From: Pedobacter aquae
GTDB taxonomy: Bacteria > Bacteroidota > Bacteroidia > Sphingobacteriales > Sphingobacteriaceae
Reading direction: 5' to 3'
NCBI RefSeq assembly: GCF_008195825.1
Contig: NZ_CP043329.1
Location: 3,720,001-3,784,000 of the forward strand
Length of the DNA stretch: 64,000 bases
Both the position numbers and the translations under genes were made by a program. The notes below the pieces were generated by a model. The model was not told where the DNA came from. It worked only from the letters and a program-made list of their open reading frames with translations, and did not search any database. Of this stretch, positions 1 through 64,000 are shown one piece after another. Each line of letters begins with the position of its first letter. The stretch's first letter is position 1.

Positions 1-1
1 G

Positions 2-283
2 GTAGTTAAAGGTGCTTTACCTCAGTTTACAAGAGCTTTAGCTTATGAACTTTCTGAGTTTGATATTAAAGTTAATTGTGTTTCTCCGGGTGTAATTCGT
101 ACCCGTTTTCAAGATTTCTTAAAACCAGAGCAAGTAAAAAATAATATAGAAAACCGTATCCCATTAAAAAGAGAAGGCAAACCAGAAGACGTAGCAGATG
201 CAGTTGCCATGTTGCTTAAAAACGATTTTATAACTGGCGAAAACGTAGTTATAGATGGCGGTATGAGCATGCGTATTTGCTAA
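2..283 (+). CDS. SDR-family oxidoreductase, 3' part only
   Basis: The window opens inside this gene; 93 C-terminal residues are visible. They show the short-chain dehydrogenase C-terminal pattern: an Asn-Cys-Val-Ser-Pro-Gly-Val stretch followed by a Thr-Arg (substrate loop), a Gly-Lys-Pro-Glu-Asp-Val-Ala helix, and the terminal Thr-Gly-Glu-Asn-Val-Val-Ile-Asp-Gly-Gly motif. The NAD(P)-binding glycine motif and the Tyr-x-x-x-Lys site lie upstream of the window. It is followed closely by a GH95 gene and galactonate genes on the same strand, so a sugar or sugar-acid dehydrogenase (for example of L-fucose, galactose or gluconate) is a reasonable inference. The substrate cannot be read from the fragment. 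Confidence 0.85.
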   Translation, partial: VVKGALPQFTRALAYELSEFDIKVNCVSPGVIRTRFQDFLKPEQVKNNIENRIPLKREGKPEDVADAVAMLLKNDFITGENVVIDGGMSMRIC

Positions 284-300
284 TTTCTAATTAATTTCTG

Positions 301-2725
301 ATGAAAAAATCTTCATTTTTATAGGGCTTTTAGGATGTTTCTTTTCTCTTACAGCTCAAAATAATACAAAATTAACCAGTCCTGAAATGAGTTGGTGGTA
401 TCATCAGCCAGCAAAAAAATACTGGGAAGGTTTGCCTATAGCAACAGGGAGATTTGCTGTGATGATTGGCGGTAGCATTAACCAAGAAGTTATTCCGTTT
501 AACGATGAAACCTTATGGTCTGGTGGGCCTTATAATCCTAATAATCCGCAAGGGCCACAGGTTTTAGAAGACATCAGAAAGAAAATCCTTGTTGAAAAAG
601 ATTATGCGGCAGCCAGTAAATCCTCGCTAAAATTAGGGAGTATTCCCTTAAGGGTACAACATTACCAGCCTATGGGTATTCTTCATTTAGGCTTTAACCA
701 CAATGAAGCAAAAGCGCAAAACTATCAGCGTAAGCTAAGTATGGATAGCGCTACGGTAACCATCACTTATCGTTTAAATGGTGTAAACTACAAAAGAGAA
801 ATTTTTGCAAGTTATCCAGACCAAGTTGTAATGATGCGTATTACGGCTAGCAAGCCTAAAAGTATCAACCTAAAAGCTTCTCTAAGCAGTTTACAGCAAT
901 CGGCTGTAACCCAACTTTCCAATGGCGATATCGTCATGAATGGTACTACCACCGAGCTTACTGAGGAAGAATATGCAAAAAAAGTCTTGCCGGCAGCCAT
1001 GAAATGGCAATCGCGTTTAAAAGTAAATGCAGAAGGCGGTAAAACCAGTTATGTGAAAAATGCTGGTAAAACGGGTGATGAAATACAGATTTCTAATGCC
1101 AATACGGTGGTTATCATGCTTGCAGGAGCTACCAATTGGGTAAATTATAATGATGTAAGCGCTAATGAGAAAGAGAGATGTAATAACTACATCGTTAAAG
1201 CAGCAAAATTTAAGTACTCGGAATTGAAAAACCGTCATTTAAAAGATTATATGCCACTTTTTGCGAGTTGTAAAATTGATTTAGGCGGACATGAAAAAGC
1301 TAAGATGAATACTACCGATAGGATTCTAGCTTTACGTAAAGGTGCGCATGACCCCTTATATATTTCGCAATATTTCCAATATGGTAGGTACCTGATGTTG
1401 GCCGGAGCTAGAGAAAAACCTTAGCTTTTAATAATCATAATATTTGGTTAGACAATATGGAAGGTCGTTGGCAGGGGCGTTGGACATTAAACATCAATAT
1501 TCAAGAATGTTATTGGCCTGTAGAAAGCACAAACTTAGCGGGTTTAAACGAGTCTTTATTAACCTTTACAGAGATTTTAGCAGAAGCCGGAGCCAGAACA
1601 GCCAAAGAATTATATGGTTGTAAAGGCTGGGTTGCACATCATGGCACTGATATTTGGTTCAATACGGCACCAACAGACCCAAATCCAAAAGCATCTGTTT
1701 GGCCTATGGCAGCTCCGTGGATTTTACAACAATTATTTGATCATTACTCTTATGAGCCCGATGCTGCTTACCTTAAAAGATTATATCCTTTAATGAAAGG
1801 TTCGGCAGAATTTATTCTTGATTTCTTAGTTAAAGATCCAGAAACAGGTTTTTTGGTTACCTGTCCATCAACCTCGCCAGAGAATAATTTCTTTACTACT
1901 AAAGGCGAAGAAGCTTCTGTTTCTGCAGGTTCTTCTATGGATAACCAGCTTATTAGAAACCTGTTTAGAAATTGTATTACAGCTATAAAAGTTTTAGGTG
2001 AGGATGCTGCTTTTGCTAAAAAATTGGAAGATACTATGAAACAATTGCCACCTCATCAAATTGGGCAATTTGGTCAGTTACAAGAGTGGTTGCATGATTA
2101 TAAAGAAATGCAAGTAGGGCACAGGCATATTTCACATCTTTTTGCTTCATATCCTGATGATGATATCACCTTAAGGAAAACCCCAGAATTAGCTAAAGCT
2201 GTAAAAGTTGTGTTAGATAGAAGAGGAAACATCAATAAAGGATGGTCTGGTGCTTGGAAAATTAACCAACAAGCCCGTTTTGAGCAGCCCGAAGAAGCTT
2301 ATCAGATTTTAAAATCTATGCTTACCGATATTAGTATCCACCCAAGAGCAGAAGATAGTGATATCACACCTTCTTTTGAAGGAAACCAAGGTATACAAGG
2401 TATTATTGCTGGTGTTGCAGAAATGCTAATGCAAAGTCACTCTAACGAATTATACCTATTGCCAGCTGTACCAAAAGATTTAAAAGATGGCAATATCAAT
2501 GGATTAAGGGCCAGAGGAGGCTATGGTGTTAACATCAGTTGGGCAAATCAACAATTAAAAGAAGCTACAATTACCTCAAAATTTGCGCAAACCTGCAACT
2601 TAAGAAGTAAAACACCAGTGAAAATCCTGCTGAATAAACAGGTAATTAAGCTTACAAAAGCAGCCGATAATTTATATACTTTTAACGTAGAAGCAGGTAA
2701 GACTTATACCGTTTTACCCAACTAA
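301..2725 (+). pseudogene. GH95 alpha-L-fucosidase/galactosidase, two frameshifts
   Basis: Restoring two lost bases gives one protein of about 808 residues, the usual GH95 length. The ATG at 301 begins a good signal peptide only if the A6 run at 304-309 is read as A7. As written, the frame stops at 322. The second break is at the A5 run 1414-1418; adding one A joins the N-terminal beta-sandwich (387-1424) to the (alpha/alpha)6 barrel (from about 1427). Family features seen: the Asn-Ile-Asn-Ile-Gln block before Tyr-Trp-Pro-Val-Glu, the Ser-Pro-Glu-Asn acid motif, and a Gly-Asn-Gln-Gly block near 2390 where Glu stands at the place usually held by Asp. GH95 enzymes release L-fucose or L-galactose from glycan ends. 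The galactonate genes follow directly. It may be a real pseudogene or carry consensus errors. Confidence 0.8.
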
Positions 2726-2734
2726 CCTAAACTA

Positions 2735-4029
2735 ATGACAGATACTACTTTTAAGCCATCTAAAATGCGCTGGGTCATGATAGGCTTTGCGTTTTTAGCT
2801 ACCGTTTTAAATTATATAGACCGTTTGGCTTTTAATTATTTAAGTGCCGAGGGAGCTTTAAGAGAGCTCATTCCTGATGATGCTTTTGGATACATAACCA
2901 CTGCTTTTTTGTGGCCTACATGGTTTCAAACGGTTTTTCTGGCTTTGCTATAGATAAATTAGGAACCAAATTGGGTTATTCTATTTGTATGGCGTTTTGG
3001 ACTACCGCTGCTATGTTACATGCTTTAGCAAGATTACCATGGCATTTTGGTTTAGCCCGTTTCTTTTTGGGTATTGGCGAGGCGGGTAACTGGCCATCAG
3101 CCATTAAACTAACTAGCGAGTGGTTTCCGCAGAGCGAGCGCTCTACAGCATCGGGTATTTTTAACAGCGGTTCTGCAATAGGAGCTGTAGTTGCCCCGCC
3201 ATTAATTGCCTTTTTAGGTACTGTTTATGGTTGGAAAGCTACTTTTATTATTGTAGGTTCTTTAGGTTATATATGGCTTATTGCTTTTTGGTTTACTTAT
3301 TATACCCCAAAACAAGCCTTAGAAGAAACCAAATTAAGAACCATCCCGGCTAAAAAACTCATCAAAAACAAATTTGTATTAGGTTTTACTTTATCTAAAG
3401 TATTGATGGATCCTGTATGGTATTTCATAACATTTTGGATAGGACGTTATTTGGTTGATGTTCACGGTTGGGATTTAGCCATGATAGGTTGGTTTGCCAT
3501 GATACCTTTTATCTCTGCCGATTTTGGAAATATATTAGGAGGCTTATTTACCCAAACTTTAATTAAAAGAGGCATGGCTGTACCTAAAGCCAGAAAATTA
3601 GCTGTTACCATTTTTGGGCTGATGACCGCTGGCTCATTAATATTAGGGCCATTAATTATTACCTCTCCGGCAATTGCAATAGCTGTTTTAGCAGTAGCAG
3701 GTTTTGGCTACTCTTCTTACACAGCTAATTCTATGGCTTTCCCTGCCGATGTTGTTCCAAAAAATGCTACCGCATCTGTTTGGGGTTTGGCAAGTGTGGG
3801 TTCTGGTTTAGGCGGAGCTATTTTTCAATCTATATCTGGTGTAACGGTAAAGAATTTTTCTGACACTTATGGCTATGCTTCGGCATACAATACCGTGTTT
3901 ATAGGCTATGGCGTTTTAGCGATGTTGGGCTTGTGCGTTGTGCTATTTGTTATAGGGCCTTTGGTAAGAGATGAAGAATTGCATGCTTATGTAAATCAGG
4001 ATAATCCTCAAGAAAATCAATCAAATTAA
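2735..4029 (+). pseudogene. Hexuronate/galactonate MFS transporter, frameshifted
   Basis: A 12-helix major facilitator of the anion:cation symporter type (ExuT/GudP/DgoT group), about 431 residues when repaired. The N-terminus (2735-2910) holds helix 1 with the Asn-Tyr-Ile-Asp-Arg motif typical of this group. The frame breaks at the T6 run 2905-2910; one more T continues into helix 2 (Val-Ala-Tyr-Met-Val) and the Gly-Glu-Ala-Gly-Asn-Trp-Pro motif of the third to fourth helix region. It lies 9 bp after the GH95 gene and 7 bp before the mutarotase, so it is in the same operon. D-galactonate or a hexuronate is the likely cargo because dgo genes follow. Transport would fail if the frameshift is real. 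Confidence 0.8.
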
Positions 4030-4036
4030 ATCTGCC

Positions 4037-4459
4037 ATGTTAAAAACACAACTACTACATCCTGAAATATTAATGGAACTAGGTCGTAACGGACATGGTT
4101 CAAAAATTTTAATTTCTGATGGTAATTTTCCGGTAAATACCTGTACGCCGCAAACGGCTAAAAAGGTTTATTTAAATCTTACCCCAGGCGTTTTAAATGT
4201 TGTTGATGTATTAAAAGTGATTAAAAACTTCATCCCGGTAGAGAAAGCCTACATCATGCAGCCACCAGATGAAACACCACAACCTATCCATCATGAATTT
4301 AAACAAATTCTTGACGAGGATACACCATTTGAAGCCCTAAAAAGATATGAGTTTTATGATATTGCCAAAACACCAGATGTTTGCTTAGCCATAGCTACGG
4401 CAGAGGTAAGGAGGTTTGCTAATATTATTTTAGAAATAGGCGTTATTAGGCCAGAATAA
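4037..4459 (+). CDS. fucU: RbsD/FucU-family sugar mutarotase
   Basis: 140 residues, the normal size for the RbsD/FucU fold, cytosolic. The start shows the family pattern: a Leu-His-Pro-Glu-Ile stretch, Gly-His-Gly-Ser-Lys-Ile, and Ile-Ser-Asp-Gly-Asn-Phe-Pro, with the conserved His and Asp that sit in the pyranose pocket. Known members interconvert the alpha and beta forms of L-fucose or D-ribose; FucU-type length and sequence fit better than RbsD. It sits between the MFS transporter (7 bp) and the aldolase (9 bp). A mutarotase in a galactonate operon suggests a sugar released by GH95 or a galactosidase is being prepared for a stereospecific dehydrogenase. Fucose versus galactose is not decided by the sequence. 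Confidence 0.75.
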   Translation: MLKTQLLHPEILMELGRNGHGSKILISDGNFPVNTCTPQTAKKVYLNLTPGVLNVVDVLKVIKNFIPVEKAYIMQPPDETPQPIHHEFKQILDEDTPFEALKRYEFYDIAKTPDVCLAIATAEVRRFANIILEIGVIRPE

Positions 4460-4468
4460 ATCAGCATC

Positions 4469-5092
4469 ATGCAAACATTAAATCATATATATCAACATAA
4501 AATTGTAGCCATTATCAGAGGTGTTTCCGCCGATAAGGCTAAGGATGTGGCTTTTGCTTTAGCAGAGGGAGGTGTGAAAATTTTAGAAATTACCTTAAAC
4601 TCTCCAAAAGCCTTACAAGTTATAGAACAATTGGCAGATAGTATCGGAAAACAAGTTTTAATAGGCGCAGGTACTGTTTTAGATCCAGAATCTGCTAGAG
4701 CAGCAATTTACGCTGGGGCGAAGTTTATTTTATCGCCAACGGTAGATATCAATACCATACACATGACCAGAAGGCATGGTGCGGTAAGTATTCCTGGCGC
4801 TTATACTCCAACAGAAATTTTAAATGCTTATGCTTGGGGTGGCGATATTGTTAAAGTTTTTCCAGCAAGTGCAGGTGTGGCGTATATCAAGGATGTAAAA
4901 GGGCCTTTACCTCAAATTCCTATCATGCCAACCGGAGGTGTTGGTTTAGATAATATCAAAGAGTTTAAGAAAATTGGTGCTGTGGCTTACGGAATAGGGA
5001 GTTCTTTGGTTGATGCTAAGCAAACCATCAATGACGATTATTTAAAACAATTGACTTCAAAAGCTAAACAGTTTATAGAGGCTGTTCAATAA
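4469..5092 (+). CDS. dgoA: 2-dehydro-3-deoxy-6-phosphogalactonate (KDPGal) aldolase
   Basis: 207 residues, class I KDPG/KDPGal aldolase family (EDA/DgoA), a TIM barrel with a Schiff-base lysine. Visible motifs: Ile-Ile-Arg-Gly near the N-terminus, Glu-Ile-Thr-Leu-Asn-Ser-Pro with the proton-shuttle Glu, Gly-Ala-Gly-Thr-Val-Leu, and the phosphate-binding Pro-Thr-Gly-Gly-Val. A Val-Lys-Val-Phe-Pro-Ala motif carries the lysine. It cleaves the 6-phosphorylated 2-keto-3-deoxy acid to pyruvate and glyceraldehyde-3-phosphate. KDPG and KDPGal aldolases cannot be told apart reliably by eye; the adjacent DgoD and DgoK genes argue for the galactonate substrate. Start chosen at the ATG 9 bp after the mutarotase stop. 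Confidence 0.88.
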
Positions 5093-5106
5093 TATCCATA
5101 TTTAAA

Positions 5107-6255
5107 ATGAAAATTACAGGTTACGAATTATATCAAGTTCCGCCAAGATGGTTATTTCTTAAAATAGAAACCAGTGAAGGTATTGTAGGCTGGGGCGAGC
5201 CCGTTGTTGAAGGTAAAGCAGCCACAGTTAAAGCCGCTGTTCAAGAATTAATGGAAGGCTTAATTGGTAAAGACCCTCAAAATATTGAAGACCATTGGAA
5301 TATGATGTACCGAGCAGGTTTTTATCGTGGTGGTCCTATTTTAATGAGTGCCATTGCCGGTATAGACCAAGCGCTTTGGGATATTAAAGGTAAATTCTAT
5401 AATACGCCAATTTATCAATTATTAGGAGGTAAAGCTCGTGATACCATGAAGGTTTACTCGTGGATAGGTGGCGACCGCCCTGCTGAAGTAGGTACAGCAG
5501 CCAAAGAAATGATAGATAAAGGCTTTAAGGCAGTAAAAATGAATGCTACCGAAGAGCTTCAAATCATAGATACTTATGATAAAATTGATGCTGCCATTGC
5601 TCGTATTGCTGCTGTTAGAGAAGCTGTTGGGCCGGCTGTTGGTATAGGTATAGATTTTCATGGCAGGGTGCACAAACCTATGGCCAAAATTTTAGCTAAA
5701 GAGCTAGAGGCTTACAGACCTATGTTTATAGAAGAACCCGTTTTACCAGAAAATAACGAAGCATTAAGAGAAATTGTCAATTTAACTTCTATTCCTATTG
5801 CTACTGGTGAGCGTATGTTTTCTAGATGGCAGTTTAAAGATTTATTAATTGGTGGTTATGCAGATATTATTCAGCCAGATTTATCCCACGCAGGTGGTAT
5901 AACAGAGTGTAAAAAGATATTCTCTATGGCAGAAGCTTTTGATGTTGCTGTAGCGCCACATTGCCCGCTAGGCCCTATTGCTTTAGCAGCCTGTTTACAG
6001 GTAGATGCCACCAGTTATAATGCTTTTATTCAGGAGCAAAGTTTGGGTATCCACTACAATCAGGGTAGTGATATTTTAGATTATATCGTAGATAAAAATG
6101 TGTTTAAATATGAGGATGGTTATGTTAAAATACCAGACGGACCAGGCCTCGGTATAGAAATAAATGAAGACCACGTAAAAGCTATGGCTAAAGTTGGACA
6201 CAATTGGAAAAACCCCGTTTGGCGTCATCAGGACGGAAGCATAGCAGAGTGGTAA
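5107..6255 (+). CDS. dgoD: D-galactonate dehydratase
   Basis: 382 residues, enolase superfamily (mandelate racemase subgroup). The whole protein follows E. coli DgoD closely: the [10 protein letters not shown] block near residue 78, Asp-Phe-His-Gly-Arg near 190 (first metal ligand Asp and the catalytic His), the Phe-Ile-Glu-Glu-Pro-Val metal Glu, the Thr-Gly-Glu-Arg-Met-Phe-Ser-Arg metal Glu, and Ala-Pro-His-Cys-Pro-Leu-Gly-Pro with the second catalytic His. It ends with the family's Trp-Arg-His-(Gln/Glu)-Asp-x-Ser-x-Ala-Glu-Trp tail. It removes water from D-galactonate to give 2-keto-3-deoxygalactonate. All key residues are present and the frame is intact, unlike the transporter upstream. 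Confidence 0.95.
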
Positions 6256-6385
6256 TCATTAAAAGATAAAAAGGAGGAGTCATAAGCGTTCATTGTTTGA
6301 AGGGTGTATTCATTGGTTTGGTTTAATTAATCTTCTTTCAAGAAATATGTACATTTTGATTTCCTTCTTTTTTTAATTCTCCTAC

Positions 6386-7348
6386 ATGAATAATTTGTTT
6401 TTAAGTTGCGATTGGGGTACATCATCTTTCAGACTACGTTTGATAGATGCTTACGGTTTAAAGGTTTTAGCAGAAGTAAGCAATGCCGAAGGTAATGCTA
6501 GCTTATTCCAGAAATGGAAAGCGGCAGGGGCTGATACAGATAGAAGAACAGATTTTTATCTTTCCTTTTTAAAGGAAAATATTGATAAAATCAGTTCAGA
6601 ATTTGGTAAAAGCTTAGATGGGCTACCAATTATTATTTCTGGTATGGCATCTTCTACGGTAGGCATGCAAGAGCTTCCATACAAAGAGCTTCCTTTTTCT
6701 TTAAACGGTGCCGATTTAAAGGTTTCTCATTTTCAAGCTAACGCAGATTTTTCTCATCCTTTTACCCTAGTTTCTGGTGTTTGCTCTCAAGATGATGTGA
6801 TTAGAGGAGAAGAAATACAACTAGTAGGCTGCCAACCCGATAAGAGAATTAAGGAACAAGTTTTTATCATTCCGGGTACACATTCTAAACACGTTTTTAC
6901 TGTTGATGATAAAGCTGTAGGCTTCTCTACTTACATGACGGGAGAACTTTTCAGCTTATTAAGCAGTCAAAGTATTTTAGCAACAACAGTAGAAAAACAA
7001 GGTATTTTAACAGATGATGAAAATACAGCAGCCTTTAAACAAGGTGTTTTAGATAGCTTTAAAGCTAATTTATTGCATGCTATGTTTTGGGTAAGAACCA
7101 ACCAGTTGTTTAATAAATTTAGTAAAGAGAGCAATTATTACTATTTGAGTGGCTTATTAATTGGTGCCGAGCTGAAAGAATTAACAGGAACAGAAAAGGC
7201 TATAACTTTATTGTCTTCCGGTATCTTAAGCGAGAGCTACTTGTTAGCTTTAGAAACCTTAGGTTTAGCAAAGCAAGTATCACAAAAAAGTGTTGATGAA
7301 GCTATTATTAATGGCCATTATCAGCTTTACATGCTTCATTACCAATAG
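6386..7348 (+). CDS. dgoK: 2-dehydro-3-deoxygalactonokinase
   Basis: 320 residues, DgoK family of the ASKHA kinases. The N-terminus has the phosphate-1 motif Asp-Trp-Gly-Thr-Ser-Ser-Phe-Arg; further on are Ile-Ile-Ser-Gly-Met-Ala-Ser-Ser, Ile-Pro-Gly-Thr-His-Ser-Lys and Thr-Gly-Glu-Leu-Phe, all typical of DgoK. It phosphorylates 2-keto-3-deoxygalactonate, feeding the aldolase at 4469-5092. A 130-bp gap separates it from dgoD. No clear terminator is seen in that gap, so it may be read through or have its own promoter. The start at 6386 gives the family's standard short N-terminus. Confidence 0.93.
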   Translation: MNNLFLSCDWGTSSFRLRLIDAYGLKVLAEVSNAEGNASLFQKWKAAGADTDRRTDFYLSFLKENIDKISSEFGKSLDGLPIIISGMASSTVGMQELPYKELPFSLNGADLKVSHFQANADFSHPFTLVSGVCSQDDVIRGEEIQLVGCQPDKRIKEQVFIIPGTHSKHVFTVDDKAVGFSTYMTGELFSLLSSQSILATTVEKQGILTDDENTAAFKQGVLDSFKANLLHAMFWVRTNQLFNKFSKESNYYYLSGLLIGAELKELTGTEKAITLLSSGILSESYLLALETLGLAKQVSQKSVDEAIINGHYQLYMLHYQ

Positions 7349-7383
7349 AAAATCTTTATTTTCATAGTCTGAAAATAAGATGG

Positions 7384-8385
7384 ATGATATTTAAAGCTCG
7401 CTATTACCTTGTTTTATTAGGATTAATTTGTACATCTTTTGCTCCTAGGCAAGAGATAGTCCAAACTTATCAGATTAATGGTTATACACAAGGTACTACC
7501 TATGCTGTAAAATATTATGCATCTAAAGCATTAGTTTCTGAAGAGGAAATTGAAGTTGTCTTAGCCCAGCTCAACCAATCTTTATCTGTTTATCAGGATA
7601 CATCACTGATAAGCCAATTTAATTTAAGCAAAAGAGGTGTTTTGTTAGATAAACATTTGGGCAAAGTGGTAAAAGCGGCTCAGAAAATAGCTAAAGCCTC
7701 TGCCGGCGCTTTTGATATTACTGTTTTTCCTTTAGTAGAAGCATGGGGTTTTTTAGGAAAAGAAAAGCAGCTACTGCCAGATAGCTTAGCACTACAAAAA
7801 ATATTAAAGAATGTAGGCTACCAGCAATTAATCATCAAAAAAGATAGCTTAATAAAAATTAACCCTGCAGTAAAAATTGATGTTAATGGTATAGCACAAG
7901 GTTACTCTGTAGATGTTCTTGCAGATTTTTTAGAACGTAAAGGCATCCATCACTATATTGTGGAGATAGGCGGCGAGTTAAGAATAAAAGGCAAAAAGCC
8001 TGATGGCTCTTATCCTAAAATTGGAATAGAAGCGCCAAGCTTAGAAGAAAACTCCTTGCAGCAGATTATTATCCCAAAAAAAGGAGCTATCACAACATCT
8101 GGCAGCTATCGTAAATTCATAGAAAGTAAAGGTTTAAAGCAAACACATCTGATAGATGCTAAAACAGGTTATCCTATCAAAAGCAAAAATATTAGTGTAA
8201 CGGTTTATGCTAAAAACGCTATGTTGGCAGATGCCTATGATAATGTTTTGATGGGGATGGAAATAGAAGAAGCTTTCCGCTTTTTAAAAAAACATCCAAA
8301 CTTAGAAGCCTTTTTTATTTACCAAGAAAATGGGATTTTAAAAGATACTGCAACAATTGGCTTTTCTAAATTAATAGCGCCATGA
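7384..8385 (+). CDS. apbE: FAD:protein FMN transferase (ApbE family), exported
   Basis: 333 residues with an N-terminal signal segment ending near Ser-Phe-Ala; no clear lipobox. ApbE features: Gly-Thr-Thr-Tyr near residue 40, the Ser-Val-Tyr-Gln-Asp and Ser-x-Phe-Asn region, Gly-Ala-Phe-Asp-Ile-Thr near 115, Lys-Ile-Asp-Val-Asn-Gly-Ile-Ala-Gln-Gly-Tyr near 175, and a Thr-Ser-Gly-Ser-Tyr block near 240. ApbE proteins move FMN from FAD onto Ser/Thr of flavoproteins such as Nqr/Rnf subunits outside the membrane. It follows dgoK by 35 bp, but no flavoprotein target is nearby; the link with the sugar operon may be positional only. Confidence 0.88.
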   Translation: MIFKARYYLVLLGLICTSFAPRQEIVQTYQINGYTQGTTYAVKYYASKALVSEEEIEVVLAQLNQSLSVYQDTSLISQFNLSKRGVLLDKHLGKVVKAAQKIAKASAGAFDITVFPLVEAWGFLGKEKQLLPDSLALQKILKNVGYQQLIIKKDSLIKINPAVKIDVNGIAQGYSVDVLADFLERKGIHHYIVEIGGELRIKGKKPDGSYPKIGIEAPSLEENSLQQIIIPKKGAITTSGSYRKFIESKGLKQTHLIDAKTGYPIKSKNISVTVYAKNAMLADAYDNVLMGMEIEEAFRFLKKHPNLEAFFIYQENGILKDTATIGFSKLIAP

Positions 8386-8890
8386 ATTTATTGCAGAATA
8401 AAAGTAAAAATGTAGGTGCTAGGGATGTGGAGATGCTGTGAATCAATATCTATTCCGCAGAATGGAAGGATTTTATCATGTTTTCTTTTGATGAATCCGG
8501 AATATTAGTCTCAGAAATTAAAAATTTTAATGAGAACATAAATTTCAGTAGGTATAAAAAATTTCAATTTTACACTACTGCTAGCACTATGAAAATCATC
8601 CTTTTTTATAAACCTAAAATTAAAGTTATCACATCTTAAAATTGCATTTTTTCCCTTTTCACAGGGGGTTCAAACTACTAAGAATAGGTGTCTTTATAAG
8701 TCAAGGTACTTTAAGTAGAATATTAAAAAAGCGTCCTATTATCTAAACAAACAAGATGTTAGGGGGTTATTTCTATTCAAAAGCGGGTGTAATTTATATC
8801 AATCTATTTAACTCATACTAACAGATTGAAATACTATTGATACGTTTACATCAACCAATTAAACCAGATTGTAAACTAATTAATTCTTGT
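8386..8890 (+). other. Intergenic region before the glucan SusC
   Basis: About 500 bp without a convincing gene. A 53-codon open frame at 8478-8639 has no recognisable family and no strong start context. Two TCAA tetramers at 8777-8780 and 8799-8802 are 22 bp apart, the spacing seen at the sulfatase promoters, but in the opposite orientation and with no -7 element at the matching distance. The susC promoter probably lies between 8700 and 8890, but I cannot place it. Confidence 0.4.
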
Positions 8891-11800
8891 ATGAAGTTTT
8901 ATACCCTTTTAGTATTACTGCTAATTTTGAACACCGCCTTAATGGCACAAAATGTAATTAGCGGAAAAGTCGTTTCAGACGACGATAAGTTACCTCTGCC
9001 CGGGGTAAGTGTGAAAATCTCAAAATCAAATGCTGGAACTTTAACAGATGTTAATGGTAATTTCAAAATATCGGCTAAGCCAGATGATGTTTTGATTTTT
9101 TCTTTTATAGGTTTTGATAGTAGAAGTGTAACCGTAGGAAATCAAACAAATTTATCTATTTCATTGCGTTCATCTAATACTGTATTAGATGAGATTGCTG
9201 TAGTAGGTTATGGTACACAGAAAAAAGTAAATTTAACAGGTTCTGTACAAACATTACGTTTAGATAGTGCTGTAAACACTCCAGTTACTAACTCAGCTCA
9301 GTTGATGTATGGTAAGTTTTCTGGGGTTCAATTAACTCAAGGTAGCGGACTTCCTGGTTCAGATGCTTCATCAGTTATTATTAGAGGTATTGGTACTTTT
9401 GGTAATTCTAACCCTCTTGTAGTTATTGATGATATACAGTATAGTGGCTTAGGAGCCTTCAATAACTTAGCTCCTTCAGATATTGAAACCATTTCTGTTT
9501 TAAAAGATGCTTCTGCTAGTGCAATTTATGGTGCTAGAGGAGCCAATGGGGTAATAGTTGTAACCACTAAAAAAGGTAAAAGCGGAACTTTAGATGTAAG
9601 CTATAATGTTTATCAAGGTTTCCAAAATGTAACGGTAGTACCAGAATACTTAGACGCAGTAGATTACACTATTTTAAGAAACGAGCGTGATATTAACTTA
9701 AACGGTGCAAACGCCCCTATAAGATACTCTCCTGCTAATATTCAAGCTATTATTGATGGTACTAATCCAGACCAGTATTCAAATACAAAATGGTCTGATG
9801 TTATCTTAAGAACTGCGCCAATACAAAACCATTATTTATCTTTTGCTGGTGGAAATGATAAAACTACTTTCAGAGTTTCTTTAGGTTATTTAAATCAAGA
9901 AGCTGTTGTAAGAGGTAAGTTTGAAAACGAAAGGTTTAACTTAAGTTTAAATATCAACTCTAAACTAAAAAGCTGGTTAACGGTTTCAAATGTTACTAAT
10001 GCCTACTGGACTAAATTTAAAGGTCCTTCTGGTGGCGCTGGTGCTATTACAGGTGAAACTGGTATCATCAATCAATTTCAACGCTCTGCACCAACAATAC
10101 CAGTTTATTACTCTTCAGGAGAATATGGTACAGTAGATGGTTCTTATCAAAATGTGAACTTTAGTTACCCTATAAACCATCCATTAAGAAGTGGCGAATT
10201 AGGAGATCACAGTAATGATGATATTAACATTGCTGAAAGAATAGGTGTAAAAGCCAATATCACTAAAAATCTATCTTTTGAGACTAGTGGTGCCATCAAC
10301 TTAAATTATGGAATGGTATCTAACTTTACACCAAGATTTAACACTTTAGATTTCAACGGAGACATTGTTTCTGCTGCTGCAAATAATACTTTATCTAAAT
10401 AGTACAGATCTTAACTACAGATTGTTAAATGAGAATATTTTAAGATACACTAAAGTATTTGGTAAAGACCATGATGTTAGCATACTTGCAGGGCACTCAG
10501 TTATTTACGGTAGAAGCGATTCTTTTAGCGGTTCATTACAAGGTTTCCCATCAGATTTACTACAAGAGTTCAATGCTGGGGGAGTGCTAAATCCTTCGGT
10601 AGCTGGTGGTGCTAATGAGGAATCTTTACAATCCTTCTTCTCAAGAGTTAACTATGCTTACAAAGGCAAGTATCTATTTGAAGTTAACTTTAGAAGAGAT
10701 GGTTCGTCTAGATTTGGTCCTAACAGAAGATATGGTAATTTCCCTTCAGCTTCTGCTGGTTGGAGACTGTCAGAAGAAAACTTCATGAAAAACCTTACTT
10801 GGGTGTCTGAGTTGAAATTAAGAGGTAGCTGGGGTATAACAGGTAATGATAATATAGATAATTATATTTATGAGCAATATTTAAATACCAATTTAGATTA
10901 CTTCGTAGGAGGCTCAGTAGTGCCCGGAGTAGCTTTAACCAGACTTTCTAACCCAAATATTTCTTGGGAACAAGTAGAGCAATTTGATATTGGTCTTGAT
11001 GCTGATTTATTTAAGAATAGATTGTCATTTTCTGCAGATTACTTTAGAAGAAGTAGTTCTGAGGTATTGTACAGCAACTTTCCAATTCCTGCTACCGTAG
11101 GTGTAAACAGTTTATCTGCACAAAATGCAGCTAACATGGTAAATGAAGGTATAGAGGCAAACTTAAGTTTCCGTGGAAAAATCAACGAGTTTAATTATAC
11201 TTTAAGTGGAAACGTATCCAAATTTGCTGATAATAAAGTTACCAGCTTAGGCTTTAGAGGTGTTGAAACCATCAGTGGTAATAACATCATTAGAATAGGT
11301 CAGCCATTTAATGCTTTCTATGGTTATAAAGTAGAAGGTATTTTTCAAACAGCTGATGAGGTTACAAATGCACCAAGACAGTTTGGTTCGCCATTAACGC
11401 GTCCAGGAGATTTCAGATATGCAGATTTATCAGGCCCTGCTGGCGTACCAGATGGTATTATTGATGCTTTTGATAGAACGGTAATTGGTAATCCTTTCCC
11501 ATCTTGGTTATATGGCTTTAGTGGTAATTTTAATTATAAAGGGATAGATTTAGCGGTAACTTTCCAAGGTGTACATGGTTTAGATCGTATTTTAAACAGT
11601 AATGGTCAACAACCAATGCCAGATGATAGAAATAACGGATTATCCTATTGGTTAAACAGATGGACACCTGAAAATCCATCAACAGAATTACCTCGTCTTG
11701 GAGGTGTTAACAATACTGTTATTTCTGATTTTTATGTACAGGATGTTTCTTTCTTAAGATTAAGAAACTTAGAGTTGGGTTATACTATTCCATCAACATT

Positions 11801-11969
11801 AACCAAAAAATACGGAATATCTAGACTTAGATTCTATTTAAGCGGCCAAAATATCTTAACCTTCACAAAGTTAGAAAATTTTGATCCTGAGCGTGAAAGA
11901 GGTGGAGCTACAGATAGATTAACCCCTCTTTACAAAATTTATTCATTTGGTTTAAACCTTAAATTTTAA
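8891..11969 (+). pseudogene. susC: SusC/RagA TonB-dependent transporter, frameshifted
   Basis: Outer-membrane glycan importer of about 1025 residues when repaired. I choose the ATG at 8891 because it begins a clean signal peptide; an upstream ATG-less extension to 8837 does not. Order of parts: carboxypeptidase-regulatory-like domain (Pro-Leu-Pro-Gly-Val motif), the Val-Gly-Tyr-Gly-Thr-Gln TonB box, plug domain with the Ile-Tyr-Gly-Ala-Arg-Gly-Ala-Asn-Gly-Val motif, then the barrel ending in Phe-Gly-Leu-Asn-Leu-Lys-Phe. The frame breaks at 10397-10399, where dropping one A (or adding two bases) restores reading. It pairs with SusD 5 bp downstream, and the beta-1,3-glucanases nearby suggest a laminarin-type ligand. 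Confidence 0.85.
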
Positions 11970-11974
11970 TAGGT

Positions 11975-13528
11975 ATGAAAAAGATATTAATAGTTAGCTT
12001 ATTTTTTGCCCTTGCGGGATGTAAAGAAAGCTATTTAGAAAGAAGCTCTTTAGTTGCTGTTACATCAGCAAGCTTTTGGCAAAATGAAGCCGAAGCAAAA
12101 CTTGGTGTTAATGCTATTTACGATGCTTTACAAGATAGACCTCAATACAGCGGTACATTAAACGTATCCAATGCAGCAGGCTTCCCCATGTACGATTGTT
12201 TTGGAGACAACGCTTTTAATAACTACAGGTACGAAGGTCCAGGAGACTATATGGTACGTAATATGGACCCTAGCAAAGGTTTCTTTAACGGTTTATGGAA
12301 CTCTAGCTACAGAGGTATAGCAAGAGCTAACTTGGCTTTAGAGAATATTGAAAAAATACCTTTATCAAGCATATCTGCCGAGAGCAAAAAAACACTTCTA
12401 GCGCAAGCCTTATTCTTAAGGTCTTTATTTTACATGAACTTAGCTATCTACTTTGAAGATGTGCCTTTAATATTAAAAGTACAAAGTTTAGATGAGGCTT
12501 ATGTTGCTAAAAATACATATGCAGAAGTATCAGAGCAAGTAATTAAAGATTTAACAACAGCTATAAATGATTTACCTACAAGTTACCCTTCTGCCGAATA
12601 TGGTTATGCTACAAAAGGTGCTGCACTAGGTTTATTAGCTAGATTTGAGCTTTATAATAAGAACTATCAAGGAGTTTTAGATGCTACACAACAAATGTCA
12701 GCATTAGGTTACTCTTTAAACTCTAGTTATGCACAATTATTTACAGAAGATGGTGAGCTTTCTAGAGAAATTGTATTTGCTGTAAGGTTTTTCCAAGATG
12801 CAATTTCTAGTAATGGAGAGTTATTCTCTGCAACTTTTGAAGGTATTCCAAGAGTTAATGAGCAACCTATGAGGAATTTAGTAAGAGATTACTATTGTAC
12901 AGATGGTAGACCTATTACGACATCTCCATTGTTTAATCCGGCTAACGAAAAAGCTAACAGAGACCCAAGACTTCTTGCTTCTGTTTATTTTAGAGGTGAT
13001 GTTTGGTTAACTAGCCCTTTAAGGACTTTTGCAGGAAACACTGCTACTGGTTATGCTCGTAAGAAGTATATAAGAAATGGTCCTTCTGCTATTGGTATAA
13101 GACCATTTAGTCCAGGAGGTCAAGATTTTATTGTACTTAGATGGGCAGATGTTTTATTAATGAGAGCAGAGGCATTAATTGAATTAAACAGATCAGCAGA
13201 GGCGGCTCCATTAATTAATCAAGTAAGAGCAAGGGTGAATATGCCGTCTATAGCACAAGTAGAAGGGGCTAACAATGCCGTATTAACACAAACAGATTAT
13301 AGAAATATTTTAAGACGCGAAAGACGTGTTGAGTTAGCTTTTGAAGGATTAAGATTTTTTGATTTAAAACGTTGGGGCGAAATGCAACAAGCTGTAGCCA
13401 GAGCCGTAGCAGATAATGTTCCGGGTTATGCGCCTCTTTACGAAGGTAAGAAATCAGAGATTTTTGGTATCCCTCAAACAGAACTTGAAGCTAATGAATT
13501 TTTAGTGCAGCATCCTGCATGGCAATAG
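11975..13528 (+). CDS. susD: SusD/RagB surface glycan-binding lipoprotein
   Basis: 517 residues. The signal peptide ends in a Leu-Ala-Gly-Cys lipobox (Cys16), so it is a lipoprotein at the cell surface, lidding the SusC channel. SusD hallmarks: an N-terminal TPR-like helical region, the Arg-Gly-Ile-Ala-Arg-Ala-Asn block, Leu-Arg-Ser-Leu-Phe-Tyr-Met-Asn-Leu, a Leu-Arg-Trp-Ala-Asp-Val-Leu-Leu-Met-Arg-Ala-Glu-Ala helix, and the C-terminal Arg-Arg-Glu-Arg-Arg-Val-Glu-Leu-Ala-Phe-Glu-Gly motif. It starts 5 bp after susC. The glycan is not visible in the sequence; neighbouring GH128 and GH16 genes point to beta-1,3-glucan. Confidence 0.95.
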   Translation: MKKILIVSLFFALAGCKESYLERSSLVAVTSASFWQNEAEAKLGVNAIYDALQDRPQYSGTLNVSNAAGFPMYDCFGDNAFNNYRYEGPGDYMVRNMDPSKGFFNGLWNSSYRGIARANLALENIEKIPLSSISAESKKTLLAQALFLRSLFYMNLAIYFEDVPLILKVQSLDEAYVAKNTYAEVSEQVIKDLTTAINDLPTSYPSAEYGYATKGAALGLLARFELYNKNYQGVLDATQQMSALGYSLNSSYAQLFTEDGELSREIVFAVRFFQDAISSNGELFSATFEGIPRVNEQPMRNLVRDYYCTDGRPITTSPLFNPANEKANRDPRLLASVYFRGDVWLTSPLRTFAGNTATGYARKKYIRNGPSAIGIRPFSPGGQDFIVLRWADVLLMRAEALIELNRSAEAAPLINQVRARVNMPSIAQVEGANNAVLTQTDYRNILRRERRVELAFEGLRFFDLKRWGEMQQAVARAVADNVPGYAPLYEGKKSEIFGIPQTELEANEFLVQHPAWQ

Positions 13529-13591
13529 AAAAGGTGTAAGTAGGCTGCAAATTATTGTCATGAACTTTGATGCCTAGTATCACTTTTTATA

Positions 13592-13640
13592 ATCTGTTTA
13601 AAGTTTGATCTCGTAATTGAACTTTAAACAGATGTTTTAA
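13592..13640 (+). terminator. Inverted repeat after susD, likely terminator
   Basis: A perfect 14-bp inverted repeat, ATCTGTTTAAAGTT at 13592-13605 and its complement at 13620-13633, with a 14-base loop, followed by a short T stretch (GTTTT). It lies 64 bp after the susD stop and 36 bp before the GH128 gene, so it may end or weaken transcription into the truncated GH128. The stem is AT-rich and the T tract short, so strength is uncertain. Confidence 0.6.
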
Positions 13641-13668
13641 TCTTATTATAAACCAATATAAAATTGAT

Positions 13669-14619
13669 ATGAAAAATGTAAAACTCTCATTTATATTCTT
13701 AGGCTTAATTAGCCTAATTGCTATTTCATGCTCTAAGAAAGAAGCAGAGGTTAGAAGAGCGCCGATAGTTCCGCCTACGGAAGTGCCGCCAACTTCAACA
13801 GTTACAACGGGTTTAACTATATCTCAAGGCGCTAATTTGGCAGAACCAAAGTTTGATTTAGAAGAGTATTTTGTATACACTTCTGGTGCTCAAAGTACTG
13901 TTAATTTTAAATCACTTCCTGCTACTTATAATGATAAAATCAAATCTATAAATATACCAAGAGGTTATATGGCTGTTTTATCCGAGAACCAAAATGGTAC
14001 CGGAGAATCTATTTGTTATGTAGCTGCTGTAAATGATATCAGAGCAAACTTACCACAAAGGTTAGTTGATAAAGTTTCCTTTGTAAGATTTGTGCCAATC
14101 AATAATGTTAATAAAAAAGGTCTTGGCCTAGTTGTAGCCAATGATATTAATGCTATAAACAGCGCTTGGTATTATAATTGGGGTTTAAATCCTTTTGCTT
14201 CACCAAATAAACAACATGTTCCTATGACATGGGGCAAGGGTTCTGCTACTACAACTACAGCTTTAGATCTTATCGCAAGAAAAAATATAGATCATTATTT
14301 ATCTTTTAATGAACCTGATAATAGAAATCAATCAAATATTGTAGATATTGATACAGCTATTGCTAGATACAGATTGATGCTACAAACAGGTTTAAGAATG
14401 TGCTCACCAGCAGTAGAGCAAGATAATGCTCTTGATGCTGCGGATTGGCTTCCAAGATTTATGGCAGCTGCCACGGCACAAAAACTTAGGGTTGATGTTG
14501 TTGCTTTACACTGGTATGACTGGGGCAACGAAAGGAATAATTTAGCTACACCTGAGGCCACTGCCGCAGCTGCTCTAACTAGGTTTAAAAACTATATAGA
14601 AAGAGTAAGAATAGCATAA
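13669..14619 (+). pseudogene. GH128-type endo-beta-1,3-glucanase, C-terminus lost
   Basis: Lipoprotein (lipobox Ile-Ser-Cys near residue 21) with a Pro/Thr linker, a beta-rich domain (Tyr-Met-Ala-Val-Leu-Ser-Glu-Asn, about 75-150), then a GH128-like glycosyl hydrolase catalytic core. The acid/base motif Leu-Ser-Phe-Asn-Glu-Pro-Asp is present near residue 209 and His-Trp-Tyr-Asp-Trp-Gly near 282. The sequence then stops right after Asn-Tyr-Ile-Glu-Arg-Val. In the paralogue at 17744-19864 the same point is followed by about 100 residues of barrel, including the nucleophile motif Trp-Ile-Thr-Glu-Phe. That part is missing here, so the product should be inactive. The missing tail is replaced at once by the middle of another gene, indicating a deletion junction near 14605-14630. 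Confidence 0.8.
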
Positions 14620-14621
14620 TA

Positions 14622-15956
14622 TTTTTAAGCAAATACAACAAAAACAACAGCATTACAGATAATCATATTTATGATATTGGCGCTAGTGCTATCGCTTTTG
14701 TGGGTAGTGCCGATGCTGTTCGCTCGCCCGCTTTTAGGTATGAACAGTTTGTTCCTTGGGATAAAATGGATTTTGAAAAAGGACCTAAAAATTCCATTTA
14801 TCCTCAATATTGTATCGCCAAAGGGAATCTCATTCATGATATTGGTACCATAGAAAAGCAGGTTGCTGGTGTACAAATTTCTATGGCGGCACATATTACG
14901 GCAAGCTACAACTCTATTTATTCGGTTCCACGCTCTGGCATAAACGTAAGCGAGGGAACTTGGGGCGGACATATTATAGAGTTTAATGATGTTTTTAAAA
15001 CGGTGCTTGAAACTGGCGATCATGGCGCTTTCAACTCTTGGGGGAGAGACCGTTATTGGCGACCAAATCGTCGTATTATTGATAGTATTGTGGCTGCCCG
15101 GCCGGGTATAGAATTGTTGGATGTTATTGACCCTATCATCATCAGGAATAACCGTTTCCAGTGCGACCATGGCTGGGATATTGATTTAGATGATGGAAGT
15201 AGCCATTATGAGATTTATAATAACCTTTGCTTAAGCGGAGGTTTAAAACTTAGGGAAGGCTACCAACGCATCGTTAAAAATAATATCCTTTATAACAATA
15301 CTTTTCACCCACATGTATGGTTAAAAAATAGTCGGGATGTGTTTAAAAATAACCTGGTAATGTCGCCTTATGCGCCCATTGGGATGGCTAATTGGGGTCA
15401 TGAGATCGACTCCAACTTCTTTTTCTCTGAAGAGGGATTAAAGAAAGCGCAATCTTTAAAACAGGATGAACACAGCAAATTTGGAAATCCTGATTTTGTG
15501 GATGCAAAAGCTGGAAATTTTCAGGTAAAAGCTAATTCTGCTGCATTGGAGACAGGCTTTAAAAACTTCCCGATGGTTTTTGGAGTAACCAAACCTGCAT
15601 TAAAAAAAATAGCAGAATCACCAGTGCTAAGTTCCATGCCTATGTTGAGCGAAGAAAAAGGAATGCAGATCAATTGGCTGGGAGCAAATTTGAAAAACGT
15701 AGAAACTTTAGGCGAACGTTCTGCAGCTGGTATTCATGATAACAACGGGGCATTGCTACTAAACTTAACAGAAGCCTCTTTAGCAGACAAAAGCGGACTG
15801 AAACCCGGTGATGTCATCATCAAATTAGGAAATAACGCCATAAAATCAGTTAACGACCTTTTAAAAGCTTATCAAAGTATTAAATGGACGGGGCATGCTA
15901 AGGCTATAATTGTAAGGAATCAGGGGGAGCAGATTATTGAAATTTTGTTTAAGTAG
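14622..15956 (+). pseudogene. Right-handed beta-helix/PDZ protein, N-terminus lost
   Basis: The open frame from about 14622 begins in the middle of a parallel beta-helix (Asn-His-Ile-Tyr-Asp-Ile-Gly-Ala at about 14660), with no signal peptide or start signal; the first ATG in frame is at 14700. About 300 residues of helix turns (rich in Asn-Asn and Tyr-Asn repeats) are followed by a C-terminal PDZ-like domain (Ala-Asp-Lys-Ser-Gly-Leu-Lys-Pro-Gly-Asp-Val-Ile near 15785). Full-length relatives in Bacteroidota glycan loci are exported and much longer. Beta-helix glycosidase families such as GH141 or GH110 are possible, but I cannot assign one. It looks like the 3' half left by the deletion that also cut the GH128 gene just upstream. 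Confidence 0.7.
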
Positions 15957-16035
15957 GGGATTAAAACGGTTGAAATTTGAAAGAACAATTCTCCGCAGGG
16001 TCATCTTTAAAGAGAGGTCCTGCACTCAAAAGATT

Positions 16036-16992
16036 TTATAGTTCTATCTGTGCTGACTTCTTCTTAATTAATTCCTTGTAATTGGATTTAACTTCTGTAG
16101 GGAGAAAGCTTTGATCAATTATTTTTGTCCATTCCATGCTTAGTGTTCGATATTTTTTGAAAATATTTTCAATTACTTTATCATCTAAAGATGCTTTCAT
16201 GGCTGTTACAAAGTCAGCTTTTTTTAGTTTTTTCTTCTTACCATTCAAATTTAAAGCAAGCTCTTCATCATCGTCCTCTACAACTAGCTCGGAGGCCACC
16301 AAGTCATATGCGGGGCAAAGCTGAAATCCTAATTTGGGTTTAAAGAGCGAGAAATTTTTTAAATGCATGTCATTGTTACCAGTTAAAAAACTAAACAAAA
16401 CCAATTCGTAAAAGTCAGTAATATCTAAGCCGGGGTTACTGGAGTATTTATTAATAGTTTTTGCAATTTGTTCGTACGAGCCTTTGTATTTATGTTCGGT
16501 TAATCTTTCAGTCAACTGGCACATATCTTCCATCGGCAGCTTTCTTCCCTGGTGTCGGTCAATTCGTTTGGTGATGTATGCCAATTTTCCCGATTTCATC
16601 CTGATAAGGGAGTGTGGTACGGTTTTAATTTTACTAAACTCCGCTAAATGCATGGTTAAATCCTCATTTTCAGGCAGGTTTTGATAGAATTCTGTTTGTG
16701 GTTTCAGGATATATTCTCCCCATAAACCTACTATAGTAAACCTATCAGGTGCATCATTACTCTCCGTTATTCCGAGAGATAGTTTAGGTTGAACTCCAGT
16801 CACTGTTTTCTGAGATTTCACCACTTTTTCTGCAAGTTCCAAGAGTTGTTCCTCTGCAAAATCAATTATTGGAGGAATCGGTTTCCCGAAAAATTTTTTA
16901 CTGCACTTTTCGTGAAATCCGTTTTGCCCAGCTATAGATTCCATTTCAGTAGGAGATAATTCCTGATAACAGTATAAACACTTATGCTTCAT
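16036..16992 (-). CDS. hipT: HipT-like Ser/Thr kinase toxin of a HipBST module
   Basis: 318 residues, the HipA C-terminal kinase fold without the N-terminal subdomain. Near the N-terminus is a small metal-ribbon-like set, Cys5, Cys8, His27, Cys30. The Gly-rich loop reads Thr63-Val-Thr65-Gly-Val-Gln-Pro-Lys. E. coli HipT has serines at both of these autophosphorylation positions, so here both are threonine. Catalytic Asp208 sits in Gly-Asn-Asn-Asp-Met-His-Leu-Lys-Asn, and the metal Asp230 in Tyr-Asp-Leu-Val-Ala-Ser. HipT-type toxins phosphorylate a tRNA synthetase (TrpS in E. coli). The start codon overlaps the end of the preceding gene by 11 bp, so the two are translationally coupled. Confidence 0.88.
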   Translation of the reverse strand: MKHKCLYCYQELSPTEMESIAGQNGFHEKCSKKFFGKPIPPIIDFAEEQLLELAEKVVKSQKTVTGVQPKLSLGITESNDAPDRFTIVGLWGEYILKPQTEFYQNLPENEDLTMHLAEFSKIKTVPHSLIRMKSGKLAYITKRIDRHQGRKLPMEDMCQLTERLTEHKYKGSYEQIAKTINKYSSNPGLDITDFYELVLFSFLTGNNDMHLKNFSLFKPKLGFQLCPAYDLVASELVVEDDDEELALNLNGKKKKLKKADFVTAMKASLDDKVIENIFKKYRTLSMEWTKIIDQSFLPTEVKSNYKELIKKKSAQIEL

Positions 16993-17311
16993 CTTCAGTA
17001 ATTGCTTCTATTGATACTGCTCCTATGCAATCTTGGCAAGTATGTAACAATACATCCATACGGTCTCTCACATTTAGTTTCCAATTCTTCTGGGCTATAT
17101 CTAATAGCCATCCTTCGGGAATTAAACCATCAAAAAAGGGAAAAAGTGTATTACTATCATATCCTTTTTCTTGTAGCGGAAGCGTTAAACTAATGGCTTC
17201 TGACCCGTCAGCTTTTATATAGACAGAATCATATTGAAAGTGATAGCCATTCTCATCTTCTGATAATATACCAGCTAATTTATTATACATATAAACTCTA
17301 GCCCTCTTCAT
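16982..17311 (-). CDS. hipS: HipS-like protein (HipA N-subdomain 1)
   Basis: 109 residues from the ATG at 17311, which overlaps the hipB stop by 14 bp; an upstream TTG at 17347 would also be in frame but is less likely. The protein matches the N-terminal subdomain of HipA: Val-Tyr-Met-Tyr-Asn-Lys-Leu-Ala-Gly-Ile-Leu, Tyr-Ile-Lys-Ala-Asp-Gly, Ile-Ser-Leu-Thr-Leu-Pro-Leu, then Phe-Phe-Asp-Gly-Leu-Ile-Pro-Glu-Gly-Trp-Leu. In the E. coli HipBST system this small protein, not HipB, is the antitoxin that blocks the kinase. The separate but overlapping gene is the normal arrangement of such modules, so I do not read it as a broken hipA. Confidence 0.85.
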   Translation of the reverse strand: MKRARVYMYNKLAGILSEDENGYHFQYDSVYIKADGSEAISLTLPLQEKGYDSNTLFPFFDGLIPEGWLLDIAQKNWKLNVRDRMDVLLHTCQDCIGAVSIEAITEDEA

Positions 17312-17510
17312 TACGTTTCTTTGGTACTGGTTGCAGTTCATGTCCAAATAAGGACAGAACTTGATTAACTTTATCCAGTCTAAGTGATTCTTTGCCTTGC
17401 TCTAAATCCCTTATAAACCTTAATCCTACACCTGCTTTAAAGGATAAATCTTCCTGAGTTAATTGGTGTGATTTTCTCCTCTCTTTTACAAACTGACTTA
17501 ATTTACTCAT
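17298..17510 (-). CDS. hipB: HipB-like XRE-family DNA-binding protein
   Basis: 70 residues from the ATG at 17510. A helix-turn-helix of the XRE/Cro type fills most of it: Glu-Arg-Arg-Lys-Ser-His-Gln-Leu-Thr-Gln-Glu-Asp-Leu, then Ala-Gly-Val-Gly-Leu-Arg-Phe-Ile-Arg-Asp-Leu-Glu-Gln-Gly-Lys as recognition helix and following turn. It is the first gene of the minus-strand hipB-hipS-hipT operon and sits just downstream of three palindromic operators (17550-17647), so it should repress its own promoter. An in-frame TTG at 17531 would add seven residues without extending the fold. Confidence 0.88.
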   Translation of the reverse strand: MSKLSQFVKERRKSHQLTQEDLSFKAGVGLRFIRDLEQGKESLRLDKVNQVLSLFGHELQPVPKKRNEEG

Positions 17511-17549
17511 AGAAGATTCCTTTGATAACAATAGGAAATTACCTATTTC

Positions 17550-17647
17550 TATACCCGTTAAGGTATAAAAGTAAGAAAAATTTTATAATTATACCCGATA
17601 AGGTATAAAACTAAAAATTTATGCAACACTATACCCTTTCGGGTATA
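17550..17647 (-). promoter_or_regulatory. HipB operator array: three 18-bp palindromes every 40 bp
   Basis: Three copies of TATACC-N6-GGTATA lie at 17550-17567, 17590-17607 and 17630-17647, each exactly 40 bp from the next. They resemble the E. coli HipB operator (TATCC-N8-GGATA) in plan. On the minus strand a near-consensus Bacteroidota -7 element, TACTTTTA (17566-17573), overlaps the first palindrome, so bound HipB would cover the promoter. The hipB start is 40 bp downstream of the first operator. That HipB binds here is inference from position and symmetry. Confidence 0.85.
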
Positions 17648-17743
17648 ATAGTAGCTACTTATGATAATTAATATAGGAGTTTGCGTAGGATTCTCAGCGA
17701 GGACCTTGCGCAAACATATTCTGAAAGGTTATTAACTCAATAC

Positions 17744-19864
17744 TTATGGATTCACCACAAACTTCAAAGCTATATTTTTCTCAGCGCCACTTAAGGTGAT
17801 GACGTAGATATTATTGGCTTCTAGTTTCCCCGAAGTATCTAAGTTAACCAAGTTCATGCCGTTTCTCAAAAGAACTTTATCATTAAAAATTCTTTGTCCT
17901 TTTAAATCAAAAATGCTGAGGTTAACAGTTTCATCTTTTGCCCAATTTAACCTTAACTGAGTAGCTTTTAAATCGCTATACACGTTTAAATTATCTTCTG
18001 AATTTGCCAATTGGAAATTAACAGCAATGGGAGGGAAAGTTTCTGTTTTACCATCCAAATCTGTTTGCGAGAGTTGGTAATAATTAACCCCATTAGCCGG
18101 GAATTTATCCCTAAAGTTATAATTCTGCAATTTAGATGAATTGATTGCACCTTTTATGGAAGCAATTTGGGTGAAATCTTTTCCGTTGCTGCTATGCGAT
18201 AAGGTGAATTTTTCGTTATTAACTTCAGTACTGGTTTTCCAATTTAAATTTACCCCATCCTTGCTGGCTTCGCCAGTAAAAGATAAAAGCTGGATAGGTA
18301 ATGAAGTAACTTCTACCAAAGAAACGTCATCTAAATACGCTATATCGGCAGTTTTATTAAATCTCAACCTGATAGATGTTTGATTAGCTGGAACCGTATA
18401 ATTGGCAAATAAGGTAGTATTGCTTGATGATGTTGTGGTTAAAGGAGTAAAAGTTGTTGCAGCCTGATCACTTCCGTTTACAATGGTGCCACTAAAAACG
18501 CCACCTCTGGTTGGTCCGGCGCCACCGCTTGCCCCAGCAGCAGATTGTATCCTTGCTGTAAACTGTAATTTATAGGTTTTACCCGGCACTACCGTTATCG
18601 CATCTGATGTTAAAGTTCTGTTGTTTGTTGCAGAAGCAAACCTCATGCTGGTAATGTTGATTTCATCTACAATTTCTTTTACAAAATCTGCGGTATGAGC
18701 AGTTGTCCAGCCATTTATAAATGATGTCGTATTCTCAAAATCTCCATTAAAAACTAAATTTGCAGGAGAAGAGGCAAGATTGGTAGACCTAGTGTCAATA
18801 ATATTGCTAGTTAAACTTGCGGTAGAAACATGGTCTTTATAGGTTTGCCCTAAAGAAGTAAGCGTTCCGTTTACAGAAGCAGGAAAAGTAGTTTCAAAGA
18901 AATAAGCATATCGCTCAATCCTGCTATCACCTTCTAAATAAGGTAAGGCTACTCTCATAAAGGCGTCTTGTACAGCTGCTGGTCTATTCACATTGGCATT
19001 AAATTCTGTTATCCAAATGGGTTTTTTATAACGATTATAAACTGCATCTATATAATTTTTAAAGCGAGTTAAGAGGCTATTAATATCTGGATTAGCGTTT
19101 GTTGATGATGACCAATTCCCCCAATCATACCAATGTATGGCAACAAAATCTATCCTTGCATCATCAGCTTCAGCAATTGTGGTAAAGTCAGATAGCCACC
19201 TGTTCCAGTTTTCTTCTTTGGTTGCTGGCGAGCCCATCCTATAACCTGTTCTCAGTAAATTTTTGTACACAGGCAACGCCACATTTACGTCGGGAATATT
19301 TGCCTGCGAAGTGCCATCAGGTTCGTTAAAAGCTAATAAGGTATTTACATCTGTTCTGGTTGGGTAGGTGTTTAAGTTCAAGAAGTTATTAGCCAAATTG
19401 ATATTCCAGGCCATCAATACAAACTCGTTATTTGCTGTACTTACATCTAAAGCACCCCAATCATAAAACCAACTTGGGTTTACGTTTGCAACTAGATTAT
19501 TGTCTTTTGTACCCATACCTTTTTTAGAGATATTACGTATAGGCATTACCCTTATAAAAGATACTTTATCTTGTAAAACAGCTGCTAAATCAACTGTTAC
19601 GTTACTGGTAACAGCTATATAATTGAAGCTTTTTCCAGTCCCATCTTCATTCTCAGCCAGTGTAGCCATGTAGCCCATATCAAGTTTGATAGATTTGATT
19701 TGGTTGTTAAGTCCGCCGGGTATATTAGTCCCAATATGGATACCCGTGGCAGCACAAACTTGGCCTGTACCTCCTTGGCTGATATTTGGATAGATGGTTA
19801 GTTGTGCGTTTGTAATTTTGCAAACGCTTAAAAATATAAATATAAATGAGAGTTGCTTTACCAT
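17744..19864 (-). CDS. Secreted GH128 beta-1,3-glucanase with CBM and T9SS tail
   Basis: 706 residues with a signal peptide ending at Thr-Asn-Ala. Order: beta-rich domain with Tyr-Met-Ala-Thr-Leu-Ala-Glu-Asn (about 55-130), GH128-like catalytic core (about 140-355), a CBM4/9-like jelly roll (about 370-535), a fibronectin-like segment with Trp-Lys-Thr-Ser-Thr-Glu-Val-Asn, and a C-terminal type IX secretion sorting domain. The acid/base motif is Leu-Ala-Phe-Asn-Glu-Pro-Asp and the nucleophile motif Trp-Ile-Thr-Glu-Phe-Asn. GH128 enzymes cut beta-1,3-glucan internally. It starts 10 bp after the GH16 stop in the same operon. It is the intact paralogue of the truncated gene at 13669. Confidence 0.85.
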   Translation of the reverse strand: MVKQLSFIFIFLSVCKITNAQLTIYPNISQGGTGQVCAATGIHIGTNIPGGLNNQIKSIKLDMGYMATLAENEDGTGKSFNYIAVTSNVTVDLAAVLQDKVSFIRVMPIRNISKKGMGTKDNNLVANVNPSWFYDWGALDVSTANNEFVLMAWNINLANNFLNLNTYPTRTDVNTLLAFNEPDGTSQANIPDVNVALPVYKNLLRTGYRMGSPATKEENWNRWLSDFTTIAEADDARIDFVAIHWYDWGNWSSSTNANPDINSLLTRFKNYIDAVYNRYKKPIWITEFNANVNRPAAVQDAFMRVALPYLEGDSRIERYAYFFETTFPASVNGTLTSLGQTYKDHVSTASLTSNIIDTRSTNLASSPANLVFNGDFENTTSFINGWTTAHTADFVKEIVDEINITSMRFASATNNRTLTSDAITVVPGKTYKLQFTARIQSAAGASGGAGPTRGGVFSGTIVNGSDQAATTFTPLTTTSSSNTTLFANYTVPANQTSIRLRFNKTADIAYLDDVSLVEVTSLPIQLLSFTGEASKDGVNLNWKTSTEVNNEKFTLSHSSNGKDFTQIASIKGAINSSKLQNYNFRDKFPANGVNYYQLSQTDLDGKTETFPPIAVNFQLANSEDNLNVYSDLKATQLRLNWAKDETVNLSIFDLKGQRIFNDKVLLRNGMNLVNLDTSGKLEANNIYVITLSGAEKNIALKFVVNP

Positions 19865-19874
19865 GATAGTTTGT

Positions 19875-20753
19875 TTAATTGTTTTTCTGGTACACCCTTA
19901 CGTAATCCACTTCATAAGTCATGGGAAACTTAGATAGTGAAGGGTCTCCACCGTTTTCGCCTCCTATGGCTAAGTTTAAAAGGATATAATGTTCTTGGTG
20001 AAAAGGATTAAAACCATCCGGATTATTGGTGTTAGTGATAGAAATATCGTTAATCAACTCATCATCAAGATAAATTTTAATAGCTTCTTCATCCCAATCC
20101 ATTCGCCAGATATGAAATTTCTCTAGCCATTTTGGGTCTTTCTCTAAAAAGTAAGTGATGGGTAGCACCTTACTATTCCATTTTGCCTCCGAGTTAATGC
20201 CTAAATGTGCGGCATTAGCTAAAATACTTTGTCGGTTGTTTTTGATGTAGAACTCCATAATATCAATTTCCCCATTTGCTGGCCACCGTTCTTTGTTGCC
20301 TAAAGTCCATATAGCTGGCCAGGAGCCTTTAGCAGAATCTATTCTAGCTCTAACTTCAAACCTGCCGTATTTCCAAGATTTTAAGCCTCTGGTATTGATA
20401 CTTGCAGAAGTATAATCTCCAAAAGCTCTGTTTTCCCTCCAATCTTTACTATTTACATCATAATTGGGGTTTTTAACCTTTTCTTTTAATGCCGTTATGG
20501 TAAGTATGCCGTTTTTACAAGAGGCATTTTTTGCTTGGTACCACTGCAATTCGTTATTACGTTTGAAACCTGTTTCATAAGCCCAATATTTAACATCGGG
20601 TTTACCCTTTTTGTTAAACTCATCATGCCAAACCAATTGATAGTCTTTTAATTTTTTCGGACGAGAGAAATCTGCTTTAGTAGCACTATGTTGCTGACTG
20701 TAAAGCGTTAAAGAAGCTGATAAAATAAAGAGTGTAAAAAAGGTGTTTTTCAT
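19875..20753 (-). CDS. GH16 endo-beta-1,3(4)-glucanase (laminarinase type)
   Basis: 292 residues with a signal peptide (about 1-20). The GH16 catalytic signature Gly-Glu-Ile-Asp-Ile-Met-Glu-Phe is present near residue 160, with nucleophile Glu, helper Asp and acid/base Glu all kept. Other family blocks: Leu-Val-Trp-His-Asp-Glu-Phe near 40, Tyr-Gly-Arg-Phe-Glu-Val-Arg-Ala-Arg, Trp-Pro-Ala-Ile-Trp-Thr-Leu and His-Ile-Trp-Arg-Met-Asp-Trp. The Met in the signature marks the beta-bulge type common in laminarinases (GH16_3). It is followed by the GH128 gene and preceded by a carbohydrate-binding gene, all on the minus strand. Confidence 0.92.
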   Translation of the reverse strand: MKNTFFTLFILSASLTLYSQQHSATKADFSRPKKLKDYQLVWHDEFNKKGKPDVKYWAYETGFKRNNELQWYQAKNASCKNGILTITALKEKVKNPNYDVNSKDWRENRAFGDYTSASINTRGLKSWKYGRFEVRARIDSAKGSWPAIWTLGNKERWPANGEIDIMEFYIKNNRQSILANAAHLGINSEAKWNSKVLPITYFLEKDPKWLEKFHIWRMDWDEEAIKIYLDDELINDISITNTNNPDGFNPFHQEHYILLNLAIGGENGGDPSLSKFPMTYEVDYVRVYQKNN

Positions 20754-20810
20754 GACTTATGATGTAATATTATCGGCCAATTTTGATGCTTTGCTGGTAT
20801 TCTCAACTGG

Positions 20811-20844
20811 GCGGAGTTGAAGTTTAGCTTCCCTTCGACTCCGC
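20811..20844. repeat. REP-like hairpin
   Basis: GCGGAGTTGAAG (20811-20822) and CTTCGACTCCGC (20833-20844) form a 12-bp stem with one G-T mismatch. The core TTCGACTCCGCTCAG (20834-20848) also occurs, on the other strand, at 62889-62903, so it is a dispersed element. Confidence 0.65.
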
Positions 20845-20987
20845 TCAGGATGACATTCCCTTCAACTCCCTACCTCAGGCAGGCAAGCGCTCAGGATGAC
20901 ATTCCCTTCAACTCCCTACCTCAGGCAGGCAAGCGCTCAGGATGACATTCCCTTCGACTCCCTACCTCAGGCAGGCAAGCGCTCAGG
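20845..20987. repeat. 46-bp tandem repeat, three copies
   Basis: A unit beginning TCAGGATGACATTCCCTTC recurs at 20845, 20891 and 20937, with a partial start at 20983; the period is exactly 46 bp and the copies are nearly identical. It directly follows the REP-like hairpin and fills the gap between the carbohydrate-binding gene and the GH16 gene. No spacer-like unique sequence is present, so it is not a CRISPR array. Near identity suggests recent amplification. Confidence 0.9.
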
Positions 20988-21006
20988 CTGATAATTTTAT
21001 AAAATC

Positions 21007-22083
21007 TTAGCGTGAGATTTTAATACTTTGTTGTTCTTTATTTGCGCTTACGCTGATGACTCCAATATTTCCAGCAGATTTTTGAACAGGAAGTGTTATG
21101 CTATTTAAACCGCTTTTTAAAGAAGCTTTTTGCTGATAAAGGATTCTTCCATCTAAGCCTACATAAGAAATAACAGCTTCTTTATCTGTAGTTGATGAAA
21201 TACTTATAGTTACTGCTAAATCAGAAGAACTTAATAAGCTAATTTTATTGCTGCTTAGGCCAAAGTTTACCGCTATAGGGCCAAAAGACTCTGATTTACC
21301 ATCAAAATCTACTTGTTTTAATTGGTAGTAGTTATTACCTGTTGCTGGGCTAAAATCATCAAAAGAATATGTTTTTGAACTTGAAGAATTTCCAGAGCCA
21401 TTAAGCTTAGCAATACTTACAAAGTTTTTGTCTTCTCCGGCTCTTAATACTTCAAAATATTGGTTGTTAGTTTCGCTAGCTGTTGTCCAGTTTAATTTTA
21501 CACCATAGTTATTTGTTTGGCCTATGAAAGAGCTTAGTGTGATGGGTAAGACGCCTAAGTCGGTAAGAATAACGTCATCAAAATAGGCTATATTAGTACT
21601 TTTCGCTAAAGCTATTCTGATGCTAGTAGTTCCTGTAATTCCAGTTGTAAATTCTCTTGTATAGGTATCATTGGTATTTGAAGAAGTTGTAATATTAGTA
21701 AATCCTGATATAGTACCTGCTGTTGCAGCAGCAGAAACAGTAATTACACCTGTTGGAGTAACACCAGAACCGGATGCGCCAGCGACCGCATTAATGCGAC
21801 AGGTAACCGATAATCGATATCTTTTATTGTTTTCTAAAGTTACAATTTGAGCCACTGAACTTGCATTCTGCGAACCCAATCTAAGTGATATAGCTCCATT
21901 AATTTTATTTGCAGTAGTTTCATTATTTATATCCGATGCTGCCCCTGTGTAGATAGGCCAACTAGCAAACTTAGGGCTGGCGGCAACATCAAATGTTTCA
22001 AAATCTCCATTAACTACAATTTGCGCAAAGCTATTCATGTAAAATAAACAGATGATAAAAATTGAAAAGTAAAATTTTTTCAT
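21007..22083 (-). CDS. Secreted carbohydrate-binding protein with T9SS sorting tail
   Basis: 358 residues, signal peptide ending Ser-Phe-Ala. Residues about 22-180 form a CBM4/9-like jelly roll (Val-Val-Asn-Gly-Asp-Phe-Glu at the start, Ala-Tyr-Phe-Asp-Asp-Val at the end). A fibronectin-type linker follows (Leu-Asn-Trp-Thr-Thr-Ala-Ser-Glu-Thr-Asn-Asn), and then a type IX secretion sorting domain. No catalytic domain is seen. Its C-terminal half resembles that of the GH128 protein at 17744. It is the first gene before GH16 and GH128 on the minus strand and probably helps hold beta-glucan at the surface or in the medium. The ligand is inferred from the neighbours. Confidence 0.75.
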   Translation of the reverse strand: MKKFYFSIFIICLFYMNSFAQIVVNGDFETFDVAASPKFASWPIYTGAASDINNETTANKINGAISLRLGSQNASSVAQIVTLENNKRYRLSVTCRINAVAGASGSGVTPTGVITVSAAATAGTISGFTNITTSSNTNDTYTREFTTGITGTTSIRIALAKSTNIAYFDDVILTDLGVLPITLSSFIGQTNNYGVKLNWTTASETNNQYFEVLRAGEDKNFVSIAKLNGSGNSSSSKTYSFDDFSPATGNNYYQLKQVDFDGKSESFGPIAVNFGLSSNKISLLSSSDLAVTISISSTTDKEAVISYVGLDGRILYQQKASLKSGLNSITLPVQKSAGNIGVISVSANKEQQSIKISR

Positions 22084-22231
22084 AATTCTGGGTTTTTAAG
22101 ATTTTATAATTTGGTTTGATAAAATTAGATGGAATTCGGTCGCCAAAGGGGTATCTTAAATTTCAAAATGGGGCGGCAGGAAGTTCATTAACTATCAAAT
22201 GATGCTTTTTTTGGAACTTCCTTGCCTTAAA

Positions 22232-23758
22232 TTAATTCACCCTGGTTGATTTATTCTTGATATCCTCCAACAAAGTCTGCATTTTCTTAACCTTTTTAGG
22301 ATGCATAGCGGCAATATTATTTCTTTCAGTGGGGTCTGCTTTTAAGTTGTATAATTGTACTTGCTTGCTTAAAGCAGATTCAACTTTTTTGTGGTCTAGC
22401 CATTGCGGGGTAGACATGCTTACTGGGTGTATGTATTTCCACTGGCCCTGTCTTATGGCTAAAGTAAAAGCTTCTTCTACAATGTATTTTCTGCCTTTTT
22501 TACTTTTTCCTAAAATAACTGGCAGGGCGTCAAAACTATCCAAAGCTTCATTATGGTTTAATTTTACACCGCTTAGTTTTGCTAAAGAGTGGTATAAATC
22601 TATCTGTGTAAATAAGGCATCACTTACGCTAGGTTTAATTTTAGAAGGCCAATAAGCAATGGTAGGTACTCTTGTACCAGCTTCAAAAGCACTATATTTT
22701 CCTCCTCGGTATGGGCCAGCTGGTTTGTGCGAGCCTAGCATTTCAACCGATTTATCGTCATAACCATCGTCTAAAACGGGTCCGTTATCACTACTAAAAA
22801 TAACTAGCGTGTTTTCTGCAATACCTAGGCTATCTAAGGTTTTCATCAATTCGCCTGTGCAATAATCCATTTGGGCAATAGCATCTCCTCTTGGGCCCAT
22901 GCTGCTTTTTCCTACAAACATAGGGTGAGGCACTCTGGGTACATGTATATCCTGAAAAGCAAAGTATAAGAAAAACGGATTGGCTTTATTGGCAGTCATG
23001 TATTCTTTTGCTTTTTGAGTTAAAACCAAAGAAAACTCTTCATCTTTCCATAAAGCTGTTTCTCCGCCACTCATAAAGCCAATTCTACTTACACCATTCA
23101 CAATGGTATTGCTATGTTGTAAATCAGCTTTCATTTTTAACAATTCAGGATTTTCTGTTCCAGTAGGTCGGTTTCCAATTTTCTGCTCGTAACTTACTTT
23201 AATAGGGTCTTTAGGGTCTAAGTTTACCACCCTTTGGTTTTCGGTATAAACGGTAGGCACTCTATCTCCCGTTGCCGGAATTAAGAAACTATAATCAAAA
23301 CCAATCTCTTTAGGCCCCATTTCTATGTAACCATTCCAATTGATATTACCTGTGCCTAAACCCAAATGCCATTTACCAATTACAGCGGTGTTATAGCCAG
23401 CTCTTTTTAAAGTATTGGCAATGGTTGGTGTCTCTGGCGTAATTAATGCTGGAGCATCGCCAGGTAAAATAGCAGCCTTATTTCTGAAAGCGTAATTACC
23501 AGTAAGTAAAGAGTATCTAGAAGGTGTACAAGTAGAAGCGCCGCAATGCCCATCTGTTAACAATAAACCTTTTGCGGCCATCTTGTCTAAATTTGGTGTT
23601 TCTACACCTTTTGCCCCGGTAACGCCTAAATCTCCATAACCCAAATCATCAACATAAATAATAACAATATTGGGCTTTTTTTCCTGAGCAAACATGATCT
23701 GAGGAACTAACAAAGCAGCAGTTAAAGCGGCATAAAAGCTAAAAAAGAATTTATTCAT
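22232..23758 (-). CDS. Family S1 sulfatase (CTPSR type)
   Basis: 508 residues, exported (signal peptide to about Ala24). The formylglycine site is Cys77-Thr-Pro-Ser-Arg, followed by Tyr-Ser-Leu-Leu-Thr-Gly; the calcium ligands Asp-Asp are in Val-Asp-Asp-Leu-Gly-Tyr, and Gly-Lys-Trp-His-Leu-Gly and Ser-Ser-Asp-Asn-Gly-Pro are also present. The motif context resembles the S1_15 subfamily, which includes galactose/GalNAc 6-sulfatases, but this is a weak call. It needs a formylglycine-generating enzyme, none of which is in the window. Its promoter (23835-23902) has the same plan as two others in the locus. Confidence 0.92.
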   Translation of the reverse strand: MNKFFFSFYAALTAALLVPQIMFAQEKKPNIVIIYVDDLGYGDLGVTGAKGVETPNLDKMAAKGLLLTDGHCGASTCTPSRYSLLTGNYAFRNKAAILPGDAPALITPETPTIANTLKRAGYNTAVIGKWHLGLGTGNINWNGYIEMGPKEIGFDYSFLIPATGDRVPTVYTENQRVVNLDPKDPIKVSYEQKIGNRPTGTENPELLKMKADLQHSNTIVNGVSRIGFMSGGETALWKDEEFSLVLTQKAKEYMTANKANPFFLYFAFQDIHVPRVPHPMFVGKSSMGPRGDAIAQMDYCTGELMKTLDSLGIAENTLVIFSSDNGPVLDDGYDDKSVEMLGSHKPAGPYRGGKYSAFEAGTRVPTIAYWPSKIKPSVSDALFTQIDLYHSLAKLSGVKLNHNEALDSFDALPVILGKSKKGRKYIVEEAFTLAIRQGQWKYIHPVSMSTPQWLDHKKVESALSKQVQLYNLKADPTERNNIAAMHPKKVKKMQTLLEDIKNKSTRVN

Positions 23759-23834
23759 AATGGATATGGTGATACATTAAAAAAACTGTTGGCTATCAAT
23801 AGCAGCAGCAGTTTATTAATTGGTTTATAAACAT

Positions 23835-23902
23835 CAAAAGTAAATGCTATAAGTTTTAAGGATGGGTATAGAGCATTCAAAAAGGTGCCTCAAATAAGTC
23901 AA
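23835..23902 (-). promoter_or_regulatory. HTCS-type promoter of the CTPSR sulfatase
   Basis: Minus strand: TTGA boxes at 23899-23902 (in TATTGACTTAT) and 23877-23880 (in TTTTTGAATG) are 22 bp apart. A perfect Bacteroidota -7 element, TACTTTTG, lies at 23835-23842, 38 bp from the nearer box. The TATTGACTTAT string recurs before the SASA gene. Binding by the HTCS encoded at 27355 is inferred. Confidence 0.75.
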
Positions 23903-24008
23903 TATGAGATATTAATGCTATTAAATAAGCTTTTTTGCTTTTTGATGATGATTTCATGAGAAATCTTTATGCTTAACAAGTGCTAAATCTTAAAATGATA
24001 GAACGCAT

Positions 24009-24083
24009 TTATTTTGAACCAAAATGGACCTTATATTGAATGCAATTTGGCTAACAGAGCTATTAGTTTATTTTACTTTTGAA
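24009..24083 (+). promoter_or_regulatory. HTCS-type promoter of the beta-helix/sulfatase operon
   Basis: TTATTTTGAA at 24009-24018 and TTATATTGAA at 24031-24040 are direct repeats 22 bp apart. TACTTTTG at 24074-24081 is a perfect -7 element, 38 bp after the TTGA of the nearer box; transcription should start near 24088, about 33 bp before the ATG at 24121. It faces away from the sulfatase promoter at 23835-23902, so one 360-bp gap holds two divergent copies of the same promoter plan. The rest of the gap (23759-24120) holds no gene. Confidence 0.78.
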
Positions 24084-24120
24084 TAGATAAAGACCAATTA
24101 TATTTTAATGCACTTATAAG

Positions 24121-25752
24121 ATGAAGAAACTGTTGTTTGTATTACTGCTTGCCGTAGCCTCTATTTCTTTGGCACAGGCTAAAAGCTATTATTTTAATGC
24201 TAAAAATGGTGATGATAATGGTAAAGGGACATCGCCAGAAAGCGCTTTTAAAACTTTGGCTAAAATTGCAGCGTTAAAATTGCAACCCGGTGATTCTATT
24301 TTATTAGCAAGCGGTACAAGCTTTCAAGAATCTTTAATTTTAAACGCTATCAAAGGTGCATTGGGTAAACCTGTAGTTGTCTCCACGTATCCTAAAAATA
24401 GCCCTGAAAAAGCCATCATTGATGCTAAGGGTTTTGCAAACGGTGTGCTTATACAAAATTGCAGCTTTATAGAGGTTAGTCATCTGGCAGTATCAGCCAA
24501 TGGAGGGAAGTTAGCCCCCATAGATGGTAAATTACCAGATATGAGATGCGGAGTATTGGTAAAAGCCAATGATGCGGGTAGGTATAGCCATATAAACATC
24601 CTAAATTTAACAGTTAAAGATGTTTTTTATGAAGAACCTGGCTTTACCAGAGGGAAAGACGAAGTGAAAACAGCTAATGGCACACAAAGATACGGATGGG
24701 GGATACGTTTCATCAGCGAGGGTGATGCCATATTTGAAAACGTTAGGGTAGAAGGCTGTGATATTGCCAATGTAAGTCATACCGGTTTAAAATTAACAGG
24801 TAAAAAAGAAAGTATCCTTAATATTAAACTCATCAATAACAAAATTACCAATGTGGGTGGCCCCGGGGTGCAGATGTCTGGCGTTAAAAAAGGTTTGGTA
24901 AGCGGTAACCAAGTTAATGGCTCTGGAAGTAAAAGCGATAGCAGAAATTGGAGCAGGGGAAGTGGTTTGTGGACATGGGGTACCTCTGATGTTATCATAG
25001 AAAAGAATGCTTTCTTAAATGCCAATGGTCCCGGAGATTCTGCCGGTTGCCATATAGACTATAACTGTAATAATATTATTGTGCAATACAATTTAAGCGC
25101 AAATAACGCTGGCGGTTTTTGCGAAATTTTAGGTAATAACTACAATTGCGCTTACCGTTATAACATCAGTGTAAACGATGGTTTTAGGATAAAAGGAAAA
25201 GATGGCGCTTTCCAAGAAGGTAAAATATTTTGGCTAAGCGGTTACATTGGCGATAAAGTAAAACCTAAAGGGCCGTTTAATAGCTATATCTATAACAATA
25301 CTATTTATACCAAAAATGATATGATAGCGCAAGTAGCCGTGGCCACAAGTGCAGCGGGTGTTTTGGTAGCTAATAATATATTTCATATAGCAGGGCCAAG
25401 TAAATTTGTTGCCGGCGACCAGCTAAAGGCAGAAGGTTTAGTACAGGCTGAAATTGAGAACTGCTTTTTCCAAAACAATTTATTCTTAACCCAAAATAGC
25501 TGGCCTAAAGAAGTTATTATTCAAGATACAAAGCCCCTTTACGGCGATGCTGGTTTTGTTAATAAAGGTGGCTTTAAGTTAGAAGATTACATCCCAACAA
25601 ATAGTTCTTTAATCAAAAATAAGGGCATTACCATTAAAAAAATTAATGGCGATGCTATTGGCTTAGAAGTAGGTTTAGCGGTTAAGTACGATATTTTAGG
25701 AAATAAAATTACAGGCAAGCCAGATTTAGGCGCCATAGAACTTAAGAAATAG
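24121..25752 (+). CDS. Secreted right-handed parallel beta-helix protein
   Basis: 543 residues with a clear signal peptide (cleavage near Ala-Gln-Ala). The N-terminus has the Gly-Asp-Asp-Asn-Gly-Lys-Gly-Thr-Ser-Pro cap typical of secreted beta-helix proteins, followed by many Asn-rich turns (Asn-Asn-Lys-Ile, Tyr-Asn-Asn-Thr-Ile). The folds of this type in glycan loci are polysaccharide lyases or glycosidases (for example PL6, GH110, GH82). I see no decisive signature for any of these. It is 3 bp from the following sulfatase and shares its promoter with it, so a role in cutting a sulfated glycan is the best inference. Confidence 0.75.
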   Translation: MKKLLFVLLLAVASISLAQAKSYYFNAKNGDDNGKGTSPESAFKTLAKIAALKLQPGDSILLASGTSFQESLILNAIKGALGKPVVVSTYPKNSPEKAIIDAKGFANGVLIQNCSFIEVSHLAVSANGGKLAPIDGKLPDMRCGVLVKANDAGRYSHINILNLTVKDVFYEEPGFTRGKDEVKTANGTQRYGWGIRFISEGDAIFENVRVEGCDIANVSHTGLKLTGKKESILNIKLINNKITNVGGPGVQMSGVKKGLVSGNQVNGSGSKSDSRNWSRGSGLWTWGTSDVIIEKNAFLNANGPGDSAGCHIDYNCNNIIVQYNLSANNAGGFCEILGNNYNCAYRYNISVNDGFRIKGKDGAFQEGKIFWLSGYIGDKVKPKGPFNSYIYNNTIYTKNDMIAQVAVATSAAGVLVANNIFHIAGPSKFVAGDQLKAEGLVQAEIENCFFQNNLFLTQNSWPKEVIIQDTKPLYGDAGFVNKGGFKLEDYIPTNSSLIKNKGITIKKINGDAIGLEVGLAVKYDILGNKITGKPDLGAIELKK

Positions 25753-25755
25753 TTT

Positions 25756-27156
25756 ATGAGAAAATTAATTTTTTTCTTGCCTTTTGTGTTGTGTTTAACG
25801 ATGCAAATTCAAGCTCAAAATGCTAAACCTAATGTAATTGTTATTCTAGCAGATGATTTAGGCTATCAGGATGTTGGCTTTAACGGTTGTAAAGATATTC
25901 CTACACCCAATATAGACAAGATTGCTAAAAACGGTGTTGTTTTTAAAAATGGCTATGTTACTTATGCAGTTTGTGGCCCAAGTAGGGCAGGCTTAATTAC
26001 AGGTAGATATCAAGATAGGTTTGGCTTTAGTAGAAACCCGTTATTAGCTCCGCATGATATTGATATGGGACTTCCTTTAAGCGAAGAAACCATGGCAGAT
26101 ATTCTGAAGAAAAGCGGTTACAAAAGTACTGTCTTGGGTAAATGGCATTTAGGTTCGCACCCTGCATTACATCCTTTAAAAAGAGGTTTTGATGAGTTTT
26201 TTGGTTTTGTAGATGGCGGACATCAGTATTTTCCAGAAAGCTGGACCTTAAATGATATTACCGAAACCAGAACACAAAACGATGGTTACAGAACCAAATT
26301 ACTAAGAGGTAATAAACCAATTGAGGAAAAAGAGTATTTAACCGATGCTTTATCTAGAGAAGCCGTTGAATTTATCGGTAGAAATACCAAAACGCCATTT
26401 TTTATTTATTTAGCTTATAATGCGCCACATTCTCCATTACAAGCCACCAGTAAATATTTAGATAGGTTTTCAGCCATTCAAAATCCGAAAAGGAAAACTT
26501 ATGCAGCTATGGTTAGCGCTATGGATGATGGTGTTGGCGCTGTACTTCAACAACTAAAAGATAAAGGTTTAGAGAAAAATACCATGGTTGTTTTCCTTTC
26601 GGATAACGGCGGACCAGAAAATGATAATGCTTCTGATAATGGGATTTTACGTGGCCAAAAATCTAATTTTTGGGATGGCGGTATTAAAGTACCTTTTGCT
26701 ATACAATGGCCGGGGAAAATTAAAGCTGGTACGGTGTATGAAAAACCAGTTATCTCTTTAGATATTTTAGCTACCGTTGTAGCATCGGTTAAGGCAAAAA
26801 TTAATCCTGCTAAACCATTAGATGGGGTTAACCTATTGCCTTATTTAAACGGCGAAAATAAAAAAGCACCACATGATTATTTGTTTTGGAGAAATTACGA
26901 TCAGGATATAATTGCTGTAAGAACAGAAAAGCATAAGATTGTAGTTACCAAAGCTTTTAATGAAGAATTGTTTAATAGCTTAGAAGATATAGCAGAGAAA
27001 ACAAACCTTTTTCAAGATGATAAACAAACTTTTGATAAGTTAATGCAACAATGGAAAGTTTGGAATGGGCAGTTGAAAGAGCCTTTGTTTTTAGGTTTAA
27101 CACAAGAAAAACAATATAACGAGCTAAACCCTAAACGCTTTGTTTTTGATAAGTAA
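25756..27156 (+). CDS. Family S1 sulfatase (CGPSR type)
   Basis: 466 residues, signal peptide ending Ile-Gln-Ala. The formylglycine motif is Cys73-Gly-Pro-Ser-Arg-Ala-Gly, followed by Ile-Thr-Gly-Arg-Tyr-Gln-Asp-Arg-Phe-Gly-Phe, which resembles S1_19 sulfatases acting on galactans such as carrageenan. Leu-Ala-Asp-Asp-Leu-Gly (calcium), Gly-Lys-Trp-His-Leu-Gly and Leu-Ser-Asp-Asn-Gly-Gly are present. It starts 3 bp after the beta-helix gene and is followed by a strong terminator at 27199. The subfamily is a judgement by eye; the sulfatase call itself is firm. Confidence 0.93.
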   Translation: MRKLIFFLPFVLCLTMQIQAQNAKPNVIVILADDLGYQDVGFNGCKDIPTPNIDKIAKNGVVFKNGYVTYAVCGPSRAGLITGRYQDRFGFSRNPLLAPHDIDMGLPLSEETMADILKKSGYKSTVLGKWHLGSHPALHPLKRGFDEFFGFVDGGHQYFPESWTLNDITETRTQNDGYRTKLLRGNKPIEEKEYLTDALSREAVEFIGRNTKTPFFIYLAYNAPHSPLQATSKYLDRFSAIQNPKRKTYAAMVSAMDDGVGAVLQQLKDKGLEKNTMVVFLSDNGGPENDNASDNGILRGQKSNFWDGGIKVPFAIQWPGKIKAGTVYEKPVISLDILATVVASVKAKINPAKPLDGVNLLPYLNGENKKAPHDYLFWRNYDQDIIAVRTEKHKIVVTKAFNEELFNSLEDIAEKTNLFQDDKQTFDKLMQQWKVWNGQLKEPLFLGLTQEKQYNELNPKRFVFDK

Positions 27157-27198
27157 AAATTGGTTTTATTATTTGTTGGTGGGTTTTTGTTATATGTC

Positions 27199-27234
27199 AA
27201 ACAGCGTCTCTCTTTCGAGGACGCTGTTTTTTTG
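27199..27234 (+). terminator. Strong intrinsic terminator after the sulfatase
   Basis: AAACAGCGTC (27199-27208) pairs perfectly with GACGCTGTTT (27220-27229), with a further CTC/GAG inside, then a run of T. It ends the beta-helix/sulfatase operon 42 bp after the stop codon. Confidence 0.9.
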
Positions 27235-27329
27235 TTAGTTAGAATTAGTTGGTTAGTTAGAGTTAGTTAGTTAGTTGGTTAGTTAGTTAGAGTTAGTTAG
27301 TTAGAATTAGTTGGTTAGTTAGAGTTAGT
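27234..27329. repeat. TTAG microsatellite block
   Basis: About 96 bp made of GTTA/TTAG tetranucleotides with interspersed GAATTAG and GAGTTAG variants. A longer unit of about 33 bp is present twice (27234 and about 27296), so both tetranucleotide slippage and larger duplication took part. It lies between the convergent sulfatase operon and HTCS gene ends and encodes nothing evident. Confidence 0.9.
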
Positions 27330-27354
27330 GCCGCTATCAAATAATAATTAGAAA

Positions 27355-30300
27355 TTATTCTTCATCTTTTTCATCCTCCTGAATTTGGCCTGTTTCTTTT
27401 TTGATGTAATCTGAAGGGGTCATGTTATATTGTTTGATAAAGCATTTTCTAAAGTGTTTGGTATTGTTAAAGCCAACCTCATAAGCAATTTGTTTAATGG
27501 TAAACTCTCCGGATACAAGCAGTTGTGCACTTCTTTGTATCTTAATAAACCTGATAAATTCTGAGCCAGACATATCTGTAATAGCTTTTAGCTTACGGTA
27601 AAAGGTAGAACGACTCATATTCATTTCCTCTGCCAATTCATCAATATTAAAGCTAGAATTGCTTAAGTTATCTTCTATTTTAACAATGATTTTCTTGATA
27701 AATTCGCCTTCAAAAGAAGTTATCTCTACTTCACTTGGTCCTAAACTTACTTTTTGGGTAAACAGCTCTTTTAATTTCCTTCTAGATTCTAGCACATTTC
27801 TTATATGAGAAAGTAGTATAGGCGAATTAAAAGGTTTGGATAAATAAACATCGGCACCTTCATTTACACCTTTTAAATGTGCTGATGAGTCTGATTGAGC
27901 AGTAAGCAAAATAACCGGAATATGTGAAGTGCTTAAGGCCGATTTTATCTTATGGCATAACTCATAGCCATCCATTTCGGGCATCATTACATCACTAATC
28001 ATCACATCCGGTATCATATCTAAAGCTAATTTTAAGCCTTCTTTCCCGTTAAACGCAGAAAATGTTTGGTAATGAGGTTTAAGTAAAGAAACCAAATATT
28101 CATTTACTTCGGTATTATCTTCCACAATAAGGGCTATAGGTTTTGTACTTTCATTGGCATGGGTAGCCAATTCTATATCCTCTAAAATATCGTCTTGCGG
28201 GTTTAAATCTTCTTCCTCTTCTAAATCTTCATAAACAGGAGCGTCATCTGCAACATGCTTAGCGTGTAGAGGCAATAATATGCGGAAAGAGCTGCCTTTT
28301 TGTAGTTCACTATCCACAGTAATACTACCGTTATGCAATAAAACTAGGTCTTTAGTAAAAGCTAAACCAATACCAGTACCCGCAAATTTACCAGCCTCGG
28401 CTTTAGCAACCTGGTAAAATCTATCAAATATTTTTTCTTTTTCGCTGTCGCTGATGCCTTTACCTGTATCGCTCACAATGAGCTCGCAAAAAGGATTATT
28501 TTGTTGTTCAATAGCATTTACAGTTAAACTTACAGTTCCGTCGGCTTCAGAGAATTTAAATGCATTAGCCAATAAGTTATATAAAATGATAGTCATTTTC
28601 TCCTCATCAAAATCAAGCATGATTTGGCTGCTAGAGCTAGAAAAGTTAAATTTTATATTTCTTCTGTTCGCTTCATTCCTGAACGAGTAAAATATTTGCT
28701 TGCTGAAAGAAACCATATTCCCTTTACTAGCATTTAGGCTAAGCTTATCGGATTCTGCTTTCTGGAAATCTAATAGTTGATTAACCAAATTTAACAACCT
28801 TTTAGCTTGGTCTTGAAGACTTAAAACCACTTTTCTAACGCCAAAGTTTAAGTTGTCTGTTCTAGATAAATCATCAAGCGGACCTATCATTAAGGTTAGC
28901 GGTGTTCTAAACTCATGAGAAATATTGGTAAATAATTTCGATTTAATTTCTGTTATCTCACGCTCTCTTTTTAGACTAAGGTTAGCCAGTTCTAATTTGT
29001 TTTTTAATTTCAGCCTGTTTAAGCCAATGTATCTAGATAGCCACAGTAGAAATAAGAAAACCGTTACATAAATAAGTTTTGCCCACCAAGTTTTCCATGG
29101 TGGTGGCAATATGGTGATTTTTAAAGCAGCGCCTTTATCGTTCCAAATATTATCGCTATTAGATGCTTTTACTTCTAAAGTATAATTGCCTGCAGGTAAA
29201 TTGGTATAGGTTACATTACGTCTGCGTCCGGCATTCACCCAATCTTTTTCAAAGCCTTTAAGTCGGTAAGAATATTGGTTTTTATCAGATGCATGGTAAT
29301 CTAAAGCCGCAAAAGAAACAGTTAAGAAATCTTGTTTATAGTTTAAAGTAATGTGTGGTGTTGTTAGTAAAGATTGTTTTAAAACTACATTTCCTTCTAT
29401 TTCTTCGCCAACAATAACCTGCTTATTATTGATTAATAAATTGGTAAAATATACCGGAGGCAGCATGGTATTAATCTTAATACTATCCGGATTAAAATAA
29501 GTGATGCCCTTTATCCCACCAAAATAAAAAATGCCTTTTTGGTCTGCAAAAGCAGCGTTTTCTGCAAAAGCGTTAGACAGTAAACCATCTCTAATATCAA
29601 AATTTTTAAATTCTTCTTTTTCAGTATTAAAGCTGGCCAAACCTTTATTGGTACTTATCCAAATTCTTGATTTTTTATCAGGTAAGATGGCGTGTATATA
29701 ATCGTTAGGAAAATTATCGCCAGCAAAATAATTCTTAAAAGTGATTTTGTTTGGCTGTTCTATCAGCTTATTTAATCCGTTTGGTGTGCCTACCCATAGC
29801 GTACCTTTTTGGTCTTGCGCTATACTTAAAACAATACTATTGCTAATAGATGTAGAATCTTTTGTATAATGTTGGAAGTTTTTAAAACCATCTTTAGCGC
29901 TATCATAAAGATGTAATCCATTAAATGTACCAATCCATAATCTGCCTTTATCATCATTAAGCATAGCGGTAATACGCTCGCTCTGTAGTTTATCTGGTGA
30001 TGATGAAAGGGCATATCTTTTCACTAAAGGTTCTCCCGTTTTTTTATAACCAATAACCCTATTGAGTCCGTTACTTTGGGTTCCTAGCCAAATTACACCA
30101 GCTTTATCTTTAATAATGGTTGTAATTTTATTTGCACTGATGCTTGTTTTCTCATCAGAGCTGATGTACCTGCTAATCTTACTGTTTGGCTTTAAGCCAT
30201 CCATGATAAATAAGCCTTCGTTAGTGCCTATCCATAGCTTACTACCATCTTGTAAAACATTATTTACCCTAAAATTTAAGCTAGCTGGCAGGGGTAAATC

Positions 30301-31446
30301 AACTTTGCTGAAAGTTTTGCCATCAGCAGAATAAACCAAGCCACCATCTTTAGTACCTATCCATAAAGCATGATTGCTGTCTTTTAAAACAGAAACAATG
30401 TGTGTGTTAAGTATGCTACCAGGTTTATTATACTGGTGGGTGATGTTGTAAAACTTCTTTTTCTGCGGGTTTATTCTGTAAATACCACCCTCTGTACCAA
30501 ACCATATTACACCAGAATGATCTTGTTCTATACTTAAAACAACTTTATTGATATAGTTTAAATTATCTGCCGATGAAAAAACATAAGGCGTAAAAGTTTG
30601 GGTATTGATATTGAATTTATTTAATCCACCGCCCCAAGTGCCTACCCATAAAGTTCTGTTTTGGTCTAACAAAACCCTGTATGTATTATTATTGCTTAGG
30701 CTATTGGGCTTTTTAGGGTTGTTGGTATAATTCTTAAAAGCTTTAGTTAAATAGTTATAAGAAAATAAGCCTTTAGTCCAGCTGCCTATATAAAGCGTAT
30801 GATTTGTCTTATCTAAAGCTAATGAAGTAAGCGTAACAGAGTTAAGACCAAATTTAATTTCTGAGATGAGTTTTTTGTTTTTACCGTAATTTCTTAAGCC
30901 GCTGGTAGTAGCCGTCCAAATAATTCCTCTATCATCAGCCAAGATGCTATTGGCAATACTTTTATCTATTTGATTAAATTTTTGTGTTTTTTGGTTCAGA
31001 TAATACAGCCCTTTAGAAGAGCCAACAAAAACATCTCCGTTTTTATCTTCATAAACTGCAAATATATCTATAACACCATCTACACCGGGTATGGTATAGC
31101 TGGTAATGCTATCTTTTGAAAAATCGTATTTATTTAAGCCGCCTGTTTTAGTACCTATCCACAAATACTCTTTACCAGCATACATGGCTTCTACCGCTTG
31201 GCTTGATAAATTATTGGCAGAACTTGATTTATTTCTTAATAATTTAAGATTGTAACCATCATAATGGTTAAGCCCGCCTCTGGTACCAAACCATAAGAAA
31301 CCGTATTTATCTTGCTTTATAGATGTAACTTCATTATTTACCAGCCCATTATCAATAGATAAATAAGTATAAATATTCTCTTGAGCTTTGGCGCTAAAAG
31401 AATAAAATAAGAAGCACAAGCAATAAATTATACGTTTAAACATCAT
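27355..31446 (-). CDS. HTCS hybrid two-component regulator (Reg_prop type)
   Basis: 1363 residues, one polypeptide carrying sensor and DNA-binding output. Signal peptide about 1-21; many Reg_prop blades (repeated Ile-Trp-Ile-Gly-Thr and Leu-Trp-Val-Gly-Thr) to about 670, forming two periplasmic propellers; a Y_Y_Y domain (about 690-770); one membrane helix (about 785-805). Then a histidine kinase with Asn-Ile-Ser-His-Glu-Phe-Arg-Thr-Pro (phospho-His) and Asp-Thr-Gly-Lys-Gly-Ile; a receiver with phospho-Asp in Val-Met-Ile-Ser-Asp-Val-Met-Met-Pro; and a C-terminal AraC helix-turn-helix pair. Such proteins bind an oligosaccharide in the periplasm and switch on the neighbouring locus. The shared TTGA promoters nearby are likely its targets. 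Confidence 0.95.
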   Translation of the reverse strand: MMFKRIIYCLCFLFYSFSAKAQENIYTYLSIDNGLVNNEVTSIKQDKYGFLWFGTRGGLNHYDGYNLKLLRNKSSSANNLSSQAVEAMYAGKEYLWIGTKTGGLNKYDFSKDSITSYTIPGVDGVIDIFAVYEDKNGDVFVGSSKGLYYLNQKTQKFNQIDKSIANSILADDRGIIWTATTSGLRNYGKNKKLISEIKFGLNSVTLTSLALDKTNHTLYIGSWTKGLFSYNYLTKAFKNYTNNPKKPNSLSNNNTYRVLLDQNRTLWVGTWGGGLNKFNINTQTFTPYVFSSADNLNYINKVVLSIEQDHSGVIWFGTEGGIYRINPQKKKFYNITHQYNKPGSILNTHIVSVLKDSNHALWIGTKDGGLVYSADGKTFSKVDLPLPASLNFRVNNVLQDGSKLWIGTNEGLFIMDGLKPNSKISRYISSDEKTSISANKITTIIKDKAGVIWLGTQSNGLNRVIGYKKTGEPLVKRYALSSSPDKLQSERITAMLNDDKGRLWIGTFNGLHLYDSAKDGFKNFQHYTKDSTSISNSIVLSIAQDQKGTLWVGTPNGLNKLIEQPNKITFKNYFAGDNFPNDYIHAILPDKKSRIWISTNKGLASFNTEKEEFKNFDIRDGLLSNAFAENAAFADQKGIFYFGGIKGITYFNPDSIKINTMLPPVYFTNLLINNKQVIVGEEIEGNVVLKQSLLTTPHITLNYKQDFLTVSFAALDYHASDKNQYSYRLKGFEKDWVNAGRRRNVTYTNLPAGNYTLEVKASNSDNIWNDKGAALKITILPPPWKTWWAKLIYVTVFLFLLWLSRYIGLNRLKLKNKLELANLSLKREREITEIKSKLFTNISHEFRTPLTLMIGPLDDLSRTDNLNFGVRKVVLSLQDQAKRLLNLVNQLLDFQKAESDKLSLNASKGNMVSFSKQIFYSFRNEANRRNIKFNFSSSSSQIMLDFDEEKMTIILYNLLANAFKFSEADGTVSLTVNAIEQQNNPFCELIVSDTGKGISDSEKEKIFDRFYQVAKAEAGKFAGTGIGLAFTKDLVLLHNGSITVDSELQKGSSFRILLPLHAKHVADDAPVYEDLEEEEDLNPQDDILEDIELATHANESTKPIALIVEDNTEVNEYLVSLLKPHYQTFSAFNGKEGLKLALDMIPDVMISDVMMPEMDGYELCHKIKSALSTSHIPVILLTAQSDSSAHLKGVNEGADVYLSKPFNSPILLSHIRNVLESRRKLKELFTQKVSLGPSEVEITSFEGEFIKKIIVKIEDNLSNSSFNIDELAEEMNMSRSTFYRKLKAITDMSGSEFIRFIKIQRSAQLLVSGEFTIKQIAYEVGFNNTKHFRKCFIKQYNMTPSDYIKKETGQIQEDEKDEE

Positions 31447-31860
31447 TTTAGATCAAGATAATTACCTTTTGATTCGTATGTGTACACGAGCAGCAATGTG
31501 AAGCATTAATAGGTTTATTTAGGTTTAAATAAATATAAAATAATTAGTTAAGAATAATGCATCACTAATCATTTTTACATCATAATTAATAAAAGAAACA
31601 CTGCTATTAGAGCAAAATATACGGCGTACTCATAGCGATTCAATTTCATCATTTTCTATATTTTTTTGGCAATTACAAATACAATTAGATTTTCTAAATT
31701 AACATTAATATGCTTAGGCTGGATATTTAATATTGTTCAAAAGAGGGGGCTATTTGAATCATCTTTATATGTTATTGACTTATAAGAACCCTTATTTTGA
31801 ACTATTTAAATCAAGGTTTTATAAATCTTATCCAGAACTTTAAAATAAGTTTAAAAGCTC
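31447..31860 (+). promoter_or_regulatory. Divergent control region with TTGA boxes before the SASA gene
   Basis: A 414-bp gap between the HTCS (minus) and SASA (plus) genes, with no gene. TATTGACTTAT (31773-31783) is identical to 11 bp of the CTPSR-sulfatase promoter. Its TTGA (31775-31778) is 22 bp from the TTGA of TTATTTTGAA (31797-31800), and a weak -7 (AACTTTAA, 31836) follows 39 bp on. A second reading uses TTGT (31733) and TTGA (31754) with TTATTTTG (31792) as -7, again 38 bp away. Which one works cannot be decided here. Confidence 0.6.
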
Positions 31861-33356
31861 TTGAATATGAATTTTACCAAGCCTAAGTATATTATTTTCT
31901 TTTTGTGTTTTGTTGCTTTTAGAGCTATTGCTCAGGATATTAAGGTTGCTAGTATTTTTGGAGATAACATGGTACTGCAACAAGCTATACACATTCCTGT
32001 TTGGGGTACAGCAGCAGCAAAGCAAGAAATTAAAATCATTTTTGGAGGTAAAAGCTTCGAAACTATTGCAGATGAAAGTGGGAAATGGTTTGTGAAATTA
32101 CCCAAAATGCGAGCTAATCGTATTCCGCAAGAACTTAAAATCATTTCAAAAAGTGATACGCTAATTCTAAAGAATATTCTTATTGGTGAAGTTTGGCTAG
32201 CTTCCGGACAATCTAATATGCAGATGAAATTATCAGAAACCAACCAAGCTGCTGAGGAAATAAAACATGCAAATTATAATCAGATAAGACTTTTCAACGT
32301 TGGCTTGAATATCAGTCATCAACCCTTAAATAATGTTAAAGGAAGCTGGAAAGTGTGTAATCAAACAAATGCGGGAGGCTTTTCTGCCGCAGCTTATTAT
32401 TTTGCTAAAGATTTACATCAAGATCAAAACGTACCTGTTGGTATTATTTCTGCATCATGGGGGGCAACTCCTGTTGAAGCATGGACATCCGGCGAAAGCC
32501 TTCTCCAACATCCAGATTTTAAAGATTCTGTTCTCAAATATCAAAAGCTTGAAGCTAACTGGGACTTACTTTACCGTAATTATTTAAATGAAGTAGAGCT
32601 GGCAAAAAAAGCAACGCCCCCTGCTAAAGCGCCAGTACTTCCAAAAGAGAAAAATTACCCAACGGCACTTTTTAATGCCATGATAGCGCCTATTATTCCT
32701 TATGAAATTAAAGGTGTTATTTGGTATCAGGGAGAAAATAATGCTAGTAGGGCAGCCCAGTACCATAGCTTATTTCCATTACTGATTAAGGATTGGCGCA
32801 CCAAATGGCAAAAAGATGAAATGCCTTTTTTATTTGTGCAGCTAGCAAATTTTAGAGCCAAAAATGAAGAACCTGTTTTTACAGACCCTTGGGCTTTATT
32901 GAGAGAAGCACAAACGGCTACATTAAAAGTACCGCATACTGCTATGGCTGTTGCTATAGATATTGGTGATGCTAAAGATATTCATCCCAAAAACAAAAAG
33001 GATGTAGGAAAAAGACTTTATTTGGCAGCTAGCGCTATAGCTTATGATAAAGCTGTGGTTTACAGCGGGCCTACTTTTGCGTCTTCAGCAACTAAAAAAA
33101 TGCGGTTATATTGAGTTTTAGCCATGTTGGTAAAGGTTTAACCAGTAAAGGCGAACTCAAATCTTTTGAATTGGCTGGTGCCGATAAGAAATTTTATTGG
33201 GCCGATGCTAAGATTGTAGGCAAGAAAATTATCCTAACATCTGCTAAAGTAGCCCAGCCTGTAGCGGTAAGGTATTCATGGTCTAGCAATCCTGAAGCAA
33301 ATTTATATAATAAAGAAGGGCTGCCCGCAGTACCCTTCAGAACCGATGATTGGTAA
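31861..33356 (+). pseudogene. SASA-type carbohydrate O-acetylesterase, frameshifted
   Basis: About 498 residues when repaired, with a signal peptide ending Ile-Ala. The SGNH-like esterase core shows Trp-Leu-Ala-Ser-Gly-Gln-Ser-Asn-Met-Gln with nucleophile Ser (near 118), Trp-Tyr-Gln-Gly-Glu-Asn-Asn near 297, and the Asp-Ile-His-Pro catalytic His near 377. The frame breaks in the A7 run at 33094-33100; one more A joins it to the C-terminal beta domain coded to 33356. The catalytic residues lie before the break, so a shortened product might keep the active site, but the last 81 residues would be lost. It probably removes acetyl groups from the glycan attacked by the neighbouring sulfatases. Confidence 0.85.
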
Positions 33357-33415
33357 CATTTAATTCAGCACAAAAATATATACCCTTTCCATTTATAACA
33401 GTAATTTAAAGATTT

Positions 33416-34792
33416 ATGAAGTACCTATTCGTTTACCTTATCATTACCCTTATTTCCTATACCACCATAGCGCAGGAAAATGCTTCTAGAAAACCAAATG
33501 TCATTGTTATTTTGCTAGATGATGCAGGTTATGCAGATTTTGGCTTTATGGGCTCAAAAGATTTACAAACACCAGAGATTGATAAATTAGCCAATAGCGG
33601 AGTAGTTTTTACTGATGCGCATACCAGTTCTACCGTTTGCTCTCCATCCAGAGCCGGTTTAATTACGGGTAGGTATCAACAGCGTTTCGGTTTTGAGTGT
33701 AATGGCACAGGCGATAGTTTAGGTTTGGATGCTTCTGAAATAACTTTAGGTGCTGCTTTACAGCAAAAAGGTTATAAAACCATTGCCATAGGTAAATGGC
33801 ATTTAGGCGATAGAGAAATTTACCAACCCAATGCCCGTGGTTTTGATGAATTTTATGGCTTTTTAAGCGGCTCTAGAAGTTATTTTCCGCATCCGAAGCA
33901 TGATAAGCCTAGCGATATAAACGCTATCAGAAACAACCAAAAGCATGTAGATTTTAAGGAAGGTTACCTAACCGATGTTTTTGGCGATGCTGCGGTTCAT
34001 TATATCGATAAATATAAAAACCAACCTTTTTTTATGTACTTGTCTTTTAATGCAGTGCATACCCCTATGCATGCTAAAAAAGAGGATTTGGAAAGGTTTA
34101 AAAATCATCCCAGACAATTACTTGCCGCCATGACATGGTCTTTAGATGAAAATATTGGTAAAGTGATGAGGAAACTAGAAGCTGAAAAATTACTAGAAAA
34201 TACTTTGATATTCTTTTTGAGTGATAATGGTGGCGCAAATAATAACCAATCTACAGTATTTCCTTTAAAGGGATGGAAAGGTAATAAATTTGAAGGCGGA
34301 CACAGAGTACCTTTCATCATGAGTTGGAAGGGGCAATTACCAGAGGGTATAAAATCTAATAAACTGGTTTCTTCTCTAGATATTTATGCAACTTCTTTGG
34401 CTGTTGCAGGTACAAAAAATCCAAGTTATAAACCTACAGATGGTACAAGCTTAGTGCCTTTCCTAGATACAGATAATGGTCATAAGCAGTTGTTTTGGCG
34501 CAAAGATGAAGCCGCAGCCGTACGCAAGGGAGATTATAAGCTCATCAGAATTAAAAACGAAGGAAGTGTTTTATATAATTTAAGGTCTGATATTGGAGAA
34601 ACCAAAGATTTATCTAAACAAGAAAGCAAGAAATATAAATCGCTAAATAAAGCTTTACTTAAATGGGAAAGCGGCTTGGTTAAACCTTTATGGTTAGAGG
34701 AGCCAGAGTGGATGCAGATTACAACTGATATTCATAAAGCTTTAATGAATAATGAAAAACCTAAAAAGATTCAGCCAAATGAAGTTAAATAG
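33416..34792 (+). CDS. Family S1 sulfatase (CSPSR type)
   Basis: 458 residues, signal peptide ending Thr-Ile-Ala. The formylglycine motif is Cys75-Ser-Pro-Ser-Arg-Ala-Gly, followed by Ile-Thr-Gly-Arg-Tyr-Gln-Gln-Arg-Phe-Gly-Phe-Glu, again like S1_19. Calcium Asp-Asp is in Leu-Leu-Asp-Asp-Ala-Gly; Gly-Lys-Trp-His-Leu-Gly and Leu-Ser-Asp-Asn-Gly-Gly are present. It is 59 bp after the esterase gene and likely co-transcribed with it. With two other sulfatases using different Cys-x-Pro-Ser-Arg contexts, the locus appears built to remove several kinds of sulfate from one glycan. Confidence 0.93.
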   Translation: MKYLFVYLIITLISYTTIAQENASRKPNVIVILLDDAGYADFGFMGSKDLQTPEIDKLANSGVVFTDAHTSSTVCSPSRAGLITGRYQQRFGFECNGTGDSLGLDASEITLGAALQQKGYKTIAIGKWHLGDREIYQPNARGFDEFYGFLSGSRSYFPHPKHDKPSDINAIRNNQKHVDFKEGYLTDVFGDAAVHYIDKYKNQPFFMYLSFNAVHTPMHAKKEDLERFKNHPRQLLAAMTWSLDENIGKVMRKLEAEKLLENTLIFFLSDNGGANNNQSTVFPLKGWKGNKFEGGHRVPFIMSWKGQLPEGIKSNKLVSSLDIYATSLAVAGTKNPSYKPTDGTSLVPFLDTDNGHKQLFWRKDEAAAVRKGDYKLIRIKNEGSVLYNLRSDIGETKDLSKQESKKYKSLNKALLKWESGLVKPLWLEEPEWMQITTDIHKALMNNEKPKKIQPNEVK

Positions 34793-35102
34793 CTGTTTAG
34801 GTTTATGAATGGTAATATTATTTGGAGTAGAAAGTAAAAAGTATAAAGTAAAAAGAACCTAAAGAGTATTTAGCAGCTGCCTTTAATAATTAAACAAAAC
34901 TTTTCCGAAGAATGAAAGATGGCCTTTGAAGATTTGGAAGTATAGTCAAATAAATGTTTGTTTAAACTTAATAAAGAACCTTCGTAAAGCAAAAATAGTA
35001 ATCATAAGAAGAGTCGAAACTTATCTGATATACTCAGAAAATGCTTCGACTCCTCCGTCTTATATGAAGTGTTAATTTTGAGACTGAGAGAGCCTCTTTG
35101 TA
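34793..35102. repeat. Gap with a dispersed palindromic element
   Basis: No gene is seen in this 310-bp gap between two convergent genes. GAGTCGAA (35011-35018) and TTCGACTC (35045-35052) are an inverted repeat. Read on the minus strand, about 80 bp around it (roughly 35011-35090) align with the element at 62859-62938: GTCTCAA, then GAGTCGAAGC, then TTTTCTGAGT in the same order and spacing. It is a diverged copy of the same dispersed repeat. Confidence 0.7.
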
Positions 35103-38238
<3,136 letters not shown>

Positions 38239-38259
38239 GGATGAAATAAGTTTATCCTT

Positions 38260-38328
38260 CAAAAGTAGTTATAAGATGTGTGAAGAAGGGGCTTTAACAG
38301 ATTCAATATAAGGGCAGAATTAATTCAA
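38260..38328 (-). promoter_or_regulatory. HTCS-type promoter of the GH2 gene
   Basis: Minus strand: TTGA boxes at 38325-38328 and 38303-38306 (the latter in TTATATTGAAT, also found before the beta-helix gene) are 22 bp apart. A perfect -7 TACTTTTG lies at 38260-38267, 39 bp from the nearer box and 22 bp before the ATG. It is the third copy of this plan in the sulfated-glycan locus. Confidence 0.76.
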
Positions 38329-38409
38329 GTGAGGGTTTTAGAAATCGTATTTGGACGGAGTTAGTTTTTATGAGGCTTATATTTTGAAATAAAAATCTCC
38401 TAAATTAAA

Positions 38410-41208
38410 TCAACCAAGTAAATCACTTTTATTCTTTTTATATTCTGATGGCGTACAACCATTTTGAGTTTTAAATACGGTTGAGAAGTATGTTGGAGAA
38501 GCAAATCCTACTTGATAAGTGATTTCAGCAATGGTAAGATCTTCGTTTAAAAGCAGGTATTTAGCTCGTTGAAGTCGTCTATTTAAAATATAATCTGTAA
38601 TGTTTGTATCCATTAAAGCTTTTACTTTTCGGTACAGTTGAACTCTTGAAATACCAATTTGCTTACAGATATCATCTACGTTAAATTTCTCATTAGCTAT
38701 ATTACTTTCTACGATGCTTGCAAACTCACTTAAAAATTTCTTATCCAGTTTATTGGTAACGTTGTGTCTATTGTCTGTAGCAATTTCTGTAGTAAATCTG
38801 GTTTTTAGCAAATTACGGTTAAACAAAAGATTTTTTACACTCGCTTTTAAATGTTGTAAATTAAAAGGTTTAGTAATATAGGCGTCGGCCATGGTTTCTA
38901 TACCTTCAATTCTTTGTTCTATGCTTCCTTTGGCTGTAAGTAAAACAATAGGGATATGAGAGGTTCTCATATCATTTTTTAATGTCTGTACAATTTCAGT
39001 CCCAGATTTATTGGGTAATACCACATCAGAAATTATTAAATCTGGAACTTGATCAAAAGCTTCTCTTATTCCTTGTAAGCCATCTGATACAGCATACACC
39101 TCGTATTCCGAGGATAATTTCTGAGCTAAAAAGTTTCTTAAATCGTCATTGTCTTCTATAATTAATATAGAAAATTCATGAGGGGCTATATTGTCTTCCT
39201 TTTTATGTGTTTCTGAAGATGAAATAGCAATATTTTCTAGCTCTGTGGTATAAATTTTAATATCATCATAGTTAGTGGTTTTATCTGTTTGGTAACTATA
39301 AGTTTCATCTATATTAAAATGCTTATCTCCAGTTGGTAGCATAACCGTAAAGGTGGTTCCAAGCCCAAGTTGAGAATTTACCAATATTTTTCCTTTATGA
39401 AGTTCTACAATTTCTTTGCTTAAGGTTAGGCCTAAACCAGAACCCTTAGTTTGATGAGTTTTACCTTGATAGAAGAGCTCAAAAGCATGTTTACTATCAT
39501 CCTCTGCCATACCTAAACCTGTATCTTGGACGACGATTTTAATAAACTCATCATTTTCTAATTCTATGGTAACTTTTATTTTATCGCCACTATTTGTAAA
39601 TTTAAATGCGTTTGATAACAAGTTGAAGAGCACTTTATCAAGCATATTCACATCAAACCAAACTTCCAAATCATTAACGGTCGATTTGAATTTGAGTTCT
39701 ATATTTCTTTTTTGGGCTATATCTTTAAAGGCATAGATGATATCCTTACAAAACACAGTAATATTATTTTTACTAGGTTTTATTTTCATGCCATCATATT
39801 CTATTTTTCTAAACTCAATCAACTGATTTACGAGTCTTAATAAACGGACTACATTCCTGTTAATTAATTTGAGACTATTACTTACAGCTGGTGGTACGCT
39901 TGTATCAGCAATTAATTCTTCTAGCGGGCTGATGATAAGTGTTAACGGAGTTCTAAATTCGTGAGAGATATTGGTAAAGAAATTAAATTTAGCTTCAGAA
40001 GCAACTTTCGCTTGGGCAGACATTTTGATAAGTTCTTCTTGTTGAGCTATGATTTCATGATTTTTAGTTTCTAATTTTTTATTGCTCTTCCAATTTTCAG
40101 ATAAAGCTAAAAATGCTATCCCACCAAAAATTAAAGCAAGTACCAAGCTTATAATCAAAACATTTAAAATGAATTGCTGGTCTTTATAGATTTTATTTTG
40201 CTCAGATAACATGTTCTGTTGCCGCTCTATATCTTCCTGCTGATTATCCATTTTTTCAATCTGCATTTTCATCAATTGTACGTTAGTAGCGTCAATAACT
40301 ACAGATTTTAGGATATTCTCTTTTTCGAAGCTTTCTTTCTTTAATATAGCAAGTGATGTTCTTATGGCTTCTTTACCACCTGTAGGATACAGCATAGATG
40401 CAGAAATAATACCATCCCCAACAAACTTTTGACCTCCGTTTGGTAGGGCATCTACTCCAATAATTTTTACAGATTTTTCTAGTTTATTACTTTTAAGTGC
40501 ATTATAAGCTCCTAGGGCCATTTGGTCGTTGTGTGCAAATATTGCATCAACATCCTTACTTTTGATATTTAAAACTTCTTTTTCGGCTTTATCAAGTAGC
40601 CAATTGCCGTAAACCTGCTCCGTAATTTTAACATTAGGGAATTTCTTTATGGCATCATAAAAGCCCCTTTGTCTTTCTATTGCTGGAGAAGAACCTGGAA
40701 GTCCCATGACTTCCCAGATTTTTCCTGTTCTATTTAGTCTATTAGCAAGATACTCTCCTGCCATCTTCCCTATCTCATAATTGTCTGCACCTACATAAGC
40801 GGTATAAAGGTTTGAGTTTGTTTTTCTATCAATAACAACAACAGGTATACCTTTTTTAAAAACTTCTTCAACAACAGGCGTAAGTGGGTTTGCTTCATTT
40901 GGCGAGATGATAAGTAAGTCAATCTTTCTAGCGAGTAAAGATTTTACTTGTTCAATTTGTCTACGACTATCGTTATCTGCATCTTCATAATATAAAGTAA
41001 TACCGCTTTCAAAAGAAAGTTCGCGTTTAACTTCATCAAGCATCGTTTTCCTCCATTGGTCAGAACCAACACACTGCGAAAACCCGATGACATATTCCTC
41101 CCTAGACCCTGGTGATTTGCTTTGAAAACACGAGGTGGTAAGTAATAATAAAAATGATAACAGTGTTATCGTTTTCTTATTAAAGAGGTATAAGTATGAA
41201 ATATTCAT
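38410..41208 (-). CDS. HTCS regulator with periplasmic sugar-binding domain
   Basis: 932 residues. The N-terminus has a hydrophobic segment and a Thr-Ser-Cys lipobox-like site (about Cys27), then a LacI/ribose-binding-protein-type sensor (about 38-320: Tyr-Val-Ile-Gly-Phe-Ser-Gln, Val-Val-Val-Ile-Asp-Arg-Lys, Ala-His-Asn-Asp-Gln-Met-Ala), a membrane helix (about 345-368), histidine kinase (Asn-Ile-Ser-His-Glu-Phe-Arg-Thr-Pro), receiver (Leu-Ile-Ile-Ser-Asp-Val-Val-Leu-Pro) and AraC output. This layout matches Bacteroides BT1754, which senses free fructose and drives a levan locus. The fructan genes are divergent from it across a 543-bp gap, so fructose is the likely signal. Confidence 0.94.
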   Translation of the reverse strand: MNISYLYLFNKKTITLLSFLLLLTTSCFQSKSPGSREEYVIGFSQCVGSDQWRKTMLDEVKRELSFESGITLYYEDADNDSRRQIEQVKSLLARKIDLLIISPNEANPLTPVVEEVFKKGIPVVVIDRKTNSNLYTAYVGADNYEIGKMAGEYLANRLNRTGKIWEVMGLPGSSPAIERQRGFYDAIKKFPNVKITEQVYGNWLLDKAEKEVLNIKSKDVDAIFAHNDQMALGAYNALKSNKLEKSVKIIGVDALPNGGQKFVGDGIISASMLYPTGGKEAIRTSLAILKKESFEKENILKSVVIDATNVQLMKMQIEKMDNQQEDIERQQNMLSEQNKIYKDQQFILNVLIISLVLALIFGGIAFLALSENWKSNKKLETKNHEIIAQQEELIKMSAQAKVASEAKFNFFTNISHEFRTPLTLIISPLEELIADTSVPPAVSNSLKLINRNVVRLLRLVNQLIEFRKIEYDGMKIKPSKNNITVFCKDIIYAFKDIAQKRNIELKFKSTVNDLEVWFDVNMLDKVLFNLLSNAFKFTNSGDKIKVTIELENDEFIKIVVQDTGLGMAEDDSKHAFELFYQGKTHQTKGSGLGLTLSKEIVELHKGKILVNSQLGLGTTFTVMLPTGDKHFNIDETYSYQTDKTTNYDDIKIYTTELENIAISSSETHKKEDNIAPHEFSILIIEDNDDLRNFLAQKLSSEYEVYAVSDGLQGIREAFDQVPDLIISDVVLPNKSGTEIVQTLKNDMRTSHIPIVLLTAKGSIEQRIEGIETMADAYITKPFNLQHLKASVKNLLFNRNLLKTRFTTEIATDNRHNVTNKLDKKFLSEFASIVESNIANEKFNVDDICKQIGISRVQLYRKVKALMDTNITDYILNRRLQRAKYLLLNEDLTIAEITYQVGFASPTYFSTVFKTQNGCTPSEYKKNKSDLLG

Positions 41209-41562
41209 AATTTATAAAGAATCTATGAATTGGCTTAGTATTTAATTCTTTAAATAAGAATCGTTTTGTTTAAAGTTTAAAAGAATTGTCGATAATTCGA
41301 GTTCGAGAGTTTATATAGTAAAAGTAGGATAAAACTTTACAAATGGAAATACAATTTTACATTATTATTTAAACAATAACTGCTTACCAGTAAATCTTTC
41401 CAATCTTTTAAATAATAAATGGAAATCCCAATATCTAGTTACTTAAGATTCTTCTACTTTAACTTATGAAGCTATAATCTTCATAAGAGGAAATTCTAGT
41501 ATAAGAAATCTTTTAAGGAGGGCAAATAGTTAAATGGAATAATGAAAATTGATGATATAATT

Positions 41563-41593
41563 TTTAAGATACCAGATACAATATTTAAGATAC
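41563..41593 (+). promoter_or_regulatory. Direct repeat, likely operator of the fructan operon
   Basis: TTTAAGATAC occurs exactly at 41563-41572 and 41584-41593, 21 bp apart, that is two helical turns on one DNA face, as expected for an AraC-type dimer. It lies 159 bp before the first gene. A weak -7 candidate, TACAAATG, is at 41620. The rest of the 543-bp gap (41209-41751) is AT-rich and holds no evident gene. Binding by the adjacent HTCS is inferred. Confidence 0.65.
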
Positions 41594-41751
41594 GAAAGAA
41601 TATGAATATAGATTAATGGTACAAATGCTTGTTTTTTAGAGTTTTAAGTGCTAATCTGTAATTGGAACAATAACATATACATTTGATACATAATTGTATG
41701 TTATGTTTTGCAAAGTCCAATACTTTAGTCTTTGTAAACCTTACAATTATT

Positions 41752-43074
41752 ATGACAAAAAATTCTGTTATTGCTTGGTCACTAGTAGTGGCTATGGGCG
41801 GATTCCTGTTTGGATTTGATACCGCTGTAATCTCTGGAGCGGAAAAATCAATTCAAGCTTATTGGAATCTGAACGTATTTGAACACGGCCTCACAGTTTC
41901 TATTGCCTTAATAGGTACCGTATTAGGTTCTTTATTAGGTTCAATCCCGTCTGATAAGTTTGGACGTAAAAACACACTATTTATAGTTGCTATTTTTTAT
42001 TTAGTTTCTTCTTTAGGTACTGCATTAGCAACAGACTGGACAGTTTTCCTAATATTTAGATTAATTGGAGGATTGGGAGTTGGTATATCATCAGTAACAG
42101 CGCCTATTTATATATCAGAAATTTCACCTGCCAATTCCAGAGGGCGTTTAGTAGGTTTGTTTCAATTTAATGTAGTTTTAGGTATATTAATATCTTATTT
42201 ATCTAACTATATTATTGGACAAGAAGGTGAATCTTCTTGGAGGTGGATGTTAGGTATACAAGCAGTCCCTTCAGTTGTTTTCTTTGCACTAATTTTCATG
42301 GTGCCAGAAAGCCCAAGATGGTTAATACTTCATAAAGGAAAAATTCAGGAGGCATTAGCAGTCCTTAAAAAAATTAATCCGCTTAATTGTGATGAACAGT
42401 TAAAAGCAATTCAAGAATCTCAGCAAGCTCATGCTTCACAAGAGCAGTTGCTCTCTAAAAAATATAAGCTACCTATAACTTTAGCTATCTTATTTGCAAT
42501 CTTCAATCAAGTATCGGGTATCAATGCTATTATATACTACGCACCTAGGATATTTGAAATGGCAGGTTTAGGTGCTCATATCTCATTATTATCTACAGTG
42601 GGTATTGGTATGGTTAACTTTACTTTCACATTAATAGCTATAGCTTTTATAGATAAAATTGGTCGTCGTACACTAATGCTTATTGGCTCTGTGGGGTTAA
42701 TACTTTCTTTAGCACTAGTATCTAGCACTTTCTATTCGGGTAATTTTAGCGATTCTGCCATTGTAGTTTATTTAATGTTTTATATCGCCTTCTTTGCTTT
42801 TTCTCAAGGCGCAGTTATTTGGGTATTTATTTCTGAAATATTTCCTAATGAAGTACGAGCTAAAGGCCAAACTCTTGGCAGTTTTACCCATTGGATTATG
42901 GCTGCTATTGTAGCATTTAGTTTCCCTTATTTCGCAGAGAAACTAGGCGGAGGCACAACCTTTATGTTTTTTAGTGTGATGATGTTCTTGCAATTAATAT
43001 TTGTTTGGAAAATGATGCCAGAAACAAAAGGAAAGTCTTTAGAGCAAATAGAGACTAGTATGGTAATGCATTAA
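41752..43074 (+). CDS. Sugar-porter MFS permease (fructose)
   Basis: 440 residues from the ATG at 41752; an upstream start at 41683 would add a charged, unrelated leader. Twelve membrane helices with sugar-porter marks: Gly-Phe-Leu-Phe-Gly-Phe-Asp-Thr-Ala in helix 1, Gly-Arg-Lys after helix 2, Pro-Glu-Ser-Pro-Arg-Trp in the middle, Gln-Val-Ser-Gly-Ile-Asn-Ala-Ile in helix 7, Ile-Gly-Arg-Arg, and Pro-Glu-Thr-Lys-Gly near the end. It is first in an operon with a fructokinase 17 bp on, so it should bring fructose into the cytoplasm after periplasmic GH32 action. The frame is intact. Confidence 0.9.
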   Translation: MTKNSVIAWSLVVAMGGFLFGFDTAVISGAEKSIQAYWNLNVFEHGLTVSIALIGTVLGSLLGSIPSDKFGRKNTLFIVAIFYLVSSLGTALATDWTVFLIFRLIGGLGVGISSVTAPIYISEISPANSRGRLVGLFQFNVVLGILISYLSNYIIGQEGESSWRWMLGIQAVPSVVFFALIFMVPESPRWLILHKGKIQEALAVLKKINPLNCDEQLKAIQESQQAHASQEQLLSKKYKLPITLAILFAIFNQVSGINAIIYYAPRIFEMAGLGAHISLLSTVGIGMVNFTFTLIAIAFIDKIGRRTLMLIGSVGLILSLALVSSTFYSGNFSDSAIVVYLMFYIAFFAFSQGAVIWVFISEIFPNEVRAKGQTLGSFTHWIMAAIVAFSFPYFAEKLGGGTTFMFFSVMMFLQLIFVWKMMPETKGKSLEQIETSMVMH

Positions 43075-43091
43075 AGTTAAGATTAACGGGG

Positions 43092-44018
43092 ATGAAAAAT
43101 ATAAAAAGAAAAGTAGTGTGTTACGGTGAAATTCTATGGGATAATCTTCCTACAGGCAAAAAACCTGGCGGAGCTCCTATGAATGTAGCTTATCATCTTA
43201 ACCAACTAGGTATAGAAAGTAGTCTTATAAGTAAAGTAGGGAACGATAAGAACGGAGAGGAGTTGTTAGCTTTTATTGAGACCAAAGGGCTTTCCAAAAA
43301 ATATTGTCAAATAGATGAAACTTATCCAACATCAACAGTTGAGGTTTTAATAGGTGATGATAATGAAGTGAAGTACGAAATTGTTAAACCAGTGGCTTGG
43401 GATTTTATAGAGGAAAATGAAGAAATTTCTACGCTTACCAAAAACGCTGATGCATTTGTTTTTGGTAGCCTAGCTACTAGAAATGCAACTTCTTACAATA
43501 CCCTTCTTTCTCTATTAGATAAAGCAACATATAAAGTTTTTGATGTCAATCTAAGAGCTCCGCACTATTCTGAAAGTGGTATTGCAGATCTTTTATACAA
43601 AAGCGATTTATTAAAACTTAATATTCATGAATTAAACCTCATTACAAGTTGGTTTTTTTCAAATTGTAAAACAGAATGGGAGAAGATTGAAAACCTTCAG
43701 AACAAATTTGGAATTTCCGAAATCGTAGTAACAAAAGGAAGTTCTGGCGCTACTTATTATACTAAAAATGAACAGTATAATTATCCAGCATATAAAGTCA
43801 TTGTTAATGATACCATAGGAAGCGGAGATTCTTTCTTAGCCGCATTCCTTTTGAAAAAATTAGCACATGCAGATATTAATGATACACTAAGTTATGCCGC
43901 CGCTTTAGGCGCATATGTAACCATGCACTCTGGAGCTTGCCCAGAGTATAAGCCAAATGATCTTAATTATTTCATTTGGAAAACCGAACTAGCAACTATT
44001 AACCATTTATACACCTAA
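43092..44018 (+). CDS. Fructokinase, PfkB family
   Basis: 308 residues. The PfkB signatures are present: Gly-Gly-Ala-Pro-Met-Asn-Val-Ala near residue 25 and the ATP/catalytic motif Asp-Thr-Ile-Gly-Ser-Gly-Asp-Ser-Phe near 240, where the catalytic Asp follows Gly-Ser-Gly in place of the more usual Gly-Ala-Gly. It phosphorylates free fructose in the cytosol. It lies between the permease (17 bp) and susC (13 bp), as in Bacteroides levan loci, and gives the strongest support for fructose as the end product of this operon. Confidence 0.9.
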   Translation: MKNIKRKVVCYGEILWDNLPTGKKPGGAPMNVAYHLNQLGIESSLISKVGNDKNGEELLAFIETKGLSKKYCQIDETYPTSTVEVLIGDDNEVKYEIVKPVAWDFIEENEEISTLTKNADAFVFGSLATRNATSYNTLLSLLDKATYKVFDVNLRAPHYSESGIADLLYKSDLLKLNIHELNLITSWFFSNCKTEWEKIENLQNKFGISEIVVTKGSSGATYYTKNEQYNYPAYKVIVNDTIGSGDSFLAAFLLKKLAHADINDTLSYAAALGAYVTMHSGACPEYKPNDLNYFIWKTELATINHLYT

Positions 44019-44031
44019 ACAAATTAAAATT

Positions 44032-47000
44032 ATGAAAAGGATTTTACTAATTATTCCTCTTCTCATGGCAGTTTTTAACCTATTAGCACAGGAAAGAAAT
44101 GTAAAAGGGAAGATTACAGACAAAAGCAACGGAGAACCCATTATAGGAGCCTCTGTGTTTAATGTAGAAACAAAACAATCTGCGGTTGCAGATTTGACAG
44201 GAAGTTTTTCAATTGCAATAACAAGCGGACAAACATTAAGGGTTTCTTACTTGGGATACCAAACGTATGAGTATAAGATTACGTCCAATGATAAAATGCT
44301 AAATATAATTTTAGAGGAAAGTAATTCCAATTTAAATGAAGTGATCGTAACTGGTTATCAAACTGAAAGAAAAAAGGATATTACTGGTGCGGTAGCAATT
44401 GTGGATGTTAATGAACTTAATAAGCAAACTGTAGCAAACGGTATGAGGGCGGTGCAAGGGCAAGTTCCTGGTGTTTATATTACCGGTAGCGGTTCGCCAA
44501 GCGCTCCAACAACAGTTAGAATCCGTGGAATAGGTACTTTTAACAACAACGATCCTTTGTATATTATTGATGGAGTACCTACAAAATCAGGATTGCATGA
44601 ACTTAATCAGGCCGATATCGAATCTATGCAGATTCTAAAAGACGCTGCTTCTGCAAGTGTTTATGGGGCAAGAGCGGCTAATGGTGTAGTAATAATTACA
44701 ACAAAACGAGCTAAAGGAAGCGGTACACAGGTTAGTGCTAACGCATTTACTGCCCTATCATCGTATCTTAGTAAAATAGAGATGTTAAATGCTAAAGGTT
44801 ATGGGCAGGCGATGTGGCAGGCTCATGTCAATAACGGGATTAATCCAAATTTAAACTCTATTCAATATTCTTATGACTGGTCTGTAGATCCCGTAACTAG
44901 CCAACCTGTGCTACGTAATATTACTGTACCAGAGTATCTTAATCCCCAACAAACCATCAAATCTGCTAATACTAACTGGTTCAATGAAATCTCTCGTATG
45001 GGGGTTGTGCAAAATTATGATGCACAGGTTTCTAACGCAGGAACAACAGGTAACCAACTTTTATCTATTGGATATTATGATAATAAGGGCATTATAAATA
45101 CTACTGGATTTAACAGGATATCTGTTCGATTAAATACAGATTATAAATTATTTGGAGGTGCTGTTGTTGTTGGACAAAATTTAAGTTTAACCAAAACAAA
45201 AGAAGTACAAGCGGATATTATCAATTCGGCTTTACAGGCACTCCCAATTATACCAGTTCGTACAGTTGATGGAATTGGTTGGGGCGGCCCAGTTGCCGGA
45301 ATGAATGATAGACAAAACCCAGTACGTGTTTTGGAAGATAATAAACAAAACCATTATGATTTTTTTCGTTTGTTTGGTAATTTCTTTGCTGAAGTAAACT
45401 TAGGTCGTGGGTTTTCGCTTAAATCAAATTTCGGGATAGATTATGGTGATTTTTCTTCAAGAAACTGGGACAAAAGATATGTTAGTGGATATCTTGTTAA
45501 TAATACCAATAGACTTACAAATTCACAATCAGACAATCTAAGACAAACTTGGACCAACAGTATAAACTACAAGCTAGAGAATAATAAACATCGTCTTGAT
45601 GTTTTTGCAGGTACAGAGTATGTTTCTGAGAATGTTAGCTCATTTAACGCCTCAATAACAGATTTTGTAATTGAAGATTCAGATTATCTTTACCTAGACG
45701 CAGGAGTAGGCACTCAAAATAACAGTGGCTCAGGTGCAAGAAACGCTTTGTTTTCTTATTTTACAAGAGCTAGCTACAGTTTTTTAGATAGATATTTGTT
45801 TTCTGCTACCATTAGAAGGGATGGATCTTCTAGATTTGGCAGCAACAATAAATACGGAATATTTCCTGCCTTATCAGCCGGTTGGAGAATTAGTGAGGAA
45901 CCATTTTTTAAAAATAAGATAAATTTCTTTGACGATTTAAAATTAAGAGCAAGTTGGGGATTAAATGGTAACCAAGAGATTGCTAATAACGCAATTTTTA
46001 ATATTTATTTGCCAAATTATAATATAACCGCTTATGATATTAGCGGGAGAAAATCAGGTACACTTCCATCCGGTTACTACCTTTCTCAAAACGAAAATCC
46101 AAATCTAAGATGGGAGCAAACTATGCAAACGGATTTAGGAATTGATTATTCCATCTTAAATCAAAAAGTTTATGGTAGTTTAGGCTATTTTGTAAAGAAA
46201 ACATCAGACATACTTATATTACCACCTTATGCTGCAGTATTGGGCGAGGGGGGTAACAGATGGGTAAATGGTGCATCTATGGCAAACCGTGGGTTTGAAT
46301 TCCAAATTGGGCATAGGAGCAATATCTCAAATGACCTTAGTTTAGACCTTAGTGGTAATTTTGACATAATAAGGAGTAAAGTTACAGAATTACCAGAGGA
46401 AGTTATCAATTCTTATGGTGGTAATGGACGAGATTTAAATATACTTGGTCGTACCGTTGGATCTTTTTTTGGATACGTTGCTGATGGGCTATTTAATTCA
46501 CAAGCCGAGGTTGACGCTCATGCAATCCAACCGGGTAAGGATTTGGGTAGAATTCGCTACAGAGATATTACACAGGACGGTGTGATTGATATTAACGATC
46601 AAACTTGGATAGGCAACCCACTACCAAAAATGACTTACGGCTTTAATGCCAATGTTAAATATAAAGCGTTTGATATTTCGTTTTTGTTACAAGGTCTTGG
46701 ATCTGTTGATGTTTATAACTCTGCTAAAATGCATACCGACTTTTGGAGCGTTGTAGAATCTTCATCAAATAAGGGTGTTAGGGTACTTGATGCATGGACA
46801 CCACTTAATTCAAACTCAACAATACCTGCATTAACGCTTACTGATGGTAATTCCGAAAACAGAAGTTCTACTTATTTTATAGAAAATGGTTCTTATTTAA
46901 AACTTAGAAACTTACAGATAGGTTACACGGTTGATGCTAAGAAATTAGCAGCCTTAAAAATAAAATCATTAAGGTTTTATGTTGGAGGTGATAATCTTGC

Positions 47001-47106
47001 TATTCTTTGGAAATCAAAATCATTTACTGGGTTAGACCCTGAGAATGCAGGGTTTGGTTATCCTAACCCAACGATATTTACAGGTGGTTTAAATTTGAAA
47101 TTTTAA
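44032..47106 (+). CDS. susC: SusC/RagA TonB-dependent fructan transporter
   Basis: 1024 residues, complete. Signal peptide about 1-20 (ending Leu-Leu-Ala-Gln), carboxypeptidase-regulatory-like domain (Pro-Ile-Ile-Gly-Ala-Ser-Val), a Val-Ile-Val-Thr-Gly-Tyr-Gln TonB-box region, plug with Val-Tyr-Gly-Ala-Arg-Ala-Ala-Asn-Gly-Val, and a barrel ending Gly-Gly-Leu-Asn-Leu-Lys-Phe. It imports oligosaccharides through the outer membrane with its SusD partner, which starts 13 bp downstream. Operon neighbours (fructokinase, three GH32) make fructan the cargo. In contrast to the glucan susC at 8891, no frameshift is present. Confidence 0.95.
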   Translation: MKRILLIIPLLMAVFNLLAQERNVKGKITDKSNGEPIIGASVFNVETKQSAVADLTGSFSIAITSGQTLRVSYLGYQTYEYKITSNDKMLNIILEESNSNLNEVIVTGYQTERKKDITGAVAIVDVNELNKQTVANGMRAVQGQVPGVYITGSGSPSAPTTVRIRGIGTFNNNDPLYIIDGVPTKSGLHELNQADIESMQILKDAASASVYGARAANGVVIITTKRAKGSGTQVSANAFTALSSYLSKIEMLNAKGYGQAMWQAHVNNGINPNLNSIQYSYDWSVDPVTSQPVLRNITVPEYLNPQQTIKSANTNWFNEISRMGVVQNYDAQVSNAGTTGNQLLSIGYYDNKGIINTTGFNRISVRLNTDYKLFGGAVVVGQNLSLTKTKEVQADIINSALQALPIIPVRTVDGIGWGGPVAGMNDRQNPVRVLEDNKQNHYDFFRLFGNFFAEVNLGRGFSLKSNFGIDYGDFSSRNWDKRYVSGYLVNNTNRLTNSQSDNLRQTWTNSINYKLENNKHRLDVFAGTEYVSENVSSFNASITDFVIEDSDYLYLDAGVGTQNNSGSGARNALFSYFTRASYSFLDRYLFSATIRRDGSSRFGSNNKYGIFPALSAGWRISEEPFFKNKINFFDDLKLRASWGLNGNQEIANNAIFNIYLPNYNITAYDISGRKSGTLPSGYYLSQNENPNLRWEQTMQTDLGIDYSILNQKVYGSLGYFVKKTSDILILPPYAAVLGEGGNRWVNGASMANRGFEFQIGHRSNISNDLSLDLSGNFDIIRSKVTELPEEVINSYGGNGRDLNILGRTVGSFFGYVADGLFNSQAEVDAHAIQPGKDLGRIRYRDITQDGVIDINDQTWIGNPLPKMTYGFNANVKYKAFDISFLLQGLGSVDVYNSAKMHTDFWSVVESSSNKGVRVLDAWTPLNSNSTIPALTLTDGNSENRSSTYFIENGSYLKLRNLQIGYTVDAKKLAALKIKSLRFYVGGDNLAILWKSKSFTGLDPENAGFGYPNPTIFTGGLNLKF

Positions 47107-47118
47107 AATAATAAAATC

Positions 47119-48828
47119 ATGAAATTTTTTAGCAAAAAATATATATACATGGTGTTCATTGGCACCACCATAACACTTGGGGCTTGTAATAAGGCACTTG
47201 ATGTGGGCCCAAAAGGATCTTTAAATGAAGAGCAAGTAGCAACGCCTGAACGGGCAGATGGTTTTGTTATTGCCGCTTATTCTCAATTAGGAAATGATGA
47301 AATTAACAGAGCGTTTAGTATGTACCAGTATGGTGATATTAGATCTGATGATGCTTACAAAGGAGGAGGTGGCATAAATGATGGCGATGTGTTTCATAGA
47401 ATGGAAACTTTTGTATCATCACGCCCAGACCAATGGAATTATGATGCGATTTGGTTTAATATTTATGTAGGAATCAGAAGAGCTAACGAAGGCCTTCGTA
47501 TCTTAAATAAATTTAATAAAGACGAGTTTCCTCTTTTAGAAACCCGTAAAGCAGAACTACGTTTTTTACGCGGTTATTGGTACCTAATGCTAGAAAATTT
47601 ATTCAAAAATATCCCATATATTGATGAAACTGTAGCGCCAGAAGATTACCAAGCGATTGGAAACGATGTATTTACTAGAGATCAGATTTTAGAAAAAATC
47701 GCATTAGATTTTGAGTTTGCAGCTAATACATTACCTGCCGAGCAACCGCAAATAGGAAGAGCAAATAAGTATGCAGCTTATGCGTTTCTTGCAAAAACAA
47801 GGTTGTTTCAAGCTTATAAACAAGATGCAGCTCACCAAGTAACCAATGTTGATTTAGCTATTTTGGAAAAAGTAGTAAAAGCAGCTGATGAGGCTTTAAA
47901 TTCTAGTTACAAACTTGAACCAGATTTCGCCAATAATTTTTTGCCTGGTAGCTTTGAAAATGGCAGAGAAGCATTTATGTCTGTTCAGTTTTCTCTTAAT
48001 GATGGCGCAGGATTAGGACGTGTAAATTTTGGCGATATGTTAACAGTACCACAAGGTATTGGATGTTGCGATTTTAAGAAGCCATCACAGTCGCTTGTGA
48101 ATTCATTTAAAACAAATGGAGGCGTTCCTCTATTTGATATTTACAATAATCAGGATGTAAACTTTAATAGCAATACCGTTGATCCTAGACTTGACCATAC
48201 CATATCAAGACCAGATGCACCTTGGAAGTATGAGCCTACCCGTGTAGTTACAGAAAGCTGGGCAAGAAACCCTGCCTTATATGGTTATTACAATTCTATG
48301 AAAGAGAATGTTTCTCCTGATTGTGATTGCTTTATTAACCTTGCTCCTTTTTTCGGGAATTCAAAAACCAGAATACTTATTAGGGTAGCAGATGTAATAT
48401 TGTTTAAAGCAGAGGCTCTTATAGAATTAGGTAGACAAAATGAAGCACTCCCGTTAATTAATCAGATTAGAACAAGGGCGGCAAGCAGTGTTTCTAAATT
48501 ACGCAAAGCTAACGGGCAACTAACTTCACTTTATGCAGTTTCTAATTATGTTCCCGGGGTAAATGTTGTATGGAATCAGTTAAATGCAAGAAAGGCACTT
48601 AGATTTGAACGCCGTTTAGAGATGGCCTTAGAAGGAGGAAGATTTTTCGACTTGATAAGATGGGGTGTAGCAGAACAAGAAATGAACGCATTTTTTCAGA
48701 AAGAAAAAGTTAACCGTTCAATTTACCAAAGTGCACAGTTTACCAAAGGGCGTGATGAGTATCTTCCGATTCCTCAAAATCAAATCTTCTTTAGTAAAAA
48801 CCTATACAAGCAAAATCCTAAATATTAA
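47119..48828 (+). CDS. susD: SusD/RagB fructan-binding lipoprotein
   Basis: 569 residues with a lipobox near Leu-Gly-Ala-Cys (Cys22-24 region). SusD marks: Ile-Arg-Arg-Ala-Asn-Glu-Gly-Leu, Leu-Arg-Phe-Leu-Arg-Gly-Tyr-Trp-Tyr-Leu-Met-Leu, Ile-Arg-Val-Ala-Asp-Val-Ile-Leu-Phe-Lys-Ala-Glu-Ala, and Arg-Phe-Glu-Arg-Arg-Leu-Glu-Met-Ala-Leu-Glu-Gly-Gly near the C-terminus. It acts at the cell surface with the preceding SusC. Fructan specificity is from context. Confidence 0.95.
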   Translation: MKFFSKKYIYMVFIGTTITLGACNKALDVGPKGSLNEEQVATPERADGFVIAAYSQLGNDEINRAFSMYQYGDIRSDDAYKGGGGINDGDVFHRMETFVSSRPDQWNYDAIWFNIYVGIRRANEGLRILNKFNKDEFPLLETRKAELRFLRGYWYLMLENLFKNIPYIDETVAPEDYQAIGNDVFTRDQILEKIALDFEFAANTLPAEQPQIGRANKYAAYAFLAKTRLFQAYKQDAAHQVTNVDLAILEKVVKAADEALNSSYKLEPDFANNFLPGSFENGREAFMSVQFSLNDGAGLGRVNFGDMLTVPQGIGCCDFKKPSQSLVNSFKTNGGVPLFDIYNNQDVNFNSNTVDPRLDHTISRPDAPWKYEPTRVVTESWARNPALYGYYNSMKENVSPDCDCFINLAPFFGNSKTRILIRVADVILFKAEALIELGRQNEALPLINQIRTRAASSVSKLRKANGQLTSLYAVSNYVPGVNVVWNQLNARKALRFERRLEMALEGGRFFDLIRWGVAEQEMNAFFQKEKVNRSIYQSAQFTKGRDEYLPIPQNQIFFSKNLYKQNPKY

Positions 48829-48851
48829 TCATCAATTAAAAATTAAATGAA

Positions 48852-50249
48852 ATGAGCAAGTATAAACAACTTTTAAAAAGTGTCGGTTTTTCCATACTAT
48901 GTTTTGCAATATTGGCTGGTTGTAAAAAAGATAATAATCCCGATCTTGATCTAACAGGTAATGTAACCCTATCTAATTTTACTATAAATGGTACAGTTGC
49001 CGATATTGACCAGAAAACAAACAAGATTAATGTAGTTGTACCTTTCGGTGCAGATATAACCTCGCTTGTACCCAATATAGATTTACCCGAAGGTGCCGTA
49101 GTTAGTCCAGCACCCGGAACCCCAATTAATTTTAATGGTTTAGTTAAATTTAGGGTTACAAATAAAAATAAATTTAGAGAATATCTAGCAGAAGTAAAGG
49201 TAGCATCGCCGTTTGTATCTTTTAAAATCAATGGTACTGCTGGTGTTATTAATGATGAAGAGAAAACCATTACTGTTATTTTACAAGAAGGTACCGTATT
49301 AAACAACCTCTCACCAGAAATTGTGATGGCATCTGGTGTTAGTATTTCGCCTGGTTCTAGAACTCCAAGAAACTTCACAAACGAGGTAAAATATATTGTA
49401 ACTAAAGGAAGTAAAAATGTTGAATACAGCGCAAGGGTAATTATTGATTCAGAAAATGAATATGCTTTTATTGGTGTTGCAACTTCTAGAAGTGCAATTA
49501 CCAATGCTGACGAAAAAGCTGCTGCAGATTGGTTTTTCTCAACTTATCCGGCATCAGATTACGTGTCATTCCAAAGTATAGCCAACGGTCGTATTATGAC
49601 TGGTTACAAGGTAATGTGGTGGCATTATGATACAACACAAAGCCTTCCAAATGCAGCAATAGCACCTGCTGTAATTGAAGCTTTAAAGCTTTACAGAGCC
49701 TCGGGTGGTAATTTACTACTTACAGGATTTGCTGGCAGGTATGTTGAAGCGCTTAACGTTGTGCCTGCGGGACGTGGGCCAAATAATGTATTTGGTGATA
49801 TGGATGTAGATCCAAACGATGCGAATGGTTTTGTTGAAACAAATAATGATTGGGGAATATCTTTTAGAGGAAGAGAGAACCATCCGATATTTAGTGGCTT
49901 AGAAACCTATGAACCAGGGAAAGCAAATTTGCTACAAAAGGGAACATATAGAACTAACCATACCGCTTGGTGGTTTCTTCCTGATTGGGGCGGCTATGTA
50001 AATGCAGCAGGTTGGCGAGAAGCTACAGGTGGTATAAATTTAGCATCTGAGAGCTGGGATAACGAACTTAACGGCAGAGTGGGTATTGCCGAGTGGCAAA
50101 CGAATGGAAATGCAAATGTTGTAATCATTACATTTGGAGCTTATGATTGGTTTACCGAAACAAAAAAAGGAGGAAGCCCAACTAATGGTTTCTTAAAAAA
50201 TATCAAAACTCTTACCAAAAATTCTATTGATTATTTAAAGAATTTTTAA
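48852..50249 (+). CDS. DUF4960 surface lipoprotein (SusE position)
   Basis: 465 residues; lipobox Leu-Ala-Gly-Cys near residue 24. Two tandem immunoglobulin-like beta domains (about 35-115 and 115-195, each with Val-Ser-Pro/Ile-Ser-Pro and Gly-Thr/Ser-Arg-Thr-Pro turns) precede a DUF4960-type domain (about 200-465, Trp-Trp-His-Tyr-Asp and Gly-Gly-Asn-Leu-Leu-Leu-Thr-Gly-Phe). Proteins of this type sit next to SusD in levan and inulin loci and bind the polymer at the surface; a binding role is therefore inferred. It ends just before a strong hairpin at 50259. Confidence 0.8.
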   Translation: MSKYKQLLKSVGFSILCFAILAGCKKDNNPDLDLTGNVTLSNFTINGTVADIDQKTNKINVVVPFGADITSLVPNIDLPEGAVVSPAPGTPINFNGLVKFRVTNKNKFREYLAEVKVASPFVSFKINGTAGVINDEEKTITVILQEGTVLNNLSPEIVMASGVSISPGSRTPRNFTNEVKYIVTKGSKNVEYSARVIIDSENEYAFIGVATSRSAITNADEKAAADWFFSTYPASDYVSFQSIANGRIMTGYKVMWWHYDTTQSLPNAAIAPAVIEALKLYRASGGNLLLTGFAGRYVEALNVVPAGRGPNNVFGDMDVDPNDANGFVETNNDWGISFRGRENHPIFSGLETYEPGKANLLQKGTYRTNHTAWWFLPDWGGYVNAAGWREATGGINLASESWDNELNGRVGIAEWQTNGNANVVIITFGAYDWFTETKKGGSPTNGFLKNIKTLTKNSIDYLKNF

Positions 50250-50258
50250 TGCTTTTAT

Positions 50259-50300
50259 ACTGTTACTGCATTTAAGTGCAGTAACAGTTTTTTATTTTAA
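50259..50300 (+). terminator. Hairpin between binding genes and GH32 genes
   Basis: A perfect 12-bp stem, ACTGTTACTGCA (50259-50270) with its complement at 50277-50288, six-base loop, then TTTTTATTTT. It lies 9 bp after the DUF4960 stop and 25 bp before the next gene on the same strand, so it should partly or fully stop transcription inside the fructan operon. Confidence 0.88.
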
Positions 50301-50313
50301 AATAAACTGTAAG

Positions 50314-51858
50314 ATGATGAAGAAAGTAAAGTTGACCATGATTTTAACTGGTATTGCTCTATTAACAAGCTGTGCTAAACAAAAAGAATCAGCTCCGGTG
50401 ATAACTAACCCAGTGGTAGCAGATGAAGTTACAATTTTCCCAAAACCAACCCCCGCAAAATCAAGTACTGAAACTGGTTATGTAGGGTGGATAGGAGACG
50501 TAATGCCTTACTACTTCAACAATCAGTTTGAGATATTTTTCTTACATGATGCAACAGATCAGGTAAAGCAATTGAGTAAAGGCCAGCATCCAATCCATAG
50601 GTTTACAACAAAAGACTTTTTGAAATTCAATTACGAAGGCGAGGCTATTGCCTACAGTACCGCTGACCAGCAAGACCAACTAATTGGCACTGGTTCAATT
50701 GTGAAACACAATCAACTTTATTACTGTTATTATACTGGTCATAATGGAAGCGTTAACTGGATTTCATCAAACCCTAGAGAAGCAGTAATGTATGCTACCA
50801 GCACAGACCTTAAGACTTGGACAAAAAAAAATACATTTAAGCTTGTTGCGCCAATAGGCTATAGCAGTTTCGATTTCCGAGATCCATCTGTATTTTACAA
50901 TGAAGAATTTAAAGAATATTGGATGATGGTAAGTACCCAAAAATCTAATAAAGCGGTAATATTGGTATTTACTACTAAAGATTTGGCTTCAGATAACTGG
51001 GCTATTAGAGGAACACTTCCGATTGATAATGATAATTATTTGATGATGGAGTGTGCTGAGATTTTTAAATCTGGCAGCAAGTACTATTTGCTATTTGCTG
51101 AAAACTGGAGTGCAACTCCCGGAACAAGATATAGGGTAGCAAACTCTACCGAAGGCCCGTGGACAATGCCAGTAGCAGGTAATGATATGTTTGATGGTCA
51201 TCAATTTTACGCCGGACGCTCCGTATCAAATGGGACTCAAATATACACTATGGGATGGGCTCATCGCCGTAATCCTGAAACCAACACAGGAACTTTGACT
51301 TGGGGAGGAAACTTAGTTACTCATGAATTATATACACTATCAAATGGAAATCTTGCGGTTAAATTACCTGCTTCTGTATTGAACTATTTTAATAGCGAAA
51401 CGGATGCGGTAGTAAAAAACAAAAGTGGAAATGCAGTGCATACTGGAACTGATTTCATGTTTAATGGAACAGGTTCTATAATGAGGTTTAATGCGTTGAA
51501 TAAAACGACCATGATCAAAGGGAGTATTAAGCTTGCAGAGCTCAATGGATCTTTAATTTTTGGTTTAAATGCAAAAGACGACAATACTGGAAGTTATACG
51601 ATCAAAATAGAACCACAAAAGAACCGTATAGCAGGATATAATAATAACTTGGAAATTACCCGAGTATCTTTTAAGTTCACTGCAAACACAGTGTATAATT
51701 TCAAATTGGTAATGGAAAAATCAGTTGCGATTTTATACATCAATGATGAAGTAGCACTTACCAATCGGGTATATAACTTAAATAATAATCTTTGGACAAT
51801 TTCTGCAGAAGGTATCAACGCAACTGTTAGAAACATAAAAATAGCAACTCATAAATAA
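50314..51858 (+). CDS. Divergent GH32-like surface lipoprotein
   Basis: 514 residues with lipobox Thr-Ser-Cys near residue 20. A five-blade GH32 propeller: the nucleophile Asp is near residue 62 in Gly-Trp-Ile-Gly-Asp-Val-Met-Pro, where most GH32 have Trp-Met-Asn-Asp-Pro-Asn-Gly; Phe-Arg-Asp-Pro is near 188 and the acid/base Glu in Met-Glu-Cys near 245, so all three carboxylates are kept. A C-terminal beta-sandwich follows (about 365-514). The changed nucleophile loop suggests a different cut mode (for example endo-levanase) or altered specificity. It follows the hairpin by 14 bp and precedes the next GH32 by 5 bp. Confidence 0.83.
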   Translation: MMKKVKLTMILTGIALLTSCAKQKESAPVITNPVVADEVTIFPKPTPAKSSTETGYVGWIGDVMPYYFNNQFEIFFLHDATDQVKQLSKGQHPIHRFTTKDFLKFNYEGEAIAYSTADQQDQLIGTGSIVKHNQLYYCYYTGHNGSVNWISSNPREAVMYATSTDLKTWTKKNTFKLVAPIGYSSFDFRDPSVFYNEEFKEYWMMVSTQKSNKAVILVFTTKDLASDNWAIRGTLPIDNDNYLMMECAEIFKSGSKYYLLFAENWSATPGTRYRVANSTEGPWTMPVAGNDMFDGHQFYAGRSVSNGTQIYTMGWAHRRNPETNTGTLTWGGNLVTHELYTLSNGNLAVKLPASVLNYFNSETDAVVKNKSGNAVHTGTDFMFNGTGSIMRFNALNKTTMIKGSIKLAELNGSLIFGLNAKDDNTGSYTIKIEPQKNRIAGYNNNLEITRVSFKFTANTVYNFKLVMEKSVAILYINDEVALTNRVYNLNNNLWTISAEGINATVRNIKIATHK

Positions 51859-51863
51859 TTATT

Positions 51864-53834
51864 ATGAAAACAATCGTTTTTAGTGTTCTAGTTATGTTCT
51901 TTTTCCTTGCATTTAATGCCTTAGCACAGGACACAACATCTTACGTTTCACAGAAGTACAGACCTTTATATCATTTTAGCCCAGCAAAAGGATGGATTGG
52001 AGATCCGGATGGACTAGTATATAAAAACGGATATTTTCACTTATACTGGTGGGGTCATGCCATTTCAAAGGATCTTGTACATTGGTCAGAACAGCCAAGA
52101 CCAATGAAACAGAATAAGAATTTTTCATTCTTTAGTGGTTCTGTGGTTGTTGATAACAATAATACATCCGGCTTTGGAAAGGAAAGTTTCATCGCGGTTT
52201 TTACGAGACATTTTAGAGGAGATTCACTACCTGAAACACAAATTCTTGCTGTAAGTCAGGATTCAGGAAAATCCTACAGTCTTTTTGAAGGAAATCCGGT
52301 TTTAGATGTAAATAAAGTATATTTTAGAGACCCACAAGTTTTTTGGCATGAGCCGTCATCTTCCTGGAAAATGGTGGTGGCCGTACCAGATATTCAGCAA
52401 ATACAGATTTTTGAATCTAAAGACCTTAAAAATTGGAAATTTTGTAGTTCTTTCGAAGGGCTGGGTGCGCAAAATTCTTTTTGGGAGTGCCCAGATCTTT
52501 TCGAAGTACCTGTTGCTGGCTCTACAATAAAAAAATGGGCAATGATTATCGGGAGAGGACCGAATAGGGTGCAGTATTTCATTGGAGAGTTTGACGGAAA
52601 AAAATTCACAGCCGATACTGATTTTACAGATTACCTCCGCTTTGGAAAAGGTATAGATGGGGAGGTTTTTGATGATTTTGAATCTGGAACAAAAGAATGG
52701 GTGGTTAAAAACTCAGCTTTTTTCGGACTTAGTCCTCGCCATATTAGTGGTTATTTGGGGAATAGTTTTGTAGGCACCGCAACAGATAAGCATTCCACTG
52801 GCATTATGAAATCTAAAACTTTCAAAATTAATCATAACGCGATAAATTTTTTAATTGCTGGCGGATTGCATCCAGATACCACTTGTATTAAACTAGTAGT
52901 TGATGGTAAAACTGTTAGGATGACTTCTGGCGATAACACCAATGTTTTCAAATGGCATGGATGGGACGTCCGAGATTTAAAAGGGAAAAACGCTTTTATA
53001 GAAATAGTTGACCGTGACACCACAAGCAAGCTCGGGTTTATCGCAGTTGATCACATTTTGTTTAGCGATAAATTGTACGACCAAGGTTTAGAACATGCTT
53101 TATGGCTGGATTACGGACCAGACTATTACGCCACAAGAACTTGGCGAAATTATGATAATAACCGTTCTTTCCGAGATACTGTATTTAGTATTGGTTGGAT
53201 GGGAAATTGGGATTATGCTAATAAAGTTCCTACAACTTGGGGAAAAGGGTTTGAATCTCTACCTCGGACTTTAACGTTAAAGAAGAGTGATTACGGCTAC
53301 AGGCTAATTCAGATGCCGGTTACTGCATTAAACCAGTTACGTAGTAATTTGTTTAGCGGAAGTGCCATAAAGCTTAAAAAAAATCAAAACTGGAAAAAGG
53401 TTAAGCCAAAGCGAAATTCTTACGAAATTGATCTTGAGGTAAATCCAGGTAACGATATCTTCGGGATAAACCTGCTGGTAGGAGATGGTCGAAAGCTGGT
53501 GCTTAGTTACGATCCTTCAATCGCTGTGTTGACGCTTGATAGATCAAATTGCACCGATTACTTATCAGATAAGGAATTTACCAAGTTATTTGCAAAAAAG
53601 ATACAATCTCCTTTAAATATGCATAATGAAAAATTAAGGATGAGGATATTTGTAGATCAATCATCCATTGAGATATTCAATAACGACGGAGAATCTGTGA
53701 TTAGCGCAGTAACTTTTCCCGCAACAGACCAAACAGGAGTTGAATTTTTTACAGAGGGCAATGATGCTATTTTGAATACACTAAATGTTTGGAACCTCAA
53801 CACTATTTGGAAGGGTAGTGTGACTAGTAAATAG
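51864..53834 (+). CDS. GH32 fructanase with an inserted beta-sandwich domain
   Basis: 656 residues, signal peptide ending Ala-Leu-Ala. Catalytic residues: Asp47 in Trp-Ile-Gly-Asp-Pro-Asp-Gly, Phe-Arg-Asp-Pro near 155, Trp-Glu-Cys-Pro-Asp near 208. Between the propeller strands, about residues 266-402, lies a separate domain starting Phe-Asp-Asp-Phe-Glu and ending Val-Asp-His-Ile, the pattern of a galactose-binding-like module seen in secreted GH32 and other glycan proteins. The propeller resumes with Trp-Leu-Asp-Tyr-Gly-Pro-Asp-Tyr-Tyr-Ala and ends in the GH32 C-terminal sandwich. The inserted module probably binds the fructan chain. Confidence 0.88.
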   Translation: MKTIVFSVLVMFFFLAFNALAQDTTSYVSQKYRPLYHFSPAKGWIGDPDGLVYKNGYFHLYWWGHAISKDLVHWSEQPRPMKQNKNFSFFSGSVVVDNNNTSGFGKESFIAVFTRHFRGDSLPETQILAVSQDSGKSYSLFEGNPVLDVNKVYFRDPQVFWHEPSSSWKMVVAVPDIQQIQIFESKDLKNWKFCSSFEGLGAQNSFWECPDLFEVPVAGSTIKKWAMIIGRGPNRVQYFIGEFDGKKFTADTDFTDYLRFGKGIDGEVFDDFESGTKEWVVKNSAFFGLSPRHISGYLGNSFVGTATDKHSTGIMKSKTFKINHNAINFLIAGGLHPDTTCIKLVVDGKTVRMTSGDNTNVFKWHGWDVRDLKGKNAFIEIVDRDTTSKLGFIAVDHILFSDKLYDQGLEHALWLDYGPDYYATRTWRNYDNNRSFRDTVFSIGWMGNWDYANKVPTTWGKGFESLPRTLTLKKSDYGYRLIQMPVTALNQLRSNLFSGSAIKLKKNQNWKKVKPKRNSYEIDLEVNPGNDIFGINLLVGDGRKLVLSYDPSIAVLTLDRSNCTDYLSDKEFTKLFAKKIQSPLNMHNEKLRMRIFVDQSSIEIFNNDGESVISAVTFPATDQTGVEFFTEGNDAILNTLNVWNLNTIWKGSVTSK

Positions 53835-53907
53835 ACTTAAGAATATTAAGCGTTTAAATCAACGAACTTTACAGTTCTAGTAATCATTTTTAAAAACCAT
53901 AAAAGCT

Positions 53908-55434
53908 ATGAAAGAAAATATTAAGTACCTGATTTTTTGTTTTCTAATTTCTGCATGTTCTGTAAAGAAAAGTGCATCAGAAAATACAACCACTTATAAA
54001 GAAGCATATCGCCCACAGTTTCATTTTACACCCAAATCTAGTTGGATGAATGATCCAAATGGGTTAATTTATCTTAATGGCAATTATCATATGTTCTTTC
54101 AGCACAATCCTGATAGTACAGTTTGGGGGCCTATGCATTGGGGGCATGCAATAAGTAAAGATTTGATTCATTGGGATGAGCAACCAATTGCATTATTTCC
54201 AGATAGTTTGGGTTGGATATTTTCTGGAAGTGCCGTATATGACGAAAATAACACATCCGGATTGGGTAAAGAAGGTAAAATGCCCTTAGTCGCAATTTTT
54301 ACCCATCACAATCGAAAGTTAGAAAGCGAAGGTCGTAAAGATTATCAGTACCAAAGTTTAGCATATAGTTTAGATGAAGGGAAAAGCTGGGAAAAGTACG
54401 AAGGAAATCCAGTATTAAAAAACCCTGGAATAGTGGATTTTAGAGACCCGAAAGTACGTTGGAACGTTGAAGTGAAAAAATGGATAATGACCCTTGCTAC
54501 AAAAGATAGAATTACATTTTACTCTTCGCCGAATTTAATTGATTGGACTAAAGAAAGTGAATTTGGAGAAAAGGTAGGCGCTCACGGAGGTGTTTGGGAA
54601 TGTCCTGACTTGTTTCCAATGAAGGTTGATGGAAAAGAAGTGTGGGTTTTATTGGTAAGTATTAATCCGGGTGCTCCAAACGGCGGGTCTGGTACGCAAT
54701 ATTTTATTGGGGACTTTGATGGTAAGAGTTTTAAACCTTTCAATACCAAAACAAAATGGATTGATTATGGAACAGACGATTATGCAGGTGTAACTTTCTC
54801 AAATACCGATCGACTGATTTTCTTGGGATGGATGAGTAATTGGCAATATGCAGAAAAAGTACCCACAGAAAAATGGAGAAGCGCCATGACTTTGCCTCGA
54901 GAATTAAGCTTAGAAATTGTTGATGATGAGTTTTTATTGGTTAACAAGCCTGTTAAAGAGTTAAAGAAGATTATTGGTAAAAGTAAGTCTAGCAAGAATA
55001 TTCAAATAACAGACGCTTTAGATTTATCAGCAGATATTGCCCAGGCTGAAGGGAAATTCCAACTCAAGTTTAATTCGGCTACTATTCAAGATTATAAAAT
55101 TGTATTATCTAATGACAACAATGAAGAATTAATTATTGGATACAATAAAAAAGACAACCAATATTTTATTGATAGGCAAAATGCAAGAAAGGAAATCTTC
55201 GAAAAAGGATTTGGAGCGGTGCATACAGCGCCACGTTTGTCGCGTTCAACTTCAACAGATATAGAGCTTCTATTTGACGCTGCATCGGTAGAATTTTTTG
55301 CTGATGGAGGCCTTACTGCCATGACAGATATCTTTTTCCCAACGCAGCCTTTTAATAAATTACAAATTAAGTCTAAAGAAGGAATGTTATTAAGAACCTT
55401 AGAGATAGCAAGTGTCCAAAGTATTTGGAATTAA
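53908..55434 (+). CDS. GH32 exo-fructosidase (levanase/inulinase), lipoprotein
   Basis: 508 residues; lipobox Ile-Ser-Ala-Cys near residue 17. Classical GH32: nucleophile Asp near 48 in Trp-Met-Asn-Asp-Pro-Asn-Gly, Phe-Arg-Asp-Pro near 179, acid/base Glu near 231 in Trp-Glu-Cys-Pro-Asp-Leu-Phe, then the C-terminal beta-sandwich from about 365. It should release fructose from the ends of fructan chains or from sucrose-type oligomers in the periplasm. It closes the enzyme block; a terminator follows at 55456. Confidence 0.94.
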   Translation: MKENIKYLIFCFLISACSVKKSASENTTTYKEAYRPQFHFTPKSSWMNDPNGLIYLNGNYHMFFQHNPDSTVWGPMHWGHAISKDLIHWDEQPIALFPDSLGWIFSGSAVYDENNTSGLGKEGKMPLVAIFTHHNRKLESEGRKDYQYQSLAYSLDEGKSWEKYEGNPVLKNPGIVDFRDPKVRWNVEVKKWIMTLATKDRITFYSSPNLIDWTKESEFGEKVGAHGGVWECPDLFPMKVDGKEVWVLLVSINPGAPNGGSGTQYFIGDFDGKSFKPFNTKTKWIDYGTDDYAGVTFSNTDRLIFLGWMSNWQYAEKVPTEKWRSAMTLPRELSLEIVDDEFLLVNKPVKELKKIIGKSKSSKNIQITDALDLSADIAQAEGKFQLKFNSATIQDYKIVLSNDNNEELIIGYNKKDNQYFIDRQNARKEIFEKGFGAVHTAPRLSRSTSTDIELLFDAASVEFFADGGLTAMTDIFFPTQPFNKLQIKSKEGMLLRTLEIASVQSIWN

Positions 55435-55455
55435 GTGTAAGTTAGAGTGTTTATT

Positions 55456-55490
55456 CTCCCTGACTAAACAGTGTTTGTCAGGGAGTTTTT
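55456..55490 (+). terminator. Terminator of the fructan operon
   Basis: CTCCCTGAC (55456-55464) pairs perfectly with GTCAGGGAG (55477-55485), with an inner AAAC/GTTT pair, then TTTTT. It lies between the last GH32 gene and the redoxin gene. Confidence 0.92.
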
Positions 55491-55500
55491 ATTTTATAGT

Positions 55501-55989
55501 ATGAAATTTTTTTGGAGCATCATTTTAAGTGTTTTCTTAAGTATTGGTATGCTAAACGCACAAGAGCCAGTACGCACAATACCATCTTTTAAGTTCTTCC
55601 AATTAAGTGGAACTTCTTTAACCGATAAGAATATCCCTCTGGGGAAACTTTCCATTTTTAGCTTTTTTGATATTACCTGTTCGCACTGCCAAGAAACCAT
55701 GCAGCTTTTAGCTAAAGAGCACCCAAACTTGTCTCATGTTAACCTATACCTAGTAACCATGGATAGGAAAGATGGTATACTAAAATTCATGAACGTTTTT
55801 GGTGCTAATCTTCTAAACAAAAAGAATGTAACTATACTACAAGATCTTAATCAAGAGTTTATCGCTAAGTTTTATCCCAGAAAATACCCTTCTGTTTTTC
55901 TGTTCGATAAAAATAAAAAGCTTCTAATGTACCAAGATGAAGAGGCTAAAATCATCAATCTTATTGCTAAGGCTAAGGCCTATAAATAA
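55501..55989 (+). CDS. Exported thioredoxin-fold redoxin (CSHC)
   Basis: 162 residues from the ATG at 55501; a longer frame from 55471 would begin inside the terminator hairpin. Signal peptide ends near Met-Leu-Asn-Ala. A TlpA/AhpC-type thioredoxin fold follows with the active site Cys-Ser-His-Cys near residue 59 (after Phe-Phe-Asp-Ile-Thr) and a cis-Pro in Lys-Tyr-Pro-Ser-Val-Phe-Leu-Phe near 138. It would act in periplasmic thiol exchange. It lies after the fructan terminator and I see no reason to tie it to fructan use. Confidence 0.8.
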   Translation: MKFFWSIILSVFLSIGMLNAQEPVRTIPSFKFFQLSGTSLTDKNIPLGKLSIFSFFDITCSHCQETMQLLAKEHPNLSHVNLYLVTMDRKDGILKFMNVFGANLLNKKNVTILQDLNQEFIAKFYPRKYPSVFLFDKNKKLLMYQDEEAKIINLIAKAKAYK

Positions 55990-56020
55990 GTATAAGTAGT
56001 ATTAAAGCGCTTTTAAAACA

Positions 56021-58900
56021 TTAAGCTGTTTTCTTTACTCTTTTAGGTTTCTCTTTAGTAAATAAATCTGCGGTGTATTTCTCGTACAATTCAAATAGAA
56101 ATTCCATGCGTTTGGCTTCGCTTAAAAAGGGCTGCGGGCGGTACGCCAAATCAACTGCTTTATCTAACTCGTTATGCGCTTTTACTAAAGCTGGAGGCAT
56201 AGTTAATGGGTTGTATAAATTTGCTAAAGAACTGTTAGGAAATTCTGCTCTTACATCTAAAACCTTTTGTGCTTTTTCTTCTATTTGTTGAATTTGTTTT
56301 TCACTTGGATTTTCTGGCCAAGGATAATTATTATAAACAATATCTTTTGAATACCTGTAATCACTTTTTAATCTACCACAAGTTGTTTTGACCCAAGCCA
56401 TATGCATTAAAGACATCAATATTCCAAAGTGATACAAGTTTCCATCTGGTAATATATGACAGCTATTATGTGGTATATTATCTTTTTTAAAGAATGCAAA
56501 TGGAATATATTTTCTATTTTCCGATGTTGTGCTGGGTATTAAAATATAACTTTCGGGATTTCTTATATCTCGAAATTGAGTTGGTTTGAGGGCTAATTTT
56601 CTTGCTCCCTCATCAATACTATTCTCTCGTATTTTTTTTACATTCTTAATTCTATCTAAAACATAAGGCATTTGTTTTATTTCTTCTGGCGAAGCATCAA
56701 CTAACCAAATACACCATCTTTTTTCACCATTAAGAAATTCTTTAGCGCTAATTAATGGTTTAATAAACTTTGATGCTTTTGGTTCCAGTGTTAGAAATGC
56801 ACCTAAATCTTTATCGGAAATTATGAGATTACCTCCATCAACTGGTTTATTCCCCCATGCAATTTTCGGAACATCACATATAGTTTTTTCATTTAATGAT
56901 AATGTGAAATCTTTTCCCTCTACTAAATAAGGATTGATATTTTTAACTCTGATTTCATGAGGCTCACCCTTTATATTCTCATATTCAAATATTCTTTTAT
57001 TATTGGTATCAAAGTTTGCAAAGCCAATGATAACACAATGTACAGCTGCATTTCCTCTCGCTTCATTATTCCAACTGAATGTTCTATGTGCAAAATGTAT
57101 TTTAATATTGTATTTACGGAATAGTAGTTCCCAAAGTATTCCTACTTGTTCTCCTTGAGATATAGAATTTGTAGAAACAAAAGCTACCTTGGTTTTGGTG
57201 TTTTGTATAAACTGTGCCGCTTTTAAATACCAAGCGCAAACATAATCTAAAACTCCAGCACCATTTACACCATTAAAAAGAATAGACATTTCTGCTTTTT
57301 GGTTAACATTCTGATTACTCTTCCCTAAAAATGGAGGGTTTCCTAATATAAAATCAAAGCTGCTATCCTCATTGCCTTTTATACTGCTTAATTTATGTTC
57401 TTGAGACTTATTTGTGAGGATGTTTACCGTATTATATTCGTGTATAGGCTCTTCTAGTATAAAAATATTAGTCTGTTCAGCAATAACATTAATATGGTCT
57501 AGAGGAAAAAGCAAACTATGCCAATTAGTGGTTAATGCATTACCATGTACAATTTTTGCAGCTTTCTCCAATGGCAATCTCGCAAAATACTCCCCAAACT
57601 CATTGCTTATCAGCATATTCATTTGGTGGTCCATCAGCCACATGGCAACTTCGGCAATACGGGCAGGGAATTCTTCGTATTCTATGCCGTACATCATATC
57701 TACATTTAACCAAATAATTGATGCTATACTTGTAGCTAGTTGGTTTTTGTATTGCTCTCTTAAAATTTCTATTTCTAACAGGCGTAACTCTCTATAAGTA
57801 ATCACTAAAAAATTACCACAACCACAAGCAGGGTCTAAAAATTTAAGCTGGCTTATCTTTTTATGAAACTCTTGTAGCTTAGGCCTATTCTTTTTTACAG
57901 CTTCAAACTCTGCGTATAAATCGTCTAGAAAGAGTGGTTTTATCAGCTTAAGGATATTCTTTTCGCTGGTATAATGTGCGCCTAAGTTTCTGCGTTCTTG
58001 CGGATTCATCACACTTTGAAACATAGAGCCAAATATGGCTGGCGAAATCTTACTCCAATCTATATAACAACATTCTAGTAAGCTATTACGCATAGCACTG
58101 TCAAAACTTGCAGAGGGTAGTATTTCTTCAAACAGTTTACCGTTTACATAAGGGAAAGCATTTAGCTGTTCATCAAGATTTTTAAAGCGGTTGGCATGTG
58201 GTGTATTTAAAACCTGAAAGAGTTCTTGAATTTTGGCTGCTAAATCGCTTCCATCTTCATTAGTTCTATCCTCTATAAAGTGTTGGAACTGGTGTTTATC
58301 AAAAATGGTGGTATCTTCTGCAAACAAGCAAAATAATATCCTAACCAAATAAACCTCTAGCGGGTGCCCAGTATAACCAATTTCCTCTAACCTATCATGC
58401 AGCTTACCCATTAATTCGGCTGCTTTAATATTTACAGGGTCTTGCTCTTTATAAATACGTTTTTGGTAACCTGCTATAAATCCAAAATGCTGTACATAGT
58501 TTACAAGTTCATTAAGTTTAAATTCTAGCGTTTTATTTTCTTCGGTATCAAATAACCTAAAATTCTCAAAGTCTGATACTAAAATGTATTTAGGTAATTC
58601 ATGCTCTTTTAAGCCATGTATATAATCTTTTGCTTGTATAAATGCTTTATCTAAGTTTTTGCCCTTAGATTTCATTTCTATTAAGATGGTACCTTTCCAA
58701 AGCAAATCTATATAACCATCCGCATCATTTAGTTTTTTAACCCGATGCTCAAAAGTTCCTACTCTTTTACGAGTAATGCCAAATACATTAAAAAATGCTT
58801 CAATAAAAGATTTTGCCTCGGCTTCTTCATTAAATGTATCAGCCCATTCTTTAGAGAATAGAACGGCTCTTTCTTTAATTTCATTCCAGCTTAATGCCAT
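56021..58900 (-). CDS. MmeI-type single-chain restriction-modification enzyme
   Basis: 959 residues, near the size of MmeI (919). N-terminal nuclease: Asp65, then Glu75-Met-Lys77, which is the Asp-x9-Glu-x-Lys spacing of MmeI. A helical linker (about 150-300) is followed by a gamma-type N6-adenine methyltransferase: motif I Asp-Pro-Ala-Cys-Gly-Cys-Gly-Asn-Phe near 355 and motif IV Asn-Pro-Pro-Phe near 528. The target-recognition region fills about 640-870. Enzymes of this type (type IIL) methylate one strand and cut about 20 bases away, with modification and cleavage in one chain. No partner genes are present, consistent with that. The recognition site cannot be read here. Confidence 0.87.
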   Translation of the reverse strand: MALSWNEIKERAVLFSKEWADTFNEEAEAKSFIEAFFNVFGITRKRVGTFEHRVKKLNDADGYIDLLWKGTILIEMKSKGKNLDKAFIQAKDYIHGLKEHELPKYILVSDFENFRLFDTEENKTLEFKLNELVNYVQHFGFIAGYQKRIYKEQDPVNIKAAELMGKLHDRLEEIGYTGHPLEVYLVRILFCLFAEDTTIFDKHQFQHFIEDRTNEDGSDLAAKIQELFQVLNTPHANRFKNLDEQLNAFPYVNGKLFEEILPSASFDSAMRNSLLECCYIDWSKISPAIFGSMFQSVMNPQERRNLGAHYTSEKNILKLIKPLFLDDLYAEFEAVKKNRPKLQEFHKKISQLKFLDPACGCGNFLVITYRELRLLEIEILREQYKNQLATSIASIIWLNVDMMYGIEYEEFPARIAEVAMWLMDHQMNMLISNEFGEYFARLPLEKAAKIVHGNALTTNWHSLLFPLDHINVIAEQTNIFILEEPIHEYNTVNILTNKSQEHKLSSIKGNEDSSFDFILGNPPFLGKSNQNVNQKAEMSILFNGVNGAGVLDYVCAWYLKAAQFIQNTKTKVAFVSTNSISQGEQVGILWELLFRKYNIKIHFAHRTFSWNNEARGNAAVHCVIIGFANFDTNNKRIFEYENIKGEPHEIRVKNINPYLVEGKDFTLSLNEKTICDVPKIAWGNKPVDGGNLIISDKDLGAFLTLEPKASKFIKPLISAKEFLNGEKRWCIWLVDASPEEIKQMPYVLDRIKNVKKIRENSIDEGARKLALKPTQFRDIRNPESYILIPSTTSENRKYIPFAFFKKDNIPHNSCHILPDGNLYHFGILMSLMHMAWVKTTCGRLKSDYRYSKDIVYNNYPWPENPSEKQIQQIEEKAQKVLDVRAEFPNSSLANLYNPLTMPPALVKAHNELDKAVDLAYRPQPFLSEAKRMEFLFELYEKYTADLFTKEKPKRVKKTA

Positions 58901-59002
58901 GGTAGATAAGAATATTTTATTTCGAGAAAGATAAGAAATCTGTTAAAATTATAAATCTAATTTTAAAGATAATTATTTGGTCTCTTTTACTATCCTCTGT
59001 AA

Positions 59003-59040
59003 TAAAAAATCCTTGCAAATTTATCATCTACAAGGATTTA
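59003..59040 (-). terminator. Terminator after tRNA-Ser
   Basis: Minus strand: AATCCTTG (59031-59038) and CAAGGATT (59008-59015) form an 8-bp stem with a 15-base loop, followed by a T run (59004-59009). It lies 14 bp after the tRNA 3' end. Confidence 0.8.
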
Positions 59041-59052
59041 TAAGATATTTTG

Positions 59053-59139
59053 CGGAGAAAGAGGGATTCGAACCCTCGGTACCGTTGCCAGTACACCAGC
59101 TTTCCAAGCTGGCTCATTCGACCACTCTGACATCTCTCC
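59053..59139 (-). tRNA. tRNA-Ser (anticodon GGA)
   Basis: 87 nt on the minus strand. Acceptor arm GGAGAGA pairs with TTTCTCC with one G-T wobble; long variable arm as in class II tRNAs; anticodon stem CCAGC/GCTGG with loop TTGGAAA, anticodon GGA at 59103-59105; T-loop TTCGAAT. No CCA is encoded. The 5' end is one base from the stop codon of the GIY-YIG gene upstream. It appears functional and is the intact partner of the broken copy at 59399-59512. Confidence 0.97.
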
Positions 59140-59140
59140 G

Positions 59141-59383
59141 TTAAATAATACCATTTTGTTTAAGGTAATGGTAACCTTCAATTGATTTGTAAAACATTTC
59201 TCTTTTAAATGCTTCACTTCTTGTGTTATGCACTTCAAAAAAGTGTAACTCTAAAGGTCTTCTATTTTTTGTAGACTTAACATCTCCTTTATTATGCTTG
59301 ATTAACCTATTACTCAAATTTATAGTACTTCCATAATAGTACCGGTTATCTTTAAAGCTCTTAAGAATATAACTATAAAACAC
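59141..59383 (-). CDS. Small GIY-YIG nuclease wedged between tRNA-Ser copies
   Basis: 80 residues from a GTG at 59383; no ATG is available, and a longer frame would run back through the tRNA fragment, which I reject. GIY-YIG features: Phe-Tyr-Ser-Tyr-Ile-Leu-Lys-Ser, then Asp-Asn-Arg-Tyr-Tyr-Tyr-Gly-Ser-Thr, the conserved Arg in Leu-Ser-Asn-Arg-Leu, His-Asn, and the metal Glu in Arg-Glu-Met-Phe-Tyr-Lys-Ser. The fold is that of UvrC N-termini and homing endonucleases. The stop codon lies one base before the intact tRNA-Ser, and the coding part begins 15 bp after the T-loop of the broken tRNA. A mobile-nuclease role is inferred from that position. Confidence 0.8.
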   Translation of the reverse strand: MFYSYILKSFKDNRYYYGSTINLSNRLIKHNKGDVKSTKNRRPLELHFFEVHNTRSEAFKREMFYKSIEGYHYLKQNGII

Positions 59384-59421
59384 TTTAATTATAAATTTAT
59401 TCGAACCCTCGGTACCGTTGC

Positions 59422-59441
59422 TCCTAAGGAGCCCTGCGGGC
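59422..59441. repeat. 20-bp double-hairpin insert, copy 1
   Basis: Minus strand GCCC-GCA-GGGC then TCC-TTA-GGA: two tiny adjacent hairpins with three-base loops. It is absent from the intact tRNA. Same design as copy 2. Confidence 0.85.
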
Positions 59442-59457
59442 CAGTACACAAGCTTTC

Positions 59458-59477
59458 TCCAAAGGAGTCCTTCGGAC
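59458..59477. repeat. 20-bp double-hairpin insert, copy 2
   Basis: Minus strand GTCC-GAA-GGAC then TCC-TTT-GGA, splitting the anticodon of the broken tRNA. Stem bases differ from copy 1 in compensating pairs (GTCC/GGAC against GCCC/GGGC), so the hairpin shape is kept while the sequence changed. Confidence 0.85.
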
Positions 59478-59621
59478 CAAGCTGGCTCATTCGACCACTC
59501 TGACATCTCTCCGGTTTCCCCTTTCGGGGGATGCAAAACTAACTAATTCTTTCAATTTTACAGAACAATATCTCCTAATTTAAACGTTAAGCTTAAATTA
59601 GCTTTCTAAAATTTTCAAGAT

Positions 59622-60269
59622 ATGGATTATCAGGCTTATTTATTCGATTTAAACGGAACCATTATAGATGATATGCAGTTTCATGCCAGAGCATGGTATG
59701 ATATTTTAAGTAACGATTTAAAATCAGATATCACTTTTGACGAGACCGTTTTACAGATGTACGGCAAAAACCAGGAATTGCTAGAGCGTGTTTTTGGTAA
59801 AGGTTATTTCACTCAAGAACAAATTGATAAGCTTTCTATGGAAAAAGAACAGCGTTACCAAGCCGAGTATAAAGCCCACATGAAACTTATTGATGGTTTA
59901 GGCGATTATTTAGAAAATGCTAAATCCAAAGGTATAAAAATGGCTATAGGCTCGGCCGCTATTCCATTTAATATTGATTTTATTTTGGATAACCTACACA
60001 TCCGCGAATATTTCCCTGTTATTGTAAGTGCAAATGATGTTGCATTAAGTAAACCACACCCAGAAACATTTTTAAAAGGAGCAGAGCTTCTAGGGGTAGC
60101 CCCAAGCGCCTGCGTAGTTTTTGAAGATGCACCAAAAGGAGTAGAAGCAGCACAAAATGCCAATATGAAAAGTGTTGTACTCACCACCCTACATGAACCT
60201 GCTGATTTTAACGCTTACAGTAACATTTTAACTTTTACAGCTAACTATCAAAACCTAAATATTTTTTAA
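59622..60269 (+). CDS. HAD-family phosphatase (beta-phosphoglucomutase-like)
   Basis: 215 residues, cap type C1 HAD fold. Motif I is Phe-Asp9-Leu-Asn11-Gly-Thr: the nucleophile Asp9 is present but the second Asp, the usual acid/base, is Asn. Ser-x motif II is in Gly-Ser-Ala-Ala, Lys in Ser-Lys-Pro-His-Pro, and motif IV is Phe-Glu-Asp-Ala-Pro-Lys-Gly. The Asp-to-Asn change would be expected to slow dephosphorylation or favour phosphoryl transfer. It precedes araB by 116 bp on the same strand; such genes often accompany sugar operons in this phylum. The substrate is not known. Confidence 0.85.
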   Translation: MDYQAYLFDLNGTIIDDMQFHARAWYDILSNDLKSDITFDETVLQMYGKNQELLERVFGKGYFTQEQIDKLSMEKEQRYQAEYKAHMKLIDGLGDYLENAKSKGIKMAIGSAAIPFNIDFILDNLHIREYFPVIVSANDVALSKPHPETFLKGAELLGVAPSACVVFEDAPKGVEAAQNANMKSVVLTTLHEPADFNAYSNILTFTANYQNLNIF

Positions 60270-60385
60270 AAAATTAATTTTTCAATCATGAGCAATCTTT
60301 TATAAAAATAAATAAATGTTATATTTACACTTAATAAAATAAATTGTATTTTGCAGCGCAATTATAAATCTCAAATTCTTTAATA

Positions 60386-62053
60386 ATGAGTCAAGGTAAA
60401 TATGTTATAGGGGTAGATTACGGGACAGATTCTGTACGTTCTGTATTGGTAGATGCCTCAAATGGTGCAATTGCTGCTACTTCGGTTTTTTATTATCCCC
60501 GTTGGAAAAAAGGATTATACTGTAACCCTGGTCAAAATCAATTTAGACAACACCCCTTAGATTATGTTGAAGGCTTAGAACAAACCATAAAAGCTTGTTT
60601 AGAGCAAGTAGGTGCAAACATAGCGCAACAAGTAAAAGCTATTTCTATAGATACAACAGGCTCTACCCCGGTAGCGGTTAATGAGCAAGGTGTACCTTTG
60701 GCTTTAACGCCAGAGTTTGCAGAAAACCCTCATGCTATGTTTATCCTATGGAAAGACCACACCGCATTAAAGGAAGCTGCCGAGATTAATAAACACGCAG
60801 AAAAGTTTGACGATAATTACCTAAAATACGTTGGCGGAATTTACTCTTCAGAATGGTTTTGGGCAAAAATATTAAGAACCCTCAGGGTTGATGAAAGCGT
60901 TAAAAAGGCTGCTTTTTCTTGGGTAGAGCATTGCGATTGGATTCCGTTTTTACTAACCGGGGCTCAGCATGTTTCAGAGTTAAAAAGAGGGGTTTGCGCT
61001 GCCGGTCATAAAGCCCTATGGGCGGAGGAGTTTAACGGTTTCCCTCCAGAAGATTTCTTTAACTCTTTAGATCCTCTTTTAAAAGGTCTAAGAGAAAGAG
61101 TTTCTCAGGAAGTTCTACCAGCTTCAGAAGCTGCGGGTACATTGAGTGCAGAGTGGGCGCAAAAACTAGGCTTAAATACCGATGTGAAAATAGGAATTGG
61201 TGCTTTTGATGCACACATGGGCGCTGTTGGTGGCCAAATAGAGCCTTACCATTTAAGTAAAGTAATGGGTACTTCTACCTGCGATATGTTGGTAGCACCT
61301 TCTGCAGAAATGACAGGTAAATTGGTTAAAGGTATTTGCGGACAAGTAAATGGTTCTATCATACCGGGTATGAGTGGTTTAGAAGCTGGTCAGTCTGCCT
61401 TTGGCGATGCTTATGCATGGTTCCAAAAAATGTTAAAATGGCCTCTTGAGCAAATTCTAGCCGATTCTAATGCTATTTCTGAGGAACAAAAGGAGAAATT
61501 AAGAGAAGAATATAACGAGCAAATCATCATTAAACTTAGTAAAGCAGCGGCAGCACTGCCGCTGGATGTAAAAGATGAATTAGCTATAGATTGGTTAAAC
61601 GGAAGAAGAACGCCAGACGCTAATCAAGAATTAAAAGGTGCTTTTTGGGGTTTAGATTTAGGTACCGATGCACCTGCTATGTTTAAAGCCTTGGTTGAGG
61701 CTACTTGTTTTGGCGCAAAGAAAATTGTGGATCGTTTTATAGAGCAAGGCATCCCTGTTAAAGGTTTAATTGGTTTAGGTGGTGTGGCTAAAAAATCTGC
61801 TTATATTATGCAGGTGATGGCCGATGTGATGAATATGCCTATCAGGATTCATCAATCAGATCAAACTTGTGCTTTAGGTGCTGCTATGTTTGCCGCAACT
61901 GTAGCAGGTTTTTATCCAACTGTAGAAAATGCCATGGAAGCTATGGGACATGGTTTTAGTGATGAGTATTTCCCTAATCAAGAAAATGTTGCGCTTTACC
62001 AAGCTCGATACGAAAAATACAAAGCTATGGGAGCTTTTATAGAGAACAACTGA
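60386..62053 (+). CDS. araB: Ribulokinase
   Basis: 555 residues, FGGY kinase. N-terminal phosphate motif Gly-Val-Asp-Tyr-Gly-Thr-Asp-Ser-Val-Arg; Asp-Thr-Thr-Gly-Ser-Thr-Pro near 90; Gly-Ala-Phe-Asp-Ala-His-Met-Gly-Ala-Val near 272, with the catalytic Asp; and the Gly-Leu-Gly-Gly-Val-Ala-Lys-Lys-Ser ATP motif near 460. Length and the Glu-Ala-Gly-Gln-Ser-Ala-Phe-Gly-Asp block match AraB. It phosphorylates L-ribulose for the epimerase encoded 26 bp downstream. Intact frame. Confidence 0.95.
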   Translation: MSQGKYVIGVDYGTDSVRSVLVDASNGAIAATSVFYYPRWKKGLYCNPGQNQFRQHPLDYVEGLEQTIKACLEQVGANIAQQVKAISIDTTGSTPVAVNEQGVPLALTPEFAENPHAMFILWKDHTALKEAAEINKHAEKFDDNYLKYVGGIYSSEWFWAKILRTLRVDESVKKAAFSWVEHCDWIPFLLTGAQHVSELKRGVCAAGHKALWAEEFNGFPPEDFFNSLDPLLKGLRERVSQEVLPASEAAGTLSAEWAQKLGLNTDVKIGIGAFDAHMGAVGGQIEPYHLSKVMGTSTCDMLVAPSAEMTGKLVKGICGQVNGSIIPGMSGLEAGQSAFGDAYAWFQKMLKWPLEQILADSNAISEEQKEKLREEYNEQIIIKLSKAAAALPLDVKDELAIDWLNGRRTPDANQELKGAFWGLDLGTDAPAMFKALVEATCFGAKKIVDRFIEQGIPVKGLIGLGGVAKKSAYIMQVMADVMNMPIRIHQSDQTCALGAAMFAATVAGFYPTVENAMEAMGHGFSDEYFPNQENVALYQARYEKYKAMGAFIENN

Positions 62054-62079
62054 TAACCTATAACTGTAAACTGAAAAAA

Positions 62080-62778
62080 ATGAATAAATATAGAAAAATA
62101 CAAGAAGAAGCTTATGCAGCTAATATGCGTTTACCAGAGTTAAATCTGGTGATTTTTACCTTCGGAAATGTAAGTGTTGCTGATAGAGATTTGGGTGTTT
62201 TTGCGATTAAGCCTAGCGGAGTAGATTATACCAAACTTCAGGTAGAGCAAATGGTAATTGTAGATTTTGATGGAAATACCGTTGCCGGAGATTTAAGACC
62301 TTCATCAGACACTAAAACGCATGCTGTTTTATATAAGCATTGGGATAATATCAATAGCGTGGTGCATACACACTCCACTTATGCCACGGCTTGGGCGCAA
62401 TCTCAAAGAGATATTCCTATTTACGGTACTACACATGCAGATTATACCACTTGTGATATTCCTTGCGCTCCGCCAATGAGCGATGAAATGATAAAAGGTA
62501 ATTACGAATATGAAACTGGCTTCCAAATCATCAATTGCTTAAAAGAAAGAGGTTTAAGTAATAGCGATGTAGAGATGATTTTAGTAGGTAACCATGCACC
62601 TTTTACTTGGGGTAAAACGGCTGATAAAGCAGTACATAATAGTGCTGTTTTAGAAGAAATAGCCCGTATGGCATATTTAACTGAGCAAATTAATCCGCAA
62701 GTGCCCAAATTAAAAGACGCTTTAATTAATAAGCATTACGATAGAAAACATGGCGAAGGCTCTTATTATGGGCAGTAA
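62080..62778 (+). CDS. araD: L-ribulose-5-phosphate 4-epimerase
   Basis: 232 residues, class II aldolase/adducin family. Motifs: Thr-Phe-Gly-Asn-Val-Ser-Val and Ile-Lys-Pro-Ser-Gly-Val near the N-terminus, Asp-Leu-Arg-Pro-Ser-Ser-Asp-Thr near 74, the zinc pair His-Thr-His-Ser near 96, Gly-Thr-Thr-His-Ala-Asp near 114, and Asn-His-Ala-Pro-Phe-Thr-Trp-Gly near 171 with the third zinc His. It converts L-ribulose-5-phosphate to D-xylulose-5-phosphate. Second gene of the ara operon. Confidence 0.95.
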   Translation: MNKYRKIQEEAYAANMRLPELNLVIFTFGNVSVADRDLGVFAIKPSGVDYTKLQVEQMVIVDFDGNTVAGDLRPSSDTKTHAVLYKHWDNINSVVHTHSTYATAWAQSQRDIPIYGTTHADYTTCDIPCAPPMSDEMIKGNYEYETGFQIINCLKERGLSNSDVEMILVGNHAPFTWGKTADKAVHNSAVLEEIARMAYLTEQINPQVPKLKDALINKHYDRKHGEGSYYGQ

Positions 62779-62858
62779 TTAGACGCTAGATTTTAGATAA
62801 TAGAAAATAGAGGTTATTAATCAATTTATAAACATTATACAAGCCTTGTAGGGAGTCT

Positions 62859-62969
62859 GTCTCAAGTCACCATTTCGTGTGTCAGGCTGAGCGGAGTCGA
62901 AGCCTTTTCTGAGTGAATATCAGAGAACATTTTGACTCTGTTCAATATGATAAATATAATTTTTGAGAC
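62859..62969. repeat. 111-bp palindromic dispersed element in the araD-araA gap
   Basis: Ends are inverted: GTCTCAA (62859-62865) and TTGAGAC (62963-62969). Inside is a second, weaker inverted pair, GAGTCGAA (62894-62901) and TTTTGACTC (62930-62938). The TCGA-rich core is shared with 20834-20848, and about 80 bp align with the copy near 35011-35090. No gene is coded. It could form a hairpin in the ara mRNA. Confidence 0.75.
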
Positions 62970-63004
62970 ATCCTCTTTAAGATAAGGCATAAAAAACATC
63001 AAAA

Positions 63005-64000
63005 ATGATAGATTTAAAGAAATTTGAACTTTGGTTTATTACAGGTAGCCAAGATTTATATGGCGAAGAAACGCTAAAGCAAGTAGCACAGCATTCGCAA
63101 ATTATTGCAGAATCATTAAACAAAGCAAGTGCTATCCCGGTAAGGGTAGTATTTAAGCCAACTGTAAAATCTCCTGATGAGATTTTTAACATCTGCCAAC
63201 AGGCAAACGTAACTGATAATTGTATTGGTATTATTGCGTGGATGCATACTTTCTCGCCAGCTAAAATGTGGATTGGTGGTTTAAAAGTATTGCAAAAACC
63301 TATGCTACACTTGCATACGCAGTTTAATCGTGATATTCCTTGGGCTAACATAGATATGGATTTCATGAACCTTAACCAAAGCGCCCATGGCGATAGGGAG
63401 TTTGGTTTCATGGTATCGCGTATGCGTATTAACCGTAAGGTAGTAGTTGGCCATTGGGAAGATGAAAATGTCATCTCTCAAATTGGCGATTGGGCTCGTG
63501 TTGCAGCAGCTTGGAAAGACTCTAACCAAACTAAAGTTGCTCGTTTTGGCGATAATATGCGTTACGTAGCCGTTACAGATGGTGATAAAGTTGAGGCAGA
63601 AATTAAGTTTGGTTACCAAGTAAATGGTTATGGTATTGGCGATTTGGTAAAAGTTATTGATACCGTTTCTGATGCAGAGGTTGATAAATTAATCCAAGAA
63701 TATGGCGATAGCTACCAATTGATGGAGAGCCTACTTAAAGGTGGTGCACAACATCAATCTTTAAGAGATGCCGCTAAAATAGAATTAGGTTTAGAGCGCT
63801 TTTTAACCGATGGTGGCTTTACCGCCTTTACAGATACTTTCGAAGATTTACATGGTATGAAACAATTGCCGGGTATTGCTTCTCAAAGGTTAATGGCCAA
63901 AGGTTTTGGTTTTGCTGGTGAGGGCGATTGGAAAACAGCAGCTTTGGTACGCACCATGAAAGTAATGGGTACTGGTTTAAAAGGTGGTAACTCTTTTATG
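63005..64000 (+). CDS. araA: L-arabinose isomerase, 5' part
   Basis: The first 332 codons are in the window; the gene runs off the end. The ATG at 63005 gives the family N-terminus ([11 protein letters not shown] near residue 10). Further AraA blocks: [11 protein letters not shown] near 80, His-Thr-Gln-Phe-Asn near 103, [10 protein letters not shown] near 122, and Gly-Glu-Gly-Asp-Trp-Lys-Thr-Ala near 308 with a metal-binding Glu. It converts L-arabinose to L-ribulose, the substrate of AraB. A 226-bp gap with a palindromic element separates it from araD. Confidence 0.95.

Follow-up and report, generated by a model that had tools for sequence, protein, structure and literature searches.

A small GIY-YIG nuclease gene lodged between a broken and an intact copy of tRNA-Ser(GGA) in Pedobacter aquae looks like a selfish gene that copies itself into tRNA genes and leaves a working tRNA behind. 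The finding is real and wider than can be seen from the window alone, i.e., from the 64,000 nucleotides of contig NZ_CP043329.1 (positions 3,720,001 to 3,784,000, forward strand) analyzed as one stretch; intronless homing at tRNA genes is itself already known. The locus is one of a set of widespread miniature elements in bacterial tRNA genes, whose nuclease lineages tend to keep to one kind of tRNA.

All parts of the locus lie on the minus strand and are given here in window coordinates, in the direction of transcription:

59513..59632, minus strand: upstream flank of the tRNA unit, identical at 117 of 120 bases to the empty site of relative G007 (locus L056)
59401..59512, minus strand: 5' remnant of tRNA-Ser(GGA), tRNA positions 1-72 (GGGTTCGA), broken in the T-loop and carrying two inserts
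59457..59476, minus strand: insert 1, a 20-bp double hairpin (TCCGAAGGACTCCTTTGGAG) between tRNA positions 36 and 37, anticodon region
59421..59440, minus strand: insert 2, a 20-bp double hairpin (CCCGCAGGGCTCCTTAGGAG) between tRNA positions 52 and 53, variable arm
59141..59383, minus strand: GIY-YIG nuclease gene, 80 amino acids, single domain (PF01541, 46.2 bits, E 5.9e-12)
59052..59139, minus strand: intact tRNA-Ser(GGA) (ARAGORN; Rfam RF00005, 56.9 bits)
59003..59040, minus strand: terminator-like hairpin and T-run of the tRNA unit, read from the sequence and an alignment

Without its inserts the remnant measures 72 nt and matches the intact copy at 71 of these 72 positions, and the intact tRNA aligned to two stretches of the remnant with E-values of 2e-15 and 1e-7, which excludes chance. 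Each insert consists of two abutting stem-triloop-stem hairpins, its site uncertain by one base. The remnant ends 17 bp from the nuclease frame, for which we infer a GTG start at 59383 by alignment to relatives (the frame stays open upstream, through the remnant, to a TTG at 59536), and the stop codon, ending at 59141, is separated from the intact tRNA by one base. ARAGORN, Rfam, and Pfam thus bore out, at the same place, the claim of a first-pass annotation made from the DNA letters that a GIY-YIG gene sits between a broken and an intact tRNA-Ser; the order it described also holds, its 15-bp spacer has to be corrected to 17 bp, and the two 20-bp inserts had escaped it. It had further described a unit of about 350 bp without an integrase, and indeed the space between the two tRNA parts, in a unit of about 0.35 kb, fits only one gene, the GIY-YIG frame. 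The same succession of 5' remnant with double hairpin, nuclease, and intact tRNA was found at tRNA-Ser(GGA) in Mucilaginibacter and Daejeonella. The terminator-like hairpin resembles the one behind the empty tRNA of G007. In the stretch read beyond its tRNA, G007 differs: a 959-aa frame at window positions 56021-58900, restriction-modification-like by eye (methylase-type motif), lies downstream of the tRNA and may be a separate insertion.

Several familiar kinds of element could be set aside at this stage. As at tRNA-site integrative elements, part of the tRNA recurs as direct repeats on both sides of the insert and one tRNA copy is complete, but such an element with a tyrosine or serine integrase was rejected for want of the integrase. 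A group I or group II intron in the tRNA was likewise rejected: at the Rfam gathering threshold the window gave tRNA only and no intron RNA match, and among seven loci searched at that threshold six gave tRNA, one (L229) nothing, and none an intron. A phage or plasmid origin was rejected as well, as the corresponding searches returned only GIY-YIG proteins of <60% identity (18 and 4 records); two scans of viral contigs, run with two single proteins, found no relative.

The window copy is not alone in its genome (G000). A Pfam search yielded 14 GIY-YIG matches, of which the two within long frames, of 613 and 287 aa, were left aside. Eight copies with equal scores are arrayed in tandem, as 358-bp units, beside tRNA-Val(TAC), the outermost one being set apart by about 1.3 kb that looks insertion sequence-like by eye. 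Within this array (L015, positions 3300-8000), each unit pairs a GIY-YIG gene with a tRNA-Val remnant that has a palindrome in place of its anticodon arm, and the stop codon of the nuclease falls inside the remnant. Single copies occur at tRNA-Arg(CCT), at tRNA-Ser(GCT), and at tRNA-Ser(GGA), the last being that of the window, and one further copy lies amid REP-like palindromes with no tRNA found nearby. Every tRNA-linked case in this genome comes with extra, incomplete tRNA copies in which hairpins replace cloverleaf arms or sit inside them. For the anticodons GGA and GCT, the only serine tRNAs that turned up are those of the two cassettes (own genome, matches ≥80 bp, ARAGORN-checked, from a listing in which 150 of 393 candidates were scored). 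A weak 112-bp tRNA match of 35.2 bits without an ARAGORN call (L229, positions 229-340; G000:C1:3386428-3386539) was set aside on reading; it is possibly an odd class II tRNA or a tRNA-like RNA.

To gauge how far the association reaches, loci were collected by protein similarity alone, from overlapping sets of genomes in the genus (18 searched, 13 with a match), the order (61, 44), and the phylum (99, 63), the matches including a sister clade described below. Together with one scan of named genomes, these searches provided 151 loci (one place counted twice), which are mostly high-scoring matches and a non-random draw with many related rows, so that the counts below are not independent. The sister clade forms one branch of the nuclease tree (support 93) and comprises 27 distinct loci, a number that leaves out L202, the same place as L132, while the tree and the association tables include it (28); the tRNA-linked group comprises 123 loci, all outside that clade. 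Of the 123 tRNA-linked loci, 111 had a whole or fragmentary tRNA gene at most 400 bp away on their own strand vs. 1 of the 27 sister-clade loci (Fisher p = 7e-19), leaving 12 loci of the group with no tRNA evidence within this distance. For 95 of the 123, an intact tRNA (ARAGORN, odd calls included) lay within 200 bp on the same strand, and for one on the opposite strand; a random gene of the P. aquae genome has a chance of about 0.4% of lying within 200 bp of a same-strand tRNA. Judged by the nearest tRNA and with artefact labels excluded, 22 anticodons were represented, several of them for Ser (four), Arg (four), Pro (three), Leu (two), and Gly (two), along with Val, Met, Ala, Asp, Asn, Cys, and Phe tRNAs. 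Named hosts included Mucilaginibacter, Daejeonella, a Balneolaceae bacterium, and a Chlorobiota bacterium, the same-strand tRNA evidence in the Chlorobiota copy being a short 3' fragment only. A copy from Gottesmanbacteria had no tRNA within 400 bp, and four lower-scoring HAD hits (L068-L071) were dropped from the Ser(GGA) survey.

Next, we asked whether the nucleases follow their tRNAs or their hosts. The tree was built from 151 loci (146 rows, 75 alignment columns, matches of <60 residues left out) and has many open forks. Clustering of labels was evaluated against 300 shuffles after thinning to a single row for each combination of host genus and tRNA label (74 rows, with unlabelled rows and one “Stop” row removed): anticodon labels required 39 changes on the tree (shuffles: mean 60, lowest 54) and amino acid labels 28 (mean 53, lowest 48), compared to 42 for host families (mean 48, lowest 45). 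Two ARAGORN labels, “Lys” for L015 and “Stop” for L034, are artefacts, both being Val loci by sequence, and that of L015 stood uncorrected in this test. The nuclease tree hence displays strong clustering by tRNA identity and weak clustering by host family, i.e., it does not simply track the host; exact agreement with the host tree was what the first-pass annotation had said would make mobility unlikely. A single clade of the full tree, free of other labels (support 87), gathers 16 of the 19 serine rows with four anticodons, three serine rows being placed elsewhere, and 13 of the 14 Asn rows fall into one clade of 14. A Ser(GGA) clade of seven (support 97) unites the window with two Sphingobacteriaceae, to which its protein is 75 and 72% identical; the identity to four own-family Ser(GGA) members is 72–74%.

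The nuclease is under purifying selection: dN/dS was 0.04–0.15 in 9 of the 10 pairs that gave a value and 0.44 in the remaining one, with five further pairs saturated. The conserved GIY-YIG residues are present, and the columns of Y8, Y19, G21, R29, H33, and E65 are invariant across 18 rows. AlphaFold2 returned one compact domain (mean pLDDT 96.3). Profile searches identified the UPF0213 structures 1YWL (E 7.8e-13) and 1ZG2 (E 4e-12), then SLX1 (best E 2.3e-5) and, weakly, I-TevI; Foldseek likewise placed 1ZG2 and Slx1 at the top, with a best E-value of only 1.3e-3. The protein is therefore a single-domain, Slx1/UPF0213-like GIY-YIG protein. GIY-YIG enzymes are DNA nucleases, and SLX1 acts on branched DNA. 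Homing enzymes usually carry a separate DNA-binding domain, and the confident one-domain model of the 80-aa window protein contains none, which counts against homing.

The geometry of the tRNA remnants was examined in the 100 of 123 loci with an intact same-strand tRNA within 400 bp, by aligning that tRNA to both flanks with inserts allowed; only tRNAs found in the same locus set were used. This search recovered 113 remnants in 88 loci. When the intact tRNA lay behind the nuclease, all 19 remnants ahead of the gene began at the tRNA 5' end and none reached the 3' end, and two more remnants followed the gene. When the intact tRNA lay ahead, 53 of 58 remnants after the gene reached the 3' end, and 34 more preceded it (27 starting at the 5' end, seven reaching the 3' end); in 25 of the 67 loci with the intact copy in front, remnants occurred on both sides. 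Overall, the nuclease usually has a left tRNA part on one side and a right part on the other, one of the two being complete, as expected if a unit inserts together with a replacement part or if a tRNA-nuclease unit is duplicated in tandem. At least two near-full-length nuclease frames were present in 17 of the 123 loci. The layout of 5' remnant, nuclease, and intact tRNA, put forward by the first-pass annotation as the product of an insertion into the T-loop, describes the window correctly, but relatives are often mirror-image or tandem, in several configurations. Nor does the T-loop survive as a single insertion point: in the 19 loci of the window layout, 5' remnants end anywhere from tRNA position 25 to 82, a scatter on which we rejected one fixed cut site.

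Hairpin inserts are a recurrent feature of these remnants. Inserts of 8 to 80 nt occurred in 61 loci, 92 in total (longer ones and those with masked bases were dropped, and some long inserts that were kept resemble artefacts of the alignment), and by a crude assignment from tRNA position, 25 of them fall in the D region, 32 in the anticodon region, 6 in the variable region, and 29 in the T region. Two abutting triloop hairpins were found in 22 of the 68 inserts of 15–50 nt vs. 3 of 1360 shuffled sequences, a count that excludes the 24 of 92 inserts outside this length range. Serine-type cassettes, which supply 24 of the 68 inserts, hold 21 of the 22 double hairpins, some rows being near-copies. 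The second stems vary (CTCC/GGAG, CCCC/GGGG, TTCC/GGAA, TCCC/GGGA, TCAC/GTGA), i.e., the structure is kept while the sequence changes, which argues against plain decay and suggests a function or a hairpin-making process. The type of insert 1 recurs at the same place in the anticodon region of Ser(GGA) cassettes L049, L108, and L111, while that of insert 2 was found at its place in the variable arm in none of the other loci compared. Hairpins sit in the T-loop of relatives L135, L136, L138, L140, and L174, and the window remnant also breaks in the T-loop. In the P. aquae genome, the 19-base pattern of insert 1 (≤1 mismatch) occurs at one place, this remnant, with no dispersed copies; an invasion of dead tRNA copies by dispersed REP-like hairpins was accordingly rejected for insert 1.

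The sister clade offers a different setting for a related nuclease. A repeat of ≥13 bp shared between the two 250-bp flanks was found at 22 of its 27 loci vs. 4 of 518 control positions in the same loci, the 13-bp limit having been picked after inspection of the table (11 bp: 22/27 vs. 20/518; 16 bp: 19/27 vs. 3/518). Flanked loci include L016 (positions 1300-2600; own genome, about G000:C1:2666800-2668100) and most of L038, L039, L042, L043, L127, L128, L132, L133, L203-L213, and L215-L221. The palindrome CTGAGCGGAGTCGAAG (≤1 mismatch) is present in 79 copies in the P. aquae genome, 16 of them around its one sister-clade gene, and a second palindrome, CCTGCCTGTCCGGTAGGCAGG, in five copies, all beside that gene. 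Another dense CTGAGCGGAGTCGAAG array, of 21 copies in blocks, lies at G000:C1:2638822-2641283 without any of the 14 GIY-YIG matches. RAYT genes encode a Y1 (HUH) transposase and are flanked by REP palindromes whose copies are dispersed in the genome; from its sequence context, the sister clade looks like a RAYT-like gene-repeat pair built on a GIY-YIG nuclease. Membership of the window itself in REP/RAYT was rejected, its protein being GIY-YIG rather than Y1 (HUH) and its flanking hairpin not dispersed.

These observations raise an alternative to classical homing, in which small GIY-YIG proteins recognise hairpin or cruciform DNA and copying is mediated by hairpins: one clade would act with REP-like palindromes and the other would use a tRNA gene, whose cloverleaf could extrude, as its “repeat”. 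The repeats around sister-clade genes, the dispersal of CTGAGCGGAGTCGAAG, the branched-DNA nuclease SLX1 among the nearest solved structures, and the excess of double hairpins in remnant inserts over shuffled sequences all fit this scenario. Nonetheless we consider it unlikely, as the hairpin in the window remnant has no scattered copies in the genome, clustering by tRNA species points to recognition of a sequence, and all double hairpins but one are confined to serine cassettes.

Whether the cassettes come and go can be examined at orthologous sites, which we read across the genus via marker genes beside three tRNAs. Among 13 Ser(GGA) sites, one is filled (the window), seven are empty, one is a relic, i.e., a hairpin-bearing 5' remnant beside an intact tRNA with the nuclease absent, and four have no tRNA adjoining the marker. 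The 15 Arg(CCT) sites comprise six filled (one with an internal stop), one relic, and seven empty, while at one further site the contig ends inside the remnant; of the 17 Ser(GCT) sites, four are filled (one with a truncated nuclease) and 13 empty. The Ser(GGA) site is empty in all three genomes nearest by marker protein (94–97% identity). Empty orthologous sites, which the first-pass annotation had named as a check on mobility, are thus present at all three tRNAs, and with the tRNA association and the grouping of the tree by tRNA, its core idea of a minimal tRNA-targeting unit is well supported.

The alleles of the tRNA add a further hint. The intact tRNA of the window shows no mismatch over 88 positions to G002 and G009 but 12 of 88 to G003, G004, and G007, even though the upstream flank agrees with G007 at 117 of 120 bases. 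Co-conversion of the tRNA along with the nuclease gene would be the simplest account of this difference, although it may instead reflect an older polymorphism. The remnant carries the allele of the intact copy and differs like it from the nearest relatives, so that it is probably not the severed 5' part of the host's old gene, as had been proposed; that insert 1 recurs in the Ser(GGA) cassettes of further genomes, at an unchanged position in the anticodon region, also speaks against mere debris. No such swap was seen at the own-genome Arg(CCT) site, where the intact tRNA shows no difference from its counterparts in empty G007 and G003 (in contrast to G004), or at Ser(GCT), where the tRNA is identical in filled G000, G003, and G007 and in empty G004. 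Since filled and empty genomes share the same tRNA, a nuclease that cuts this tRNA should cut its own host too. How a retained tRNA escapes has also been asked for the phage nuclease SegB, for which inefficient cutting of donor alleles is one answer, according to the paper (PMC13096335).

Taken together, these patterns lead us to regard the locus as probably, though with real room for doubt, a minimal selfish cassette that homes into tRNA genes, with cleavage and movement as the conjectural steps. Such a cassette would consist of the nuclease gene, a working tRNA copy and, on the other side, a hairpin-broken fragment of the same tRNA. The nuclease would nick or cut the resident tRNA gene, and flanking tRNA sequences would then act as homology arms in repair, so that nuclease gene and tRNA copy overwrite the target; the process would amount to intronless homing with co-conversion. 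The host would survive through the complete tRNA supplied inside its old tRNA transcription unit. The hairpins of the fragment probably block tRNA function, re-cutting, or a recombination with the intact copy that would delete the gene. Because its tRNA seems to be the sole one of its kind, the cassette could not simply be lost whole. Cuts within the repeats may also yield tandem arrays, and once drive stops, the nuclease would decay to the relic state.

Part of this scheme has precedents. Co-conversion of flanks is described for free-standing homing nucleases (PMC2988022). SegB, a free-standing GIY-YIG homing endonuclease of T-even phages, cuts inside tRNA genes in phage T6, with a preferred motif RAWTSGAAC (23/83 sites), and by way of recombination causes a tRNA-Tyr-segB unit to be amplified in tandem (PMC13096335). 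The reverse complement of the motif, GTTCSAWTY, can be read as the T-loop of many tRNA genes, and since the window remnant breaks and the hairpins of several relatives sit in this same loop, the analogy would favor homing into tRNA genes.

The same precedent can be turned toward a host or defense function, in which tRNA molecules or foreign tRNA genes are the substrate of the nuclease and the linked tRNA is a protected substitute, granting immunity or a supply of decoys much as SegB amplifies tRNA-Tyr in T6. The gene does lie between tRNA sequences and follows the old tRNA flank, the one Ser(GGA) tRNA identified belongs to the cassette, and SegB ties together a nuclease, tRNA dosage, and escape from defense (PMC13096335). 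However, the sites are often empty, relics and broken nucleases occur, and GIY-YIG enzymes are known DNA nucleases, which makes such a function quite improbable. A shade less probable again are old tandem tRNA duplications, inherited vertically with the nuclease as a passenger and one tRNA copy decaying. Tandem arrays would agree with this account, as would the nearly constant same-strand placement of nuclease and tRNA and a 40-bp host flank that is present twice at Arg(CCT) in the P. aquae genome and once in empty G007, which looks from the sequence like an in-place tandem duplication. Yet filled and empty sites are patchy among close relatives, the tree tracks the tRNA more than the host, the window protein is equally close to two Sphingobacteriaceae (72, 75%) and to the own-family Ser(GGA) members, the supposed passenger is under purifying selection, and the window carries an allele swap. 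Given the doubled 40-bp flank at Arg(CCT), tandem duplication may still have been one step in the origin of homing cassettes.

Compared to known systems, the window type shares with SegB a stand-alone GIY-YIG gene among tRNA genes and outside introns, as well as tandem tRNA-nuclease units. It differs in being chromosomal in bacteria, about 0.35 kb in size, and provided with its own tRNA, in its hairpin-broken duplicate tRNA fragments and its lineages tied to tRNA species, and in a protein of 80 aa without an extra DNA-binding domain. Size, fold, and conserved residues are common to UPF0213/Slx1-like proteins and the window nuclease, from which the tRNA linkage and the duplicate tRNA fragments set the window type apart. 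Fungal mitochondrial endonuclease genes can carry a replacement gene part, as at atp6 of Allomyces; there too, a nuclease sits in an essential gene with a replacement for the severed part, but the target is an organelle protein gene rather than bacterial chromosomal tRNA genes. With REP/REPIN-RAYT systems, the sister clade shares a DNA-processing gene, short flanking palindromes, and dispersed copies, but it encodes a GIY-YIG protein instead of a Y1 transposase, and the clade of the window is flanked by tRNA sequence. Among the literature matches listed, with few subscription journals covered, no description of tRNA-linked GIY-YIG cassettes in bacterial chromosomes was recognised by title or start of abstract, and likewise none of GIY-YIG genes with REP-like repeats.

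A broader reading, which we put forward tentatively and hold to be somewhat less probable than not, is that a whole class of miniature mobile DNA with hairpin-forming “ends” is driven by small Slx1-like GIY-YIG nucleases. One branch would seed REP-like palindromes, as a RAYT system without a Y1 transposase, and the other would use tRNA genes as ends, its lineages tied to tRNA species, rewriting resident alleles and leaving the host dependent on it for that tRNA. If tRNA-homing cassettes are what they appear to be, selfish genes of ~350 bp would repeatedly overwrite essential tRNA genes across much of a bacterial phylum and would rank among the smallest autonomous mobile units. The sequence, copy number, and transcription-unit layout of tRNA genes would then partly reflect homing rather than the needs of translation, and the cassettes would provide short nucleases whose choice of target is readable from phylogeny. 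They would also bear on the role of UPF0213-like proteins and on the spread of REP-like repeats where no RAYT is known.
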